Source of the DNA: Acidobacteriaceae bacterium
Lineage (GTDB): Bacteria > Acidobacteriota > Terriglobia > Terriglobales > Acidobacteriaceae
Reading direction: 5' to 3'
Assembly: GCA_035944135.1 (NCBI GenBank)
Contig: DASZBM010000002.1
Span: 620,001 to 684,000, forward strand
Length of the DNA: 64,000 nt
Below are positions 1 through 64,000 of this stretch, piece after piece. Numbering within the stretch: position 1 is the first letter of the stretch; the number at the start of each line of letters is the position of its first letter. The notes beneath the pieces are model-generated. The model was not told where the DNA came from, searched no databases, and worked only from the letters and a program-made list of their open reading frames with translations. The position numbers and the translations under genes were made by a program.

Positions 1-1
1 G

Positions 2-508
2 TTCTTCGACACGGAGGTGAACTCGACGGAGGAGCGGATTGGTGCGCTGGTCACAAGGCGAAAGCCGCTGCAGGATGCGCCGACGCCGGCGGGGAATTCC
101 GTTGCAGCGACGGTTCTGCTGCGATTGGCGACGCTGACGAACAACAAGGATTATGAGACGCGGGCGCAGGAGACGCTCGAGACGTTTGCGGGAGTTGTGG
201 AGCACTTCGGGCTGTACGCGGCGAGTTATGCGCTGGCGCTGCGCAGGATGATCGAGCCGCCGGTGCAGGCTTGCATTGTGGGTGAAGATGCGGCGGCGAA
301 GGAATTGCTGATTGTTGCGATGGCGCGGTTCATGGTGAACAAGAGCGTGATTCAACTGCGGCGTGGGCAGATGCAGGCGCTTCCGCCGGCGCTGAAGGAG
401 ACGCTGCCGAATGTGCCTGCGGATGAGGCGAGCTTTGCGTTGGTGTGCAAGGCGAACAGTTGTCTGCCGCCGATAAGGGATGCGGACGAGCTGTACTTGG
501 TGGCGTAA
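2..508 (+). CDS. YyaL/DUF255-type thioredoxin-domain protein, C-terminal part only
   Basis: The open frame runs in from the left edge, so the N-terminal thioredoxin-like domain lies outside the window. What is visible is the C-terminal end of the alpha/alpha-barrel part: an FFDT start to the segment, the family-typical RRKPLQD and TPAGNSVAA motifs at about residues 18-34, and a final block ending CKANSCLPPIRDADEL. These match the end of the bacterial YyaL / SPATA20 (DUF255) family. Its biochemical role is not established; the fold suggests a thioredoxin domain joined to a glycosidase-like barrel. The stop codon abuts the stop of the convergent marC-like gene with no space between them. Family assignment is from recognised motifs; no function is claimed. 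Confidence 0.8.
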   Translation, partial: FFDTEVNSTEERIGALVTRRKPLQDAPTPAGNSVAATVLLRLATLTNNKDYETRAQETLETFAGVVEHFGLYAASYALALRRMIEPPVQACIVGEDAAAKELLIVAMARFMVNKSVIQLRRGQMQALPPALKETLPNVPADEASFALVCKANSCLPPIRDADELYLVA

Positions 509-1195
509 TCACCGGCCGAGGATGGGCGGCACAAGCGTTGAGAAGCCGTTCCAGGCGATCTGTACGCCGATGCAGACCACGATGAAGCCGACGACGCGCA
601 GGATTCCTTGTGTGGTCGCGGGCGGGATCGCTCTTGTGAGCCGCGGTGCGTTGGCGTAGCAGAGATAAACGAATGCACTGAGGACCACGATCGCGAGGAA
701 GAGGCCGCCGTGCCTGAGTGCGTTGAGGACGATGCCGCCGTTTTGCGCGCGCGCCGCGAGCGTAAGTGTGACGACGAGCGTGCCGGGGCCTGAGGTCACG
801 GGAAACGTGAAGGGATAAAACGCCTTTTTGTTCAAGGCTTGAAAGCTGTCGTCAGGGTTGACGTGAACCTCTTCGCGCTTGTCGAGCGTCTTCTCTGACT
901 CCTTCGCATTGAGCACGGACCAGCCGATGGCGGCGATGACGATGCCGCCGGAGACTTGCACGATAGGCAGCGAGATGCCGAAGAAGTGCAGAATGGCGGA
1001 GCCGAGGAGCTCGATGACGACGAGAAAGATGACGTTATTGAGGGCGATCTTGCGCGCGAGGCTGCGATAGGCGGCCCGCGGCGCGTCGCCGACGAGGCCG
1101 AGAAAGACCAGCGCGGAGCCGATTGGATTAATGAGCGGCAGAAGCGCGCTGAACGCGATGAGGAACGAGTTCCACAGCTCAATCGCCTGACTCAC
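509..1195 (-). CDS. MarC family integral membrane protein
   Basis: Predicted 228-residue inner-membrane protein of the MarC/UPF0056 family (DUF204-like), with about six hydrophobic segments. Recognisable parts are the N-terminal LLPLINPIGSALVFLGL segment and FTFPVTSGPGTLVVTLTL in the second half, both typical of the family. The GTG at 1195 is chosen because it places the conserved N-terminal segment at the usual distance. The open frame extends further upstream, but only into sequence antisense to nothing conserved and overlapping the mscS-like gene. It lies 28 bases downstream of the mscS-like gene on the same strand, so the two are probably cotranscribed. MarC proteins were once linked to multidrug resistance; that role is not supported and the substrate is unknown. 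Confidence 0.85.
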   Translation of the reverse strand: MSQAIELWNSFLIAFSALLPLINPIGSALVFLGLVGDAPRAAYRSLARKIALNNVIFLVVIELLGSAILHFFGISLPIVQVSGGIVIAAIGWSVLNAKESEKTLDKREEVHVNPDDSFQALNKKAFYPFTFPVTSGPGTLVVTLTLAARAQNGGIVLNALRHGGLFLAIVVLSAFVYLCYANAPRLTRAIPPATTQGILRVVGFIVVCIGVQIAWNGFSTLVPPILGR

Positions 1196-1223
1196 AGGCC
1201 GATGGTAGCAGGCTGGTGTTGTG

Positions 1224-2192
1224 CTACTGCGAGGTTGCGGGCGCCGCAGGTTGCGGTGGTTCGGTGGGCACGGACGGCGGAGCCGGTGGAGCGGCGGTGG
1301 GATCGCGGCGCTCGAGCACGAGCGTGCTGCTGGCGGTGCCGAAGGCGATGTTCTCCTTCTCGAAGGCGAGGAGGATGCGGCGGCGAAGCTCGCGGAGGAC
1401 GCCGTCGCGCTGATTGACCTGCACGCGGATGTTGATGGGGTAGATGACCTCGTGACCGCTGATCTTGTCGACGCCGAGCACGGTGGGTTCATCGATGACA
1501 ACGTCTTTGAAGGCTTCGTCCTGGCGAACCTGGTTGGCGACCCGGGTGAGGACCTGGACGACGCGGTCGGGGTTTTCGCTGGTGCTGACGCTGACCGGAA
1601 GCGTGGCGACGGAGAAGTCGCGCGAAAGATTGGAGACGGTCGTGATCTGGCTGTTGGGCACGATGTAGAGCGTGCCGTCGCCGTCACGGAGCGTGGTGAC
1701 GCGCAGGGTAAGGTTTTCGACGGCGCCCTGAAGACCGGCGATCTTTATGGTGTCGCCGATGGCGTACTGGTCTTCGAGCAGGATGAAGAGGCCGGTGAGC
1801 ATGTCCTTGAAGAGCGACTGCGCGCCAAAGCTGATGCCAAGGCCGATGACGCCGGCGGCGGCGATAAACGAGCCCAGAGGAACGCCGAGCGCGCCGAGGA
1901 TCTGGATGAAGACGTAGGAGGCGATGAGCGCGTAGCCAGTGGCGCGGATGATGCCAGCCAGGGTGCGGAGTTGGGCGGCGCGGTGCGAGTTGCCGACCAT
2001 GGCTTCGGCGCGCTTGCGCATGCGTTTTACAAAAAAGGCGAGGGTCTGCTGGGCGATGAGCGCCAGTAACAAGGCAATGACAATCTTGGGGACGCCGTGC
2101 TGTACAAAGTTCAGGACGTCCAGATGCCAGCCGTGTTCGAGCGAGACGACGGAGCGTTCCTCTTGTGGAAGAGTGGGTGTAAGGGTCATCAT
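1224..2192 (-). CDS. MscS family small-conductance mechanosensitive channel
   Basis: A 322-residue MscS-type channel expected to open under membrane tension and release solutes on hypo-osmotic shock. Three hydrophobic stretches occupy about residues 30-150. The pore-lining helix and following beta domain are clear in the segment GVIGLGISFGAQSLFKDMLT, then the beta-domain block YAIGDTIKIAGLQGAVENL and PNSQITTVSNLSR. The C-terminus has a Pro/Ala-rich tail (about residues 300-322) beyond the usual family end. The start may be the first or second of two adjacent ATG codons (2192 or 2189); no strong Shine-Dalgarno sequence is visible. It is followed closely by the marC-like gene on the same strand. 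Confidence 0.92.
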   Translation of the reverse strand: MMTLTPTLPQEERSVVSLEHGWHLDVLNFVQHGVPKIVIALLLALIAQQTLAFFVKRMRKRAEAMVGNSHRAAQLRTLAGIIRATGYALIASYVFIQILGALGVPLGSFIAAAGVIGLGISFGAQSLFKDMLTGLFILLEDQYAIGDTIKIAGLQGAVENLTLRVTTLRDGDGTLYIVPNSQITTVSNLSRDFSVATLPVSVSTSENPDRVVQVLTRVANQVRQDEAFKDVVIDEPTVLGVDKISGHEVIYPINIRVQVNQRDGVLRELRRRILLAFEKENIAFGTASSTLVLERRDPTAAPPAPPSVPTEPPQPAAPATSQ

Positions 2193-2288
2193 TAATGAAA
2201 ATCCGGTCTACTCCGCAGGATACGAGAGAAGCCAAGCATAAGACGAGTCGCAGCCCGCGGCAGGTAGCTTTGGCAAAGGAGGAGTGAG

Positions 2289-2696
2289 ATGGGACCGAGA
2301 GAAATCAATCACATATTGCGTGTGGGGGCGTTGTGCGCTGCTGTGCTTGTGGTCTCGGGAGCGGGGCTGAACACCGGCAGCGGGGTGGTGCATGCGCAGA
2401 AGAATCCACAGCCGAAGATACCGCCCTATATGCAGCAGGGCCCGGATGGACTGAGCGGAAACCAGCCGGCTCCGGATCCGGTTCACGCCAAGATGGAGCA
2501 GGAACGGATGAAGGCGATGAACGATGATCGGCATAAGAAGCTGGCGGCGGATGTCGACCGTCTGCTGGCGCTGACTAACGAGCTGAAGACTGACGTGGAC
2601 AAGACGAACAAGGACGAGCTCTCGGTGGAGGTCATCAAGAAGGCGGGTGAGATTGAGAAGCTGGCGCATGACGTGCAGAGCCGGATGAAGAACTAG
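2289..2696 (+). CDS. Secreted coiled-coil protein, paralogue 1 of 3
   Basis: A 135-residue protein with no recognised family. A signal peptide is likely (hydrophobic residues 11-30, cleavage near VVHAQ). A Pro/Asn-rich linker follows, then a charged heptad-like helix from about residue 65 to the end containing DVDRLLALTNELK, DVDKTNKDEL and EIEKLAHDVQSRMKN. The ATG has a strong Shine-Dalgarno sequence (AAGGAGGAG) at good spacing. The same C-terminal block recurs in the next two genes, so the three arose by tandem duplication. The protein is probably periplasmic and oligomeric through the coiled coil. Function unknown. Confidence 0.75.
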   Translation: MGPREINHILRVGALCAAVLVVSGAGLNTGSGVVHAQKNPQPKIPPYMQQGPDGLSGNQPAPDPVHAKMEQERMKAMNDDRHKKLAADVDRLLALTNELKTDVDKTNKDELSVEVIKKAGEIEKLAHDVQSRMKN

Positions 2697-2754
2697 AGGC
2701 CGGTGAGCAAGGGCTCTCACGCGCGCACAGGTAGTTCAAGTGAAGGAGAGTGCC

Positions 2755-3156
2755 ATGCGACCGATGAGGTTTGGCCAGGCTGTCCAGACTACTGTGTTGT
2801 GTTCGGCGGTGTTTCTGCTGTTGTCTGACGCGGGTGTGCGGGGTGGCGGCGGAGTGATGGCTGCTCAGCGAAGTCCCGCGATGAACTCAGGCCGGCCGAT
2901 CGATCCCCCAAGCAGCGGTGTGCCTCCGGTATATCCAATCCAGATGGGCAACTCGACAGACGGCGGAGCCCAGGCAGCCAATGCTGAACGTCGCAAGAAG
3001 GTCGCTGCCGATGTGGACAGGCTGGTCCTTCTTAGCAATGAACTGAAAGCGGATGTGGACAAGACGGCGAACGATCAGTTGTCGCTGGACGTGATCAAGA
3101 AGGCGAAAGAGATTGAGAAGCTTGCCCATGCCGTGCAAGGCCAGATGAAGAACTGA
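2755..3156 (+). CDS. Secreted coiled-coil protein, paralogue 2 of 3
   Basis: A 133-residue paralogue of the neighbours on both sides. Residues 1-35 look like a signal peptide ending near GVMAAQ. The C-terminal helix keeps the pattern DVDRLVLLSNELK, DVDKTANDQLS and EIEKLAHAVQGQMKN. It is the most divergent copy: its central linker is different and it lacks the MEQERMKAMND-type segment of copies 1 and 3. The ATG at 2755 is preferred over the in-frame GTG at 2740 because AAGGAGAG lies just upstream of the ATG. It starts 58 bases after copy 1. Function unknown. Confidence 0.72.
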   Translation: MRPMRFGQAVQTTVLCSAVFLLLSDAGVRGGGGVMAAQRSPAMNSGRPIDPPSSGVPPVYPIQMGNSTDGGAQAANAERRKKVAADVDRLVLLSNELKADVDKTANDQLSLDVIKKAKEIEKLAHAVQGQMKN

Positions 3157-3310
3157 AGCGGCGTCGGAACGCATAGATGCGGGGTTGGTACGCCGGGTGT
3201 TGAAGGATATGGTCAGATGAGCCCGGTGCAGCTATAAAGGCTGCGGCTGGTTTTGCCAGTGTCGCCGGGACTTGAGCTGGATATGAGGCGCGCTGCGGGG
3301 AGGACTCGAT

Positions 3311-3718
3311 TTGCGATTGGGCGAGGTGACGAGGGTTGCAGTGGTGAGTGCGGTTGGGCTCGTTGTTTTGGGGGGAACGGGCCTGGCACGAAACGTGGGT
3401 GTGGTCCGCGCGCAGGGCAGTCAGATTCAGGACATTCCCCGGCCTCCGTCGCCGCACGACGCGAACACCCCGGCAATTGGCGCGGGGCTGCCGGACGGTG
3501 GGGTCCGCGCGCGGATGAACGAGGAGCGCATCAAGTCGGTGAACGATGCTCGTCAAAAGCGGCTGCAAGAAGATGTGGATAAGCTGCTGGCGCTGACCAA
3601 CGAGTTGAAGCTTGATGTCGACAAGACGAACAAGGATGAGCTTTCTCTGGATGTGGTGAAGAAGGCGGGAGAGATCGAGAAGCTGGCGCACGACGTGCAG
3701 AGCCGGATGAAGAATTAG
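3311..3718 (+). CDS. Secreted coiled-coil protein, paralogue 3 of 3
   Basis: A 135-residue paralogue, closer to copy 1 than to copy 2 (shared DVDKTNKDELS and EIEKLAHDVQSRMKN ends). A hydrophobic segment at about residues 9-25 and VVRAQ suggest signal-peptidase cleavage. The start is a TTG at 3311, supported by GGGGAGGA seven bases upstream; an in-frame GTG at 3326 is an alternative. A gap of 154 bases separates it from copy 2, so it may have its own promoter. Function unknown; the conserved helical tail suggests self-association or binding to a shared partner. Confidence 0.7.
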   Translation: MRLGEVTRVAVVSAVGLVVLGGTGLARNVGVVRAQGSQIQDIPRPPSPHDANTPAIGAGLPDGGVRARMNEERIKSVNDARQKRLQEDVDKLLALTNELKLDVDKTNKDELSLDVVKKAGEIEKLAHDVQSRMKN

Positions 3719-3872
3719 CGCCAGGTTTTCCACTCGGAGCGGCCGTTTTGCCGATTGTGAAGATCGTGTGGCGAAACGGGACAGCGGAGGTGTGTACGAG
3801 TAAAATCGTCGAGGCTGGTACACCCCAGCGGGCAGAGAACGCTTGCCGGGGACCCGTTAGGAGGACCAGGGG

Positions 3873-6098
3873 TTGGCGGAAAAACGGACGGCGGGCAAGC
3901 TGGCGGAACGCGGCGGCGGACGCGTTGCCGAGCGGGTAAGTGAACGGGGCGCGGAGCAGGTGGTGGCTGCCGGCCTTACGGCGTCGCAACTCATTGAGTT
4001 CTACCGGCTGATGTATCTCTCGCGGCGCACGGACGACCGCGAGATCATGCTGAAGCGGCAGCAGAAGATCTTCTTCCAGGTCTCGTGCGCAGGGCATGAG
4101 GCGCTCCTGGTGGCTGCGGGTCTGGCTATGAAGCCGGGATACGACTGGTTCTTTCCGTACTATCGCGACCGGGCGATCTGCCTGGCGCTGGGGATGACGG
4201 TGGAGGACCAGCTGCTTCAGGCGGTCGGCGCGGCGACGGATCCTTCGAGCGGCGGACGGCAGATGCCTTCGCACTGGACGAGTAAGCGGCTGAATATCGT
4301 GTCGCCGTCGTCGTCGACGGCAACGCAGTGTCTGCAGGCAGTGGGGTGCGCTGAGGCTGGACGGTATTACCGGAATCATTCCGGGACGGCGAAGCGACTG
4401 ACCGATGGCGCGGATTATCGCAGCTTCAAGGATGTGAAGTTCGAGGCCGATGAGGTCGTGTATGTGTCGATCGGTGAGGGATCGACGAGCCAGGGCGAGT
4501 TCTGGGAGTCGCTGAATACGGCGTCGAACGAGAAGCTGCCGGTCGTGTATGTGATTGAGGACAACGGGTACGCGATCTCGACGCCGGTGGAGGCGAATAC
4601 GCCGGGCGGGAATATCTCCAAGCTGATTGCGAACTTTCCGAATTTCCGCTTCTGGGAGGTCGACGGGACGGACGCGATTGCGAGCTACAAGGCGATGGTG
4701 CAGGCGGTCGAGTACTGCCGCAGTGGGCAGGGGCCGGCAGTGGTGCACGGGCATGTGACGCGGCCGTATTCGCACTCGCTGAGCGATGACGAGCGGCTGT
4801 ACCGCAGCGCAGAGGAGATTGAGGCGGATGCACTGCGCGACCCGATTTCCCGCATGCAGATGTGGCTGCTGCGCGAGGGGATTCTGGACGCGCAGGGAAT
4901 CAATGAGCTCGAGCGCAAGGTGGATGAAGAGGTGCAGCATGCCGCGGATCGCGCGCTGACTGCGGTGCTGCCGACGCCGGACACGATTCTGAAGCATGTG
5001 TACTCAGAGGACCTGGATCCGCGGGATATGCGGTTTGCGACGAAGCCCGCGGTGACCGCGGACGACACCGAGCGCACGATGGCCGACCTCATCAACGCGA
5101 CGCTGAAGGACGAGATGCGACGCGATGAACGGATTGTGGTCTTCGGCGAAGATGTGGCCGATGCCACGCGCGATAAGGCGCTGCGCTCCGGAAAGGTGAA
5201 GGGCAAGGGCGGCGTGTTCAAGCTGACCGCCGGCCTGCAGAAGGAGTTCGGCAACGACCGCGTGTGGAACTCTCCGCTGGCGGAGGCGAATATCACGGGG
5301 CGTGCGATTGGCATGGCGGTGCGCGGGCTGAAGCCGGTGGTGGAGATTCAGTTCTTCGACTACATCTGGCCGGCGATGCACCAGATGCGCAATGAGCTGA
5401 GCGTGATGCGGTGGCGATCGAACGGGCAGTTCTCGTGCCCGCTGGTGATGCGAGTGCCGATCGGCGGGTATCTGACGGGCGGTTCGATCTATCATTCGCA
5501 GTCGGGCGAGAGCATCTTCACGCACACGCCTGGAGTGCGGGTGGTGATGCCGTCGAATGCGTTGGACGCCGCGGGGTTGCTGCGGACCGCTATCCGGTGC
5601 GACGATCCGGTGCTGTTCCTGGAGCATAAGCGGTTGTATCGCGAGACCTTTGGGCGCGCGCCGTACCCGGGGCCGGAGTACATGATTCCGTTCGGCAAGG
5701 CCAAGGTGGTGCGCGAAGGCAAGGACCTGACGGTGATCACCTACGGGGCGGTCGTGCCGCGGGCGCTGCAGGCGGCCCAGCGGATGGCGCGGGAACTGAA
5801 GGTGGAAGTTGAGGTGATCGATCTGCGTTGCCTAAGTCCGTACGACTGGGAGGCGATTGCGGAGTCGGTGAAGAAGACCAGCAAGGTGTTGGTGGCGCAT
5901 GAGGACATGCTGAGCTGGGGTTATGGAGCCGAGATTGCGGCGCGGATTGGCGATGAGCTGTTTCACGACCTGGATGCGCCGGTGCGGCGCGTGGGGTCGA
6001 TGGACACGTTTGTGGCATACCAGCCGCTGCTGGAGGATGTAATCCTGCCTCAGCCGGAGCGGTTGTTTGCGGCGATGAAGGAGCTTGCGGAGTTTTAG
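3873..6098 (+). CDS. Fused E1 alpha-beta thiamine-diphosphate dehydrogenase (branched-chain 2-oxoacid or pyruvate type)
   Basis: A 741-residue protein with the E1 alpha subunit (about residues 30-350) and E1 beta subunit (about 385-741) of a 2-oxoacid dehydrogenase in one chain. The thiamine-diphosphate motif is visible as [18 protein letters not shown] followed by [10 protein letters not shown]. The beta half shows [16 protein letters not shown], the [15 protein letters not shown] block and the C-terminal [19 protein letters not shown] segment. The enzyme would decarboxylate a 2-oxoacid and pass the acyl group to a lipoyl E2. No E2 or E3 gene is in the window, and substrate (branched-chain versus pyruvate) cannot be decided from sequence alone. 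The TTG start is supported by AGGAGGA seven bases upstream. Confidence 0.9.
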
Positions 6099-6195
6099 GA
6101 TCAGGAATTTACGCTCCGAATCGCAACTTTCCGGCGGCCCTTGGGGTTTAGCCGGACAAGCCGATGTTTTGCGAGGTTTCTGGAGAACAACTGTC

Positions 6196-8592
6196 ATGAT
6201 GCCGCGGCGTAGATGGATGCGTGAGGCGGGGCAGACCGCACTGACGGGTCTGCTGTGCGGGTTGATGGCGGTTCCGCAGACGGCGTTTGCGGCTAGTGCT
6301 GGTGCTCTGGGGGGTGGAGCACCGGCACCGAAGCTGCCCAAGCGGCCGGAACGCGAGGCTCCGCTGACCCAGCAGGAGCGGGTGCTGCATGCGTTGAACC
6401 GGTTCACCTTCGGGCCGCGGCCGGGAGAGGCGGAGGCCGTCGAGAAGATGGGCCTGCAGAAGTGGTTTTTGCAGCAGCTTCAGCCGGAGACGATCGACGA
6501 CTCTGCGTTTGAGCAGCGGATGAATGAGTATCCGTTGTTGCGGCTGAACCAGGCTGACCTGATGCACCAGTTTCCGTCGCAGGCCATGATGAGGATGGCT
6601 GACCGGGGCAATATTGCGATTCCGCGCGACCGTGTGGTGCACGCGATCTTTGAAGACGCGAAGTACGAGTACGACCAAAAGCAAAATGAGTTGAAGCTGC
6701 AGGCGGCAAACGGCGGGAAGCCGGGACAGCCGGAAGGTGCAGCGCAGGCTCAGTCGCAGCCGGCGGTTGCAGCGCTGCCGGAGAACGCGAAGCAGATGCG
6801 GCGGCAGGCGATCGCCGGCCTTGCGGCTCTGAATGAAGCAGACGAATCGGCGGGTAAGCGGCCGGCTCCGCAGAACGGCATGCAGGCCAGCATGGATATG
6901 GCCGGCGGCGGGGCGATGGAGCCTGCGATGAATTCAGCTGCTGCGCCCAGCGACGGCAACACGCCGCAGGGACAGGTGCTGCTTTCTAACGGAGAGGTTG
7001 CGACGCAGCCGATTGAGTTGAACAAGAAGGGCAAGCCGAAGGCGAAGGATCTGACCGAGCCCGCGCCGGAAGAGGTGCAGGCGATCCTGGCGCTGCCGCC
7101 GGATCAGCGCGTGGACCGGCTGGTTGCGATGAAGCCGGACGAGATGCTGTCCTTCAAGACGACGCTCAAGCCCGCGCAAAAGCTGCTGCTGATGCAGGGA
7201 ATGAGCCCTGAAGACGAGGAGATCACGGGCGAGTTCATTACGGCGCCGGAGCGCGTGGTGGGCGCGGAGATTCTGGAGTCGCGGCTGGAGCGCGATGTGT
7301 TCAGCGAGCGCCAACTGCAGGCGGTGATGACGGACTTCTGGCTGAATCACTTCAGCGTGTATCTCAGGAAGAACGAAAACGAGCCGTACTACCTGCCGTC
7401 GTATGAGCGCAATGTGATTCTGCCGAATGCGCTGGGTAAGTTCGAGAATCTGCTGGTCGCTGTGGCGCAGAGCCCGGCGATGCTGATGTATCTCGACAAC
7501 TGGGAGAGCGTTGGGCCGAATTCGATCCAGGCTATGAGGGCGCAGCAGGTGAACTTCATGCGTCCGAATGCGAAGAGGCAGCAGCCAAAGGGCATCAACG
7601 AGAACTACGGCCGGGAGTTGATGGAGCTGCACACGCTGGGCGTGAACGGCGGCTACACGCAGAAGGATGTCATCGAGGTCTCGAAGTGCTTCACGGGGTG
7701 GACGATCGACAGGCCATTCCAGGGTGGCGGCGCGATGTTCGATGAAAACCGGCATGAGCCGGGGACAAAGATCGTGCTGAGGCACAAGATCAAGGAGAAC
7801 GGCCAGAAAGAAGGGCTTGAGGTGCTGCACATCCTGGCGACGAGCCCGGCGACCGCGCACTTCATCTCGCAGAAGCTGGCTGTGCGGTTTGTGAGCGACG
7901 ATCCTCCGCCGGCGCTGGTGAACAGGATGGCGGCCACGTTCTTGAAGAGCGATGGAAACATCCGCGCGGTGCTGTTGACGATGTATCGCTCGCCGGAGTT
8001 CTGGAGCCCGCAGGTGTATCGCGCGAAGGTGAAGACGCCGATCGAGTTTATGGCGTCCGCGCTGCGGTCGAGTGGAGCCTCTGTGAAGACGCCGCTGCAA
8101 CTGGTGCAGGCGATGGACAGGCTGGGCATGCCGATCTATGGCATGCTGACGCCGCAGGGGTACTCGTGGAAGAGCGAGGATTGGGTGAGCAGCAATGCGC
8201 TGATCTCGCGGATGAACTTTGCGCTGGTCTTGAGCAGTAACCGCGTGATGGGCGTGAAGACGGATTGGCCGGAGTTGCTGGGCGATGCCGATGGAACTCC
8301 GGCACCAGCTCCCGATGTCGCGACCGAGAACAAGCTGGAGATTGCGCTGCTGGGTGAGCCGGCGTCGGACAGGACGAGGTCCACCGTGCTGGCGCAGTTT
8401 GGCGATCCGACGGCCCAGCAGAGTGCCGAGGAGGCATTCAAAGCGAAGCCGGTGCAGGATGAGACCGCGATGGTTCCGACAGCCGGGCTTATGCGAGGAA
8501 AGCCTGGACGCGCGCCGCAGCCGGGGCCGGGATCGCCGCTGGATACGATGGCGGGGTTGTTGCTGGGCTCACCGGAGTTTCAACGGCGTTAG
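6196..8592 (+). CDS. Secreted DUF1800 family protein
   Basis: About 798 residues with an N-terminal signal peptide (hydrophobic residues 14-32, AFAAS cleavage region). The start of the DUF1800 domain is seen as HALNRFTFGPRPGEAEAV, and the core motifs include DFWLNHFSVYLRKNE, NENYGRELMELHTLGV and GYTQKDVIEVSKCFTGWT. A low-complexity Ala/Gln/Pro-rich insertion sits between them (about residues 175-300). The ATG at 6196 is chosen because it gives an intact signal peptide and has GGAGA upstream; an earlier in-frame TTG would overlap the E1 gene. It is followed after 29 bases by a DUF1501 gene, the usual partner of DUF1800 in many bacteria. Biochemical function is unknown. Confidence 0.88.
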   Translation: MMPRRRWMREAGQTALTGLLCGLMAVPQTAFAASAGALGGGAPAPKLPKRPEREAPLTQQERVLHALNRFTFGPRPGEAEAVEKMGLQKWFLQQLQPETIDDSAFEQRMNEYPLLRLNQADLMHQFPSQAMMRMADRGNIAIPRDRVVHAIFEDAKYEYDQKQNELKLQAANGGKPGQPEGAAQAQSQPAVAALPENAKQMRRQAIAGLAALNEADESAGKRPAPQNGMQASMDMAGGGAMEPAMNSAAAPSDGNTPQGQVLLSNGEVATQPIELNKKGKPKAKDLTEPAPEEVQAILALPPDQRVDRLVAMKPDEMLSFKTTLKPAQKLLLMQGMSPEDEEITGEFITAPERVVGAEILESRLERDVFSERQLQAVMTDFWLNHFSVYLRKNENEPYYLPSYERNVILPNALGKFENLLVAVAQSPAMLMYLDNWESVGPNSIQAMRAQQVNFMRPNAKRQQPKGINENYGRELMELHTLGVNGGYTQKDVIEVSKCFTGWTIDRPFQGGGAMFDENRHEPGTKIVLRHKIKENGQKEGLEVLHILATSPATAHFISQKLAVRFVSDDPPPALVNRMAATFLKSDGNIRAVLLTMYRSPEFWSPQVYRAKVKTPIEFMASALRSSGASVKTPLQLVQAMDRLGMPIYGMLTPQGYSWKSEDWVSSNALISRMNFALVLSSNRVMGVKTDWPELLGDADGTPAPAPDVATENKLEIALLGEPASDRTRSTVLAQFGDPTAQQSAEEAFKAKPVQDETAMVPTAGLMRGKPGRAPQPGPGSPLDTMAGLLLGSPEFQRR

Positions 8593-8621
8593 CAGCAGGA
8601 AACTGGAAAGCAGGAAGCGCG

Positions 8622-9941
8622 ATGGCAAACAGGATGAAATTCACCGATGCGAGCGACTGGGGATGCGATATGTGCGGGCGCGATCTGGCGCGGCGCAATG
8701 GCGTGACGCGCCGTGGATTTCTGCGCGGAGGTGCGCTGGCCTTGGTGGGGACCTCTGTTGTGCCGGCGTTTTTGACGCGGGCTGTGTATGCGGAGGTGGA
8801 TCGCGCGGCGGCGCAGAGGAAGAAGCTTGTTGTGATCTTTCAACGCGGCGCGTGCGATGGATTGAATGTCGTTGTGCCGTATGCGGAAAAGAACTATTAC
8901 AGGATGCGGCCGACGATCGCGATTCAGAAGAACGATGTGCTCGATCTGAATGGGTATTTCGGGCTGCATCCGGCGATGGGCGCGATGAAGCCGTTGTATG
9001 ACCAGGGGCACCTGGCGATTGTGCATGCCGCCGGCTCGCCGGATCCGTCGCGCTCGCACTTTGATGCGCAGGATTTTATGGAGAGCGGAACGCCAGGTGT
9101 GAAGAGTACGCTGGATGGATGGCTCAATCGTGCGCTGCAGGTTGAGGCGCTCACCGGACAGCCGTCGCCGTTTCGCGCCGTTGCGCTGAATGCGGAAGTG
9201 CCGCGGACGCTGCAGGGAAAGGTGCCGGCAGTTGCGGTGGCGAATTTGGCAGACTTCTCGGTGGGTGGTCGCGGCCCACAGACCTCAGCGGTATCGAATG
9301 CGTTTGAGGCGATGTATGACGAGAGCACCGATGCGGTGCTGCACGGAACCGGCGAGGAGACCTTTGAAGCCGTGAAGATGCTGAAGGCCGCGAACCCGGC
9401 TCAGTACACGCCGGCGGCGGGAGTGGTGTATCCGAATGGGGCGTTCGGCAACAGCATGAAACAGATTGCCCAGTTGTTGAAAGCGAACCTTGGTGTTGAG
9501 GCGGCGTTTTCGGATATTGGCGGATGGGACACGCATCAGAATCAGGGCGCGGCGAATGGACAGCTTGCAAATCGTCTGACGGAGTTTTCAAACACGATCG
9601 CCGCATTCTGGCGTGACATGGGTGATGATGCGGAGAACGTGACGCTGGTGACGATGTCGGAGTTTGGACGAACGGCTCGACAGAACGGAACCGGCGGAAC
9701 GGACCACGGCCACGCGAATGTGATGTTCGTGCTCGGCGGCCAGGTGAAGGGCGGCAAGGTGTATGGGCAGTGGCCGGGCGTGAACGATGAGCAGTTGAAT
9801 GAAGGGCGCGATCTGAAGGTAACAACCGACTTCAGAAATGTGCTGGGTGAGGCGGCCTACAAAACGCTGGGCGCGCGGAAGCTGGATGTGGTGTTTCCAG
9901 GCGCGCAGCTCGACGCGGATCGCTTTTTGAACTTTGTGTAG
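8622..9941 (+). CDS. DUF1501 family protein with twin-arginine signal
   Basis: A 439-residue protein. A twin-arginine export signal is visible (TRRGFLRGGALALVG, residues 28-42, followed by a hydrophobic stretch), indicating export in folded form. The DUF1501 core shows VVIFQRGACDGLNVVVPY, DPSRSHFDAQDFMESGTPG and, near the end, VTMSEFGRTARQNGTGGTDHGHANVMFVLGG. The last block resembles the sulfatase/alkaline-phosphatase-like fold. It is the downstream half of a pair with the DUF1800 gene; such pairs are widespread in Acidobacteria and Planctomycetes, with no established reaction. The ATG has AGGAAG at normal spacing. Confidence 0.9.
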   Translation: MANRMKFTDASDWGCDMCGRDLARRNGVTRRGFLRGGALALVGTSVVPAFLTRAVYAEVDRAAAQRKKLVVIFQRGACDGLNVVVPYAEKNYYRMRPTIAIQKNDVLDLNGYFGLHPAMGAMKPLYDQGHLAIVHAAGSPDPSRSHFDAQDFMESGTPGVKSTLDGWLNRALQVEALTGQPSPFRAVALNAEVPRTLQGKVPAVAVANLADFSVGGRGPQTSAVSNAFEAMYDESTDAVLHGTGEETFEAVKMLKAANPAQYTPAAGVVYPNGAFGNSMKQIAQLLKANLGVEAAFSDIGGWDTHQNQGAANGQLANRLTEFSNTIAAFWRDMGDDAENVTLVTMSEFGRTARQNGTGGTDHGHANVMFVLGGQVKGGKVYGQWPGVNDEQLNEGRDLKVTTDFRNVLGEAAYKTLGARKLDVVFPGAQLDADRFLNFV

Positions 9942-9971
9942 AGCTCGTGCGTATAGAAGGGTGAGGCGTTG

Positions 9972-9989
9972 CGCGCAAAAGGTTGCGCG
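9972..9989 (+). other. Perfect stem-loop just after the DUF1501 stop codon
   Basis: CGCGCAA, a four-base AAGG loop, then TTGCGCG: seven perfect base pairs about 30 bases after the stop. There is no U-tract after it, so it is more likely an mRNA 3'-end stabiliser or part of a factor-dependent terminator than a classic intrinsic terminator. Confidence 0.45.
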
Positions 9990-10060
9990 TCTGACGTGTC
10001 ATCGTTCGGTAATGTTTTGACGATGTCATGACTTTGTCGTGATACGTCTTCGTATTCGTG

Positions 10061-10085
10061 AAAACCCGCTCAGGATGCGGGTTTT
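10061..10085. terminator. Candidate bidirectional terminator in the 9942-10284 gap
   Basis: AAAACCCGC, a seven-base loop, GCGGGTTTT: a nine-base-pair stem with A- and T-rich ends, able to work on either strand between the convergent DUF1501 gene and the alpha/beta-hydrolase gene. The rest of the 343-base gap contains no convincing gene; short minus-strand frames there have no ribosome site or recognisable motifs. A weaker GCCGG/CCGGC hairpin lies near 10258-10271. Confidence 0.6.
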
Positions 10086-10284
10086 CGTGTGTCTGTTGCC
10101 TGATGTTGCAGGTTAGATTCTCACAAGGAATTTCGCGCGAAGAGCAAAACCTTTTGTGCGATTCTTCGTCTGAACAGATGTAACACATGCTGGAGCGCCA
10201 GTCCCCACGGCTTCGGCTTCCCCAATCCGCACCACCCTCCCCACCTGTACCGAGGCTGCCGGAACACCGGCGGCCTTCGCGCCT

Positions 10285-11238
10285 TTAAGGCTGCGTTCCT
10301 TGTGTAGTGTGCGGGACGTATTGATCCACGAAGCGCTGAATGGTTGGGGTCAGCGCCGAGTCGTTTTCCGACGAGAGTTCGAGCGTGATCTTCGGATCGG
10401 CTGCGTTCGTAAGCGCCGCGGGCGTGTGCGAAGTGTTGTAGCTGATCAGGAGCTTCGGCGTCGTGAGTATGTGAAGTGGCGCGGCGAGTGGAAACTGTTC
10501 GTGGAAGAGGAGACGTGCGGGAACCAGGAAGGAATGTGCGTCATGTGCGACGCGCTCGGTGAGGTCGCCTTCGGGCGTGTCGAGGATCATGGCCGGGATG
10601 TCGTGGTTTTCTGCTGCGAGGTTGACAGCGAGTGAAGCGCCGACGCCGTTGCCGTAAAGGATGATTTGCGAGGCGGGGATGTGCTGCGTCGAGATGAGAT
10701 AAGTGAGTGCGGATTCTGCGTCCTGCTGCATGGTGGCTTGCGTCGGATGCTGGCCGACGCTCTTGCCATAGCCGCGATAGTCAAAGATCAGCACGTTGAG
10801 GTGGGCGTTGTGGAGCAGGAGCGCGCGGGGGAGCGCGTCTGAAGCGGAGCCGTCGCCCGAGTGAAGCATCAGAGCCGTGGGAGCAGAGCTTACGTCGGCC
10901 GGGATGTACCAGCCGTTGAGCTGCGGTTGACCGGTGGCGTCGACCGCGAAGTGGAGCTCAGTGAACTTGAGGCCGAGCGACGCCGGCGATTTGGCAACGG
11001 TGCGCGACGGGTGAAGCACGAGCTGCCACTGTCCCTGATACCAGAGCAGGCAGAGCGTGCCCCAGGAGAGGAGCAGCGCGGTGGCGAAGACGATTGCCAA
11101 AGCTTTGAGGATCCAGCGCGGGTCTATGAGTTCGGGCGCACCGCTGAGTTCGGGCGCGCCGCTCTTTTGTGCCGGACGCTGAGATGATTGGGGTGTGCGT
11201 GAGGGGCGCGGAAGGTTCGGCTTGCGAGGAGCTGGCAT
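10285..11238 (-). CDS. Membrane-anchored alpha/beta-hydrolase-fold protein with degenerate catalytic triad
   Basis: A 317-residue protein. A Pro/Ser-rich cytoplasmic tail (residues 1-40, including a short SGAPEL duplication) precedes one transmembrane helix (about 47-68). An alpha/beta-hydrolase domain then faces the periplasm, resembling the YqkD/Bem46 group. FDYRGYGKS and the oxyanion-side block are present, but the nucleophile elbow reads YGNGVGAS, with glycine where the serine should be. The usual C-terminal catalytic histidine region reads SSENDSAL, without histidine. By family knowledge this argues against normal hydrolase chemistry, so it may be a binding or scaffold protein. Divergently transcribed from the Rieske gene. 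Start at ATG 11238; ribosome site weak. Confidence 0.78.
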   Translation of the reverse strand: MPAPRKPNLPRPSRTPQSSQRPAQKSGAPELSGAPELIDPRWILKALAIVFATALLLSWGTLCLLWYQGQWQLVLHPSRTVAKSPASLGLKFTELHFAVDATGQPQLNGWYIPADVSSAPTALMLHSGDGSASDALPRALLLHNAHLNVLIFDYRGYGKSVGQHPTQATMQQDAESALTYLISTQHIPASQIILYGNGVGASLAVNLAAENHDIPAMILDTPEGDLTERVAHDAHSFLVPARLLFHEQFPLAAPLHILTTPKLLISYNTSHTPAALTNAADPKITLELSSENDSALTPTIQRFVDQYVPHTTQGTQP

Positions 11239-11291
11239 GAGTCTTCTGTACAGAGTTCAGCATCTCACGTGCGGACCTGAATGGAGAGTTT

Positions 11292-11603
11292 GTGAGCGAG
11301 TGGGTGCGGCTGTGCGACGTCAACGAAGCACCAAAGCCGGGCGAGGTGATGGAGTTGGAAGTGAACGGCGTGCAGGTTTGCCTCGCGAATGTGGATGGAA
11401 GGCTGGCTGCACTTGGGAATATTTGCCCGCACCGCGGAGGGCCGCTGGGGCAAGGTTGGATTGAGGGTGAAGCGGTCGTATGCCCGTGGCACTGTTGGGC
11501 GTTCGATACCCGGAGCGGGCAGGCGCTGCCGCCGGACTGCGGGAAGGTCGACGTAATTCCGCTCAGGGTCGAAGGCGACAACGTGCTCATTCAAGTGAGC
11601 TGA
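11292..11603 (+). CDS. Rieske [2Fe-2S] ferredoxin-like protein
   Basis: A 103-residue, single-domain Rieske protein. The cluster ligands are visible as CPHRG (about residues 45-49) and CPWHCW (about 64-69), giving the two Cys and two His needed for a [2Fe-2S] centre. Length and lack of a signal peptide fit the soluble ferredoxins of ring-hydroxylating dioxygenases or NirD-like proteins. No oxygenase gene is adjacent, so the electron acceptor is unknown. The GTG start has GGAGAG close upstream. A weak CCAAA/TTTGG hairpin with a T-run follows around 11640-11660. Confidence 0.87.
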   Translation: MSEWVRLCDVNEAPKPGEVMELEVNGVQVCLANVDGRLAALGNICPHRGGPLGQGWIEGEAVVCPWHCWAFDTRSGQALPPDCGKVDVIPLRVEGDNVLIQVS

Positions 11604-11757
11604 ACAGGCAACCTTTTGCTGTTTAGCATGAATATCCCAAGCCAAAGAAAGGTTTTTTGGGGGCAAACTTCGAGGTGCGGATGGCTTCTTACTCACTGTC
11701 GCAGGGCGTCAGGGAAATTGACGAAATGAAATAGACGCCCGCGAGGGGAACGAAATC

Positions 11758-11889
11758 ATGATGAAGCGAATTCTTTTGGGTGTGTTTTCTCTGGCAGTGG
11801 TTCTAGCAACGGCGAGTACATCACAGGCTCAGTATCACCACCGGCATTGCTGGTATCAGCATCATCACCGCGTTTGCCGGGCGCGCTAG
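11758..11889 (+). CDS. Secreted His/Cys/Arg-rich micro-peptide, copy 1
   Basis: A 43-residue gene, unusually short. Residues 1-24 form a clear signal peptide (MMKR, hydrophobic core, cleavage after STSQA). The predicted mature peptide is only 19 residues, QYHHRHCWYQHHHRVCRAR, with six His, two Cys and five Arg. AGGGGA lies eight bases before the first ATG, and an intrinsic terminator follows 52 bases after the stop. A near-identical gene lies 155 bases downstream. Fourteen of 19 mature positions match between the two copies, including both Cys and the HHHRVCR block, which argues for selection on the protein. The composition suggests metal binding, disulfide formation or membrane activity. This is inference; no family is recognised. 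Confidence 0.72.
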   Translation: MMKRILLGVFSLAVVLATASTSQAQYHHRHCWYQHHHRVCRAR

Positions 11890-11941
11890 TCCGGCTGTAG
11901 CGAGATGAGCTATTCAACAGGACAATAGACGTTGCAGAGAG

Positions 11942-11964
11942 CCCGGCCTGACGCCGGGTTTTTT
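11942..11964 (+). terminator. Intrinsic terminator of micro-peptide copy 1
   Basis: CCCGGC, loop CTGAC, GCCGGG, then six T. It makes the first micro-peptide gene a separate short transcription unit. Confidence 0.85.
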
Positions 11965-12044
11965 GCACCGCTCATACAGCGTTCGGCGAGGTTTGTGCAT
12001 TCTTAGCACTTGACGGGAGATTTTCGCCCGGGAGGGAGTGTCAC

Positions 12045-12173
12045 ATGAGACGGGTTCTGTTGGGAGCGCTAACTCTGGCCATGGTTCTGGGTGTGGCCGG
12101 TAACTCGCAGGCGCAGCACCGGCACCGGCACTGCTGGTGGAGACATCATCACCGGGTTTGCCGTTACAGGTAG
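12045..12173 (+). CDS. Secreted His/Cys/Arg-rich micro-peptide, copy 2
   Basis: A 42-residue paralogue of the previous gene. It has a signal peptide of 23 residues (MRRVLLG, hydrophobic core, GNSQA) and a 19-residue mature part, QHRHRHCWWRHHHRVCRYR. Relative to copy 1 the changes are conservative in character (Tyr/His, His/Arg, Tyr/Trp, Gln/Arg, Ala/Tyr), and both Cys and the His triplet are kept. A strong GGAGGGAG ribosome site lies upstream, and an intrinsic terminator begins 24 bases after the stop. Both copies sit between the Rieske gene and carA with no link to either. Function unknown: metal chelation in the periplasm, a disulfide-stabilised cationic peptide and an envelope-stress peptide are all possible. 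Confidence 0.72.
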   Translation: MRRVLLGALTLAMVLGVAGNSQAQHRHRHCWWRHHHRVCRYR

Positions 12174-12196
12174 TAGCAACCGAAACTTTGCCGAAG

Positions 12197-12220
12197 GGCC
12201 CGGTGAGAGCCGGGCCTTTT
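12197..12220 (+). terminator. Intrinsic terminator of micro-peptide copy 2
   Basis: GGCCCGG, loop TGAGAG, CCGGGCC, then TTTT. It separates the micro-peptide unit from carA, which starts 76 bases later. Confidence 0.82.
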
Positions 12221-12296
12221 GCTGTGTTTGGTCATGAAGACGCGCTGGCGGCGAGCCTGTTAGGATAGATAGAGTCCACTCCCCAAGGGAGATTCC

Positions 12297-13433
12297 ATGC
12301 AGGCAATTCTTGCGCTCGAGGATGGGCGCATCTTTCGCGGCCGAGGTTTCGGCGCGCCGGTGGAGCGCGTGGGTGAGGTCGTTTTCAATACCTCGCTTAC
12401 TGGCTACCAGGAAATTTTCACCGACCCGTCGTATACGGGCCAGATCGTCGTTCTGACGAACCCACACATTGGGAACTATGGCACGTCTCCGAGCGATGCG
12501 GAGTCGGCGCGGCCGGCGATCGAGGGGCTGGTGGTGCGGGAGTTTTCGCCTGTCGCTTCGAACTGGCGATCGACAGAGGTTGCCGATGAATATTTAGAGC
12601 GCAGCGGCGTTCCGGTCATCGCGGAGATTGATACACGTGCGGTCGTGCGCCATCTTCGCGCGAATGGATGTTTGCGCGGCGTGATCTCGACGAACGTGAA
12701 TGATGTGGACGCGTTGGTGGCGAAGGCGCGGGCCCACAAAACCATGGCAGGCACCGATCTCGCGAGTGTAGTGACGACGCAGAAGACCTACGAATGGTCG
12801 AGCGAGGATCCGCGCAACGAGACGGGGGATGCGCTGCTGCCGGGTCAGGACACCGCGGCGGTGGAGCAGTTGCATGTGGTGGCATATGACTATGGGATCA
12901 AGCAGAACATCCTGCGCATGCTCACGCGCGAGAACTGCCGTGTAACGGTCGTTCCGGCGACGACGTCCGCCAAAGAAGTCCTGAAGCTGAATCCGGACGG
13001 GGTGTTCTTCTCGAACGGGCCGGGCGATCCGGAGCCGCTGGAGTATGCGGTCGCAAACATTCGCGAGCTGCAGGGCAAGAAGCCGATGTTCGGGATCTGC
13101 TTGGGGCATCAGTTGTTTGGGCTGGCGCTGGGCGGCAGGACGTACAAGCTGAAGTTCGGGCACCACGGCGGAAATCATCCGATCAAGAACCTGGAGACGG
13201 GCAAGGTCGAGATCACGTCGCAGAATCACAACTTCAATGTTGATCCTGACTCGCTGCCGGACGATGTTGTGCAGACGCATGTGAATCTGAACGACAACAC
13301 GCTCGCGGGGCTGAAGCATAAGAGCGATCCGATGTTCAGCGTGCAGTATCACCCGGAGGCAAGCCCGGGGCCGCATGATTCGCATTATCTGTTCCGCGAC
13401 TTCAGGAAGATGATGGAGGAGTGGAAGAAGTGA
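12297..13433 (+). CDS. carA: Carbamoyl-phosphate synthase small (glutaminase) subunit
   Basis: A 378-residue class I glutamine amidotransferase subunit that hydrolyses glutamine and channels ammonia to CarB for carbamoyl phosphate (pyrimidine and arginine synthesis). The N-terminal CarA-specific domain ([19 protein letters not shown]) is followed by the amidotransferase domain from about residue 195. Catalytic Cys lies in [16 protein letters not shown], and the His/Glu pair in [13 protein letters not shown]. The ATG at 12297 has AAGGGAG at correct spacing. carB follows on the same strand after 113 bases that hold a palindromic repeat. Confidence 0.97.
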
Positions 13434-13434
13434 A

Positions 13435-13504
13435 GCCCCACGGCTGCAATTCGTCTGACGCAGTTGTGTTTTCCATTCCAGTGGGGCGGGACTTTAGTCC
13501 CGCC
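13435..13504. repeat. Composite palindromic element between carA and carB (CTAAAG-core family)
   Basis: GCCCCAC (13435-13441) and GTGGGGC (13481-13487) form an outer inverted repeat. The inner palindrome GGCGGGACTTTAGTCCCGCC occupies 13485-13504; on the minus strand its centre reads ACTAAAGT. Other copies with the same CTAAAG core but different arms lie at 33447, 33481 (CTGAAG), 39760 and 39801. The element may act as an mRNA-processing or stabilising structure between carA and carB, or simply be a REP-like repeat. Confidence 0.65.
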
Positions 13505-13546
13505 ATTATTTTGAAAATTGACGATTTGAAGACGAGAGAGAAGTAG

Positions 13547-16500
13547 ATGCCGCGTAGGAACGATATTTCGAAGATTCTGGTGATTGGCTCGGGGCCGATT
13601 GTGATTGGGCAGTCGGCGGAGTTTGATTACTCGGGCACGCAGGCGTGCAAGGCGCTGAAGGCCGAGGGCTATGAGGTCGTGCTGGTGAACTCGAACCCGG
13701 CGTCGATCATGACCGACCCGGAGGTTGCCGACCGTACGTACATTGAGCCGCTGACGCCGGCGTATCTCGAGGAGATTCTGCGCGTCGAGGCGGAGTCCCT
13801 TGACGCGAGCAAGGGCACGTTCGCGGTGCTGCCGACGGTGGGTGGGCAGACGGCGCTGAACCTTGCCGTCGATATGGCCGACAAGGGCGTGCTTGATAAG
13901 TACGGTATTGAGCTGATCGGCGCGAAGCTCGAGGCGATCAAGAAGGCTGAGGACCGGCTGCTGTTCAAGGATGCGATGAATCGCATTGGCCTGGACATGC
14001 CGAAGTCGAAGCTCGTGAACAACATTCGCGATGGGATTGAGTTTGCGGGCGCGCTGGGGTTCCCGGTGGTGATCCGGCCGAGCTTCACGCTTGGTGGATC
14101 GGGCGGCGGCATTGCGTACAACCGCGAAGAGCTGATGGAGATTCTGTCGCGCGGCCTCGATCTTTCTCCGGTGCATGAGTGCCTGCTGGAAGAAAGCGTA
14201 CTTGGGTGGAAGGAGTATGAGCTCGAGGTTGTTCGCGATCTGAAGGACAACGTCGTGATCATCTGCTCGATTGAGAACTTTGATCCGATGGGCGTGCACA
14301 CGGGCGACTCGATCACTGTTGCGCCGGCGCAGACGCTGACGGATCGCGAGTATCAGAAGATGCGCGACGCGGCGATTGCGGTGATTCGCGAGATTGGTGT
14401 GGAGACGGGCGGAAGCAATGTGCAGTTCGCGGTGAATCCGCAGAACGGGCGCATGACAGTGATTGAGATGAATCCGCGCGTGTCGCGTAGCTCTGCGCTG
14501 GCGTCGAAGGCGACGGGGTTTCCGATTGCCAAGATTGCGGCGCGGCTGGCTGTCGGCTACACGCTGGATGAGTTGCAGAACGACATCACCAAGGCGACGC
14601 CGGCGTGCTTTGAGCCGACGATTGATTACGTGGTGGTGAAGATTCCGAAGTGGCAGTTTGAGAAGTTCCCCGGCGCAGACGAGACGCTGGGTCCGCAGAT
14701 GAAGTCTGTGGGCGAGGTGATGGCGATTGGGCGCACGTTCAAAGAGGCGATGATGAAGGCCGTGCGCTCGCTGGAGACGGGGAAGAAGGCCGGCTCTGAG
14801 AACATTGATCCGCGCAGATTGCGGCAGCGTTTGGTGACGCCTTCGCCGGAGCGGCTGGCGTATCTGCGCTATGCGTTTGAGACGGGCATGAGCGTGCGCG
14901 AGGCGGCGCGGCTTACCGGAATGGATCCGTGGTTCCTTCACCAGATGAAGATGATCGCGGATGAGCTGCAGAAGGTGGAGTTTGCGGGCATCGATGGGCT
15001 CGAGGCGCACGATCTGCAGGCAGCGAAGCGCATGGGCCTATCGGACGAAAAGCTGGCTGCAGTGCTGGGGCGTGACGGACGCGACGGCGCAGCGCAGGTG
15101 CGTGCGTTGCGAGAGCGCCTCGGTGTGCGGCCAGTGTTCAAGCTCGTCGATACGTGCGCGGCGGAGTTTGAAAGCTTCACACCGTATCTGTACTCCTGCT
15201 ACGACGAAGAGGATGAGGCGCAGCCGACAGATAGTAAGAAGATCATCATTCTTGGCTCCGGACCAAACCGGATTGGGCAGGGCATTGAGTTCGACTACTG
15301 CTGCTGTCATGCGGCGTTTGCGCTGCGTGAGGACGGCTACGAGACGATCATGGTGAACTGCAATCCGGAGACAGTGTCGACAGACTACGACACGAGCGAC
15401 CGGTTGTACTTTGAGCCGCTGACGTTTGAGGATGTGATGGCGGTGTACGAGCACGAAGCTGGAATTCATAATGGCCGCGGCGCTGGCGGAGCTGAGATTG
15501 GAATGATTGTGCAGTTCGGCGGACAGACGCCGCTGAATCTCGCGCTGCCGCTGAAGGCTGCGGGCGTGCCGATCATCGGAACGTCGCCGGAGTCGATTGA
15601 TCTTGCCGAAGATCGCAAGCGGTTTGGGAAGCTGATCGAAGAGTTGGGGATTCCGCAGCCGCCGGGAGCGATGGCAACCAGCGTCGATGAGGCGTTGGCG
15701 GGTGCGCGCAAGGTGGAGTATCCGGTGCTGGTGCGGCCGAGCTATGTGCTGGGCGGACGCGCGATGGTTATCGCGTACGACGATGCCGAGGTGGTGCGGT
15801 ATATGACCACCGCAATCGAGTACTCGCAGGAGCGGCCGGTTCTGATCGATCACTTCCTGGAGGAAGCGCAGGAGGTTGATGTTGATGCGCTGTGCGATGG
15901 CAAGGATGTGGTGATTGCCGGGATCATGCAGCACATCGAAGAGGCAGGCGTACACTCGGGTGATTCTTCGTGTGTGTTGCCTGCGGTGGATTTATCTCCT
16001 GAGGTGATGGATACGCTGCGGGCGTATACGCGGAAGCTGGCGCTGGCGCTGAATGTGATCGGCCTGGTGAATCTGCAATTCGCCGTGCAGCGCGGTAAGG
16101 TGTTCGTGATTGAGGTGAACCCGAGGGCCTCGCGCACGGTCCCGTATGTGTCGAAGGCGACGGGCGTGCAGTTGGCGAAGGTGGCTTCGCGCTTGATGAC
16201 GGGCAAGGCGCTGCGCGAGCTGCTGCCGGAGCAGGTAGCGAGTGGCGAAGATCTTGGAACGGGCGAGCACTTCTTTGTGAAGTCGCCCGTGTTTCCTTGG
16301 AACAAGTTCCAAGGTGTGGACCCAGTGCTCGGGCCGGAGATGCGATCGACCGGCGAGGTGATGGGTGTCGCGACGACGTTTGGCGAAGCGTTTGCCAAGG
16401 CACAGATGGCGGCAGGGCTGTATCTGCCGACCGTCGGCACGGTGTTCTTCAGCGTGAACGATCATGACAAACGCCAGGTGGGCGCGCTGGCGCGTCGGTT

Positions 16501-16849
16501 CGTCGATATGGGGTTCAAGCTGGTTGCGACGTACGGGACTGCGGCGGTGATTGAGGGCGCGGGCCTGCAGGTGGATCGCGTGTACGCCGTGAAGGAAGGA
16601 CGGCCGAATGTGGTCGACCTGATCAAGGGCGAGGGGATTCAGCTCATCGTCAATACGCCGCAGGGACAGGATCGTGTGTTCGACGAGCAGGCGATTCGTC
16701 GCGCTGCTGTAGCGGCGCGTGTGCCAACGATTACCACGATGGCGGCTGCCAAGGCGGCGGCAGATGGGATCGAGGCGCTGCAGAGGGGTGAGTATCACGT
16801 AAGCTCGCTGCAGGAGTTGCATGCGGCGAGGGAAGCGGTGACAGCGTAA
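13547..16849 (+). CDS. carB: Carbamoyl-phosphate synthase large subunit
   Basis: A 1100-residue synthase subunit, close to the usual 1070-1100. It has two homologous ATP-grasp halves, each opening with a nucleotide-binding segment: [17 protein letters not shown] near residue 12 and [17 protein letters not shown] near 570. The C-terminal MGS-like allosteric domain (about 955-1090) contains [19 protein letters not shown] and VNTPQGQD, where pyrimidine or ornithine effectors bind in the family. With CarA it makes carbamoyl phosphate from bicarbonate, ammonia and two ATP. Start ATG 13547; upstream AGAGAGAAG gives a modest ribosome site. Confidence 0.97.
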
Positions 16850-16991
16850 TATTCGGCGGCTGAGGCGCTGTTTGTGCAGGCGCGCCTCGTTGCTGCCCAT
16901 TTCACTCGTAATTGGATGGAAAGGCAATCTAGAGCGTAGGTGCTGTCCATGCGAATTAACTTATTTCCTATGCCCCCCTAACCGACTTTTT

Positions 16992-17009
16992 ATCGATAAA
17001 AGATCGATA
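16992..17009 (+). promoter_or_regulatory. Paired ATCGATA sites upstream of an unknown secreted protein
   Basis: ATCGATA at 16992-16998 and again at 17003-17009, eleven bases apart, that is about one helical turn. They lie in an AT-rich pocket (TTTTTATCGATAAAAG) unusual for this G+C-rich sequence and 23 bases before the ATG at 17032. This is a candidate protein-binding site or AT-rich promoter. No regulator is identified. Confidence 0.35.
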
Positions 17010-17031
17010 TTAGAGGGTGAAGGATTGGGCC

Positions 17032-17430
17032 ATGAACGCCACTAAATCAAAACTTATTTCAGGCACACTTGCTGTCGCGGCGATGTTGGTCATGCCTGGG
17101 TTGGCAGTACTGCCATTGAATGCTGCTGTGCGACCTGCCTCAGCGATTACTTCTTGCGACGACGGTAGTTTGAACAAACTTATACGCAATGCGCATACAC
17201 CGGAGGAGTACCAGTTGCTCGCGTTTCACTTCAGGTGCGAAGAGGCGTTGTACCGAGATAAAGCGGCCGCAGTAGTTGTGGAGTGGAATCGCAACAACGC
17301 TGTCGCAGGCGGGCCTGGACGGAAGTTCCCGGTGCGGACTGATTCGGCGCGAGACCTCTACGATTACTACAGCCACAAGGCCGACGGGATGGCCATGCAA
17401 GCTGCCTCTTACGAGCAACGAGCACGATAG
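17032..17430 (+). CDS. Small secreted protein of unknown family
   Basis: A 132-residue protein with no recognised domain. A signal peptide is likely: Lys residues at 5 and 7, then hydrophobic residues to about 38. The mature part holds two Cys (in TSCDDGSLNK and HFRCEEALY) that could form a disulfide. It is otherwise helical and charged, with a repeated Tyr pattern (EEYQLLAFHF, LYDYYSHKADGM). The ATG at 17032 has AAGGA seven bases upstream and is preferred over an in-frame GTG at 17017. The AT-rich upstream site with paired ATCGATA suggests it has its own control. Function unknown. Confidence 0.65.
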   Translation: MNATKSKLISGTLAVAAMLVMPGLAVLPLNAAVRPASAITSCDDGSLNKLIRNAHTPEEYQLLAFHFRCEEALYRDKAAAVVVEWNRNNAVAGGPGRKFPVRTDSARDLYDYYSHKADGMAMQAASYEQRAR

Positions 17431-17515
17431 GTGTGCCGGCCTCGCAAAGCGTAGGAAGTCAGTCCGACCGAACTGCTTTCCCGGCGAGTAAGCAGGCACG
17501 CTCTAAAATGAAGAG

Positions 17516-18580
17516 ATGCTTTTGGATGGAATGTTTATTCCGGTAACCACGCCGTTCTATGCGGACGGCGCGGGTTATTGGCGCAAGTTGGAGCATAATG
17601 TGGACCGCTATTCGCGGACGCCGGCGGCGGGGATACTCGTTTCGGGTCCGTGGAGCGAGGCGAGCGGATTGAGCGATGAGGAGCGGCGCGAGTCGCTGCG
17701 TGTGGCGAGCGAGGCGGCCGCGAAAGAGAAGGTGCTGCTCGCCGGCGTGGGTGCGGAGAGCGTTGCCGGCGCGGTGATGCAGGCTGAGTGGGCTGCAGAG
17801 TCGCGGTTCGATGCGGTGGTGCTGCGGGCGCCGCTGGAGTGGCGGCGGTTGCTGCGTGGCGAGTTGTCCTCGCAGGTGGAGTTGTTCTTCCGGGCTGTGG
17901 CCGACCGATCGCCGTTGCCGGTTGTGTTGTGGAGTGATGCGCGCGCGGGTGGGTTTGAGATCCCTGTGGAGATGGTCAGCGCGCTGGCGGCGCATCCGAA
18001 TGTGATTGGGTTGATCGATGCGGGGCTGACGGTGAACAGGCTTGCGGCGGTGCGGGCGGCGACTCAGGACGTGACGCGCGAGGTGACGGTCACGACTGTA
18101 TTCGCGGCGGTGACGGGGCGGATGCTCGAGGTTGCGCGTGAGGGCGAGGCGACGTTTGTGGCGGCAGCGGCGCTGAGTAGTGGCGGAGCGTCGGTTGCGG
18201 TGGCTCCAGCGAAGCCGGCGATCAAGACCAGGACAAAGACGGTTGGATTCCAGGTGATTGGTGCGGGCGCGGCGAGTGCAAGTGTCGATCTGCTGGAGGC
18301 AGGTGTGCAGGGTGTGATGCCGGAGTTGGCTGGCTGCGCTCCGCAGGGATGCCATGAGGTTTGGGCGGCATTCAAGGATGGTGATCCGAAGCTGGCGCGG
18401 TTGAAGGCGGAGAGACTGCGTGAGGCGGATGCGGTGGTTGAGGAGTTTGGTGTTGCAGGCGTGAAATATGCGTGCGATCTGAATGGGTATTACGGTGGCG
18501 CTCCGCGGCTGCCGAGGGTGGGGTTGACGGCGGAGGAGAAGCAGAAGGTCGAACGGGCGCTACGCGAGGTCAGGAACTAG
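17516..18580 (+). CDS. DHDPS/N-acetylneuraminate-lyase superfamily protein lacking the Schiff-base lysine
   Basis: A 354-residue TIM-barrel protein related to DapA/NanA. It begins with the usual MFIPVTTPF strand and keeps LSDEERRESL. Several active-site positions have changed. The usual GTTGE-type loop reads SGPWSEAS. The proton-relay Tyr position is Trp139 (VVLW). The strand that should carry the Schiff-base Lys reads VIGLIDAG, with Ile167 at that position. An extra Ala/Ser/Lys-rich segment (about residues 210-250) is inserted. By family knowledge it cannot work by the standard class I aldolase mechanism. It could be a pseudoenzyme or have a different reaction. Start ATG 17516; no strong ribosome site. 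A poly-C tract follows the stop. Confidence 0.75.
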   Translation: MLLDGMFIPVTTPFYADGAGYWRKLEHNVDRYSRTPAAGILVSGPWSEASGLSDEERRESLRVASEAAAKEKVLLAGVGAESVAGAVMQAEWAAESRFDAVVLRAPLEWRRLLRGELSSQVELFFRAVADRSPLPVVLWSDARAGGFEIPVEMVSALAAHPNVIGLIDAGLTVNRLAAVRAATQDVTREVTVTTVFAAVTGRMLEVAREGEATFVAAAALSSGGASVAVAPAKPAIKTRTKTVGFQVIGAGAASASVDLLEAGVQGVMPELAGCAPQGCHEVWAAFKDGDPKLARLKAERLREADAVVEEFGVAGVKYACDLNGYYGGAPRLPRVGLTAEEKQKVERALREVRN

Positions 18581-18589
18581 ACTGGACCT

Positions 18590-18634
18590 CCCCCCCCCCG
18601 CAAAATTGCGCAAAGTCTTCGGAACAAAGACTTT
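18590..18634 (+). other. Ten-base C homopolymer followed by a stem-loop
   Basis: Ten consecutive C at 18590-18599, then AAAGTCTT (18612-18619), a seven-base loop and AAGACTTT (18627-18634). It lies between the convergent DHDPS-like and cpoB genes. The hairpin may terminate either transcript. The homopolymer is prone to slippage or sequencing error but lies outside both genes. Confidence 0.5.
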
Positions 18635-18689
18635 AGGCTTGGACTTGTGTCCAAACTGCAACATGGGTGTGGTGAATCGGCAACAGTCG

Positions 18690-19646
18690 TCAGCGTCGGG
18701 CGGCGAGGGAGATCTTCGCTTTGGCCTGAGCGGCTTCGGGAGAGTTGGGGAAGCGCTGGATGAGAGCGCGGTACTCGCGGATGCCGGCTTCGTTCTGGTG
18801 CATGGCGACGAGGGCGTCGCCCTTGTGCAGGTGGGCTGCAGGGATCTTGGAGTTATCGGGGTAGTGCTCGAGGACGTGGTCGTAGTCCTTGATGGCGGCG
18901 GAGTATTTGCCGGCGCGGAGATCCATTTCGCCGATGTAGTAATAGCCGTTGCCGGCGAGGTTGTCGTCGGGATAAGCCTTGATCAGGTCCTGGAACTCGG
19001 AGATGGAGAGCGAGTTCTTGCCGGACATGTAGTCGCTGTAGGCGGTGCGGTACATCTCGCCGGCGGGAGGGTTACCGGTGGCTGCGGGAGCGGTTGTGGG
19101 CACGGAGGTGGTTCCGTCGGCGATGGAGCTGAGGGGCGTGCCGGGCAGCGGTTTGCCGCTGCTGTCGGTAGGGTTTGCGGGGCCGGCCGGGACCGCAGCC
19201 GCGCCGCCTCCCGGAGGGACGTTGCCGGGCAGGTTGCCGAGGAGGGCGTTGGTGGACTGCTGTGAGGCCTGCACGTTGTTGACGACCTTCTCGATGCGAT
19301 CGAGCCGGGCCTTCAGTTCGTCAAGAGAGTCGTTGAGAGACTGGACCTGGCCGGAGAGCTGATCGTTCTTCTGCCCGGCGGCATCCTGCACGTTCTGCAT
19401 TTTGACCTGGAGGCCGTTGACGGCGACAGACATCTTGTTGACGGAGTCGGCGGTCTGCTGAACAAGGTCCTTGAGTACTCCCCAGCGCTCATCGCTCGAC
19501 TGCTGGAGGCGTGCGACGGCGTCCTGAAGCTGCTGCACCTGCGTTTGGAGCTGGACCATGTCCTTGCTGACGGCGTGGGCTCGTGGGGCGGCGCCGATGA
19601 GGAGAAGTGCAGCGAGAGTGATGGGGACGAGGCGGGTGCGTGACAT
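18690..19646 (-). CDS. cpoB: Tol-Pal system protein CpoB/YbgF
   Basis: A 318-residue periplasmic protein. Signal peptide at residues 1-26 (RAHAV). A coiled-coil region follows (about 30-115) with repeated Gln/Leu heptads, for example LQTQVQQLQDAVARLQQ and LDELKARLDRIEKVVN. Then comes a Pro/Gly-rich linker and C-terminal TPR repeats (AYSDYMSGKNSLSISEFQDL, GYYYIGEMDLRAGKYSAAI, HLHKGDALVAMHQNEAGI). CpoB links Tol-Pal to peptidoglycan synthesis during division in studied bacteria. The ATG at 19646 is supported by AGGAG seven bases upstream; a further upstream ATG lacks one. Last gene of the tol-pal locus. Confidence 0.9.
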   Translation of the reverse strand: MSRTRLVPITLAALLLIGAAPRAHAVSKDMVQLQTQVQQLQDAVARLQQSSDERWGVLKDLVQQTADSVNKMSVAVNGLQVKMQNVQDAAGQKNDQLSGQVQSLNDSLDELKARLDRIEKVVNNVQASQQSTNALLGNLPGNVPPGGGAAAVPAGPANPTDSSGKPLPGTPLSSIADGTTSVPTTAPAATGNPPAGEMYRTAYSDYMSGKNSLSISEFQDLIKAYPDDNLAGNGYYYIGEMDLRAGKYSAAIKDYDHVLEHYPDNSKIPAAHLHKGDALVAMHQNEAGIREYRALIQRFPNSPEAAQAKAKISLAARR

Positions 19647-19769
19647 GGTCTTACTCCTGCGAGGCTTGCGTTGCAAGCAAGTCTACATTTCCAAGGCCGC
19701 GGCGCTAAGGTCAAAGGCCGCGTCGTCTGGTCCAAATGAGGACAAGACGGCGCGGCCTTTGAAGGGCGG

Positions 19770-20540
19770 TTAGCGGTCGACGTTGAACTGGGCGCGGCGG
19801 TTCTGCTGCCAGCAGGATTCGTTCTCTTCAGTGCAGAACTGGCGCTCTTTGCCGTAGCTGACGACGCGGATGCGGGCGGCGTTGACGCCGGCGGCAACGA
19901 GGGCCTGTTTGGCGGCGTTGGCGCGGTTTTCGCCGAGGGTGATGTTGTACTCAGCGGAGCCGCGGTCATCGCAGTAGCCCGCGATCAGAATCTTCAGATC
20001 AGGGTGTGCGTTGATGTAACTGGCTGCGGCGGTGACGGAGGCTTCGTCGGCCGACCGGATGTCGTAGCTGTCGTAGTCGAAGAAGAGATCTTTGACGTTC
20101 TGGTGGAAGACTGCGTCGGCGCCGGCGTCGTTCTCACTGATGTTGCCGGACTCGGGCACGGTGGGCACGCGGACGGTGACGCGGACGTTGGCCTCGGTGG
20201 TGCCGCCGTCACCCTTGGCGACGAGATGGAAGTTCGTCGAGCTGTCAGGCGTGACGGTCTGGGTGCCGTTGGTGGCGACGTTGCCGATGCCATCGATGGA
20301 GACGGACGTCGCGCCCGTGGTGCGCCAGTTGAGGACGACGGACTGGCCCTGATCGATCGCCATGGGGTCGGCGGAGATGGTGGCCGTGGGGGCGGAAACG
20401 CCGGCCTCCGGCGGAAGCGCGGATGGCGGGGGAAGAGTATTCGCCTTCTTATGGCAGCCGGTGGCGGCGAGGAGAGCGATCGATGCGCTGAAGAGAAGAG
20501 TTGTCAGCTTGCGGGAGGGGGAGGTTTGTCGAGAGATCAT
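19770..20540 (-). CDS. pal: Peptidoglycan-associated lipoprotein Pal, with an extra Ig-like segment
   Basis: A 256-residue outer-membrane lipoprotein, longer than the usual 160-180. The lipobox cysteine is Cys29 in LLAATGC. Residues 30-135 form an extra beta-rich domain (ADPMAIDQGQSVVLNWRTTGATSVSIDG, split across two strands) resembling bacterial Ig/PKD-type modules. The OmpA/Pal peptidoglycan-binding domain fills 140-256 with FFDYDSYDIR, GYCDDRGSAEYNITLGENRA and the terminal RRAQFNV motif. Pal tethers the outer membrane to peptidoglycan and binds TolB. Two Cys near the C-terminus (CTEENESCW) could form a disulfide. Located 148 bases after tolB. Confidence 0.93.
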   Translation of the reverse strand: MISRQTSPSRKLTTLLFSASIALLAATGCHKKANTLPPPSALPPEAGVSAPTATISADPMAIDQGQSVVLNWRTTGATSVSIDGIGNVATNGTQTVTPDSSTNFHLVAKGDGGTTEANVRVTVRVPTVPESGNISENDAGADAVFHQNVKDLFFDYDSYDIRSADEASVTAAASYINAHPDLKILIAGYCDDRGSAEYNITLGENRANAAKQALVAAGVNAARIRVVSYGKERQFCTEENESCWQQNRRAQFNVDR

Positions 20541-20688
20541 CTTGTCCTCTGTTTAGGGGGTCCTCGTTTGGGCTCGCGGCCCAGCCGGGCCAAATCGGGC
20601 AATTCAATGCAGTTCTACTTTGACGTTTTATCTTGCGTTAGTTTAGGGCCCGGACCGGAACTCGTGTGCGTTGAGGAACATTGGGAGA

Positions 20689-22083
20689 TTACCGCCAGCT
20701 CCAGTTCGGCATATCGGCGCCGGAGCCGGTGAGTGATCGCTTCTGGGTGCCGTCGACGAGCATGGTCATGACGCGTGTATGGTCAGCACGGCCGTCAGGT
20801 GAGTTTGCGTAGACGAGATGCGTACCGTCAGGTGACCAGGAGGGGAAGTCGCAACGCCCTGAGTCGTGGGTGAGCTGAATCCAGCGCTTGGTGGCGATCT
20901 CCATGACGTAGATGTCCTGACCGCCCGGGGCGCCGGGACCATACTTGCGGTCCCAGGCAAAGGCGAGAAACTGGCCGTTGGGGGACCATGAGGGAGAGCT
21001 GGCGTAGCCGCCGTCGGTGAGGCGCTGCACGCCGGAGCCGTCGGCTTCCATGATGTAGATCTGGGGGAGACCGGTGCGGCCGGAGACCCAGGCGATCTGC
21101 GCGCCGGTCTTGGGGTTCCATGTGGGTGAGGCGTCGGGGCCGCGGAAGTCGGTGATGCGGTGCGCGGCGGTGCCTTGCGTGTCGGAGACCCAGATTTCGG
21201 GGTCGCCGGTGCGATCAGAGGAGAAGGCGAGCTGCTGGCCGTTGGGCGCCCAAGCGGGCGAGACGTTGGTGCCGCCGGCGTTGGCGAAGTTGACGGTGCG
21301 GTTCAGCAGCATGGAGTACATGCCGATCTGAAAGCCGCCGTGCCTGCTGATCTCGGCGAAGGCGATGCGGGAGTTGTCAGGCGAGATGCGCGGCGAGATA
21401 GCGTAACCGACGTGCGTGATCTGGTGTTGATTGGCTCCGTCGTAGTCCATCTCCCAAATCTCTTTGTTCTGGCCGCTCTGCTTGACGTAAAAGATCTTGG
21501 TTTCGGCAATGCCGGTGGTGCCGCCACCGAGGCGCGCAATGATTTCGTCGGCGAAGCGGTGGGCGATCTGGCGGGCACTGTTGTCGCTGGCGGTGTCGGA
21601 GTACTGGCGCGCGAAGATCTGCGGGTATTGGGGGTTCTTGGCGTCGTCGAGGAAGCCGTTGACGACGACGCGGCCGCCGGAGACAGAGAGATTGCCGAAG
21701 GCGACCATGGAGGCGCTGGCCGGTGCGGCGGACCACTGCGAGAGCTGAATCTCGGACTGGCCACCCGGGGTGGCCTGGGGCGCCATCTCTTTCGAGACGA
21801 GCACGAAGATGCCGGCGTTGGAGAGGTCGTTGTAGAGGGTCTGGTCGAAGACGGCCTTTTCAGGCTGCGTGCCGGGATCGGCGTTGGCGGCCTTGAAGCT
21901 GGCTACGGCGAGGCGGAGCTTATTGGCGCCGGTGGATCTTGTGATAACGATGGGGCCTTCCTGCGCGTGGAGGACGGGTAGAAAGAAGAGCGCAGCGAAG
22001 AGAAGGGTGAATGCAGCTGGAAGGGTGAGTGCGGCGCGGCGTTTGATGGCGAGGGGTCCACCACGGAGGGGGCCAATTTGCAT
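20689..22083 (-). CDS. tolB: Tol-Pal system beta-propeller protein TolB
   Basis: A 464-residue periplasmic protein. Signal peptide within residues 15-45 (FLPVLHAQ). An N-terminal alpha/beta domain (VVNGFLDDAKNPQYPQ) is followed by a six-bladed propeller of WD40-like PD40 repeats: SPRISPDNSRIAFAEIS, SPAWAPNGQQLAFSSDR, SPSWSPNGQFLAFAWD and FPSWSPDGTHLVYANS. TolB bridges Pal and the TolA/Q/R inner-membrane complex. The ATG at 22083 is chosen over an upstream in-frame ATG because it begins right before a normal signal peptide and leaves room after tolA. Order and strand are those of a standard tol-pal locus. Confidence 0.93.
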   Translation of the reverse strand: MQIGPLRGGPLAIKRRAALTLPAAFTLLFAALFFLPVLHAQEGPIVITRSTGANKLRLAVASFKAANADPGTQPEKAVFDQTLYNDLSNAGIFVLVSKEMAPQATPGGQSEIQLSQWSAAPASASMVAFGNLSVSGGRVVVNGFLDDAKNPQYPQIFARQYSDTASDNSARQIAHRFADEIIARLGGGTTGIAETKIFYVKQSGQNKEIWEMDYDGANQHQITHVGYAISPRISPDNSRIAFAEISRHGGFQIGMYSMLLNRTVNFANAGGTNVSPAWAPNGQQLAFSSDRTGDPEIWVSDTQGTAAHRITDFRGPDASPTWNPKTGAQIAWVSGRTGLPQIYIMEADGSGVQRLTDGGYASSPSWSPNGQFLAFAWDRKYGPGAPGGQDIYVMEIATKRWIQLTHDSGRCDFPSWSPDGTHLVYANSPDGRADHTRVMTMLVDGTQKRSLTGSGADMPNWSWR

Positions 22084-22141
22084 CGTAATCAGACCTTCTT
22101 CTTGAAGTGTAGACGGAAAAGCAGCTGAAACGTTGTGGATA

Positions 22142-22930
22142 TTATTGCTGTTTGTAATCAAAGTTGAATTCCACTGTTATGTGATCTCCGGCGGGCAGAG
22201 GGCCGAAGTTGTCGACGCGCTGGAGGGCATGGAGAGCAGAGGCGTCGAGGGAGGGTGACCCGCTCTTTGTTTCGATGCGGATGTTCTGGGGAACGCCGTC
22301 GCGGTTGATGTCAAAGAGAATGACGGCGCGTTTCCCTTGCGAAGAGGTGGGGTCGGCCTCCTGGGTGTACCAGTTCTGCCCGACGATGCGGCTGATGATC
22401 TGGATGTAGTAGGCGTAGCGGTTGCCGAAGGTGCGGTCCTGCACGGTGGCGATCGCGGTGCCGTTCTTGAGCTGGGTCATGGCCTGCGGGAGCTGCGTCG
22501 CTGCGTCGCCCGAGGCGGCCTTAGTGGTGGGCGGCGTGGGCTGTGGATGCCTGGGGGGCGTGGGCTGCTCGACGGGCGCGACCTTGGCCTTCTCGGGGGT
22601 CTTCTCCTTGATGAGGATGTCGGTGGGCTTGGGCGGCGGCTGGGTGGCTTCCTTGGGTGGAGGCTTGGGAGTGGCGGTGACGTTTTCGCTGGCCAGGACA
22701 TTATGCTCGACGGGCGCGACCTTGGTGGGCAGGGGAAGCGCGGAGACCATGGAGGCCTGAATGGCGCCGACGGAAGAGGCGTCTCCGCCCCAGTGCTGGG
22801 TGTGGCCAGGGACGAAGAGGGCGAGCCCGACGAACAGGCCGGCGATAGCGATGTGCAGGCCGATGGCACCGGCGAAGCCGCTGCCGAGCCGGTCTGGGTT
22901 GTCGTAGTCGAGGCTGGCGAAGACGCTCAT
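22142..22930 (-). CDS. tolA: TolA/TonB-type energy-transducing protein
   Basis: A 262-residue protein with a short cytoplasmic N-terminus, one transmembrane helix (about residues 20-40, IGLHIAIAGLFVGLALFV), then a Pro/Lys/Thr-rich periplasmic stalk (about 85-150, for example TPKPPPKEATQPPPKPTD). The TonB-like C-terminal domain holds RIVGQNWY, GKRAVILFDINRDGVPQ and a final strand HITVEFNFDY. Position between tolR and tolB identifies it as the TolA of this locus, although the stalk is proline-rich as in TonB and not the long helix of enteric TolA. ATG 22930 lies seven bases after the tolR stop. Confidence 0.88.
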   Translation of the reverse strand: MSVFASLDYDNPDRLGSGFAGAIGLHIAIAGLFVGLALFVPGHTQHWGGDASSVGAIQASMVSALPLPTKVAPVEHNVLASENVTATPKPPPKEATQPPPKPTDILIKEKTPEKAKVAPVEQPTPPRHPQPTPPTTKAASGDAATQLPQAMTQLKNGTAIATVQDRTFGNRYAYYIQIISRIVGQNWYTQEADPTSSQGKRAVILFDINRDGVPQNIRIETKSGSPSLDASALHALQRVDNFGPLPAGDHITVEFNFDYKQQ

Positions 22931-22937
22931 GGGGGCG

Positions 22938-23357
22938 CTAGGGGTTGGTGCCTTCGAGAGGCCGCGTAACGATGCTGATGTTGGTGATGCCGGCCTGCTT
23001 GACGGCATCCATGACGGAGGCAAAGGCGCCGAAGGGGACCTTCTGATCGGCGCGCACGTAGACGACGCGCTTGGCGCCGGCGGGTGTACCGGAGCCGAGG
23101 AGGCGCGGGAGATCGTGGATGTTGACGGGCTTGTCCTGGAGGAAGACGTTCTGGTCTTTATCGATGGTGACGACCATGTGCTCTTCGGCGACCTGATTGA
23201 CGGTGCGGGTCTGCGGGACGGCAACTTCGATGCCGGACTGCAGCACGGGCGCGGTGACCATGAAGATCAGGAGCAGCACGAGGACGACGTCGACGAGCGG
23301 CGTGATGTTGATGTCGGAGAGCGCGGACTGTGTGCGGCCATTCGCGGAAAACGCCAT
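22938..23357 (-). CDS. tolR: Biopolymer transport protein ExbD/TolR
   Basis: A 139-residue protein with one N-terminal transmembrane helix (about residues 21-41, INITPLVDVVLVLLLIFMVT), which carries the conserved Asp (LVDVVLVLL) that takes part in proton flow in the ExbD/TolR family. The periplasmic domain ends with the strand-helix pair KVPFGAFASVMDAVKQAGITN. It starts two bases after the tolQ stop and ends seven bases before tolA, so translation is probably coupled. Confidence 0.95.
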   Translation of the reverse strand: MAFSANGRTQSALSDINITPLVDVVLVLLLIFMVTAPVLQSGIEVAVPQTRTVNQVAEEHMVVTIDKDQNVFLQDKPVNIHDLPRLLGSGTPAGAKRVVYVRADQKVPFGAFASVMDAVKQAGITNISIVTRPLEGTNP

Positions 23358-23359
23358 AA

Positions 23360-24136
23360 CTAGGGCCTCCGTCGAACTTCTTCGTAGGCTGGCGGCGTGT
23401 GGGGCTGCGAGGTGAGGTGGGCGGCGTTCTCGATGGCGTTGAGAAGCTCGCGACCGAAGTCGTCCATGCGCGCGGCGAATTCACGGAGGCGCTGGGTGAG
23501 CTGGTTATAGCCGATGACGGCGGGCACGGCGACGACGAGGCCGGCGGCGGTCGTGATGAGGGCTTCGGAGATGCCGGGAGCGACGGCGCGAAGGGTGGCG
23601 GCGCCGGCGGTGCCGAGGCCGTGGAAGGCGTCGATGATGCCCATGACGGTGCCGAAGAGGCCGACGAACGGAGCGCACTGGGCGGTGGTCGCGAGCCAGG
23701 TCATGCGGCGCTCCATGATGGTGAGGGACTCGGAGGCGGCGGTCTGCGCGGCGCGCTCGAGCGCCTGAGGATTGGGTGGTGTGCCGCGGCCGCCGGCCTG
23801 GCGCTGGTACTCGTCGTGGATTTCGTGGAAGACGGCAACGAGCGGCGAAGGCTTGAACTGGTCGGCGATAGCAGCGATCTCAGAGAGGCGGCCGGACTTG
23901 CGGAAGGCGCGGAGGAAGCGCTTGCTCTGGACGTTGGCCTCGTTGAAGGCGCGCCACTTGGCGATGATGATGGCCCAGGAGACGATGCTGGCGAGGAGCA
24001 GGATACCCAGGACGGTCAGCGCAGTGGGGCCGCTGTTATGGACCATGTCCACGATGGCATTGGAGTGTGGACCGGCGAGAGGACCAGAGGGTGTTGCCGT
24101 GTCTTGCAGGAAGAGAGCGAGGGGGAGGACAGTCAT
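23360..24136 (-). CDS. tolQ: Proton channel protein TolQ (MotA/TolQ/ExbB family)
   Basis: A 258-residue inner-membrane protein and first gene of the tol-pal locus. It has three hydrophobic segments: about residues 35-60 (LTVLGILLLASIVSWAIII, just before KWRAFNEAN), 150-175 and 190-215. The family signature is GLFGTVMGIIDAFHGLG with AVAPGISEALITTAAGLVVA after it, which lines the proton channel with TolR. The frame is open further upstream, but ATG 24136 gives the normal length. The ribosome site is weak. The promoter should lie in the 302-base gap shared with recN. Confidence 0.93.
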   Translation of the reverse strand: MTVLPLALFLQDTATPSGPLAGPHSNAIVDMVHNSGPTALTVLGILLLASIVSWAIIIAKWRAFNEANVQSKRFLRAFRKSGRLSEIAAIADQFKPSPLVAVFHEIHDEYQRQAGGRGTPPNPQALERAAQTAASESLTIMERRMTWLATTAQCAPFVGLFGTVMGIIDAFHGLGTAGAATLRAVAPGISEALITTAAGLVVAVPAVIGYNQLTQRLREFAARMDDFGRELLNAIENAAHLTSQPHTPPAYEEVRRRP

Positions 24137-24230
24137 ATGCTCTGTTTCAGTGTAAATGCGCGGGGTGTGCGGGCTGTATTGCCAAGAGATGGACGTTTTG
24201 GGAGGAGAAGTGGCGTGGGATCGGATTGAG

Positions 24231-24272
24231 TGAATAGTGAGTAGTGAGTAGTGAGTAGTGAATAGTGAATAA
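24231..24272. repeat. Six tandem heptamers, TGARTAG
   Basis: TGAATAG, TGAGTAG three times, TGAATAG, TGAATAA: 42 bases of a seven-base unit with only A/G changes. Each unit contains a stop codon on the plus strand in some frame. It lies in the 302-base gap between divergent tolQ and recN (24137-24438), next to a dispersed repeat. Such tracts can vary in copy number by slippage. No gene is seen in the gap. Confidence 0.75.
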
Positions 24273-24285
24273 GACAAAGGCGCCG

Positions 24286-24322
24286 GCGGATCCCCTGCGG
24301 GATGACAAACAGAAAGGCAAAG
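24286..24322 (+). repeat. Dispersed GGRATGACA-family element, copy 1
   Basis: Begins GCGGATCCCCTGCGGGATGA and continues with an A/G-rich tail (CAAACAGAAAGGCAAAG). A short palindrome (GATCCC/GGGAT) is joined to an asymmetric purine-rich tail. Three further copies lie at 34578, 39875 and 40698, all between genes. Confidence 0.6.
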
Positions 24323-24438
24323 CAAGCAGAAAGGAAAAGGCAAAGCGGGTGCGGTTCGAGTTGTGACTTTTCGAGCTGTGAGTTTTCGGGTGGTGAGTGG
24401 GCGGCGTGGGGCTGCTATGCTCTCGGTGAGACCCCGAG

Positions 24439-26127
24439 ATGCTGCTGGAACTGCGCGCGGAAAACTATGCGGTGATTGATCATGCTGTGGCGGAGTTTGG
24501 CACTGGGCTGAACCTGCTGACGGGTGAGACGGGCGCGGGGAAATCGATCCTGATTGATGCGCTGGTGCTGCTGCTGGGTGGGAAGGCGTCGAGCGACGTG
24601 GTGCGGTTTGGCGCGGAGAAGGCGGTGGTGGCGTGCGTCTTCGAATCGACGCCCGGGGCAGAGCAGATTCTGGAGGATAACGGAATCGATCCTGAGGGCG
24701 ACGAGATTCTGCTGCGGCGCGAGATTGGCGCGAGCGGCAAAGGCAGAGTGTTTGTGAACAATCAGCCGGCAACGGTGAACGTGCTGCGGCAGCTGGCTCC
24801 AGAGCTGGCGCTGGTGCATGCGCAAAGCGAGACGCTGGTGGCGTTCGACGCGGCGCAGCAACGGTTGTTGCTGGACCGGTTTGCGGATTTGAGTACGGAT
24901 GAGGTGAGCGCTGGCTTCGCGAAGTGGCGCGAGGTGCGGGAGCGAATCGAGGAGTTGCGGGCGGCGGAGGCGGACCGACTGAGGCTGGTAGACCTGTGGA
25001 GCTTTCAGGCGCGGGAGATTGAGTCGGCCGGCATCGTGGATGCGGAGGAGGATGCGCGGCTGGAGACAGAGAAGCGCGTCCTCGCGAATGCGGAGCGGCT
25101 GTTTACGGGCGCGAATGCGGCGTTGGACTTGCTGTACGAGGCGGAGGTTTCGGCGGAGTCGCTGGTGGGCGGAGCGCTGAAGCATGTGGAGGACCTGGCT
25201 CGGTTCGATGAACGGTTTCGAGAGACTGCAGTGTCGCTGAATGCGGCCAAGGCGAGTGTGGAGGATGCGGCGGCGACGTTGCGGGATTTTGCGGGGCAGG
25301 TTACGGCGTCGCCCGAGAGACTGGGCGAGATTGAGGACCGGCTGGCTGCGCTGGAACGGCTGAAGCGCAAGTACGGGCCGGGATTGGCGCAGGTGGTTGC
25401 GTTTGGCGAAGAGGTGAAGGGCAAGCTGGATGAGCTGGAGAATCGCGAGGCTCGGCTGAAGGAGCTGGAAGTTGAGCTTGGCGCCGCGGCGAAGAGTTAT
25501 CGCGAAGCCGCGCGGAGATTGAGCGAGCAGCGAGTTGCGGCGGGGAAGAAGCTCGCGAAGCTGGCGGAGAAGCAGATCAACGAGCTGGCGATGAACGTGC
25601 GGTTCACGTTTGACGTGACGCCGGAGGAGGCGGAGCAAAGCTGGAGCGCGAGTGGATGGGACCGCGTGGAAGCGAGGATTGCGACGAATCCGGGTGAGCC
25701 GATGAAGCCGCTGGATGAGATTGCATCGGGCGGTGAGATGAGCCGCGTGATGCTGGCGCTCAAGGTCGCGGTGGAGGATGGAGCTGCCGGCGGTAAGAAG
25801 CGGAAGACTGTTCTGCCGCGGACGCTGGTGTTTGATGAAATCGATATCGGGATCGGTGGGCGCGCGGCGGAGGCGGTGGGCCAGAAGCTGAAGGCGCTGG
25901 CGCGCGGGCAGCAGGTGTTGTGCATTACGCATTTGCCGCAGATTGCGGCCTTTGCGGACCAGCACTTTTTGATTGAGAAGACGGAGCATCGTGGAAGGAC
26001 GCAGACGGGCGTGCGGCGGATGGAGCAAAGCGAGCGCGTGGAGGAGATTGCGCGGATGCTGTCGGGTGCGAGCCTGACGGAGACGTCGAGGCGGCACGCG
26101 GAGCAGATGCTGGCGCAGAGCCGGTAA
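24439..26127 (+). CDS. recN: DNA repair protein RecN
   Basis: A 562-residue SMC-like ATPase that helps join broken DNA ends in recombinational repair. Walker A is at residues 29-36 (GETGAGKS). The long central part (about 150-400) is coiled coil. The ABC signature segment EIASGGEMSRVMLALK comes before Walker B in TLVFDEIDIGIGG. The C-terminal VLCITHLPQIAAFADQH block is also typical. Length is normal. ATG 24439 places the family N-terminus (LLELRAENYAVIDHA) directly at the start; the ribosome site is poor. recN is often SOS-controlled, but no operator is seen here. Confidence 0.96.
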   Translation: MLLELRAENYAVIDHAVAEFGTGLNLLTGETGAGKSILIDALVLLLGGKASSDVVRFGAEKAVVACVFESTPGAEQILEDNGIDPEGDEILLRREIGASGKGRVFVNNQPATVNVLRQLAPELALVHAQSETLVAFDAAQQRLLLDRFADLSTDEVSAGFAKWREVRERIEELRAAEADRLRLVDLWSFQAREIESAGIVDAEEDARLETEKRVLANAERLFTGANAALDLLYEAEVSAESLVGGALKHVEDLARFDERFRETAVSLNAAKASVEDAAATLRDFAGQVTASPERLGEIEDRLAALERLKRKYGPGLAQVVAFGEEVKGKLDELENREARLKELEVELGAAAKSYREAARRLSEQRVAAGKKLAKLAEKQINELAMNVRFTFDVTPEEAEQSWSASGWDRVEARIATNPGEPMKPLDEIASGGEMSRVMLALKVAVEDGAAGGKKRKTVLPRTLVFDEIDIGIGGRAAEAVGQKLKALARGQQVLCITHLPQIAAFADQHFLIEKTEHRGRTQTGVRRMEQSERVEEIARMLSGASLTETSRRHAEQMLAQSR

Positions 26128-26148
26128 GGCAACCCAACGGCGCAGGTC

Positions 26149-26164
26149 TCTGTCTGAAGACAGA
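26149..26164 (+). promoter_or_regulatory. Stem-loop in the leader of the metallothionein gene
   Basis: TCTGTC, loop TGAA, GACAGA: six perfect pairs, ending a few bases before the GGAGGG ribosome site of the metallothionein gene. It could affect translation or mark the end of the recN message. Its role is inferred only from position. Confidence 0.4.
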
Positions 26165-26178
26165 AGTTGGAGGGACCA

Positions 26179-26328
26179 ATGGCCGAGGCCAAGAAGTGTG
26201 CGCATGAGGTGTGCAGCTGTGTCTGCACGGATGGAAAGAAATACTGCTCGCAGATTTGTGAGGATTCGGCGGGGAAGACGACGCTGGCCTGCCACTGCCC
26301 GCATGACAACTGTTCGGGCCACGTGTAG
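26179..26328 (+). CDS. Small bacterial metallothionein (SmtA/BmtA-like)
   Basis: A 49-residue protein easily missed because of its length. It contains nine Cys (positions 7, 12, 14, 16, 23, 27, 38, 40, 45) and four His (9, 39, 42, 48). The arrangement HEVCSCVC, then KKYCSQIC, then ACHCPHDNC parallels cyanobacterial SmtA and pseudomonad BmtA, which also have a YYCSEAC-type centre and nine Cys. It would bind about four Zn or Cd ions in a Cys/His cluster. The ATG has GGAGGG five bases upstream. It sits 51 bases after recN and 13 bases before ispH on the same strand. No ArsR/SmtB regulator gene is adjacent. Family assignment is by pattern recognition. Confidence 0.85.
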   Translation: MAEAKKCAHEVCSCVCTDGKKYCSQICEDSAGKTTLACHCPHDNCSGHV

Positions 26329-26341
26329 GAGATGAGATCAG

Positions 26342-27535
26342 ATGGCTGCTCCTGAGCCGGAGCAGATAGCTATTGCGTCCCCATCGGGAGAACTCGCTGG
26401 GGACCCCGCTCTGGACGCGGCGCTGGCTATCGCTGAAGGGCAGCGCTTTTGCACCGTCCGTGGTTCACATGGAGGGGTGCCTGAGCGCCCGAAGACGGGT
26501 ATACTAGAGGACGTGCCTAGTCCTGTAGCTGCGCCCATCGATACAGACAATTTGACCTCCGCCTCCGCTGAAAAGCGCATCCTGCTTTTGAAGCCCCGGG
26601 GCTTCTGCGCCGGCGTGGTGCGGGCGATCGATATCGTGCGGATTGCGCTGGAGACCTTTGGCGCGCCAATTTATGTCCGCAAAGAGATTGTCCATAACAG
26701 CTATGTTGTGAACGACTTGGCGCAGAAGGGCGCTATCTTCGTCAACGAGCTGGACGAGGTTCCGGAGGGTCAGCGCGTGATTTACTCCGCGCATGGCGTG
26801 TCGCCGGCTGTCCGGGCACGGGCAAAGGAGCGCGGGCTGAAGGTCATCGACGCGACCTGCCCGTTGGTGACGAAGGTCCACGTGGAGGCGATCAAGTTCG
26901 CTAAGCAGGGGTACTCGCTGATTCTTGTGGGACATAGGGACCACGAAGAGGTTGAGGGAACGCAGGGCGAGGCTCCGGACGTGACCCAGGTCGTGTCAAC
27001 GGCGGCCGAGGTGGAATCGCTGGTGGTTCCCGACCCGAATAAGGTGGCGTACCTGACCCAGACGACGCTCTCGCTTGACGAGGCCGGGACGATGATCCAG
27101 GCGCTCAAGAAGAAGTTCCCGAACATCATGGGGCCGCACGCGCAGGACATCTGCTATGCGACCGAGAACCGCCAGACGGCGGTGAAGAATGTGGCCCACG
27201 GCGCGGACGTGGTGCTGGTTGTGGGATCGAGGAACAGCTCGAACTCAAACCGCCTGGTTGAGGTTTCGCGGAACCTGGGGACGAGCTCCTATCTGATCGA
27301 CAAAGCTGACGACATCAGGCCGGAGTGGCTGGAGGGCGCGGCGTCTGTGGCAATTACGGCCGGGGCTTCGGCGCCGGAGATCCTGGTGCAGGATGTGGTG
27401 CGTTTCCTGCAGGGCAAGGGTTATGGTTCGGTCGAAGAGGTTGAAGTAATGCCGGAGAACGTCCGGTTCGGACTTCCGCCGGAGATAGTGCAGGCGATCG
27501 CCGCCGCGCCAAAGCCGGCAGCGGCCGCAGTGTAA
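26342..27535 (+). CDS. ispH: 4-hydroxy-3-methylbut-2-enyl diphosphate reductase IspH (LytB)
   Basis: A 397-residue iron-sulfur enzyme for the last step of the MEP pathway, giving IPP and DMAPP. The three cluster cysteines are seen in PRGFCAGVVRAIDI, DATCPLVTKVH and AQDICYATENRQTAV. SRNSSNSNRLVEV and TAGASAPE are also family-specific. The IspH core starts only at about residue 77 (EKRILLLKPRGF), so the frame carries a long Ala/Pro-rich N-terminal extension. A GTG at 26513 (residue 58) is an alternative start, though its purine-rich site is too close. It lies upstream of squalene-hopene cyclase, fitting supply of isoprenoids to hopanoids. Confidence 0.93.
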   Translation: MAAPEPEQIAIASPSGELAGDPALDAALAIAEGQRFCTVRGSHGGVPERPKTGILEDVPSPVAAPIDTDNLTSASAEKRILLLKPRGFCAGVVRAIDIVRIALETFGAPIYVRKEIVHNSYVVNDLAQKGAIFVNELDEVPEGQRVIYSAHGVSPAVRARAKERGLKVIDATCPLVTKVHVEAIKFAKQGYSLILVGHRDHEEVEGTQGEAPDVTQVVSTAAEVESLVVPDPNKVAYLTQTTLSLDEAGTMIQALKKKFPNIMGPHAQDICYATENRQTAVKNVAHGADVVLVVGSRNSSNSNRLVEVSRNLGTSSYLIDKADDIRPEWLEGAASVAITAGASAPEILVQDVVRFLQGKGYGSVEEVEVMPENVRFGLPPEIVQAIAAAPKPAAAAV

Positions 27536-27628
27536 GCAAACGCGTAGAGGCGCACGTCGTTAAGTAACGGGCGCAGACCAGAAGCAGTCGCAGTCAGGCT
27601 GTTAGAGGTTCGAGCGAAAAGATTGCGA

Positions 27629-29656
<2,028 letters not shown>

Positions 29657-29691
29657 CTTCAGATCGCTGGCTGAATTTTGGAGGGTTTGAG

Positions 29692-30840
29692 ATGGCTGTA
29701 CCGGTATCGCAGGCGTGGACAGTTGCGACGTACGTGCTGAAACAAAAAATCAAGGGCCGCAAGCGGTATCCGCTCGTCCTGATGCTGGAGCCGCTGTTCC
29801 GCTGCAACTTGGCATGCGCGGGGTGCGGAAAGATTCAGTATCCGCCGCACATCCTGAAGGCGCAGCTGACGCCGGAGCAGTGCTTCAAGGCCGTTGAGGA
29901 ATGCGGTGCGCCGATGGTGTCGATTCCGGGCGGCGAGCCGCTGCTGCATCCGCAGATGCCGGAGATCGTGGCTGGCCTGGTCGCGCGCAAGAAGTATGTG
30001 TACATGTGCACCAATGCGCTGCTGCTGAAGGAGAAGCTGCATCTCTTTACGCCGTCGAAGTACCTGAGCTTTTCGGTGCATCTGGATGGCGAGAAGGAGC
30101 ATCACGATTTTTCCGTGTGCCGCGAGGGTGGATGGGACATCGCGATGGAGGGCATTAAAGCCGCCGTGGCTGCAGGTTTCCGCGTGACGACGAACACGAC
30201 GCTGTTTGATGGAGCGGATCCGAATTCGGTGCGTCGGCATTTCGATCAGATGATGGAAGCGGGCGTTGAGTCGATGATGGTGAGCCCGGGCTATACATAT
30301 GACAAGGCTCCGGACCAGCAGCACTTCCTGGGCAAGGCGCGGTCACGCAAGCTGTTCCGGATGATTTTGTCGAACCGCAAGAAGAGCTGGGAGTTCAACA
30401 CGCACCCGCTGTTCAGCGAATACCTGATGGGCAAGCGCGATTTCGAGTGCACGCCCTGGGGTATGCCGGCGTACTCGATCTTCGGGTGGCAGAAGCCGTG
30501 CTACCTGCTGCAGGATGGCTACGCGGATACGTACCAGGAGTTACTGGACGCGACAGAGTGGGCGAACTACGGAGCGAAGAGCGGCAATCCGCAATGCGCG
30601 AACTGCATGGTGCACTCCGGGCATGAGGCGAGCGCGGTGGATTACAACTTCGGGTCGATCAAGGGATTTTTGACGACGGCGAAGAAGTACATGTTCAAGT
30701 CGATGTATCCAGACGATGGCGCGATGAAGATGCTGAACGAGTGGAAACCTGCGGGCCATGGGCCGCTGGTGCAGATTGCTGCGCCGGTTGTGGTGACGAC
30801 TTCGGTGAATGAGAACCTGACCAGCGTGGCGGGAGACTAG
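29692..30840 (+). CDS. hpnH: Adenosyl-hopene transferase HpnH (radical SAM)
   Basis: A 382-residue radical SAM enzyme that adds the adenosyl group of SAM to hopene, the first step to C35 bacteriohopanepolyols. The [4Fe-4S] site is Cys38, Cys42 and Cys45 (CNLACAGC), followed by the SAM-binding region SIPGGEPLLHPQM. The C-terminal block ECTPWGMPAYSIFGWQKPCYL and CANCMVHSGHEASAV is typical of HpnH. GGAGG precedes the ATG at good spacing. The next gene begins two bases after its stop. Confidence 0.95.
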   Translation: MAVPVSQAWTVATYVLKQKIKGRKRYPLVLMLEPLFRCNLACAGCGKIQYPPHILKAQLTPEQCFKAVEECGAPMVSIPGGEPLLHPQMPEIVAGLVARKKYVYMCTNALLLKEKLHLFTPSKYLSFSVHLDGEKEHHDFSVCREGGWDIAMEGIKAAVAAGFRVTTNTTLFDGADPNSVRRHFDQMMEAGVESMMVSPGYTYDKAPDQQHFLGKARSRKLFRMILSNRKKSWEFNTHPLFSEYLMGKRDFECTPWGMPAYSIFGWQKPCYLLQDGYADTYQELLDATEWANYGAKSGNPQCANCMVHSGHEASAVDYNFGSIKGFLTTAKKYMFKSMYPDDGAMKMLNEWKPAGHGPLVQIAAPVVVTTSVNENLTSVAGD

Positions 30841-30842
30841 CG

Positions 30843-31301
30843 ATGTCGACAGCACAGCAGGAGCACGCAAAGATCGAGCAGTTGCAGCACGCTTCGCAGG
30901 ACGAGCTGGAGGTAATGGCGGGGCGCGAGCGCGAGAACCTGGAGGGGTGGGTTCCGGAGCTGGCGAGCGAGCAAGAGATTCGCGAGGCGCTGGAGAAGGC
31001 GTTTGACTATCGCGGCGATATCACGATCACGCGGCGCGATGGCTCGGTGGTTGAGGGATACTTGTACGACCGGCGCAACGGCCTGACGCTCGCGGATTCG
31101 GTGGTGCGGATTATTCCGACGCCGAAGGAGGGCGCGCCGACCGAGCGGATGATGATTCCGTACAGCGATGTGGCGGGGCTGAAGTTCAGCGGACGCGATA
31201 CGGCGGCGGGCAAGAGTTTCGATGCCTGGGTGAAGAAGTATTGGGAGAAGAAGGCCGCGGGCGAGCAGAACATCGGGATCGAAGCGGAGAAGCTCGACTA
31301 G
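30843..31301 (+). CDS. Unknown 152-residue protein in the hopanoid cluster
   Basis: No recognised family. It starts two bases after hpnH, which implies translational coupling. Cytosolic by appearance: no signal peptide or membrane segment. The N-terminal third is charged and helical (EELQHASQ-type heptads; ENLEGWVPELASEQEIREAL). The centre is beta-rich and small-domain-like (YRGDITITRRDGSVVEGYLY, then MMIPYSDVAGLKFSGRDTA). That pattern resembles an Sm/SH3-like barrel that binds a ligand. The C-terminus is Lys/Glu-rich. Linkage to hpnH suggests a hopanoid-related accessory role, but this is inference from position only. Confidence 0.75.
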   Translation: MSTAQQEHAKIEQLQHASQDELEVMAGRERENLEGWVPELASEQEIREALEKAFDYRGDITITRRDGSVVEGYLYDRRNGLTLADSVVRIIPTPKEGAPTERMMIPYSDVAGLKFSGRDTAAGKSFDAWVKKYWEKKAAGEQNIGIEAEKLD

Positions 31302-31358
31302 CTTCCGCCGCAGTCTAAGGACAGGAACAAGCAACGCGATTCTCTCGTACTGTGATGC

Positions 31359-32363
31359 ATGCTTCCTCGTTTCATCTGCATCATGGTTCTCGCGCTTTGG
31401 TTTCGGCCGGCGCAATGCGCGTCTTTGTCACCTGTCGTTCGTGGAGAGCATAACGTTGTGGTCAACGGGGTGCGGCTCTGGTACAAGGTTGCCGGATCCG
31501 GTCAGCCCGGCGAAGCTCCACTGGTGTATCTTCACGGCGGCCCGGGTTATAACAGCTACAGCTTTGAGAAGACCATCGGGCAGAGGCTCGAGCGGCACGT
31601 TCAGATCATTTATCTGGACGAGCGCGGATCCGGGCGCAGCGAACGGCCGTGGGGCGGAGATTACACGCTGAGCTCGTTTGTCGAGGACCTTGAGGGGCTT
31701 CGCAGCAGCCTCGGCTTGTCGCAGATTTCGATTATGGGCCACAGCTTCGGGGGGACGATCGCGCTGGAGTATGCAGCGCGCTATCCCAGTCATGTGCAGA
31801 AGCTCATCATTGTTGATGGAGCGGCGGACCTTCCGGCAGCTTTCGGAGTCTGGCGACAGGAGATAGAGCAGCGTTATCCGCAGGAGTGGGCCGCAGCGTT
31901 GAAGAGCGCGGCCGGGGCGCAGATGCTCGCGGCCGAGAAGGGAAGCGACGCCTGCGCTGTCGCGAAGCCTGAGTTCAATGTGGAGATGAGTGTGCTCCAA
32001 AAAGTCGACTCAAACGAGTTTCATCATTGGCAGCAGTTCCACGATCAGCGGTTTGAGAAAGAGCAAGAGGCGCTTGACGCAAGCAGCGGACTGAAGAACA
32101 CAGGCGAGATCGGGCGCATCTACTTTGATTCGACAAGCCAGTTTCCGTGCTATCGATTCGCGCAGGCGTCAAAGCTGACGATGCCAACACTGGTGATTGC
32201 AGGCAAGTACGATGGCGCCATCGGGGTCGAGCAGATGCGTGCACTGGCTGCCAGTGTTAATGGTTCACAGTTCGACGAGTTTGATCAGAGTGGTCATTTC
32301 CCATATGCGGAAGAGCCGAGCAAATTCGAGCACGATGTCTTGGCTTTTCTGGCGCAACGGTAA
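31359..32363 (+). CDS. Exported alpha/beta-hydrolase, proline iminopeptidase-like (S33)
   Basis: A 334-residue hydrolase with a signal peptide (residues 1-20, FRPAQCAS). The oxyanion block HGGPGYNSYSFE, YLDERGSGRSERP and nucleophile elbow GHSFGGTIALEYA are clear, followed by an acid in AGKYDGAIG and the catalytic His in DQSGHFPYAEEP. The Ser-Asp-His triad is therefore complete, unlike the hydrolase at 10285. HGGPG and DERGSGRS are hallmarks of proline iminopeptidase-like S33 enzymes; the real substrate is unknown. It lies between hpnH and hpnA, with 57 bases to the gene before, and could have been inserted in the hopanoid block. Confidence 0.85.
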   Translation: MLPRFICIMVLALWFRPAQCASLSPVVRGEHNVVVNGVRLWYKVAGSGQPGEAPLVYLHGGPGYNSYSFEKTIGQRLERHVQIIYLDERGSGRSERPWGGDYTLSSFVEDLEGLRSSLGLSQISIMGHSFGGTIALEYAARYPSHVQKLIIVDGAADLPAAFGVWRQEIEQRYPQEWAAALKSAAGAQMLAAEKGSDACAVAKPEFNVEMSVLQKVDSNEFHHWQQFHDQRFEKEQEALDASSGLKNTGEIGRIYFDSTSQFPCYRFAQASKLTMPTLVIAGKYDGAIGVEQMRALAASVNGSQFDEFDQSGHFPYAEEPSKFEHDVLAFLAQR

Positions 32364-32394
32364 GGATCGAGTTCCACTCGTATGATGAAGAGCG

Positions 32395-33405
32395 ATGAAG
32401 ATTTTCATTACGGGAGCCACTGGATTTGTTGGGTCGCATGTGGCGAGGATGGCGGCGGAGCAGGGGGCTGAGATTCGGCTGCTGACGCGCAAGACTTCGC
32501 GAATAGAGAATCTGCCGAAGAATGCGGAGGTTGTGCACGGGGACCTGCGCGACCCGGTGAAGTTTGCGGCGGCGCTGCGCGGGTGCGATGCGCTGATTCA
32601 TGTGGCGGCGGATTACAGGCTGTGGGTGCCTGATCCCGCGGAGATGTATAAGGCGAACGTTGACGGAACGCGGGAGCTGTTGAAGTTGGCGCGCGAAGCG
32701 GGCGTGCGGCGCGTAGTGTACACGTCGAGCGTGGCGACGATGGGGTTTCGCAAGGATGCGTCGGTCGTGGATGAAGAGACGCCGGTGAGCGAAGCGGACA
32801 TGATCGGCCACTACAAGCGGTCGAAGTGGATGGCGGAGCAGGAGGCGATTGCGGCGGCGCGTGCGGGGCAGGAGGTTGTGATTCTGAATCCGACGACTCC
32901 GGTGGGCTCGATGGATGTGAAGCCGACGCCAACGGGGAGGATCATCGTCGATTTTCTGAATCGCAAGTTTCCGGCGTATGTCGAGACAGGGTTGAACCTG
33001 GTTGATGTTGAGGAGATTGCGCGGATGCATCTTGCGGCGCTTGAGCGCGGCCGATTTGGCGAGCGCTACATTCTTGGCGGAGAGAATCTCACGCTGAAGC
33101 AGATTCTCGACAGGCTGGCAGCGATGACGGGGTTGCCGTCGCCGACGATGAAGGTACCGCATGGGGTGGCGATGGCGTTTGCGTTCTTCGACGAGACGGT
33201 GACGGGGAAGCTGCGCGGCAAGGAGCCGAGGGCGACCGTTGAGGCCGTGCGGATGGGGAAGAAAATGATGTGGGCGAGCTCGGCGAAGGCGGAGCGGGAG
33301 CTGGGGTGGCGGGTGGTTCCGGTGGACGATGCGCTACGCCAGGCGGTGCGGTGGTTCGTCGAGAAGGGCTATGCGCCGAAGCCGCCGCAGATGGCTTCCG
33401 TTTGA
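32395..33405 (+). CDS. hpnA: Hopanoid-associated NAD-dependent sugar epimerase HpnA
   Basis: A 336-residue extended short-chain dehydrogenase/reductase. The Rossmann motif is GATGFVGSHVARM at residues 7-19; the catalytic YxxxK is YKRSK (about 142-146) with a TSS block before it (YTSSVATMG). NPTTPVGSMDVKPTPTG is typical of HpnA-type epimerases, which are associated with sugar-modified hopanoids. It is 31 bases after the hydrolase and closes the ispH-shc-hpnH block. Two CTAAAG-core palindromes follow its stop. Confidence 0.9.
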   Translation: MKIFITGATGFVGSHVARMAAEQGAEIRLLTRKTSRIENLPKNAEVVHGDLRDPVKFAAALRGCDALIHVAADYRLWVPDPAEMYKANVDGTRELLKLAREAGVRRVVYTSSVATMGFRKDASVVDEETPVSEADMIGHYKRSKWMAEQEAIAAARAGQEVVILNPTTPVGSMDVKPTPTGRIIVDFLNRKFPAYVETGLNLVDVEEIARMHLAALERGRFGERYILGGENLTLKQILDRLAAMTGLPSPTMKVPHGVAMAFAFFDETVTGKLRGKEPRATVEAVRMGKKMMWASSAKAERELGWRVVPVDDALRQAVRWFVEKGYAPKPPQMASV

Positions 33406-33446
33406 TAGGAGCTGCTGAACTCGTCGAAAGTCGGTAGCGTACCTCA

Positions 33447-33500
33447 GCGGCTAAAGCCGCGCCGATTCCGCGGCATCTACGGCACGGCTGAAGCCGTGCC
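33447..33500. repeat. Two CTAAAG-core palindromes between hpnA and the PAP2 gene
   Basis: GCGGCTAAAGCCGC at 33447-33460 and GGCACGGCTGAAGCCGTGCC at 33481-33500, preceded by TACCTCA. The arms differ but the cores (CTAAAG, CTGAAG) agree with the copies at 13485 and 39760-39816. They lie between convergent genes and may also serve as transcription end structures. Confidence 0.7.
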
Positions 33501-33530
33501 CTTAACGAAACCGAGCTCTTCTGGGCGCTC

Positions 33531-34451
33531 TTATTGCGTTGGCTGGTTGCCGTGGTGGCGGTAGATGGGGTGGTGGTGGTGGGCGCGGACTACGTAGTGG
33601 CCGATCATCCAGCCGGCGGCGGAGCCGAGGAGGACGTCGGTGGGGAAGTGTTTTTCAGCGAGGACGCGGTTGAGGGAGGTTGCGGTCGCCGCGGTGTAGA
33701 AGGCGGCCTGCTTCCAGGGGCTCGGGTACTCGGCTGCCATGACGGCAGCGGCGGACCATACGTTGATGGAGTGGCCGGAGATGAAGGAGGAGTCGATGCC
33801 GGCGGAGGTCTGGTAGAACTTGCCGTCGTAGTTGGTCGCGGCGGTGGGCCGTTCGCGGAAGGTGGACAGCTTGATGACCTCGTCGAAGATGTAGGCGTCG
33901 ACCATGGCCTGACCGGAAAGGAGGCCAGTCTCCTGGATGTGGTCGTTGTGGGTGAAGAGGCCGGTGCCGTACATGGTTACGGAGCCCGCGATGTAGCCGT
34001 AGAGGAGGTCGTAGGAGACGTTGTCGTTGGCGTTGTTGAAGCCGGGGTCGTGGCTGACAATGTTGCGAGCTACGTGGCTGTCCTGGGAAAGGGCGACGCC
34101 AGTGGCGGCGGCCATGGGGAGGATCCACTTGAGGTCGGCGGGGCGTATGTAGATGGGCGAGGTGAAGATGCGGTACGTGTCACCGGCGATGTTGAGCGGA
34201 ACACGGACGAGCGTGACGCGTGGGTGCGGGATGTCTTCGAGGGGAACCTTGCCCTGGCCGTGCGGCTTGGCGGTGATGAGCGAGGACGGCGCGTTGGGCA
34301 GATTGGCCTGAGTGGCCGGGTTTGTCTGGGGCTGCGGGGTTTCCTGTTTCGGTGCGGCAGTTTGGGGCTGCGGCTGTTGAGTGTCCTGTGCGAGAAGAGC
34401 GGGGGCGAAGAGAAGAAAGGCCGTAAGCGTAATGCGGGCGAAACCGAACAT
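33531..34451 (-). CDS. Exported PAP2-type phosphatase
   Basis: A 306-residue protein with a signal peptide (residues 1-22, PALLAQ), then a Gln/Pro-rich low-complexity stretch (about 23-60). The three acid phosphatase motifs follow: KLSTFRERP, SSFISGHSINVW and NRVLAEKHFPTD. The family removes phosphate from lipid diphosphates or phosphatidic acid at the periplasmic face. The His-rich C-terminus (RAHHHHPIYRHHG) is unusual and could bind metal. ATG 34451 is chosen because it starts the signal peptide directly; the frame is open for another 50 codons upstream without support. Confidence 0.87.
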   Translation of the reverse strand: MFGFARITLTAFLLFAPALLAQDTQQPQPQTAAPKQETPQPQTNPATQANLPNAPSSLITAKPHGQGKVPLEDIPHPRVTLVRVPLNIAGDTYRIFTSPIYIRPADLKWILPMAAATGVALSQDSHVARNIVSHDPGFNNANDNVSYDLLYGYIAGSVTMYGTGLFTHNDHIQETGLLSGQAMVDAYIFDEVIKLSTFRERPTAATNYDGKFYQTSAGIDSSFISGHSINVWSAAAVMAAEYPSPWKQAAFYTAATATSLNRVLAEKHFPTDVLLGSAAGWMIGHYVVRAHHHHPIYRHHGNQPTQ

Positions 34452-34577
34452 ATTGTTTGTGATGCGGGTGGATGGGGGGTTGCAGGGGATGATGAACGAA
34501 AGTTCATGCGCGGTAGGGATGGGGCGCAGCGAAGTGGATCGTCTGCGGGGACGACGGCAAAAAGCAACAGCAAAGGC

Positions 34578-34620
34578 GCGGATTCCCGACGGGAATGACA
34601 ATCAGAAACGCAAGAGCAAG
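34578..34620 (+). repeat. Dispersed GGRATGACA-family element, copy 2
   Basis: GCGGATTCCCGACGGGAATG, then ACAATCAGAAACGCAAGAGCAAG. Same plan as copy 1: a short palindrome (GATTCCC/GGGAAT) with a purine-rich tail. It lies between the GT2 fusion gene and the PAP2 gene, both on the minus strand. Confidence 0.6.
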
Positions 34621-34631
34621 GCGGAACCGGG

Positions 34632-37600
34632 TTACTGCTGTGCGAACTGTTCGGCCGCTTTGGACATTTTGGCGGTGCGTTCGAGTTTGTCCCAGTTGAA
34701 GGGCTTGCCGTCGATGGCACGCTTCACGGTTTTCAGCAGCACCCAGGAGAAGAGCTGGCGGTAGGTGAAGCGCTGGATCCAGATGTGAAAGAGTAGCCAG
34801 CCGTCGCCCTTGCTGGCGGGATGTTTGCGCTCGAGCATGAAGGCAAGGCCGGAGGCGGCAAAGTCGATGACGAGGAAGGCGCCGAAGAAGACGAGCAGCT
34901 TGACGAGGTCGGCGGAGCTGGTGGTCTCGGGGTGGAAGTGTTTGTCGATGAAGTAGTGGATGACGCCGGCGACGAACATGAGATCAATGAGCGGCGAGAC
35001 GAGGGGGAGCAGGATCTGGAAGATGAGAATGTTGGGAAGCGCGAAGAGTCCCATGGCGCGGCGGTTGCGGATGGCGCCGCGGTGCTTGTAGAGGGCTTGC
35101 AGAATTCCGAAAGACCAGCGGAAGCGCTGGCGCGCGAGGCCGTTGGCGTTGATAGGAGCTTCGGTAAAGGCAAGGGCCTGATCTTCGTAGATGACCCAGT
35201 ACCCCTGCTCGAGGAGGCTCATGGTGAGGTCGGCGTCTTCGGCGACGGTGTCGGGGTGATAGCAGCCGCCTGCTTTGACGGCCGCGGTGCGCCAAGCGCC
35301 GATGGCTCCGGGGACGACGGTGACGACGTCGAAGAGATCGAGAGCGCGGCGCTCGAAGTTTTGCGAGGTGATGTATTCGAGCGCCTGCCAGCGGGTCCAG
35401 AGATTGACGCGATTGCCGACCTTGGCATTGCCGGCGACAGCGCCGATGCGCGGGTTGGCGAAGTGGCAGACGAGGCGCGAGATGGCGTCGTGCGCGATGA
35501 CGCCGTCGGCATCGATGCCGATGTAGACCTCTTCTTCAGTTTGTTGAAGGGCGAAGTTGAGAGCTTCAGCTTTGCCGCCGTTGGGCTTGGTGAGCACGGT
35601 GACGCGGCCTTGTTCGATCTCGCGAGCGTAGGTTTCGGTGGCGACCTTGTAGGTGTTGTCGCGTGAGCCGTCGTCGATGACGATGACGCGGAGCTTTTTG
35701 TAGTTGGACATGAGCACCGAGCGGATGGTGCGTGCGATGACCTTCTCTTCGTTGTAGGCGGGGATGAGGACGGCGACGCGTGGAGCGTAGGCGCCGGTCG
35801 GGTCGTCGTGACGTTTGCGGAAGCGATCGATGAGCGCGCAGATTCCGATGACGATGAGGCGCAGGCTCATGAGGAAGTCGCCGACGAAAAAGACGTCGAT
35901 GACGAAGTGATTGAAGAAGGAGATGAAGAAGAACGCGACGGAGTCGACGGCGGCCTGGTACTTCTGGTGGCGCGTGAGCGGAGGCATCACCTCAGCGCGG
36001 GTTTTGCCGACGAGCTGGGAGACCGGGACGATGGTGTAGCCGTGAGCGCGAAGGGCTTCGATGAGTTTGGGTAGAGCGTCGACGGTGGGCTGGCGATTGC
36101 CGCCGCCGTCGTGCATGAGGATGATGGAGCCGCGCATCCAGGTTTTGGTGTTGGCGAGATCGATCTGGTGGAAGACGGAGTCGATGATTTCCTGGGGGGA
36201 CTTTCGCGGTTGCTCGCTCCAGTCGTCGGTGTCTATTTTGTCGCCGACGATGGTGTAGCCGAGCTGTTGGATGTGCTCGACTGGCGCGGCCTGGTCATTG
36301 GTGTCGGGCTCCTGATCGATGGAGTACGGCGGCCGGAAATATACGGGCTGCACGCCTAGTTTGGCCGCGAAGAGACGCTCGGTGAGGTTGAGCTGGAGGT
36401 CGACGGAGCGCTCGGAGATTTCGCTGATGTCCGGGTGTGTGAAGGTGTGATTGCCGATCTCGTGGCCTTCGCGGTAGACGCGCTTCATGATGCTGACGTT
36501 GTCTTCGGCCTCTTCGCCGATCATGAAGAAGGTGCCGACGACGTGGTAGCGCTTGAGGATGTCGAGGATCTTCGGCGTCCAGGTGGGATCAGGCCCGTCG
36601 TCGAAGGAGATGGCGACCTCTTTGGGGTGATAGCCGTATTGCGAGACGGTGTACGGGAGCGGGTAGGAGTCCATCGATTCGGAGACGGCTGAGAGGTACT
36701 GCGATGGGATGGTCTTGTCGTCGTCCATCGTGATGGTGCGATGACCATTTTGCGGCGGCTTGGTGACGCGGAGGATGTCGCCGTCGCCTTCTGTGTCGAC
36801 GTCCCAACCGGGCGCGATGTCGGTGAGCGCCTTAGTGGGATCGACCTTGAGCGGGTTGTCCCAGATGTTCCAGATGGAGGCGTCTTCGGAGCCGAGGCGC
36901 CAGAGGGCGAACGTCTGCAGGCCGAGAGCGCGGGCGACGCGCATTTCGTTCAACGCGCTGACGGCGTCAAGCAGCCAAACCTGGTGGCGGACGTGCTCGT
37001 CTTCGTCGACGTAGGCGAAGTGTGGGTTGAGCGAGGGATCGTCGAGCTCGATTTTGGCGTCGGCGTCGGAGGCGGCCTGCCAGGCTTCCTGCGTGGACAT
37101 GTAGACGGCGTCGACGTCGGTTTGCTCGGGCGGCGCCGATGGCGTTTTGACGCGGCGCGTCATGTGCTCGCGGGTGCGTCTGGTCTCGGGAGTTGGCGTC
37201 GGCGTTGCGGCGGTGGCGGGGAGAGGTGTGGACCAGTCGTAGGCGTAGTTTCCGATGGAGCAGATTATCTTTTCGCGCGGAACGGCGGAGAGTGCGGTGC
37301 GGAGGTTGTTCTCGAACCAGTCCTGACCGGCGATGGGGCCGGGCTGCGTGCCGGTCTGGTGCTGGTCGTAGTCCATGAGGACGACGCCGTCGGAGTTGCT
37401 GGCGATGAAGGAGAGCTGCGCGGGTGGAGTGCTGACGGGAACGTTGACGTAGAGGCGCAGATTGCGCGGGTGGAAGTCGGCGTAAAGCGCGGCGATGAGG
37501 GCGTTGTAGTTGGGCTGGTCGTTGGGCCCGAGCGCCTGGAAATCGAGCGTAAGACCGCGATAGAAGGTGTTGGCGGCGAGGAAGCGGTCGACCTGGCGGA

Positions 37601-38225
37601 CGAAGTTGGCGCGGGCGTTGGGGTCGGCGAGGAACTGGCCGACGTTGTCCTCGAAGGCACCGTCCTTGGGGTTGTAGTTGTTGACCATGGGGAAGATCTC
37701 GGTGTCTTCCTTGGCGGAGGTGATGACGTGGGCGACCTTGTTTTCGCGATCGACGCCGTGGACGCCGGCGTTGTCGACGACGGGGAAGGGTGTGTTGTCG
37801 GCGCTGAAGGCGGTTAGATTGCCGTCGGGCGTGATGACGTGGAGCCACTCGGGGAAGAGGAGGTCGATCTCCTTGATGTGCTGCTTCAGGGAGGCGTAGC
37901 TGGCCGGGTCGACGTCGGTGTAGAAGGCGGCGCGGAGACCCTCTGTCGTGTTGAGGACGACGTCAGAGGGCTTGAGGTCGGTTTTGCGGTGGGCGGAGCG
38001 ATTGAGCTTTTCGCGTGGGGTCAGCTCGGGCGCGGGCGGGTTGGACAGGGCGCGGTAGCGCTTGGCTGTGGACTGCAGATCGAGGCCGTGCATGGGCCGA
38101 ATGCGCAGCAGGCCCACGATAAAGAGGATGCCGGTGATGGCGCCGAACAGGGCAAGAAGATCAAAGACCCTCCGTAATCGCTTCCAGCGCTTTCGTTGGG
38201 GGTCGTAAAAGACTTGTTTCGGCAT
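34632..38225 (-). CDS. Three-domain envelope polysaccharide protein: GH18-like + NodB deacetylase + GT2 synthase
   Basis: A 1197-residue membrane protein. One transmembrane helix (about residues 20-40) leads to a periplasmic GH18-like barrel (about 90-500); where the family has DxDxE this one reads GLTLDFQAL (near 227), Gln in place of the catalytic Glu. Next is a NodB polysaccharide deacetylase domain (about 530-740) with FDDGP, HTFTH and RPPYS, a full metal site. After a helix comes a cytosolic family 2 glycosyltransferase (about 810-1050) with IPAYNEE, DADG and QRFRW, then several transmembrane helices. It combines in one chain the roles of PgaC (synthase) and PgaB (deacetylase plus GH18-like domain), so a partly deacetylated beta-linked aminosugar polymer is the likely product. 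Confidence 0.88.
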   Translation of the reverse strand: MPKQVFYDPQRKRWKRLRRVFDLLALFGAITGILFIVGLLRIRPMHGLDLQSTAKRYRALSNPPAPELTPREKLNRSAHRKTDLKPSDVVLNTTEGLRAAFYTDVDPASYASLKQHIKEIDLLFPEWLHVITPDGNLTAFSADNTPFPVVDNAGVHGVDRENKVAHVITSAKEDTEIFPMVNNYNPKDGAFEDNVGQFLADPNARANFVRQVDRFLAANTFYRGLTLDFQALGPNDQPNYNALIAALYADFHPRNLRLYVNVPVSTPPAQLSFIASNSDGVVLMDYDQHQTGTQPGPIAGQDWFENNLRTALSAVPREKIICSIGNYAYDWSTPLPATAATPTPTPETRRTREHMTRRVKTPSAPPEQTDVDAVYMSTQEAWQAASDADAKIELDDPSLNPHFAYVDEDEHVRHQVWLLDAVSALNEMRVARALGLQTFALWRLGSEDASIWNIWDNPLKVDPTKALTDIAPGWDVDTEGDGDILRVTKPPQNGHRTITMDDDKTIPSQYLSAVSESMDSYPLPYTVSQYGYHPKEVAISFDDGPDPTWTPKILDILKRYHVVGTFFMIGEEAEDNVSIMKRVYREGHEIGNHTFTHPDISEISERSVDLQLNLTERLFAAKLGVQPVYFRPPYSIDQEPDTNDQAAPVEHIQQLGYTIVGDKIDTDDWSEQPRKSPQEIIDSVFHQIDLANTKTWMRGSIILMHDGGGNRQPTVDALPKLIEALRAHGYTIVPVSQLVGKTRAEVMPPLTRHQKYQAAVDSVAFFFISFFNHFVIDVFFVGDFLMSLRLIVIGICALIDRFRKRHDDPTGAYAPRVAVLIPAYNEEKVIARTIRSVLMSNYKKLRVIVIDDGSRDNTYKVATETYAREIEQGRVTVLTKPNGGKAEALNFALQQTEEEVYIGIDADGVIAHDAISRLVCHFANPRIGAVAGNAKVGNRVNLWTRWQALEYITSQNFERRALDLFDVVTVVPGAIGAWRTAAVKAGGCYHPDTVAEDADLTMSLLEQGYWVIYEDQALAFTEAPINANGLARQRFRWSFGILQALYKHRGAIRNRRAMGLFALPNILIFQILLPLVSPLIDLMFVAGVIHYFIDKHFHPETTSSADLVKLLVFFGAFLVIDFAASGLAFMLERKHPASKGDGWLLFHIWIQRFTYRQLFSWVLLKTVKRAIDGKPFNWDKLERTAKMSKAAEQFAQQ

Positions 38226-38348
38226 CAGATGTTTCGATTCGTTCCTCGGCGATAAGGCCCATGCTATTGAGCAAGTTATCCGCAGTCAACGTGACATGAG
38301 ATGCGGGGTGAAGGGCTACCAGAGTGCTGAAGGTATGATGCGGAAGAC

Positions 38349-39809
38349 ATGCGGAGGTTAGCATCCAGCGGAGTAGCGGTGCAGCCCCAACCAGCAGGCC
38401 GGTTGGGGACCCCGGTGGCAATGGCCGTGGCGGTGGGATTTGTGGTGCGCGCCCTGTTTTTATGGCGGCATCCGCTGTTCAGAGGCGATGCACTGGTGTA
38501 TGGAGAGCTGGCGCGCCACATGATCAAAGAGCACGTTTATGGGCTGATTGATGCTGGCGTGTTGAAGCCGACGCTGATTCGACTGCCGGGGTATCCGCTG
38601 TTTCTGGCGGCGTGCTTTGAAGTGTTCGGGGATGCGAACTATCTGAGCGTGTTGTGGATGCAGGTGCTGATAGATCTGGCGAGCTGTGGGTTGATTGCGG
38701 GAACGGCGGCGAGGATTGCGGGAAAGCGCGCGGGCATGTGGGCGTTGTGGCTGGCGGTTTTGTGTCCGTTTACGGCGAACTATTCAGTGGTGGTGGTTCC
38801 GGAGTGCGTGAGTATTTTTTGTGTCGCGCTGGCGTTTTATGGGCTGGTTCGGTGGGTGGAGGGGTGGAGAAGCGGGTTTGCGGGGATGAAGTGGGCGGCG
38901 CTCGTGGGTGTGGCGCTCGCGGCCGCGGTGTTACTGAGGCCGGACCAGGGGCTGTTGGCGGTCGCGGTTGTGCCGGCGATGTTGTGGGTCGGGCTGCGGG
39001 GTCGGGGAGGTGACCGCCGGGTGAGAATAGCGCCGGCGGCGGTTGCGTCAGCAATGGTGGCGCTGCCGCTGTGTCTCTGGGCGGTTCGGAACTGGCGGGT
39101 GTTCCACGTTGTGCAGCCGATTGCGCCGAAGTATGCGAATGATCCGGGCGAGGAGGTGCCGTATGGATTCATGCGGTGGTACCGGACGTGGGCGGTTGGT
39201 TTCCCGTCGACGGTTAAGGTGTATTGGGAGTACGACGGCGAGACGATCTCGATGAACGATTTGCCTCGCAGGGCGGTTGATTCGGCAGAGCAGCGTGCGG
39301 AGACCGCGCGGATTATCGCGCAATATAACCAGGAGTCGGCTTCGACACCGCAGGTGGATGCCGAGTTTGCGCAGTTAGCGGAGCAGCGTGTGCGGGCGAA
39401 TCCGTTGCGCTATTACGTGGAGTTGCCTGTAGGCAGATTGCTGGACATGTGGTTTCGTCCGCGGATTGAGTACATGAAGATTCCGCTGGATTGGTGGAGG
39501 TTGCGGCTGCATCCGTGGGGATCGTTGCGGGCGTATGGGATGGGCGCGCTGAACGTTTTTTATTTGGGGATGGCGTGTGTTGGGGTGTGGATGTGGCGGC
39601 GGCGCGGCGGCGTGGTTGTGTGGTCGATGGCTGCGTTTGTGGTGTTGCGATGTGCGCTGCTGTTGACGATTGATAACTCGGAGCCGCGATACACGATGGA
39701 GTGCTATTCGGTCGTGATTGTGTTGGCGGCGATGGCTGTTGGGGCAGAAAGGCATACCTCAGGGGCTAAAGCCCCTGAACTCTTGCAGGCAGATGAGACG
39801 CGAGCCTAA
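38349..39809 (+). CDS. Multi-pass membrane glycosyltransferase-like protein (GT39/ArnT type), repeat-derived C-terminus
   Basis: About 486 residues with around ten hydrophobic segments. The first loop has RGDALVYGELARHM after a transmembrane helix, with an Asp in the position used by polyprenyl-phosphate-dependent GT39/GT83 enzymes. LIRLPGYPLFLAACFEVFG is also typical. It would move a sugar from a lipid carrier on the periplasmic side; the acceptor is unknown. The last 20 or so residues (starting GAERHTSGAKAPELL) are encoded by a dispersed palindromic repeat, so the original C-terminus was probably replaced or extended. The ATG at 38349 has only GGAAG upstream; another ATG at 38418 is possible. 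Divergent from the GT2 fusion gene. Confidence 0.75.
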   Translation: MRRLASSGVAVQPQPAGRLGTPVAMAVAVGFVVRALFLWRHPLFRGDALVYGELARHMIKEHVYGLIDAGVLKPTLIRLPGYPLFLAACFEVFGDANYLSVLWMQVLIDLASCGLIAGTAARIAGKRAGMWALWLAVLCPFTANYSVVVVPECVSIFCVALAFYGLVRWVEGWRSGFAGMKWAALVGVALAAAVLLRPDQGLLAVAVVPAMLWVGLRGRGGDRRVRIAPAAVASAMVALPLCLWAVRNWRVFHVVQPIAPKYANDPGEEVPYGFMRWYRTWAVGFPSTVKVYWEYDGETISMNDLPRRAVDSAEQRAETARIIAQYNQESASTPQVDAEFAQLAEQRVRANPLRYYVELPVGRLLDMWFRPRIEYMKIPLDWWRLRLHPWGSLRAYGMGALNVFYLGMACVGVWMWRRRGGVVVWSMAAFVVLRCALLLTIDNSEPRYTMECYSVVIVLAAMAVGAERHTSGAKAPELLQADETRA

Positions 39810-39816
39810 AGGCTCG
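39760..39816. repeat. Two CTAAAG-core palindromes overlapping a gene end
   Basis: CAGGGGCTAAAGCCCCTG at 39760-39777 and CGAGCCTAAAGGCTCG at 39801-39816, with TACCTC before and GGTACCTG after. The first palindrome is inside the reading frame of the membrane glycosyltransferase and supplies part of its C-terminus; the second contains its stop codon. Confidence 0.75.
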
Positions 39817-39874
39817 GGGTACCTGTTCGTGGCTGGGAAGGAAAACAAAGGCAACGGCAGAAGCAGAAACAGAA

Positions 39875-39917
39875 GCAGATCCCCCGCGGGGATGACAGCA
39901 AGAAAGGCAAAGGCAAT
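39875..39917 (+). repeat. Dispersed GGRATGACA-family element, copy 3
   Basis: GCAGATCCCCCGCGGGGATG, then ACAGCAAGAAAGGCAAAGGCAAT split over the purine-rich tail. Preceded by a run of GCAGAARC-like triplets. It lies between convergent genes. Confidence 0.6.
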
Positions 39918-39932
39918 GGCCACCCGGAGCCG

Positions 39933-40634
39933 TTAGTGGGTGATGACCTGCGCTTTGGAGGAGATGCTGTAGGGCTTCTTGCTGATGCTGCTGTTGAGAC
40001 GGATGTTGGAGTAGCTGGCGGTGCGGCTGTCGAGGTTGGGGGCGTAGAAGATTTGCTTCAAGGAGACGCCGCGCGTGGGATCGATCCAGATGGTGATGTG
40101 CGTGAACATGTTCTTCACGCTGGGGTCCTTGCTGACGAGATCGAGCTTTTCCGTCTTGACGCCGTCGATCGTTTCGGGGCCCTGGTCGGTGATGTCCCAG
40201 GAACGAGCGAGATCTTTGCCGCTGCCTCCGAACCCGAGTGTGAGGAAGCTGTCGTAGCGGGCCTGGTTGGCGCCGGCTTTGAAGAGGTCCACCTGGTTTG
40301 TGCCGAGGGTGAAGATGCGAAGTGTGCTGCCGTCGAAGTTGACGATGCGGGCAGGAGTGCTTGCGGGCTTGCCGGATGGATCGGTGTTGTAGAAGACGGC
40401 TCCCATCTGTTCTCCGGAGCCGGCGCGCTCGACGTAGATGGACCCGGTTTCGATGTCGTGATCGTTTACGACGCGGGTGAAGTTGTCGTAGCGGACATTT
40501 GCCTGCGCGTTCTTGAAGTGCGCGCTGGCGGCGTCCATCTGGTCGAGGACGGATTTGAGCTGCGGGGATTGCGCAGAGGCCGCGAGTGGTGCAATGACGA
40601 GAGCGGCGGCGAGCGAAAGATAGCGAAGGTTCAT
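39933..40634 (-). CDS. Periplasmic LolA-like outer-membrane lipoprotein-sorting protein
   Basis: A 233-residue protein with a signal peptide (residues 1-22, PLAASAQ). The rest is a beta-rich fold with the LolA/LolB-like pattern. It begins with a helix (LKSVLDQMDAASAHFKNAQA), then strands such as VRYDNFTRVVNDHDIETGSIY and ARIVNFDGSTLRIFTLGTNQ, then GVKTEKLDLVSKDPSVKNMF and ITIWIDPTRGVSLKQIFY. Proteins of this kind bind lipid or lipoprotein acyl chains in the periplasm. The ATG at 40634 has GAGGA seven bases upstream; an earlier ATG lacks one. No lolCDE genes are nearby, so it may be one of several LolA-like paralogues. Confidence 0.75.
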   Translation of the reverse strand: MNLRYLSLAAALVIAPLAASAQSPQLKSVLDQMDAASAHFKNAQANVRYDNFTRVVNDHDIETGSIYVERAGSGEQMGAVFYNTDPSGKPASTPARIVNFDGSTLRIFTLGTNQVDLFKAGANQARYDSFLTLGFGGSGKDLARSWDITDQGPETIDGVKTEKLDLVSKDPSVKNMFTHITIWIDPTRGVSLKQIFYAPNLDSRTASYSNIRLNSSISKKPYSISSKAQVITH

Positions 40635-40697
40635 GAGAGATCCTCTGAGCCGGCGTTTTGTTTCCATAGTCTTAGATGGCGGCGGGTCTCAAAAAAA

Positions 40698-40735
40698 GCA
40701 GATTCCCTCCGGGAATGACAACAAAAAAACACAGC
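40698..40735 (+). repeat. Dispersed GGRATGACA-family element, copy 4
   Basis: GCAGATTCCCTCCGGGAATG followed by ACAACAAAAAAACAC. Fourth copy of the palindrome-plus-tail family, between two minus-strand genes; here the tail is nearly all A. Confidence 0.6.
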
Positions 40736-40739
40736 CAGA

Positions 40740-41126
40740 TCACCTGTGCACGGTTACGTCGTAGGCGACGGTGTGGCCGGCGGTGTCCTCGACAGGGGTG
40801 ATGCGGTCGATGGTGACGGGGCCGGAGTAGGGGACGATGATCTTCCTTGCGGCGTCCTCGAGCGCGGGACCGGTGGCGCCGTGCAGCTCGGCGGCGCGAA
40901 CGGTGTAGATCAGGCGTTCGGCGCCGGCGTTGTAGCCGGCGTGGCGAACGAGGACCTGCGTGGGTTGCAGGTCTACGTCGGGGACGGGGCGGTCTTTGAA
41001 GTCGATGAAGCGAGGTGCGGCGAAGAGGAACAGAAGGATGAGCGTGACCATTACGTCGTAATGGAGGCTGCCGCGCTCGTAGGTCCAGAAGAAATAGTCG
41101 CGGAAGAGGCGGGCTGGATTACTCAT
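40740..41126 (-). CDS. Small membrane-anchored protein of unknown family, coupled to serS
   Basis: A 128-residue protein with one transmembrane helix (about residues 24-42, YDVMVTLILLFLFAAPRFI) preceded by an aromatic, charged N-terminus (FRDYFFWTYERGSLHYD). The remainder is a soluble domain, probably outside the membrane, with a VTIDRITPVEDTAGHTVAY strand pair. Its start codon overlaps the serS stop by four bases (ATGA), which implies translational coupling. It has no other recognisable domain. Function unknown; no role in tRNA charging is implied. Confidence 0.72.
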   Translation of the reverse strand: MSNPARLFRDYFFWTYERGSLHYDVMVTLILLFLFAAPRFIDFKDRPVPDVDLQPTQVLVRHAGYNAGAERLIYTVRAAELHGATGPALEDAARKIIVPYSGPVTIDRITPVEDTAGHTVAYDVTVHR

Positions 41127-42466
41127 GCGATGCCTCGAACGCTTTGGCGCGTGATGACGGTCTCGCCGTTCATGTAGGGCTGGAGGGCGGCGGGAATGCG
41201 CACGGAGCCGTCGGCCTGCTGGTAGTTCTCGAGGATGGCGAGATAGGTGCGGCCGACGGCGAGTGCGGAGCCGTTGAGGGTGTGGACGAAGTCAGCTTTG
41301 GCCTGCTTGCCGTCAATGGCACCGCCGGGTTTGTACTTAATGTTGGCGCGGCGGGCCTGGAAGGACTCGAAGTTGGAGCAGGAGCTGATCTCGCGGTAGG
41401 TTTGCTGGCCGGGCAGCCAGACCTCGAGGTCGTAGGTCTTCGCGGAACTGAAGCCCATGTCGCCGGTGCAGAGGAGCATGCGGCGGTAGGGGAGCTCGAG
41501 GATTTCGAGGATGCGCTCGGCGTCGCGGGTGAGGCGCTCGTGCTCCGCGTAGGAGTCTTCGGGGCGCGTGAACTTGACGAGCTCGACCTTCTGGAACTGG
41601 TGCTGGCGGATCATGCCGCGAGTGTCTTTGCCATGGGAGCCGGCCTCGGAGCGGAAGCAAGGCGTGTAGGCGGTAAAGCTAATGGCGCCGGCGTTGAGGT
41701 CGATCACTTCGTCGCGGAAGATGTTGGTGACGGGAACTTCGGCGGTGGGGATGAGCCAGTGGTCGGACTCCTGCAACTCGCCGGTGAAGGGGCCGCGGTC
41801 GTCGCAGTGGAAGAGGTCCTGCGCGAATTTTGGCAGCTGCCCGGTGCCGAAGAGTGACTTCGAGTTCACCATGTAGGGCGGAAGGACTTCGGTGTAACCG
41901 TGCTCGCGTGTGTGGAGGTCGAGCATGAAGTTGGCGAGTGCGCGCTCCAGGCGGGCTCCAGCGCCGTAATGAAGGACGAAGCGAGCTCCGGAGATCTTTG
42001 CGGCGCGGCCAAAGTCGAGAATGCCGAGCTGTTCGCCGAGCTCCCAGTGCGGCTTGGCGGGAAAGTCGAACTGAGTTGGCTCGCCCCAGGTCTTTTCGAG
42101 CTTGTTGGCGTGCTCATCGCGGCCGACGGGGACGGAGTCGTGCGGGAGATTGGGGATCTGCTCGAGGAGCGTGCGCATCTCGAGGTCGGCATCGTTGGCC
42201 TTGGTCTCGAGCGCAGCGATGCGGTCTTTGAGTGAGGTGGTCTCGAGGCTGATCACGGCGACGTCTTTGCCTTCGCGCTTGAGGCGGCCGAACTCCTGCG
42301 ATAGCGCGTTGCGCTGTTGTTTGAGGGTTTCGACTTCGGTAATGGCGGAACGACGGGCAGTGTCGAGCGTGGCGAAGTTGGCCAACAGGGAAGTGTCGGC
42401 GCCGCGCTGCCGCAGTTTTTCTTCGACCAACGCGAGGTTGGCACGCACGAAGGCGAGATCAAGCAT
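41123..42466 (-). CDS. serS: Seryl-tRNA synthetase
   Basis: A 447-residue class II aminoacyl-tRNA synthetase. The N-terminal coiled-coil arm that holds the long variable arm of tRNA-Ser is at about residues 30-105 (for example KQQRNALSQEFGRLKREGK). Motif 2 is seen around RGMIRQHQFQKVELVKF, and motif 3 as NGSALAVGRTYLAILEN. Length is slightly above the usual 420-430. ATG 42466 is the natural N-terminus (LDLAFVRANLALVEEKL). It overlaps the following small gene by four bases and is divergent from purH. Confidence 0.97.
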   Translation of the reverse strand: MLDLAFVRANLALVEEKLRQRGADTSLLANFATLDTARRSAITEVETLKQQRNALSQEFGRLKREGKDVAVISLETTSLKDRIAALETKANDADLEMRTLLEQIPNLPHDSVPVGRDEHANKLEKTWGEPTQFDFPAKPHWELGEQLGILDFGRAAKISGARFVLHYGAGARLERALANFMLDLHTREHGYTEVLPPYMVNSKSLFGTGQLPKFAQDLFHCDDRGPFTGELQESDHWLIPTAEVPVTNIFRDEVIDLNAGAISFTAYTPCFRSEAGSHGKDTRGMIRQHQFQKVELVKFTRPEDSYAEHERLTRDAERILEILELPYRRMLLCTGDMGFSSAKTYDLEVWLPGQQTYREISSCSNFESFQARRANIKYKPGGAIDGKQAKADFVHTLNGSALAVGRTYLAILENYQQADGSVRIPAALQPYMNGETVITRQSVRGIA

Positions 42467-42656
42467 ATCCCCGTTATTTTAGCTGGCGATTGCGAGGATT
42501 GCGGCGGAGATGGTCTTGTAACCCACTCATGCACGATAAAGCTGCGCATGAATGGGGCACCCGGCACGGCTAGCGGCGTTTGTGCCTCCAGTTTTCAGTT
42601 GCCAGTTTGCAGTTGTGAGTTAAGGCATTCGCGACGCGGATAGAATCAGATGTGGC

Positions 42657-44234
42657 ATGAGTGATTTGAAGATTGTGCGGCGTGCTCTGTTGTCGGTTAC
42701 GGACAAGACAGGGCTGGTGGAGTTTGCGAAGACTCTGAGTGGGCTGGGTGTGGAACTGGTCTCGACGGGCGGAACAGCCAAGGCGCTGCGGGATGCGGGT
42801 CTGGCGGTGAAAGACGTCAGTGAGTTGACGGGCTTTCCGGAGATGCTGGGCGGACGCGTCAAGACGCTGCACCCTATGGTTCACGGGGGGATTCTGCATC
42901 GGCGTGAAGATCCGGAACACGTCGCGGCGGTCGAGGAGCATGAGATTCCGGCGATCGACATGGTGGTGGTGAACCTGTATGCGTTTGAGAAGACGGCGGC
43001 GAAACAGGGCGTGAAGTTCGAGGAGATCATCGAGAACATTGATATTGGTGGACCCTCGATGTTGCGGTCGGCGGCGAAGAATTTTGAGGATGTCGCGGTT
43101 GTGTCGAGCGTGGAAGACTATCCGGCGATCGCAGACGAGATGCGCGCGAATGGCGGGGCGCTGAGCCATAAGACGAGATGGAGATTGGCTCGCGCGGCAT
43201 TCGCGACGACGGCGGCGTACGATGCCGGCATTGCCTCGACTCTGGAGTTGCTGCCTGATGAGCCGGGGAGTGTGGAACGCAGTGCTGAGTTTCCGGAGAG
43301 GCTGCGCGTGTCGGCGGCGCGGAAGACGGTGCTGCGGTACGGAGAGAATCCTCATCAGAAAGCTGCGGTGTATGTTGACGGCTCAGGGTTAGGTATCGCG
43401 GGCGCGGAGCAATTGGGCGGCAAGGAGCTGAGCTACAACAACCTGGTTGATCTGGATGCATGCTGGGCACTGACGAGTGAGTTTGAAAATACGGCAGTCG
43501 CGATCATCAAGCACACGAATCCGTGCGGGGTTGGACAGGGAACGACGGTGCTGGAGGCGTATCAGCGAGCGCTTCAGGCCGATCCGGTGTCTGCATTTGG
43601 CGGGGTGATTGGGATCAATCGGACGGTCGATGCCGAGGCAGCGGCGGAGATTGCGAAGCTGTTTGTGGAGGCGATTGTGGCGCCGGAGTTCAGCCCGGAG
43701 GCGCTGAGTGTGCTATCCGCGAAGAAGAATTTGAGGCTGCTGCGGATCAAGCCGGCGAAGGTTGACCGGGTGTTGAAGCAGATCTCGGGAGGCTACCTTC
43801 TGCAGGAGGAGGATGCCGCCCCAACGACAGCCGAGACAGTGAAGGTCGCGACCGAGCGAAAGCCGACGAAGGAAGAGATGGAGGCTCTCCTGTTTGCCTG
43901 GAAGGTGTGCAAGCACGTGAAGTCGAACGCGATCGTCTATGCGAGGCTGGAGGGCGGGTTCGGCCAGACGGTTGGGGTTGGCGCGGGGCAGATGAGCCGG
44001 GTGGATGCGGCGCGGTTTGGGGCGATGAAGGCGGTGCTGCCGCTGGAGGGGACGGTGGCTGCCTCGGATGCGTTCTTCCCATTTCCGGATGGGGTGGAGG
44101 CTATTGCCAAAGCAGGGGCTACGGCGATCATCCAGCCTGGGGGATCGGTTCGTGACGCGGAGGTAGTAGAGGCGGCCAATCGCCTGGGTATCACTATGGT
44201 AATGACGGGGTTAAGGCACTTCCGCCACGGATGA
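42657..44234 (+). CDS. purH: Bifunctional AICAR transformylase/IMP cyclohydrolase
   Basis: A 525-residue enzyme for the last two steps of IMP synthesis. The N-terminal cyclohydrolase domain (1-200) shows VSTGGTAKALRDAGL and GGRVKTLHPMVHGGIL; the AICAR transformylase domain shows KELSYNNLVDLDACW and IIKHTNPCGVGQG with the Lys/His pair used in catalysis. The end matches the family (TMVMTGLRHFRHG). The ATG at 42657 gives the normal start but has no clear ribosome site. The 190-base divergent space to serS holds no recognised purine riboswitch. Confidence 0.97.
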   Translation: MSDLKIVRRALLSVTDKTGLVEFAKTLSGLGVELVSTGGTAKALRDAGLAVKDVSELTGFPEMLGGRVKTLHPMVHGGILHRREDPEHVAAVEEHEIPAIDMVVVNLYAFEKTAAKQGVKFEEIIENIDIGGPSMLRSAAKNFEDVAVVSSVEDYPAIADEMRANGGALSHKTRWRLARAAFATTAAYDAGIASTLELLPDEPGSVERSAEFPERLRVSAARKTVLRYGENPHQKAAVYVDGSGLGIAGAEQLGGKELSYNNLVDLDACWALTSEFENTAVAIIKHTNPCGVGQGTTVLEAYQRALQADPVSAFGGVIGINRTVDAEAAAEIAKLFVEAIVAPEFSPEALSVLSAKKNLRLLRIKPAKVDRVLKQISGGYLLQEEDAAPTTAETVKVATERKPTKEEMEALLFAWKVCKHVKSNAIVYARLEGGFGQTVGVGAGQMSRVDAARFGAMKAVLPLEGTVAASDAFFPFPDGVEAIAKAGATAIIQPGGSVRDAEVVEAANRLGITMVMTGLRHFRHG

Positions 44235-44277
44235 CCGGAAAACCCGTCCCAAAGGGCAATATCGCATCCAAATTTTG

Positions 44278-44291
44278 TAGACTACAGTCTA
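44278..44291. promoter_or_regulatory. Perfect palindrome upstream of the TPR gene
   Basis: TAGACTACAGTCTA, six-base arms around AC, lying 43 bases after the purH stop and 45 bases before the likely TPR start. It could be an operator overlapping the promoter of the TPR gene. No regulator is known. Confidence 0.4.
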
Positions 44292-44336
44292 ACGATGCAG
44301 CGGGTGAATTCGATTAAGACGGCCCAGGACGTGCCA

Positions 44337-46400
44337 ATGACCAAGATAATCCTCAGCGCAACCCTGGTTATGGGTTGTGTTCTCATGCTGCCTTGTGCGG
44401 CCGCGAGGGCTCAGAGTGGTGCACCGGCGGCGACGCCCGCGCCCGCACAAGCGCAACCTGATCACGCGTCCTCTTACTACCACTATGGTTTGGCGAAGAT
44501 CTACGAGAACCAGGCGGTGGCGAATGGCAGGCAGGACCTGGCAACTCAGGCGATTGAGCAGTACAAACTTGCGCTTGAGGCAGATCCGGATTCAGGAATG
44601 CTTGAGGACGGACTGGCCAACCTGTACTTCCGGTTGGGACGAATTCGCGAAGCTGTTTCGGCCGCGCAGGAGCAGATTCAGAAGCATCCGGATGATGTCG
44701 ATGCCCACATGCTGCTGGGGCATGTGTATTTAAGGTCTCTTGGAGACGGGCAGAATCCGCAATCAGGCGAGATGCTGCAGGCGGCGATCAAGGAATACGA
44801 GACGATCGCGAAGCTGAAGCCAGACGATGTAGAAACGCATCTGCTGCTCGGGCAGTTGTACGGGCTTGCTCACGACTCGGCGAAGGCTGAGGTAGAGTTC
44901 AAGGCGGCACAGAAGATTGACCCGAACTCTGAGGAGGTCGTGCTGAGCATCGCGCGGTTGTACTCGGAGCAGGGAGACCTTACTCGCGCAGCGAAGGTGA
45001 TCGAGGGCGTACCCGCCGACGATCGAAGCGCGCGCATGGATTTTGCACTCGCGGGAATTTACGACCAGCTCAAGCAGCCGAAGAATGCGGTGAAGGCTTA
45101 CCGCGCGGCCGTGGAAGAGGATCCGGATAATGCGGATGCGAAGCGAGGATTGGCAGCGGCTCTGCAGTCCTCCGGGCAGATGGATGAGGCGGCAAAGGTC
45201 TATGCGCAAATCCTCGGAAGCGATCCTGAGGATGCGCAGGCCCTGATCCGTGAGGCTGATATTCAGCGGCAGCAAGGGCATTACGAGCAGGCGCTCGCGA
45301 CGCTGAAAAAGGCGCAGGGCCTGGTCTCGGACAACACGGAACTAAGCTGGAACCTTGCGCTCACGTATGACTCGCTCGGGCGGTTTGATGATTCGATCAA
45401 GACGCTGAAGCAGTTGCTCACTGCGACTCTGCCACCAGATGGAAAGTACACGGACGCGGACCGGAGCAACCGGGCGCTCTTTCTTGATCGGTTGGCGATT
45501 GTGGCTCGTGAGGCAAACCGTACTGACGATGCGGTCGCCGCGTACAAGGAGATGGGGCAGCTGGGCGGCGATTACCAGGCGCGCGGAGCAGAGGGCGTTG
45601 TAGACGCGTATCGCGATGCGCACAACTGGAAGGCGGCTTTTGATGCCGCCGCTGCGGCTGCCAAGGCGATGCCGACCAACCATGATATTCAGTTGACCTA
45701 CGCGCGCCAGCTTGCTGACTCAGGCAAGGTGGACGAGGGGTTGAAACTGGCGAACGCTCAATTGACTGGGACGCCGGACGATCGTGACGTGTTCTTTACG
45801 ATCGCGGATATGGATGTACGCGATAAGCGCTGGAAGGATGCCTCCGAGATTCTGGACAAGGCCGATGCGCTGGCAACGAAGCCAGAGGAGAAGGCGTTTG
45901 TAGCCTACTACCGCGGGACCGTCGCAGAGCGGCAGAAACTTTTCGATCAGGCGGAGATTGAATTCCGCAAGGGATTACAGTTGGCGCCCGACTTTGCGCC
46001 CATCGAGAACTATCTCGGCTATATGCTGGCGGAACGTGGGCAGAAGCTGGATGAGGCCGTGACGATGCTCAAGAAGGCTGTCACGTTCGATCCGCAGAAT
46101 GGCGCCTATCTGGATTCGCTGGCGTGGGCCTACTACAAGCAGGGTCAGTATGCGCTCGCCGAAGACTTTGAACGCAAGGCGGCGGTGCGGATGTCGAACG
46201 ATCCCACGGTGTTGGATCATCTGGGAGAGATTGACGCGAAGACCGGCAAGTTGTCGCAGGCGATCGACGAGTGGCAGCACTCGTTGCAGCAGTATGCGAC
46301 CTCGCTCGCTCCGGAGGCGGATCCTGCCGATGTTGCGAAAGTGCAGCACAAGCTGGAGAGTGCTCGGGTCAAGCTGGCCCACGTGAACACGCCGAAGTAA
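44337..46400 (+). CDS. Exported tetratricopeptide-repeat protein
   Basis: A 687-residue protein built almost entirely of TPR helices after a signal peptide (residues 1-26, AAARAQ). Repeats with the W-L-G-Y-A-P pattern include ASSYYHYGLAKIYENQAV, GMLEDGLANLYFRLGRI, VDAHMLLGHVYLRSLGD, VETHLLLGQLYGLAHDSA and AYLDSLAWAYYKQGQYALA. About 14-16 repeats fill the chain. TPR arrays bind other proteins; location outside the cytosol suggests an envelope assembly role. The ATG at 44337 gives an intact signal peptide; an upstream ATG at 44295 would add 14 residues before it. The next gene starts 3 bases after its stop. Confidence 0.85.
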   Translation: MTKIILSATLVMGCVLMLPCAAARAQSGAPAATPAPAQAQPDHASSYYHYGLAKIYENQAVANGRQDLATQAIEQYKLALEADPDSGMLEDGLANLYFRLGRIREAVSAAQEQIQKHPDDVDAHMLLGHVYLRSLGDGQNPQSGEMLQAAIKEYETIAKLKPDDVETHLLLGQLYGLAHDSAKAEVEFKAAQKIDPNSEEVVLSIARLYSEQGDLTRAAKVIEGVPADDRSARMDFALAGIYDQLKQPKNAVKAYRAAVEEDPDNADAKRGLAAALQSSGQMDEAAKVYAQILGSDPEDAQALIREADIQRQQGHYEQALATLKKAQGLVSDNTELSWNLALTYDSLGRFDDSIKTLKQLLTATLPPDGKYTDADRSNRALFLDRLAIVAREANRTDDAVAAYKEMGQLGGDYQARGAEGVVDAYRDAHNWKAAFDAAAAAAKAMPTNHDIQLTYARQLADSGKVDEGLKLANAQLTGTPDDRDVFFTIADMDVRDKRWKDASEILDKADALATKPEEKAFVAYYRGTVAERQKLFDQAEIEFRKGLQLAPDFAPIENYLGYMLAERGQKLDEAVTMLKKAVTFDPQNGAYLDSLAWAYYKQGQYALAEDFERKAAVRMSNDPTVLDHLGEIDAKTGKLSQAIDEWQHSLQQYATSLAPEADPADVAKVQHKLESARVKLAHVNTPK

Positions 46401-46403
46401 CGG

Positions 46404-47609
46404 GTGAATGCGGCTCATCCAAAGGCGATTAGACTGAACTCGGTGAGATTCGATCTGCACGACTGCGGCGTTTTCGGCGCCGAAGAGCGTCGTCTTGCGG
46501 TGCGAGTATTTCCGGCACCGGCGGGTGATGGCCGCTCTCCATTTGAGCGGGATCGCGACCGCATCGTGCAGTCGCGCGCGTTTCGCCGACTGGCGGGGAA
46601 GACGCAGGTCTTTACCAGTCGAGCCTCAGATCATTTTCGCAGCCGGCTGACGCATACGATTGAGGTCGCGCAGGTCGCGCGGCAAGTGGCTGCGGCCCTG
46701 GGGCTCAATGCAGATCTCGCTGAGACGCTGGCCTTGGCGCACGATATCGGGCATCCGCCGTTTGGCCACGCGGGCGAACGTGCGTTGGATGCATGCCTGC
46801 AACGGTACGGATTGCGGTTCGACCACAACCTGCACGCGCTGCGGATTGTTGAACATTTTGAGCAGCGATACGCGGGTCACCGGGGACTCAATCTCACACT
46901 TGCAACGCGCGAAGGGATCATCAAGCACTCGCGCGACTACGAGGAGAGCTCGCATCCAGAGCTCGCGGAATACTTGCTCGACAAGCGGCCACCGCTCGAG
47001 GCGCAAATAATTGATCTCGCGGACGAGATTGCGTATTTGACGGCAGATCTCGACGATGGAGTTGAGTCAGGACTGCTGGAAATTGACCACATTATCGAGC
47101 ATGTGGGAATCCTGCGGCGCACGTACGAAACGGTCCGACAGGCTCACCCGAACGCCGAAGAGAAATATGTTTTCCACGACGCTCTTCAGAGCATGCAGAA
47201 GGCATTGGTCCTGGATCTTGTGCGGCAGACGGGCGAAAACGTTCTGGCGAGCAAAGCGAAGAATCTGGAAGACATTCGCGCGCTGCCCGAGCGTGTAGCG
47301 CAACTTTCACCGGAGGCAGAAGCCGAGCGCGCGGAGGAGAAGCAATATCTGTACGACACGCTGTATACGTGTCCGCTGCTTGAACAGGAGCATGTGAAAG
47401 CCGCGGCTGTTGTTACGGAGCTCTTTGAGTTTTGGATTCGGCATCCAGAGCAACTGCCGGAGTCATACGCGCATGAGATCGAGGCTGACGGAGCGCCGCG
47501 GGTTGCGGCTGATTACATCGCCGGCATGACGGATCATTTCATCGTGGACCAGCACGCGGAGGCGCGGGCGTTTGTGGGGTCTGGAGCGGGCGCGGCCCGG
47601 TTGGGATGA
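46404..47609 (+). CDS. dgt: Deoxyguanosinetriphosphate triphosphohydrolase (HD domain)
   Basis: A 401-residue HD-domain dNTP triphosphohydrolase, removing triphosphate from dGTP. The opening DRDRIVQSRAFRRLAGKTQVF and metal-binding HD motif (LTHTIEVAQVARQ, then AHDIGHPPFGHAGE) are clear, as is LADEIAYLTADLDDG. Length is typical of the dGTPase-like type 1 group. The GTG at 46404 lies three bases after the TPR gene; another GTG at 46443 (RFDLHDCG) is possible. It is the last gene before tRNA-Glu. Confidence 0.92.
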   Translation: MNAAHPKAIRLNSVRFDLHDCGVFGAEERRLAVRVFPAPAGDGRSPFERDRDRIVQSRAFRRLAGKTQVFTSRASDHFRSRLTHTIEVAQVARQVAAALGLNADLAETLALAHDIGHPPFGHAGERALDACLQRYGLRFDHNLHALRIVEHFEQRYAGHRGLNLTLATREGIIKHSRDYEESSHPELAEYLLDKRPPLEAQIIDLADEIAYLTADLDDGVESGLLEIDHIIEHVGILRRTYETVRQAHPNAEEKYVFHDALQSMQKALVLDLVRQTGENVLASKAKNLEDIRALPERVAQLSPEAEAERAEEKQYLYDTLYTCPLLEQEHVKAAAVVTELFEFWIRHPEQLPESYAHEIEADGAPRVAADYIAGMTDHFIVDQHAEARAFVGSGAGAARLG

Positions 47610-47663
47610 ACAATTGCGGTTAGCGACTGAACACCCAACGATAGCGTAGAATTAGAGAGTTGC

Positions 47664-47739
47664 GTCCCCGTCGTCCAGTGGCCTAGGACATCGCCCTTTC
47701 ACGGCGGTAACACGGGTTCGAATCCCGTCGGGGACGCCA
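47664..47739 (+). tRNA. tRNA-Glu (anticodon TTC)
   Basis: A 76-base tRNA with encoded CCA. The acceptor stem GTCCCCG pairs with CGGGGAC, discriminator G, then CCA at 47737-47739. The anticodon loop is CTTTCAC with TTC at 47698-47700, and the T arm is CGGG TTCGAAT CCCG. Sequence is close to E. coli tRNA-Glu throughout. No second copy of its 3' end is seen in the window, so integration at this tRNA is not shown. Confidence 0.97.
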
Positions 47740-47823
47740 AAGTCTTACACTCCTCCGCAATTCCCCCTAATTCATTCGATCCATACGGTCAGTTGACCCG
47801 TCAGCATGCCGCGGCAAGCCCAT

Positions 47824-47862
47824 TTGCCCCAAATGTGAGGCACGTTGCCCTTATATGGGCAA
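47824..47862. promoter_or_regulatory. Candidate operator of the imuA-imuB-dnaE2 operon
   Basis: TTGCCC at 47824, TTGCCC at 47845 and GGGCAA at 47857-47862. The last two form an inverted repeat with a six-base centre (TTGCCCTTATATGGGCAA), and the first is a direct repeat 21 bases (two helical turns) upstream. It lies 20 bases before imuA, where a LexA-type SOS operator would be expected. The sequence does not match the E. coli or Bacillus LexA box, so the regulator is inferred only from position. Confidence 0.5.
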
Positions 47863-47881
47863 ATAGGCGAAGATAAGGCGA

Positions 47882-49051
47882 ATGAAAGGGCATGCATATC
47901 TCGTCAGCCAAGCAATTGAGCATTCCTTAGCGACGCGTGTTCCGGCTCCGTTTGCCGCCGTAGTTCGCACGGTGGAGCGCGCGGCGTTCGGGATTGCTTC
48001 TGTCGATGCTGTTGCGCAGGGGGGTGCACCTCTGGGCGCTATTACAGAGTTGGTCGGACCCTCGTGCTCGGGCCGGACCACGGCTGCACTTCGTCTGCTC
48101 AGCCGGTTCACCGCCGAGGGAAGCGTATGTGCATGGGTGGACGTTTCCGATGCCTTTAGTCCGTCGTCCGCGGCTGCGAACGGTATAGACCTGCAGCGGT
48201 TGCTTTGGGTGCGTTGCGGCGCTTCAGAGCGACCGCATGGCGCTCTAAACGAGATGTATCCAGAAGTATCCACTGCAGGTGTTGCGTGCTCTTCGCCACA
48301 AGCTGCGGGCGGCAATAGCCCGCATCCGCGCACGGAAGGCAGGAACATGCCTCAGGCTATTCAGGCGATGCTCGGTGCACATGGCGGACTGCTGGATCAT
48401 CAAATGCGCCGCGAACGGAAGGCCGTAGGAACTCCTGGGGCCGCTAACCGTCCTCTAATGGCGCGCGCCGTTGATCGGCAAGAGCAGATTCCTACGGATC
48501 GTATGCCATCGCGACGGGACGTTCAGGTTGCCATTACAGCGCGTTGTGCAGAGCCGCAGCCGCGGCGAGTTATCGGGCAGCCTTTTTCCAGACAACAGCG
48601 CGCAGGGAAGCCTGAAACCCAAACAAGAGACCGAGCAGCGCGCCCGGGTGCACCCTGGAAGGCGCTGGATCAAGCACTGCGGGCGACGGACCTTCTGCTG
48701 GCAAACGGTGGCTTTGCATCCATTGTGTTCGATCTGGGAAGTACGACGCCAGAATATGCGTGGAGGATTCCGCTGGCCACGTGGTTTCGCTATCGTGCTG
48801 CATGTGAACGCAGCAGGTGCAGCCTGGTGTTACTCACACAGCATCCCTGCGCACGCTCTAGTGCAGGTCTTGTTGTGCGTTTGCAGCCAGCCATTATGGA
48901 AGCGGATGGGGCGGTTGTGACAGGTGTGCGCTTTCAGGCTGAGGCCGAACGGAACCGCTTTGTTGAACAGCAGGCGCGTGTGGTTCCTATTCGAAAAGCA
49001 CCTCAATCTGAGTGCGCAGGATTCTGGAAAAGTGAGGTCGTATGGGCCTGA
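47882..49051 (+). CDS. imuA: ImuA, RecA-like component of the damage-inducible mutasome
   Basis: A 389-residue distant RecA-like protein. The N-terminal core has GAITELVGPSCSGRTTAALRL where RecA has Walker A; the P-loop is altered (GPSCSGRTT). The C-terminal part has IVFDLGSTTPEYAWRIPLATWFRYRAACERSRC, here split in two blocks, then VLLTQHPCARSSAGLVVRL, the pattern of ImuA C-terminal halves. Between them (about residues 130-260) is a long, poorly structured Pro/Arg/Gln-rich insertion. Position before imuB and dnaE2 fixes the identity. AAGG lies just before the ATG. imuB starts within its last 10 bases. Confidence 0.87.
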   Translation: MKGHAYLVSQAIEHSLATRVPAPFAAVVRTVERAAFGIASVDAVAQGGAPLGAITELVGPSCSGRTTAALRLLSRFTAEGSVCAWVDVSDAFSPSSAAANGIDLQRLLWVRCGASERPHGALNEMYPEVSTAGVACSSPQAAGGNSPHPRTEGRNMPQAIQAMLGAHGGLLDHQMRRERKAVGTPGAANRPLMARAVDRQEQIPTDRMPSRRDVQVAITARCAEPQPRRVIGQPFSRQQRAGKPETQTRDRAARPGAPWKALDQALRATDLLLANGGFASIVFDLGSTTPEYAWRIPLATWFRYRAACERSRCSLVLLTQHPCARSSAGLVVRLQPAIMEADGAVVTGVRFQAEAERNRFVEQQARVVPIRKAPQSECAGFWKSEVVWA

Positions 49052-50550
49052 CACCTGTCTATGTGTGCATCCACGTGTCGGAGTTTCCTGCACAGGCTTT
49101 GCTGCGTCTGCGCCCGGAGCTGAAGGGACGTGCGGTCGTTGTAATGGCAGGTGATCCGCCGTTGGAGGAAGTGTGTAGTGCGAACCCGCATGCCTTGCGG
49201 CTCGGAATTGCGCATGGCATGACCAAGACGGAGTTGGAAAGCTTTCGCGGTGTATGTGTGCTACGTCAATCTGCGACGGAGGAGCGCAGCGCACGGAACG
49301 TTGTGATGGAAGTCGCGTCTGGGTTTACACCTCGCATTGAAGTACCGCCTGCGCGTGGCTCGGCACTGGATGTGGTGCTCGATATGACAGGCACCGATCG
49401 TATCTTCGGTCAGGTGCAGGAGGTTGTGGCCAAGATATCAAGGGCGTTCGTAAAGCTTAGGTTTTCAATGCGTATAACTGCCAGCGCCAATTTTCATACG
49501 GCTTTGTGTCTTGCACCTATGGCGGCAAAGCCCATCGTTGTGCCGCCGGGACAGGAAAATGAATACCTGAGAAACCTTCCTCTCGCGGCGCTTCCGCTGA
49601 CGGAGCAGCAGGTGGAGACGCTTGAGCTATGGGGATTGCGTTCTTTGGGAGAGCTTGCCTGCTTGCCCGAGAAAGAGCTGGTAATACGTCTGGGGCATGA
49701 GGGGGAAAAGCTTCGTCTGCTGGCGCGAGGTGAATGCCGGCATTTGATGGTCCCGGAAGAAGCTCCACTCACACTTGCGGAGTACATCGCGTTCGATTCG
49801 CCGGTTGAGCTTTTGGACTCTCTACTCTTCGTGCTTGGTCCGATGCTCGATCAGCTACTTGCCCGAGCACGGAATCGCGCACTTGCCTTAGCCAGCATTA
49901 CGATTTCGCTTGGAATAGATGGAGGTGGGGAGCATATACGCCTGCTCAAGCCGGCACTTCCGGTCTCACAGCGTGATGTGTTGTTGAAACTCATCTATTT
50001 GGATTTGCAAGGGAATCCTCCGCCAGCGGGTGTGATGTCGGTTTCGCTCAAGGCTGAACCCGGCGACCGCAGTAAAGTGCAGCTCGGGTTATTTGCCCCG
50101 CAGACACCGGAACCAATGCACTTGGATGTAACTTTGGCGCGTGTTGCGGCGCTCGTTGGAGAGGAGCGCGTAGGACGCGCCCGATTACTCGATTCACACG
50201 CTCCCGAAGCTTTTGTAATGGAGCGTTTCACCGTTCCCGATTCTGCCACGGTAAAGACAAACGAAGAAAAGAGATCGATTACTGCGTTGCGGCGCTGCCG
50301 TCCACCAGTGCGCCTTACGGTGAGGTTCGATGAGTCACGACCTGCTGCATTCTCTTTTGCGGGTAAACGCTACATTGTGCAGAAAGCTTTCGGGCCCTGG
50401 CGCAGAAGCGGAGACTGGTGGTCGCCGAGTGTATGGTCGTTTGAGGACTGGGATGTGTGTGCTGCCGATGTAGGTGGAGACACATTGGTTTGCATTCTGG
50501 CGCACGATCTTCTTCGCCATCACTGGCAGATAGAAGCTCTGTATGACTAA
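49042..50550 (+). CDS. imuB: ImuB, inactive Y-family polymerase adaptor
   Basis: A 502-residue protein of the DinB/UmuC superfamily. The N-terminal Y-family palm region is recognisable (VYVCIHVSEFPAQALLRLRPELKGRAVVV, split here as VYVCIHVSEF and LKGRAVVV), and the little-finger part includes LASITISLGIDGG. The Y-family acidic metal ligands are not kept (CIHVSEF replaces the usual D-x-D-x-F type), as in other ImuB proteins, which act as hubs joining DnaE2 and the sliding clamp. The C-terminus WSPSVWSFEDWDVCAADVGG and HHWQIEALYD resembles ImuB-C. It overlaps imuA by 10 and dnaE2 by 8 bases. Confidence 0.9.
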   Translation: MGLTPVYVCIHVSEFPAQALLRLRPELKGRAVVVMAGDPPLEEVCSANPHALRLGIAHGMTKTELESFRGVCVLRQSATEERSARNVVMEVASGFTPRIEVPPARGSALDVVLDMTGTDRIFGQVQEVVAKISRAFVKLRFSMRITASANFHTALCLAPMAAKPIVVPPGQENEYLRNLPLAALPLTEQQVETLELWGLRSLGELACLPEKELVIRLGHEGEKLRLLARGECRHLMVPEEAPLTLAEYIAFDSPVELLDSLLFVLGPMLDQLLARARNRALALASITISLGIDGGGEHIRLLKPALPVSQRDVLLKLIYLDLQGNPPPAGVMSVSLKAEPGDRSKVQLGLFAPQTPEPMHLDVTLARVAALVGEERVGRARLLDSHAPEAFVMERFTVPDSATVKTNEEKRSITALRRCRPPVRLTVRFDESRPAAFSFAGKRYIVQKAFGPWRRSGDWWSPSVWSFEDWDVCAADVGGDTLVCILAHDLLRHHWQIEALYD

Positions 50551-53500
50551 GCCAGCCGAATACATCGAACTTCATGCCAGTAGTGCATTCAGCTTTTTGG
50601 AAGCCGCCTCGCAACCTGAGAGCCTGGTACGCGCTGCTGTAGAAACTGATATGCCTGCCATGGCATTGCTGGACCGCAATGGTGTTTATGGTGCGGCACG
50701 CTTTCATAGTTCAGCGAAGCTCAACGGCGTCCAGGCGCATATTGGTGCAGAGGTAGCGGTTCGCGACATGGGCGCACGTGTGCAGCCCCCGCTCTGGTTG
50801 CCACATCAACACAAGTCAGAGCCTTCCCGTTTGCCGCTGCTCTGCATGACTCAGACTGGCTACCAGAACCTTTGCCAGCTCATTACACGTTTCAAGATGC
50901 GCGAGGAGACAAAATGCGAAGGGGCTGCTGCACTGAATGATCTGAGCGAGTTTTGTGACGGCCTGCTTTGTCTCACCGGTGGCGAGGAAGGGCCACTTGC
51001 TGCGGCGCTTGCGGATGGCGGCGAAATGGCAGGCCGTGAGTGTGTCGAGCAATTGATCCGAATCTTTGGGCGTCACAACGTCTATATCGAACTGCAACGC
51101 CACGGCAACCGAGCAGAAGAGCAACGTAACCAGGCGGCTTTGCGTATCGCAAACAGCTTGAGACTGCCGATCGTAGCGACAAACGGTGTTCGATACGCCA
51201 CTCAGTACGAGCGCGAAATTCTGGATGTGCTGACGGCGATCCGCCATCGCGTGCCGCTCGATAAAGCCGGCAGGCTGTTGCAAACAAATTCGCAGCGTTA
51301 TGTCCGCAAGACGAGCACGATGGGGCGAGTCTTTAAGGATTTGCCCGAGGCTATCGAAAACACTCTCATGATCTCGCAGCGATTGCAGTTTGAGCTTCAC
51401 GATCTCGGCTATGAGTTTCCTCGCTATGACACGCCTACGGGCGAGCCGATGAATGTTTTTCTTCGCAAACGTGTGGCTGAAGGCATTGAAAGCCGGTATA
51501 GGCCCAAGCGCGATCCAGCTTTGCACGCTCGTGCCAGACAACAGGCCGATCACGAGCTGGCGCTGATCGAAAAACTTGGTTTTGCTGGTTACTTTCTCAT
51601 TGTGTGGGACATTGTTCGTTTCTGCAAAAGGAACGACATCTTGATTCAAGGGCGAGGAAGCGCAGCGAACTCCGTGGTCTGCTATGCACTGGAGATTACC
51701 GCGATTGATCCGGTAGGGATGGAACTGCTCTTTGAGCGTTTCCTCAACGAGAACCGGAACGAATGGCCGGACGTTGACCTTGATCTTCCTTCAGGCGACA
51801 AGCGAGAACAAGCGATTCAATACGTGTACCAGCGTTATGGCGAACTTGGTGCGGCGATGACGGCCAACGTCATCACGTATCGAGGAAAGTCCGCTGCACG
51901 TGAGGTAGGCAAGACTCTGGGGTTCGATGAAGAGACGCTAGGGCGTCTCTCTGGACTCATCGGACATTGGGAGTGGCGCAAGAAGGACGAGACGATAGGT
52001 GACAACTTCCACCATGCGGGCTTTGACATAGGTCATTGGCGCATCGCCAAGTATGTTGAGCTGTGCGAGCGGATGCAGGACATTCCACGGCATCTCGGCC
52101 AACATTCCGGCGGCATGGTGATTTGCCAGGGGCGCCTCAATAAGGTGGTGCCCCTGGAACGTGCGTCCATGCTAGGACGCAGCGTGGTGCAGTGGGACAA
52201 GGAAGATTGCGCTGACCTGGGTCTGGTTAAGATTGACTTGCTTGGCTTAGGGATGATGGCGGTTCTGAAAGATTGTCTTTCGCTAATCCCCGCGCACTAC
52301 GGTCAGCCTGTCGATCTGGCTCAACTACCGCAGGACGACAAGGAGGTATATGACACTCTTTGTGAAGCGGATACGGTTGGGATGTTCCAGGTGGAAAGCC
52401 GTGCACAGATGGCCTCGATCCCTCGCAATGAACCTCGGAGGTTTTATGACCTGGTTGTGCAGGTGGCCATCATTCGTCCCGGACCCATCGTTGGCAAGAT
52501 GATGCACCCATATATGCGACGGCGACAGAAAAAAGAGCCTGTCACATATCCGCTACCAGAGTTGGAACCGGTATTGAGACGCACGTTGGGTGTCCCGCTG
52601 TTTCAAGAGCAGCTTTTGCGAATGGCGATGGTGGTCGGCAACTTCTCGGGTGCGGAAGCGGAAGAACTGCGCAAAGCTGTCGGGATGCGTCGGTCCTGGA
52701 AGCGCATGGAAGAGCTGATGGTAAAGCTCCGCGCAGGCATGATGCAGAACAGGATTGCGCCAGCGACACAGGATGAGATTGTGCAGAGCATTCAGTCGTT
52801 CGCACTGTATGGGTTCCCTGAATCCCATGCGGCCAGCTTTGCGTTGATTGCCTACGCTTCAGCGTATTTCAAGGTGAAATACCTCGCTGCATTCACATGC
52901 GCCATGCTGAACAATCAGCCGATGGGCTTCTATACGCCTGCTGTGCTGGTGAAAGATGCTCAACGGCACGGCCTGCGGGTCAAGCCGGTGGATGTGCAGA
53001 GATCAGGCACGTGCTGCACGGTTGAGCACGAGCCAGAAGGCTTACTTTCTCTGCGACTCGGTTTGAATTACGTTCGAGGGTTGAAATCGGAAACTGCGGC
53101 TGCTCTTGTCCAGACGCGCTTAGAGAGTGGAGCGTTTCTTGGTGTTGAGGATCTCACATGTCGTGTCCCTGCCCTCAGCCGTAGCGACCTTGCGCAACTC
53201 GCGCGTATCGGTGCTTTGAACTGGCTGGATGGCGTCGAGCATCGGCGTGATGCTATCTGGCAGATCGAAGAGGTCAGCAAGCCAATTGGGCCTCTACTCA
53301 AACGGGGGGCAGGAACAGAACCGACAGGTGCGTCCCCATTGAGGCGTATGCACACAGAAGAACGATTGGTGGCCGATTACTCAGGGACAGGGCTAACCGC
53401 CGGCCATCATCCGATGGCGTTCAGACGGGCAGAGCTACGGCAGACAGGTGTTCTTTCTGCGCGTGAGTTAAGGGAACGTCCGGATGGTACATACGTTCGT

Positions 53501-53764
53501 GCGGCAGGAGCCGTCATCGCGCGACAAAGGCCGGGTACTGCAAAAGGCTTCATCTTCCTGTCCATGGAAGATGAGACAGGTATAGCAAACGTCATCATTC
53601 ACCCTCAGCTGTATGAGCAGGATCGCAGGATCGTTACGAGCGGGAAATTCCTGAAGGTGTGCGGCAAGCTCCAGAATCAGGACGGCGTTGTGCATGTAAA
53701 GGCTGAGCGCCTGGAGCACCTGCACATTCCATCCATTGCGCTTCAATCTCATGATTTTCACTAG
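50543..53764 (+). CDS. dnaE2: Error-prone DNA polymerase III alpha subunit DnaE2
   Basis: A 1073-residue C-family polymerase, the catalytic part of the ImuA-ImuB-DnaE2 translesion system. An N-terminal PHP domain begins YIELHASSAFSFLEAAS. The polymerase active site has GRGSAANSVVCYALEIT and the acidic NEWPDVDLDLPSGDKRE block. A C-terminal OB-fold shows GAVIARQRPGTAKGFIFLSM. DnaE2 is shorter than DnaE1 (about 1150-1200) and has the imu genes upstream, which supports the assignment. Overlapping starts indicate a single operon. Confidence 0.95.
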   Translation: MTKPAEYIELHASSAFSFLEAASQPESLVRAAVETDMPAMALLDRNGVYGAARFHSSAKLNGVQAHIGAEVAVRDMGARVQPPLWLPHQHKSEPSRLPLLCMTQTGYQNLCQLITRFKMREETKCEGAAALNDLSEFCDGLLCLTGGEEGPLAAALADGGEMAGRECVEQLIRIFGRHNVYIELQRHGNRAEEQRNQAALRIANSLRLPIVATNGVRYATQYEREILDVLTAIRHRVPLDKAGRLLQTNSQRYVRKTSTMGRVFKDLPEAIENTLMISQRLQFELHDLGYEFPRYDTPTGEPMNVFLRKRVAEGIESRYRPKRDPALHARARQQADHELALIEKLGFAGYFLIVWDIVRFCKRNDILIQGRGSAANSVVCYALEITAIDPVGMELLFERFLNENRNEWPDVDLDLPSGDKREQAIQYVYQRYGELGAAMTANVITYRGKSAAREVGKTLGFDEETLGRLSGLIGHWEWRKKDETIGDNFHHAGFDIGHWRIAKYVELCERMQDIPRHLGQHSGGMVICQGRLNKVVPLERASMLGRSVVQWDKEDCADLGLVKIDLLGLGMMAVLKDCLSLIPAHYGQPVDLAQLPQDDKEVYDTLCEADTVGMFQVESRAQMASIPRNEPRRFYDLVVQVAIIRPGPIVGKMMHPYMRRRQKKEPVTYPLPELEPVLRRTLGVPLFQEQLLRMAMVVGNFSGAEAEELRKAVGMRRSWKRMEELMVKLRAGMMQNRIAPATQDEIVQSIQSFALYGFPESHAASFALIAYASAYFKVKYLAAFTCAMLNNQPMGFYTPAVLVKDAQRHGLRVKPVDVQRSGTCCTVEHEPEGLLSLRLGLNYVRGLKSETAAALVQTRLESGAFLGVEDLTCRVPALSRSDLAQLARIGALNWLDGVEHRRDAIWQIEEVSKPIGPLLKRGAGTEPTGASPLRRMHTEERLVADYSGTGLTAGHHPMAFRRAELRQTGVLSARELRERPDGTYVRAAGAVIARQRPGTAKGFIFLSMEDETGIANVIIHPQLYEQDRRIVTSGKFLKVCGKLQNQDGVVHVKAERLEHLHIPSIALQSHDFH

Positions 53765-53958
53765 CGGTGACGATTCGACAAATCCAGGTGTAGCAAGACC
53801 TTCGGTCAAGACGGCGGAGACCGGGTTCTCCCGTTTGATATAACTGATTAGTGTCAGAGCGGTGATCAGCTGTCGACGCACCGGCGTATGCCAACGAATC
53901 TCAAACATTTGATTGACATCCAACAGACGCCCCATGTAGGTTGATGTACCTATGAGAG

Positions 53959-53976
53959 ACCGTTCTCCCAAACGGT
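53959..53976. promoter_or_regulatory. Inverted repeat upstream of the plus-strand catabolic operon
   Basis: ACCGTT, six bases, AACGGT, located 46 bases before the PMI-like gene. A TTGACA hexamer lies some 45 bases further upstream. It is a plausible operator for a LacI- or GntR-type regulator. The 258-base gap 53765-54022 otherwise holds no supported gene. Confidence 0.42.
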
Positions 53977-54022
53977 TTCCGGTGGGGTTGTGGGAGTTCA
54001 GGGGATCAGGAAGGAAGACTGA

Positions 54023-55273
54023 ATGAAGACCGCGACGATGGTTAGCAAGATTCACGATGCAATTGAGGCCGGTGAGGGGCTCCTGCGGCTTGCGCCAACC
54101 TGGGTCCCGAGATCCTATCTTGTTCCCGGAAGAAGATTGAAGCTGGATTCACGCGATATCTATGCCTACGGTGCTGAGCGCGGAGGAATTGACGAGCGCT
54201 GGATCGCGTCGACGACGATGGCGATGAATGAGAACCGCACGCCGGACGAAGGCCTGAGCTTTGTAGAGTTCGAAGGGGAGCGGTTCAGCCTGAAGGAGGC
54301 TGTCGAGGCCGAGGGCGAGCGGCTGGTCGGCAAAGACATTTGGAATCGCTATCATCGCTGGCCGGTGTACAGCAAGTTCTTCGACAATCTCGGCCCGATT
54401 CCGCATCACCTTCATCAAAGCGACGAGCAGGCACGGTTGGTTGGAAGAGAAGGGAAGCCGGAAGGCTACTACTTTCCGCCCCAACTGAACGCTACCTCTG
54501 GGAATTTTCCGCATACGTACTTCGGATTGGAGCCTGGCACGACAAGGGAAGATATTCGCAATTGCCTGGCAAATTGGAACAGCGGCGACAATGGCATTCT
54601 CGATCATGCGAAGGCATATCGCCTGCAGCCTGGAACCGGATGGTTAGTGCCACCGAGAGTTCTGCACGCGCCGGGATCGCTGTTGACGTATGAACCGCAG
54701 TGGGGAAGTGACGTGCTTTCGATGTTCCAATCCCTCGTGGACGGCCGATACGTGAAGCGCGAGTTGCTGGTCCAGGATGTTCCGGAATCCGAATATGAGA
54801 ACCTCGACTATCTGGTCGACATGGTTGATTGGGAACGTAATACCGACGCAAACTTCAAGAGCAAGCACTACATCGAGCCGATTGTCGCGGAGGAATCAGC
54901 GAGCGAGGGATACGTCGATCGATGGGTGGTCTATGGCACCATCGGCGGCAAACAGTGCTTTAGCGCAAAGGAGTTGACGGTACAGCCCGGGGCGAAATGT
55001 GTCCTGCGAGATCCTGGTGCGTCGGGTCTGATCGTGACGCAAGGGCACGGTCGTCTCGGCAAACTGAACATCGACTGCCCGGCGCTGATCCGCTTCGGTC
55101 AAATGACCCAGGACGAAGTGTTCATCTCTGCAGAAGCAGCGGCTGAAGGCGTGGTGATCGAGAATCATTCGGCAACGGATCCACTCGTCACACTTCGTTA
55201 CTTCGGGCCGGATGTTCATTCAGGGATGCCCGAGGTCGGCGATCACAAAGGCAATGAATTTGGTGCCCGGTGA
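54023..55273 (+). CDS. Cupin protein related to type I mannose-6-phosphate isomerase
   Basis: A 416-residue cytosolic protein. The order of motifs follows class I phosphomannose isomerase: an N-terminal acidic block (DERWIASTTMAMNENRTPDEGL), a metal-binding stretch PIPHHLHQSDEQARLVGREG (His and Gln/Glu ligands), KPEGYYFPPQ (as in NHKPE), and VPPRVLHAPGS in place of the IPAGTPHA loop. A C-terminal cupin region follows (residues 290-400). It may isomerise a sugar or sugar phosphate in the catabolic operon, but overall identity to true ManA appears low. First gene of the operon; GGAAGGA precedes the ATG. A terminator-like hairpin overlaps its stop codon. Confidence 0.68.
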   Translation: MKTATMVSKIHDAIEAGEGLLRLAPTWVPRSYLVPGRRLKLDSRDIYAYGAERGGIDERWIASTTMAMNENRTPDEGLSFVEFEGERFSLKEAVEAEGERLVGKDIWNRYHRWPVYSKFFDNLGPIPHHLHQSDEQARLVGREGKPEGYYFPPQLNATSGNFPHTYFGLEPGTTREDIRNCLANWNSGDNGILDHAKAYRLQPGTGWLVPPRVLHAPGSLLTYEPQWGSDVLSMFQSLVDGRYVKRELLVQDVPESEYENLDYLVDMVDWERNTDANFKSKHYIEPIVAEESASEGYVDRWVVYGTIGGKQCFSAKELTVQPGAKCVLRDPGASGLIVTQGHGRLGKLNIDCPALIRFGQMTQDEVFISAEAAAEGVVIENHSATDPLVTLRYFGPDVHSGMPEVGDHKGNEFGAR

Positions 55274-55290
55274 GCATCGGGCCTTTTCTT
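55265..55290 (+). terminator. Hairpin and T-tract overlapping the PMI-like stop codon
   Basis: GCCCG (55265-55269), an eight-base loop that contains the TGA stop, CGGGC (55278-55282), then CTTTTCTTTT. It would end most transcripts after the first gene unless read through, and ribosomes finishing the gene would cover the stem. The next gene starts 26 bases later with its own ribosome site. Confidence 0.6.
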
Positions 55291-55315
55291 TTGCGAGGAG
55301 TGCTTGGGGGAGTGA

Positions 55316-56263
55316 ATGCGGCTGCAAAACTTTGAGGAAAAAAACAAGGCAATCAAGGATCGGTTTCTGGATCTGAAGAAGAGGTCGCCGGAGAAGTTCC
55401 AATCGCGTTTGAACCTCTCCTGGAGCAATTGGGGATTTGGCCGCGAGAACCTTGCGGATTCTGCCCGCAGGTTAAGTGATTCTGGAGTTAAGTTCATCGA
55501 GCTGCATGGAAATCACTACGGTCCGGATCTGGGATATAAGGTTGAAGAAACTCTCCAAACGCTAAACGAGCACGGACTCCGCGTTTCAGGTGTGTGTGGG
55601 ATGTTCTCAGCGGACAACGATTTAGCCAGTAACCGTGCGGTGTGTCGCCAGAGTGCGATCGACTACATCGGACGGGAAGTGCCCTTCACCAAGGCCGTTG
55701 GAGGGTCCTATTTGCTTGTCGTTCCCGGGGCCGTAGGCCGAGCGAAGGCCTACGACGATGTTGAGGAGGAGCGGTCCGCTGAGACGTTGCGGCTTTGTGC
55801 AGACCTCTTTACGCAATACGGAATTCGAGCGGCGATAGAGCCGATCAGAGCAGCTGAGACGAGCTTCGTTCATTCCGTGCAAGATGCAAAGCGATATATC
55901 CGGCTAGTCGATCACGCGGGTGTTGCGTCGATCAACGGCGATGTTTATCACATGCAGTCTGAAGAGAAGCATATTGGAGACGCGATTCTCGATGCGGGCG
56001 AGATGCTGGTCAACCTGCATTTCGCGGATAGCAATCGCTCCGCCGCGGGCGAGGGTTCGATGGATATCGCCACAATTATTCGCGCTCTGTACTTGATAGA
56101 GCACAATCGTGAGGGACGGTTCGTTACGTTCGAGCCTCTTGGTCCCGGCGGAGATCCGTATCCGGCTATGCATGGCCGCCCGGACAAGGCCCGCCTGGAT
56201 GCTCTGGTTAAACAAAGCATCGATTATTTCCGAGAGTGTGAAGAGATGGTGCTGTCGGAGTAG
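55316..56263 (+). CDS. TIM-barrel sugar isomerase/epimerase
   Basis: A 315-residue protein of the xylose-isomerase-like TIM-barrel (AP endonuclease 2) superfamily, which includes D-tagatose 3-epimerase, hydroxypyruvate isomerase and inosose enzymes. Recognisable strands are KFIELHGNHYGPDLG, LRVSGVCGMFSADNDLAS, GGSYLLVVPGAV, IRAAIEPIRAAETSF, VASINGDVYHMQ, VNLHFADSNRSAAGEG and FVTFEPLG. Metal ligands expected in this family are at Glu (AIEPI), Asp (NGDVYH), His (LHFADSNR) and Glu (TFEPLG). The substrate is unknown. GGGGGAG stands four bases before the ATG. Confidence 0.85.
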   Translation: MRLQNFEEKNKAIKDRFLDLKKRSPEKFQSRLNLSWSNWGFGRENLADSARRLSDSGVKFIELHGNHYGPDLGYKVEETLQTLNEHGLRVSGVCGMFSADNDLASNRAVCRQSAIDYIGREVPFTKAVGGSYLLVVPGAVGRAKAYDDVEEERSAETLRLCADLFTQYGIRAAIEPIRAAETSFVHSVQDAKRYIRLVDHAGVASINGDVYHMQSEEKHIGDAILDAGEMLVNLHFADSNRSAAGEGSMDIATIIRALYLIEHNREGRFVTFEPLGPGGDPYPAMHGRPDKARLDALVKQSIDYFRECEEMVLSE

Positions 56264-56285
56264 AGGCCAAAGGGAATAGGCAAAA

Positions 56286-56621
56286 GTGAAGACATATTAC
56301 TTGGCACTGGATCTTAAGGATGACCCAAAGCTCATTGGGGAATACAAAAGTTATCATCAATCGGACCGCATTTGGCCAGAGGTGCTGCAAGCCATTAAGG
56401 ACGATGGTGTATTGAGCGAAGAGATCTACCTGGCTGGAACGCGGATGGTTATGGTGCTTACCACCACTGATGAGTTTTCGTTCGAGGAGAAGGCCGAAAA
56501 ACTTCGTGCGAACCCAGCCATGCGCGAATGGGAGAAGCTCATGTGGAACTACCAGCAGACCATACCGGGAGCGAAACCCGGCGAGAAGTGGGTAGTGATG
56601 GAGAAGATATTCCAGGCCTGA
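56286..56621 (+). CDS. L-rhamnose/L-fucose mutarotase family protein
   Basis: A 111-residue protein of the RhaM/DUF718 family, small ferredoxin-like-fold mutarotases that convert anomers of deoxy-sugars. The family pattern H-x-x-x-x-IWPE is present (KSYHQSDRIWPEVLQAIK), the His being the catalytic residue in RhaM, followed by EEIYLAGTRMVMVLTT and a terminal EKWVVMEKIFQ. This is the best clue to substrate: a 6-deoxyhexose such as L-fucose or L-rhamnose, or a related sugar. GTG start at 56286; it is 22 bases after the TIM-barrel gene. Confidence 0.85.
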   Translation: MKTYYLALDLKDDPKLIGEYKSYHQSDRIWPEVLQAIKDDGVLSEEIYLAGTRMVMVLTTTDEFSFEEKAEKLRANPAMREWEKLMWNYQQTIPGAKPGEKWVVMEKIFQA

Positions 56622-56677
56622 CGGCTGGGGCGTGACGGAAGCTGCTTCGCCAATATTGATTAAAAGGAAAGATGTGC

Positions 56678-58396
56678 ATGAACTTTGCCTTGGGTGCTGC
56701 CGCGTTATATGTTGCGAATCCGGGTAGGATCATCTCCCTTTCGACGCCTGATGTTCTGATTATTGCGATCTACTTTCTCACGGTCCTTGGGATTGGTTTT
56801 TACCTGCAGAAGTTTGCCGGAAGCAGCAGTGAAGACTTCTTCATGGCTGGGCGCGATATGTCTGCGTGGGTGGCGGGGCTCAGCTTCCTTTCCGCAAATC
56901 TTGGCGCGCTCGAATTGATGGGGTGGGCCGCAGCGGCGTATCAGTACGGAATTCTGGCAACGCACTTCTATTGGATCGCGGCATTCCCGGCGATGGTGTT
57001 TCTCGGCCTGGTGATGATGCCGTTCTATTACATCTCCAACACGCATTCTGTGCCGGGCTATCTGCAATTACGGTACGGAGAGGCGACTCGTGCTCTAAGC
57101 GGTGTATCGTTCGCCTTCATGACCGTACTGATGTCAGGCATCAACATGTATGCCATGGCGTTGGTCATGAAGGTTGTGCTTGGGTGGAACATCCACTTCA
57201 GCATCTGGGTGTCTTCAATCACGGTGGCGGTCTATGTAACGCTCGGCGGTCTATATTCGGCGATTTTCAACGAGGTGCTCCAGTTCTTCCTTATCTGGCT
57301 TGGAGCTCTCACGATTCCGGTTGCCGGAATGATCGAGGCAGGCGGCTGGGCTGGTCTTGTCGCGCGTATCAATGAACGTGTGCAAGGAAATTATGTGCAC
57401 CTCTGGTCTACGCTCGGGCACTTCAAAGACAATCCCATGGGAGTCCATTGGACGGGCATCGTCTTTGGATTAGGTGGCGTAATCGCTTTCGGGTATTGGA
57501 CTACAGATTTTCTGGTTGTTCAGCGCGCGATGGCCGCAAAGGATCTCCGCTCTGCGAAGATGGCGCCGATCATTGCGTCCTACTTCAAGATGATTGTTCC
57601 GGCGATCGTTATCCTTCCCGGACTACTTGCACTGGGCTTGTTGTCATTCAAGCTTGTGCCTGAAAGCGCTGTGCGGCCTGGGTTGCACAGTTACAACGAA
57701 GTCTTGCCATTGATGCTGGCGCGGTACTGCGGACCTGGCCTGCTTGGACTCGGCGTGACTGCATTGATCGCGGGATTTATGTCTGGGATGGCCGGCAACG
57801 TGAGCGCCTTTGCTACCGTGTGGACGTATGACATTTACCGTCCGTACATTCATAAGCGCGGTACAGACAGACATTTCCTCCTGGTAGGGCGCTGGTCCAC
57901 GATTGTCGGCGTGATCGTGAGTATTGGGACCGCGTATCTGGTCACCCACTTTAAAAGCATCATGGATTATATGCAGGCTCTGGTGAGCTTCTTCATAGCT
58001 CCCTTGTTCGGTACCGTCATTCTGGGAATGCTGTGGAAGCGAGCCACGCCGAAGGGCGGGTTCTGGGGATTGCTTGCGGGAACCGTTTCGTCGGTGGGCA
58101 TGTACACAGCGGTGGTTATACATCCGGAATGGCTGCGTTACGTAGCGCTCTCTCCTGATGCGAAACCAATGGCGGAGAATTTGTACCGGGCTTTGTGGTC
58201 ATGGATTATCTGCGTGCTGGTAACGGTTGTTGTAAGCATGTTCACCACTGGAAAACCCGCTTCCGAGCTACAAGGACTCGTTTACGCCTACACTGATATA
58301 CCCAGCGACGGCGATGTTCCTCTGTATAAACGGCCAATTTTCTGGGGAGTCGGCGTTGCGGTTCTGTTCGCTGTACTTCAGTTCTTGTTCTGGTAA
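56678..58396 (+). CDS. Sodium/solute symporter (SSS family)
   Basis: A 572-residue inner-membrane transporter with about 13-14 transmembrane helices. Family features include the SSSEDFFMAGRDMSAWVAGLS segment (read as two blocks, SSSEDFFMAG and RDMSAWVAGLS), LGALELMGWAAAAYQYGI, GLYSAIFNEVLQFFLIWLG and GFMSGMAGNVSAFATVWTYD. It resembles the sodium/galactose or sodium/glucose branch. It would import the substrate of the surrounding catabolic genes. ATG 56678 has AAGGA nine bases upstream; an ATG at 56672 is an alternative. The following small membrane gene may be a partner. Confidence 0.92.
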   Translation: MNFALGAAALYVANPGRIISLSTPDVLIIAIYFLTVLGIGFYLQKFAGSSSEDFFMAGRDMSAWVAGLSFLSANLGALELMGWAAAAYQYGILATHFYWIAAFPAMVFLGLVMMPFYYISNTHSVPGYLQLRYGEATRALSGVSFAFMTVLMSGINMYAMALVMKVVLGWNIHFSIWVSSITVAVYVTLGGLYSAIFNEVLQFFLIWLGALTIPVAGMIEAGGWAGLVARINERVQGNYVHLWSTLGHFKDNPMGVHWTGIVFGLGGVIAFGYWTTDFLVVQRAMAAKDLRSAKMAPIIASYFKMIVPAIVILPGLLALGLLSFKLVPESAVRPGLHSYNEVLPLMLARYCGPGLLGLGVTALIAGFMSGMAGNVSAFATVWTYDIYRPYIHKRGTDRHFLLVGRWSTIVGVIVSIGTAYLVTHFKSIMDYMQALVSFFIAPLFGTVILGMLWKRATPKGGFWGLLAGTVSSVGMYTAVVIHPEWLRYVALSPDAKPMAENLYRALWSWIICVLVTVVVSMFTTGKPASELQGLVYAYTDIPSDGDVPLYKRPIFWGVGVAVLFAVLQFLFW

Positions 58397-58422
58397 TCAG
58401 TGCAATAGCGAGGATCAACACG

Positions 58423-58647
58423 ATGAAACATCACCATCACCAGATGCTCTCCGTATGGTTGTTCATTGGAGCGCTGCTGCTCGTGTACGGCCTAATTATC
58501 CTAGTCGTCAGCATCGCGAATTATTCCCATCCAGCTCCTGTTGTTCTGGCGAATGAACATCTGAACCTCTGGGCTGGAGTTCTGCTAACGCTGATTGGCG
58601 CCTTTTACACTATCCGTTTTTGGCCTCGTAGGGGAAGGCGCGACTAG
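58423..58647 (+). CDS. Small two-helix membrane protein
   Basis: A 74-residue protein with a His-rich N-terminus (MKHHHHQ) and two predicted transmembrane helices (about 9-31 and 48-66), ending in Arg-rich RFWPRRGRRD. It has no recognised family. It is 26 bases after the symporter on the same strand, and small hydrophobic proteins of this type often accompany SSS transporters. Function inferred only from position. Confidence 0.72.
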   Translation: MKHHHHQMLSVWLFIGALLLVYGLIILVVSIANYSHPAPVVLANEHLNLWAGVLLTLIGAFYTIRFWPRRGRRD

Positions 58648-58670
58648 GCAGGCGTGTTATTAGCGCAGCC

Positions 58671-58693
58671 TCAGGCTTTCCGGAAAGGCCTGA
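58671..58693. terminator. Bidirectional palindrome between convergent operons
   Basis: TCAGGCTTTCC directly followed by GGAAAGGCCTGA: a nearly perfect palindrome with one bulged C, lying between the plus-strand small membrane gene and the minus-strand dehydrogenase. It is a likely transcript end for both, though T-runs are short. Confidence 0.55.
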
Positions 58694-58699
58694 AGGTTC

Positions 58700-59683
58700 T
58701 CAGTTCCTGTGAGAGCCGTCCCTTGCGAGCCTCGGATTCACAACAGCATTCAGCGGTTGTTGACCGTCAAGAACACGACCTACATCGTCACAGATAGCTC
58801 GAGTGACGCGCGCCTGCGCTTCATGTGTCAGGGCCGCGACGTGCGGGGTCAAGAGCACGTTGGGCAGGCCCTCGAGTTGTCCGGCGATCGGCGGTTCGTT
58901 TTCCCGCACATCCAGGGCCGCGCCGGCGATTCTGTTTGACTTCAGACTGTCGAACAGCGCAGCTTCATCGACGACCTCTCCTCGTGACGTGTTGATGAAG
59001 AAGGCGGAAGATTTCATTTGCGCGAACGCGGCGGCGTTGAGAAGTCGATTAGTCTTCGGTGTAGAAGGCAGATGGCAGGAGACGACATCTGCACGTGTGA
59101 GCAGTTCTTGAAGTGTGACGAGCTCGGCACTGAGCTCAGCGAGGGATACATTGTCGCGGCTCAATAATGGATCGTGCGCCAGGATCTTCATTCCGAAGGC
59201 GTGGGCTCTGCGGGCGCTTGCGAGCCCAATTTTGCCGGCTCCGATAATCCCAAAAGTCTTTCCATGCAGCTCAATTCCCATAAAACGCTGACGATTCCAG
59301 CGTCCCTGCTTTGTGTCGGTATCTGCAGCAGGAATGTGTCTTGCCAGCGAAATCATCATGCCGATGGCGAGCTCCGCAACGCTGATAGTGCTCTGCTCCG
59401 GCGTCGAAGTCACGATGACGCCAGCTTCCTCACAAGCCCTGACATCAACGTTATCGAGACCAACACCGGCGCGGCCGAGGACAACCAAGTCCTTCGCGTG
59501 GCCCAGGAGATCTGCAGTGATTTGCGTTTGATTGCGAATGATCAATGCGCGTACATTCGCGATCTCCTTCGCGAGTCCCGCGGGATCACGCCATAGCTGC
59601 GGCATGGTCACGACATCGAAGCGCTTTGTGAGAGAATCTACGGCGCTGCCACGGATATCTTCAGAAATCAGGATGTCAGGCAT
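58700..59683 (-). CDS. D-isomer 2-hydroxyacid dehydrogenase
   Basis: A 327-residue NAD-dependent dehydrogenase of the SerA/LdhA superfamily. The Rossmann motif is GIIGAGKIGLASARRA (about residues 145-160). Catalytic Arg lies in INTSRGEVVDE, Glu in DVRENEPP and His in LTPHVAALT. SlcC ((S)-sulfolactate dehydrogenase) and hydroxypyruvate or phosphoglycerate dehydrogenases belong here, so the substrate must be found by experiment. Last gene of the minus-strand operon; it overlaps the previous gene (Ldh2 type) by eight bases. Confidence 0.9.
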   Translation of the reverse strand: MPDILISEDIRGSAVDSLTKRFDVVTMPQLWRDPAGLAKEIANVRALIIRNQTQITADLLGHAKDLVVLGRAGVGLDNVDVRACEEAGVIVTSTPEQSTISVAELAIGMMISLARHIPAADTDTKQGRWNRQRFMGIELHGKTFGIIGAGKIGLASARRAHAFGMKILAHDPLLSRDNVSLAELSAELVTLQELLTRADVVSCHLPSTPKTNRLLNAAAFAQMKSSAFFINTSRGEVVDEAALFDSLKSNRIAGAALDVRENEPPIAGQLEGLPNVLLTPHVAALTHEAQARVTRAICDDVGRVLDGQQPLNAVVNPRLARDGSHRN

Positions 59684-60743
59684 CTTTCGTTTCCATTCCG
59701 TCGGACTCGAAGGAGATGCCGAAGCGTTCGCACCACCTTTCGAGCTCAGCGACAGTTTCCTTGCTTAGCGCTATACCGTCACGTGCACTCTGTGTGGCCG
59801 CACGTGCCGACCGCTCTCCTGGAACCAGGATTTCTTCGAAACCTGGCTGCTTTTTATTAGCCTTCAGGCGTTCGACCATCCAGTCCATTCGATCGTCGAA
59901 TTTATCTCTATCTATAAAAGCGTCAATATCCAGGAGGCAGAAGAAATGACCTACATCTTGCTTACGATCAAGATCTTTGTACATCGATCCGACATTTGAC
60001 CCGATCGCGGCCCCGGATAAGACGCCGCTCAAAACTTCCACCATGAGGGCTAATGCATACCCCTTGTGCCCCGCCATTGTCTGAACGGTACCGAGCAGAG
60101 CCTCGGCTGCGTCGGTGGTTGGCTGTCCTGTTCTGCTGAGAGCCCATCCTTCAGGAATCGGCTGCTTTTTCTTGTTCGCGGCGATGATATTTCCTCTGGC
60201 AACTATCGAAGTGGCCAAGTCCACCTTGACAGGGGGGCCACTCTTCCGCGGGAAGGATGCAGCGATCGGATTCGTGCCGAAGAATGGTTCGTAGCCGCCG
60301 GTCGGAGACATCGCGGGCTCGCAATTCGTCATTGCGAGCAGAATCATCCCGCGCTCGGCGGCATAGTTGCAGTAGTAGGAGACAGCACCAAAGTGTTGCG
60401 AATTCCGGATGGTCGCTGCAGCAACGCCGTTCGTCTTTGCTAAGGGAATCAGAAGTTCAAGAGACTTGACCGCTTGCACCTGCCCGAGTCCGTTGCCAGC
60501 GTCGAGTGCAAGAACACTGCCACGCTCGCGATCGACTGAAAGCGTTGCGTGTGGGTTTATAAGGCCCTTGTTGATTCGCTCCAGATAGATGTTCAGCCTT
60601 GAAATACCGTGTGTCGACGTACCATGCATATCGGCGTCGATGAGGACGCGAGCAAAGATACTCGCGTCCTCGGCTGAGACGCCGACGCGTTCGGCAAGTC
60701 GGGCTGTAATTTGCCGCAGGTAGGACGGCTGATATCGTTTCAT
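59676..60743 (-). CDS. Malate/L-lactate dehydrogenase family (Ldh2/YiaK/ComC) oxidoreductase
   Basis: A 355-residue NAD(P)-dependent enzyme of the Ldh2 family, unrelated in fold to classical lactate dehydrogenase. The family active-site segments are visible: MHGTSTHGISRLNIYL (His and Arg), IRNSQHFGAVSYY (catalytic His), TNCEPAMSPTGGYEPFFG and AGHKGYALALMVEVLSG. Members include YiaK (2,3-diketo-L-gulonate reductase), ureidoglycolate dehydrogenase and ComC ((R)-sulfolactate dehydrogenase). It is placed between a UxaA/SuyB-like lyase and a D-hydroxyacid dehydrogenase. Confidence 0.92.
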   Translation of the reverse strand: MKRYQPSYLRQITARLAERVGVSAEDASIFARVLIDADMHGTSTHGISRLNIYLERINKGLINPHATLSVDRERGSVLALDAGNGLGQVQAVKSLELLIPLAKTNGVAAATIRNSQHFGAVSYYCNYAAERGMILLAMTNCEPAMSPTGGYEPFFGTNPIAASFPRKSGPPVKVDLATSIVARGNIIAANKKKQPIPEGWALSRTGQPTTDAAEALLGTVQTMAGHKGYALALMVEVLSGVLSGAAIGSNVGSMYKDLDRKQDVGHFFCLLDIDAFIDRDKFDDRMDWMVERLKANKKQPGFEEILVPGERSARAATQSARDGIALSKETVAELERWCERFGISFESDGMETKDA

Positions 60744-60764
60744 CGACTGATTGCTCTGGGCTGT

Positions 60765-61928
60765 CTATGCACTGCGATAAAGCTTGGTCATCGAGAATTC
60801 ACGATGGCCGAGCGCTTCGGCAGCGGTGAGGCGACCGTTCGCTGTCCGGACGATCATGTCAAGCAGGGCATCGCCGGCCTGATCGAGTGTCATCTCGCCC
60901 TGGAGGATCTTAGAGACATCAAGGTCGATGTGCTCAGACATTGTCGCGACCGTCTTCGGATTGCCACTCAGCTTGATAACAGGCTCAATGGGGTTACCAA
61001 TCACGTTGCCTTGTCCCGTCGGGAAGAGGTGGACCACGGCGCCAGACGCAGCCCAGAGCGTCACGGCTTCGGCCGCCGCGCTGGAGGTGTCCATGAACCA
61101 CAACCCTGGTTTGTCAGGTTCGGCAGCTGGTTTCAGGCAGCCGACGAACTTCGTCTTCTTGCCCAGCTTCTCAACATTGCCGAGAGCCTTCTCTTCGATC
61201 GTCGTCAGGCCGCCTGCGATATTTCCTTTTGTCGGCTGCGATTCTGAGAGATCATTCGTCTTCTGGTCAAAGACAAGCTTCGTATAATCCTCGAACGCAG
61301 CGACGAACTCTTTGCGAACCTCTTCATTGGCAGCCTTAGCTGCGACGATGTGCTCCGCTCCAGTGAGTTCGCTTGTTTCGCCGAACGACGCCGTACCACC
61401 CAGCGCGCAGTGCTTGTCGATGACGTTGCCTACCGTCGGGCAGCTTGAAAGACCGGTAGTTGTGTCAGACTCTCCGCACTTCACGCTGATGTACAGCTCT
61501 TCCAGGCCACACTCGGTACGATGCAGCTCAGACGCCCACTGCACGTATTCCTTGGCTTGGCGCGATGCATCTGCGATGGTCTGGATGTCGCCCTTGCTTT
61601 CGATCCAGAACCCTTTCACAGGCTTTCCGGTTTTAGCGATGCCGTCCACGATCCGATTGGTCCAACCGGCTTCAATGCCGATCACCACCACAGCGGCTAC
61701 GTTTGGATTGCTGCCTGTTCCGATCATTGTGCGGAAGTGCAGCTCCAGGTCTTCGCCAAACTGAAGACGCCCATAGGCATGGGGAAGGGCCATCGTTCCC
61801 TTAATGTTGTTGGCGACTGCTTCGCACGCGGCATTCGAAATATCGTCCACAGGAAGAATGATGACGTGATTGCGTACGCCAACGCGACCGTTCTCTCGTC
61901 TGTAACCCAGCACTGTTCTGTTCTTCAT
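60765..61928 (-). CDS. UxaA/SuyB-type dehydratase or lyase, large subunit
   Basis: A 387-residue protein matching the C-terminal (GARD) part of altronate/galactarate dehydratases and the SuyB subunit of sulfolactate sulfo-lyase. Family segments include [19 protein letters not shown], the Cys-containing [15 protein letters not shown] (Fe ligand region) and [19 protein letters not shown] near the end. The ATG at 61928 follows the stop of the small subunit by two bases; a GTG at 61940 is possible. The N-terminal SAF domain that E. coli UxaA has in the same chain is here a separate gene. Substrate not decided: hexonate or sulfolactate are both consistent. Confidence 0.88.
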
Positions 61929-61930
61929 AA

Positions 61931-62212
61931 CTATGCCCACCTCTTCGTCTTCAGATTGTGTGTGTGAACATGCTGGCCGGCCTTGATCGGTGCAACAATT
62001 TTGCCAATTTCACAGCCATATTTGATTGCGGTATCGCCGACCGCAAAGTCCTTGAGCGCAAGTTTGTGCCCCAGCGGAATTGCTTGTTCCGCGTGAGCCT
62101 TCAACGTTGAGTTATCCGTAAGGTTTCTACCGACGCAATCGGTGCCTGGTTCAAGATCAACGACTGCGACGCCAACGTTGTCTGCGGCGTCATGGACGAG
62201 AAAGTGAATCAT
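61931..62212 (-). CDS. SAF-domain small subunit of UxaA/SuyA-type lyase
   Basis: A 93-residue SAF-domain protein equivalent to the N-terminus of altronate dehydratase, or to SuyA. The segments are [47 protein letters not shown] and the terminal [12 protein letters not shown], typical of the family. The ATG at 62212 has AAGGAG six bases upstream; a TTG just before it is less likely. It ends two bases before the large subunit starts, so the two would be made together. Confidence 0.9.
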
Positions 62213-62238
62213 CAACAGCTCCTTCTAAAGTCAATCCA

Positions 62239-63717
62239 TCAGATTTGGTTGCCGATGGAAATGTGTTTTGTTTCGAGGAAGGCATCCAGCCCTTCAATTC
62301 CAAGCTCGCGCCCCCATCCGCTTTGCTTCACGCCACCGAATGGAGCACTACTGACGGTGGGTGCACCATCGTTGATGCCAATCGTTCCCGCCTCGAGCCG
62401 CTCGCTGAGACGCAACATCCGATTGAGGTCGGAAGTCATGGCATAGGCGCTCAGGCCGTAGGGAGAACTATTTGCACGCTCCAGCACCTCCTCTTCTGTT
62501 TCGAAGGTGGAGATTGGCGCGACGGGAGCAAAGGTCTCCTCACACATGCAGGTGGCCGAGGCTGGAACATCATCCAGAACCGTCGGCTCGATAAAGAACC
62601 CTGTCAGGTTCCCGATGCGTTTGCCGCCTGTGAGGAGGCGGGCACCCTTGCTCACCGCGTCTTGTACCTGCTGCAGAGCTGCGTCCACGGCAGACTGATT
62701 GATAAGTGGGCCGACGTCGATTCCTGGTTCGAGGCCGGGTCCGGTGCGAAGCTTCGACACGGCCGCGCAGAATCGGTCGGTGAACTCCTTGTGGATCTTC
62801 TTCTGGACGTAAATACGATTGGCTGCAATGCAGGACTGACCTGTATTGCGGAACTTTGCAATCACTGTCTCGCGCACAGCAACGTCGAGGTCACAGTCAT
62901 CGAAGACCAGCACCGGAGCAAGCCCGCCAAGCTCGAGGCAGAGGGGCTTGATTGTCTCGGCTGCATTTCGAATCAGAAGGCGGCCAACTTGCGTAGATCC
63001 GGTGAAACTAACCTTTCGACAAACCGGGCTCGAGAGCAGGTTCTCCGAGATCATTGCCGCATTGCCGATAACTAACTGAAAGACGCCACGCGGTATACCT
63101 GCAGTCTCCATACATTCCGCAAGATGTACGCCAGACAGAGGCGTTTGGCGGGCAGGCTTCAGGATGACAGGGCAGCCTGCGGCCAAAGCTGGCGCCACTT
63201 TGCGAACGGAAAGAACGAGAGGGAAGTTCCACGGCGCAATCGCCCCTACGACTCCAATCGGCGTTTTCACGATCAGATGCCGCTTGCCCTTCACTTGGTT
63301 CGGAATGCTGCGTCCGTAGACGCGGCGCGCCTCCTCGGCGAACCAATAAAGGTGATCTGCAGACATCGCAACCTCACCCTCACTCTGTGCAAGAGGTTTT
63401 CCGTTCTCCAGAGTTATCGTCCGCGCGATTTCGGTTCGCCTGCGTATCAACTCATCCGCAACGCGGCGCAGGATATTTCCGCGCTCCAGAGCGGAGAGTT
63501 GTCTCCACTCGCGAAACGCCTTGTCTGCTGCTTCAAGTGCGGCCGTGACATGTTCCTGTTGGATCGAGCAGACTTTTGCGAATGGTTTAGCAGTGGAAGG
63601 ATCGACGACCTCCATCTGTTCCGGTGTATTAATCCACTTACCGGCGATATACGAGCCATACGGATGCTGCTTGTCCTGCGAAAGGTCCGTCTTTTCTCCA
63701 ATTACAGTCGTCGACAT
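62239..63717 (-). CDS. NAD(P)-dependent aldehyde dehydrogenase
   Basis: A 492-residue aldehyde dehydrogenase of the succinate-semialdehyde/lactaldehyde group. The coenzyme segment PIGVVGAIAPWNFPL, the catalytic Glu in LCLELGGLAPVL, and the catalytic Cys in RNTGQSCIAANR are present. The C-terminal ETFAPVAPISTF and APFGGVKQSGWGRELG are also typical. Closest types by motif include GabD-like and lactaldehyde or sulfolactaldehyde dehydrogenases. Its ATG immediately follows the stop of the GntR gene (no space), and 26 bases separate it from the SAF-domain gene. Confidence 0.92.
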   Translation of the reverse strand: MSTTVIGEKTDLSQDKQHPYGSYIAGKWINTPEQMEVVDPSTAKPFAKVCSIQQEHVTAALEAADKAFREWRQLSALERGNILRRVADELIRRRTEIARTITLENGKPLAQSEGEVAMSADHLYWFAEEARRVYGRSIPNQVKGKRHLIVKTPIGVVGAIAPWNFPLVLSVRKVAPALAAGCPVILKPARQTPLSGVHLAECMETAGIPRGVFQLVIGNAAMISENLLSSPVCRKVSFTGSTQVGRLLIRNAAETIKPLCLELGGLAPVLVFDDCDLDVAVRETVIAKFRNTGQSCIAANRIYVQKKIHKEFTDRFCAAVSKLRTGPGLEPGIDVGPLINQSAVDAALQQVQDAVSKGARLLTGGKRIGNLTGFFIEPTVLDDVPASATCMCEETFAPVAPISTFETEEEVLERANSSPYGLSAYAMTSDLNRMLRLSERLEAGTIGINDGAPTVSSAPFGGVKQSGWGRELGIEGLDAFLETKHISIGNQI

Positions 63718-64000
63718 CTATTTCACCCACTGCGGTATAAATTTTCCTTGCCGTGCGAGCGTTTCGATCATCTCTCGCGCACCAACAACATGATTGCGTG
63801 CCTGACGCTCAGCCTCTTCTGCAAAGTTGTGCTCAATGGCTTCGACAATCCGATGGTGCTCGGCATGAATCACCGCCGGCTCGCGATATGCTCGGACTGT
63901 CATGCCGAGCGCGCGATATGTCTGCGAGAGTCGCATGAGTGTGTTGTTTCGTGCCAGCTCCACGATGCGCAGGTGAAATTGGCGATCGACTGACGCTGTC
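63718..64000 (-). CDS. GntR-family (FCD domain) transcriptional regulator, C-terminal part
   Basis: The gene runs off the right edge; about 93 C-terminal residues are visible. The ligand-binding FCD domain pattern is clear: DRQFHLRIVELARNNTLM, then HAEHHRIVEAIEHNFAEEAE, with the His and Asp residues that bind a metal or carboxylate in this family. The N-terminal winged-helix DNA-binding domain is outside. Members sense sugar acids or other carboxylates and usually repress the neighbouring catabolic operon. Its stop is directly followed by the aldehyde dehydrogenase start, so the two share a transcript. Confidence 0.85.
   Translation of the reverse strand, partial: TASVDRQFHLRIVELARNNTLMRLSQTYRALGMTVRAYREPAVIHAEHHRIVEAIEHNFAEEAERQARNHVVGAREMIETLARQGKFIPQWVK

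Follow-up and report, generated by a model that had tools for sequence, protein, structure and literature searches.

What are two open reading frames of 43 and 42 codons doing between a Rieske gene and carA, and, if they are genes, what might their products be for? The question is raised by the window, a stretch of 64,000 nucleotides from the genome of an Acidobacteriaceae bacterium (G000), one of 28 genomes of Granulicella and close kin that are referred to here as the home genus. The locus has the following features.

11292..11603, plus strand: left neighbour and slot border, a Rieske [2Fe-2S] protein (Pfam PF00355, E=1.8e-18; synteny)
11665..11692, plus strand: candidate ECF-sigma-like promoter before the first gene, AAACTT-N16-TCTTAC (pattern; pair search)
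11758..11889, plus strand: first peptide gene, P0001, 43 codons (orthologues; pN/pS)
11758..11829 and 11830..11886, plus strand: putative signal and putative mature part of P0001 (cleavage site judged by eye)
11942..11964, plus strand: terminator of the first gene, CCCGGC-CTGAC-GCCGGG-TTTTTT (read by eye and by a hairpin script, score 21; unlisted by a separate terminator scan)
12045..12173, plus strand: second peptide gene, P0002, 42 codons
12045..12113 and 12114..12170, plus strand: putative signal and putative mature part of P0002
12192..12221, plus strand: terminator of the second gene (terminator scan and hairpin script)
12297..13433, plus strand: right neighbour and slot border, carA (named by eye from its translation; synteny)

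The initial annotation had described two genes of 42-43 residues here, each with a ribosome site, a signal peptide and a separate terminator, and this description stands. Both ORFs were confirmed between the Rieske gene and carA, a purine-rich stretch precedes both start codons, and a hairpin with a T run lies behind each gene. P0001 starts with ATG-ATG and thus has 43 residues from the first Met or 42 from the second; P0002 has 42. Both N-termini carry the features of a Sec-type signal as judged by eye (K/R, a hydrophobic core and an A-x-A end). Of the 19 positions in the putative mature parts, 14 are the same in both peptides, the two Cys and an HHH triplet among them, which is the count given before. 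An Rfam scan of 11200-12400 gave no match, and a weak match elsewhere in the same genome (L003) contains no peptide gene.

Comparison with related genomes revealed a fixed location. Within the home genus, P0002 as query matched in 14 of the 28 genomes, its own included (E<=0.01), and the NCBIfam model NF040554 in 13 (E<=0.1); 8-12 kb around the matches were read for synteny. The slot to the right of a hydrolase/Rieske pair holds a peptide gene in 13 of the 28 genomes (14 genes), and only the window's genome has a tandem pair there. The Rieske gene is present at 11 of these 13 slots (absent in G017 and G027), and carA follows closely in 12, lying 4.5 kb away in G025. G005 has off-slot copies only among the regions read, which do not include its carA slot, and inspection of weak matches in G035, G038, G064, G077 and G078 found no peptide gene. 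A second genus of the same family, g63, encodes a peptide of similar size at the same slot in 15 genomes; the Rieske gene is present in 13 of 14 of them (absent in G147), and in the 15th, G304, the slot gene has a GTG start. Across a phylum sample, a profile of the home-genus peptides matched in 22 of 396 genomes: the window's own, the 15 of g63, two of genus g32 with off-slot copies (L091 and L092), and four others, three of which match in the signal part only (model positions 1-25 or 1-29). Orthologues with a conserved signal and Cys/His pattern, for which the initial annotation had proposed to look, were thus found within the home genus. P0002 had no match among plasmids and phages.

The gene is nevertheless dispensable: where home- and second-genus genomes gave no match, it is lacking in all six carA upstream regions that were read. 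Eleven further home-genus genomes, several of them incomplete, likewise have no match. These six belong to 40 carA upstream regions of approximately 2-3 kb (three from the home genus and three from the second, both without a peptide match, 11 from g32 and 23 from other genera), and filtering these for ORFs that would encode small, exported, His-rich products left no candidate in any of the 40; CarA itself has a match in 227 of the 250 genomes of the family. Six-frame reading of five of the six empty gaps in the home and second genera showed no His-rich frame.

Off-slot acidobacterial copies adjoin dnaX-recR (L086, L088 and L046), infC (L089) or an NrnA/GNAT group (L091 and L092), all named by eye. 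The copies beside dnaX-recR mark a second slot in the home genus and are longer relatives with VVVxVG before the His tail. One of these loci, L086 in G005, is a tandem pair (1797-1931 and 2123-2263) made up of a Cys-containing and a Cys-free copy. The neighbours of the acidobacterial and Burkholderiales copies, read by eye, gave no hint at function.

Codon changes indicate what is being maintained. For the 14 home-genus slot genes, pN/pS was 0.42 overall, 0.50 in the signal and 0.33 in the mature part; the corresponding values for 14 second-genus slot genes (G304 left out) were 0.31, 0.30 and 0.31. Jukes-Cantor dN/dS in the home genus was 0.15-0.20, rough values because synonymous sites are near saturation. 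The window's own pair differs with pS 0.59 and pN 0.23, and the aligned mature parts of G015 and G007 are separated by five synonymous and no nonsynonymous changes; a less clear case is G022-G002, with two synonymous and five nonsynonymous changes (pS 0.18, pN 0.10). Selection on the peptide had been suspected from the two copies, and the dN/dS check proposed at that time now points to purifying selection, as the pN/pS of 0.33 for the mature part indicates. The terminators are kept as well. A terminator-like hairpin lies downstream of all 28 aligned slot genes, with a score of at least 22 in 26 of them (21 for the first copy in G000, 16 in G209). Of 560 single-base-shuffled downstream regions, by comparison, 3 reach this score and 92 have a hairpin of any score; the stems vary in sequence among genomes and the pairing is preserved. 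P0001 and P0002 are real, conserved genes under selection.

The composition of 26 mature parts (14 from the home genus and 12 from the second) shows which residues are constant. His makes up 30-69% of every one of them, accompanied by one to seven Arg/Lys and only zero to two acidic residues. All 14 home-genus peptides have two Cys with eight residues between them, His contents of 30-47% and an H-R-[VH]-C pattern conserved by position; none of the 12 second-genus peptides has Cys, and their His content is 40-69% with one to seven Arg/Lys. Dense His with Arg is thus the common core and Cys a lineage variant. The initial annotation had stressed the Cys pair, but an essential role of it is not supported, given the Cys-free orthologues at the same slot and one of the L086 copies. 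These same peptides also mean that a disulfide-stabilised structure, as proposed earlier, cannot account for what the slot genes have in common in function. Given the assumed cleavage, 9 of the 14 home-genus mature parts, that of P0001 included, would start with X-X-His, an N-terminal arrangement that forms a site for Cu(II)/Ni(II).

Upstream of the home-genus genes, a promoter candidate recurs. ECF sigma promoters are laid out with AAC near -35 and TCT near -10, and in the home genus a fuller pattern of this kind occurs upstream of 13 of 14 slot genes (169 bases before the gene in G027); it is present in 1 of 10 second-genus upstreams, none of seven off-slot upstreams and none of six empty slots. 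Because this pattern had been derived by inspecting these very upstreams, spaced 3-mer pairs were also searched for without bias, with G002 left out as near-identical to G022. AAC-N18/19-TCT was the top pair, in 11 of 13 home-genus slot upstreams; no pair in 100 dinucleotide-shuffled sets exceeded 9 of 13, a count attained in five sets, a comparison that gives no strict probability because the remaining genomes are still related. The pattern was not found before P0002, and since it is also missing from most second-genus and all tested off-slot upstreams, ECF control is not general. By eye, second-genus slot upstreams carry other elements (GAGGAAA, TAAGCTGC). In three genomes the strict form was found at 14 places, the peptide genes accounting for three, versus eight for the reversed pattern, so little enrichment that no regulon can be claimed. 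One of these places lies 12 bases upstream of a gene for an ECF sigma factor (Sigma70_r2, E=3.6e-19), as expected for self-regulation. This gene (L198, at C1:548203-548817 in G000; orthologues L199-L219), one candidate for the factor that reads the peptide genes, is conserved in 22 of the 28 home-genus genomes, and the promoter layout precedes 4 of the 22 orthologues by pattern, its own included, and by eye something similar precedes several more. The -10 parts differ, being TCTGA at the sigma gene and TCTCAT, TCTAAT or TCTTAC at the peptide genes. A GAAACTTT...AGTCTGA-like element precedes the sigma gene in several home-genus genomes, and near it in G000 (L220, 2098-2532) a further small secreted-looking protein is encoded, in which His residues are dispersed and a Gly-rich stretch resembles a zipper.

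What, then, could such peptides do? Our main reading, to which we assign a probability of roughly 0.4, is that they are His-rich envelope peptides that would be exported by the Sec route and act as metal-ion buffers. Each gene is a free-standing unit with its ribosome site and its own terminator, the first having in addition the candidate ECF-like promoter. The product would be cleaved after A-x-A to approximately 19 residues, and the His-rich (in the home genus, His/Cys-rich) peptide might bind transition-metal ions in the envelope, Cu, Ni or Zn being the probable ones, and so serve as a small buffer that is disposable. An ECF sigma factor may direct its production when the envelope is under stress. 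The slot orthologues, the pN/pS values, the terminators, the His content, the X-X-His starts and the ECF-like pair suit this function, as do the precedents of bufferins and Hpn. The single-gene units, the putative signal peptide, the dense His, the lack of an enzyme partner and the loss in some strains are more easily reconciled with a metal buffer than with a bacteriocin or leader peptide, and metal capture is the likeliest of the three functions that the initial annotation had considered. Several observations count against it: no metal-handling gene was recognised by eye beside the acidobacterial copies read, the gene is dispensable and the ECF-like pair is not general. Furthermore, these bacteria are said to live at acid pH, where His binds Zn and Ni poorly. 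If metal buffering is true, few of the enzyme-free metal buffers of the envelope known to us would be as small as these peptides. The occurrence of the same slot with and without Cys is a natural experiment, and the peptides are short enough for quick synthesis and titration.

The nearest analogy in action is offered by the bufferins (DUF2282 and Buf2), MNIO-modified peptides described as Sec-exported and copper-sequestering; ECF-type sigma genes were among those looked for in bufferin clusters (PMC12452194). Sec export, as their signals recognised by eye suggest, and copper sequestration may be shared by the peptides studied here. Unlike the bufferins, which need the MNIO enzyme, P0001 and P0002 occur in a genome without a match to it (PF05114), and neither has a DUF2282 match in Pfam. 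The enzyme was found in 10 of 28 home-genus genomes and never near the slot; in the 8 of 13 slot genomes that have it, it lies on another contig or more than 100 kb away from the peptide gene. As the enzyme was not found in G000 and is distant elsewhere, membership in the bufferins was rejected. Hpn and Hpn-like of Helicobacter pylori are likewise small, very His-rich and nickel-binding. Hpn is cytoplasmic and longer than the slot peptides. The slot peptides would work like bufferins or Hpn without being members of either group. A more specific version of metal buffering, doubtful as a whole, would make them enzyme-free "mini-bufferins": Sec-exported micro-peptides of approximately 12-23 residues, encoded in fixed slots beside housekeeping genes and switching between His-only and His/Cys forms, which would buffer envelope copper (or nickel or zinc) and in the home genus might be under ECF-sigma control.

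The strongest rival, which owes its weight to the acid soils said to be the habitat of these bacteria but is still unlikely, is a pH-switched polycation. Its His residues would be protonated in acid soil, and the exported peptide would coat LPS, peptidoglycan or other anions and protect or buffer the envelope, metals being irrelevant. The combination of His with Arg/Lys and few acidic residues, the dispensable Cys and an ECF-like promoter, which would suit envelope stress, agree with this idea. However, the position-specific conservation of H-R-[VH]-C in the home genus exceeds what a bulk polycation needs, and relatives occur in Paraburkholderia, a group not known to us as acid specialists. 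An antimicrobial or competition peptide, cationic and in the home genus closed by a disulfide, is improbable. Small size, positive charge and the constant Cys spacing would be appropriate for it, but purifying selection and a fixed slot in two genera argue against this function, as does the failure to recognise by eye any immunity, processing or dedicated export gene beside the copies, although a small novel immunity gene could escape such a reading. The antimicrobial idea of the initial annotation loses ground accordingly. Very improbable is a regulatory leader peptide or attenuator of carAB. The gene does lie directly upstream of carA in most slot genomes, but a terminator closes each unit ahead of carA, five empty slots show by eye a -10-like TGATAGAAT of carA's own, and relatives adjoin dnaX-recR, infC and other genes; a carA leader was rejected on the grounds of these terminators and locations. 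Finally, chance ORFs without a product, for which the very short length and the absence from many related genomes might speak, can be set aside, because the same slot is occupied in 28 genomes of two genera with pN/pS well below 1 and conserved terminators.

The metal-buffer reading would also suggest a first function for a named family. The initial annotation had recognised no family, which remains correct for Pfam (nothing up to E=10 for P0001 and P0002, and only matches far under their cut-offs for ten relatives) and does not hold for NCBIfam, where NF040554, "HHHH-motif protein" (mini_HHHH), is a sub-threshold relative. P0001 matches it at E=1.4e-5 and 25.2 bits, aligned to model positions 1-42 of 45, and P0002 at E=0.11 and 12.7 bits, under the cut-off of 40 bits that none of the 28 home-genus genomes reaches (best protein 38.5). 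To our knowledge no function is known for NF040554, and among open-licence papers we found none on "HHHH-motif protein" or "mini_HHHH" and none, by title or abstract, on these peptides or on Granulicella small proteins. The slot genes are conserved peptide genes related to a named family that itself has no literature found, and it is their function that we infer. Shared with this family are the size, the signal-like N-terminus (by eye), two Cys in a His-rich tail and [HQR]VC...HHHRVC with an aromatic residue. The home-genus peptides differ from it in scoring 12.7-38.5 bits, below the cut-off, and in having 8 residues between the Cys as compared to 9 in most Burkholderiales members; the Cys-free second-genus peptide tested gave no match to the model.

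The core of NF040554 lies in Paraburkholderia, where 14 of 77 genomes match, 8 over the cut-off. Because 3 of 14 unrelated control genomes also gave weak matches (E<=0.1), only strong ones count; a weak match in G003 has E=0.0095. Five of ten relatives match the model (Paraburkholderia ribeironis with 71.9 bits, G022 with 38.5 and three with 28.7-30.6), and three Cys-free peptides, L088 and a Hyphomicrobium protein do not. When 14 acidobacterial mature parts were scored with a profile of 10 Burkholderiales ones, seven, P0001 and P0002 included, beat all 200 shuffles; for the other seven, 2-11 of 200 shuffles scored equally well. Common descent of the acidobacterial peptides with the Paraburkholderia family is thus likely but not proven. 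A Paraburkholderia peptide matched three plasmid records, of which the two inspected are almost without annotation and say nothing on context. In 14 regions read, the Burkholderiales copies have mixed neighbours. In one of these regions (L181, Paraburkholderia genus), a copy at 3995-4132 lies approximately 0.75 kb from a gene (1136-3241) whose 701-aa product has a His-rich N-terminus and by eye resembles a metal-transporting ATPase. A similar motif occurs in Hyphomicrobium proteins of approximately 65-95 aa (L044 and L048), which have HRHCWWRHGHRHCRW-like C-terminal tails.
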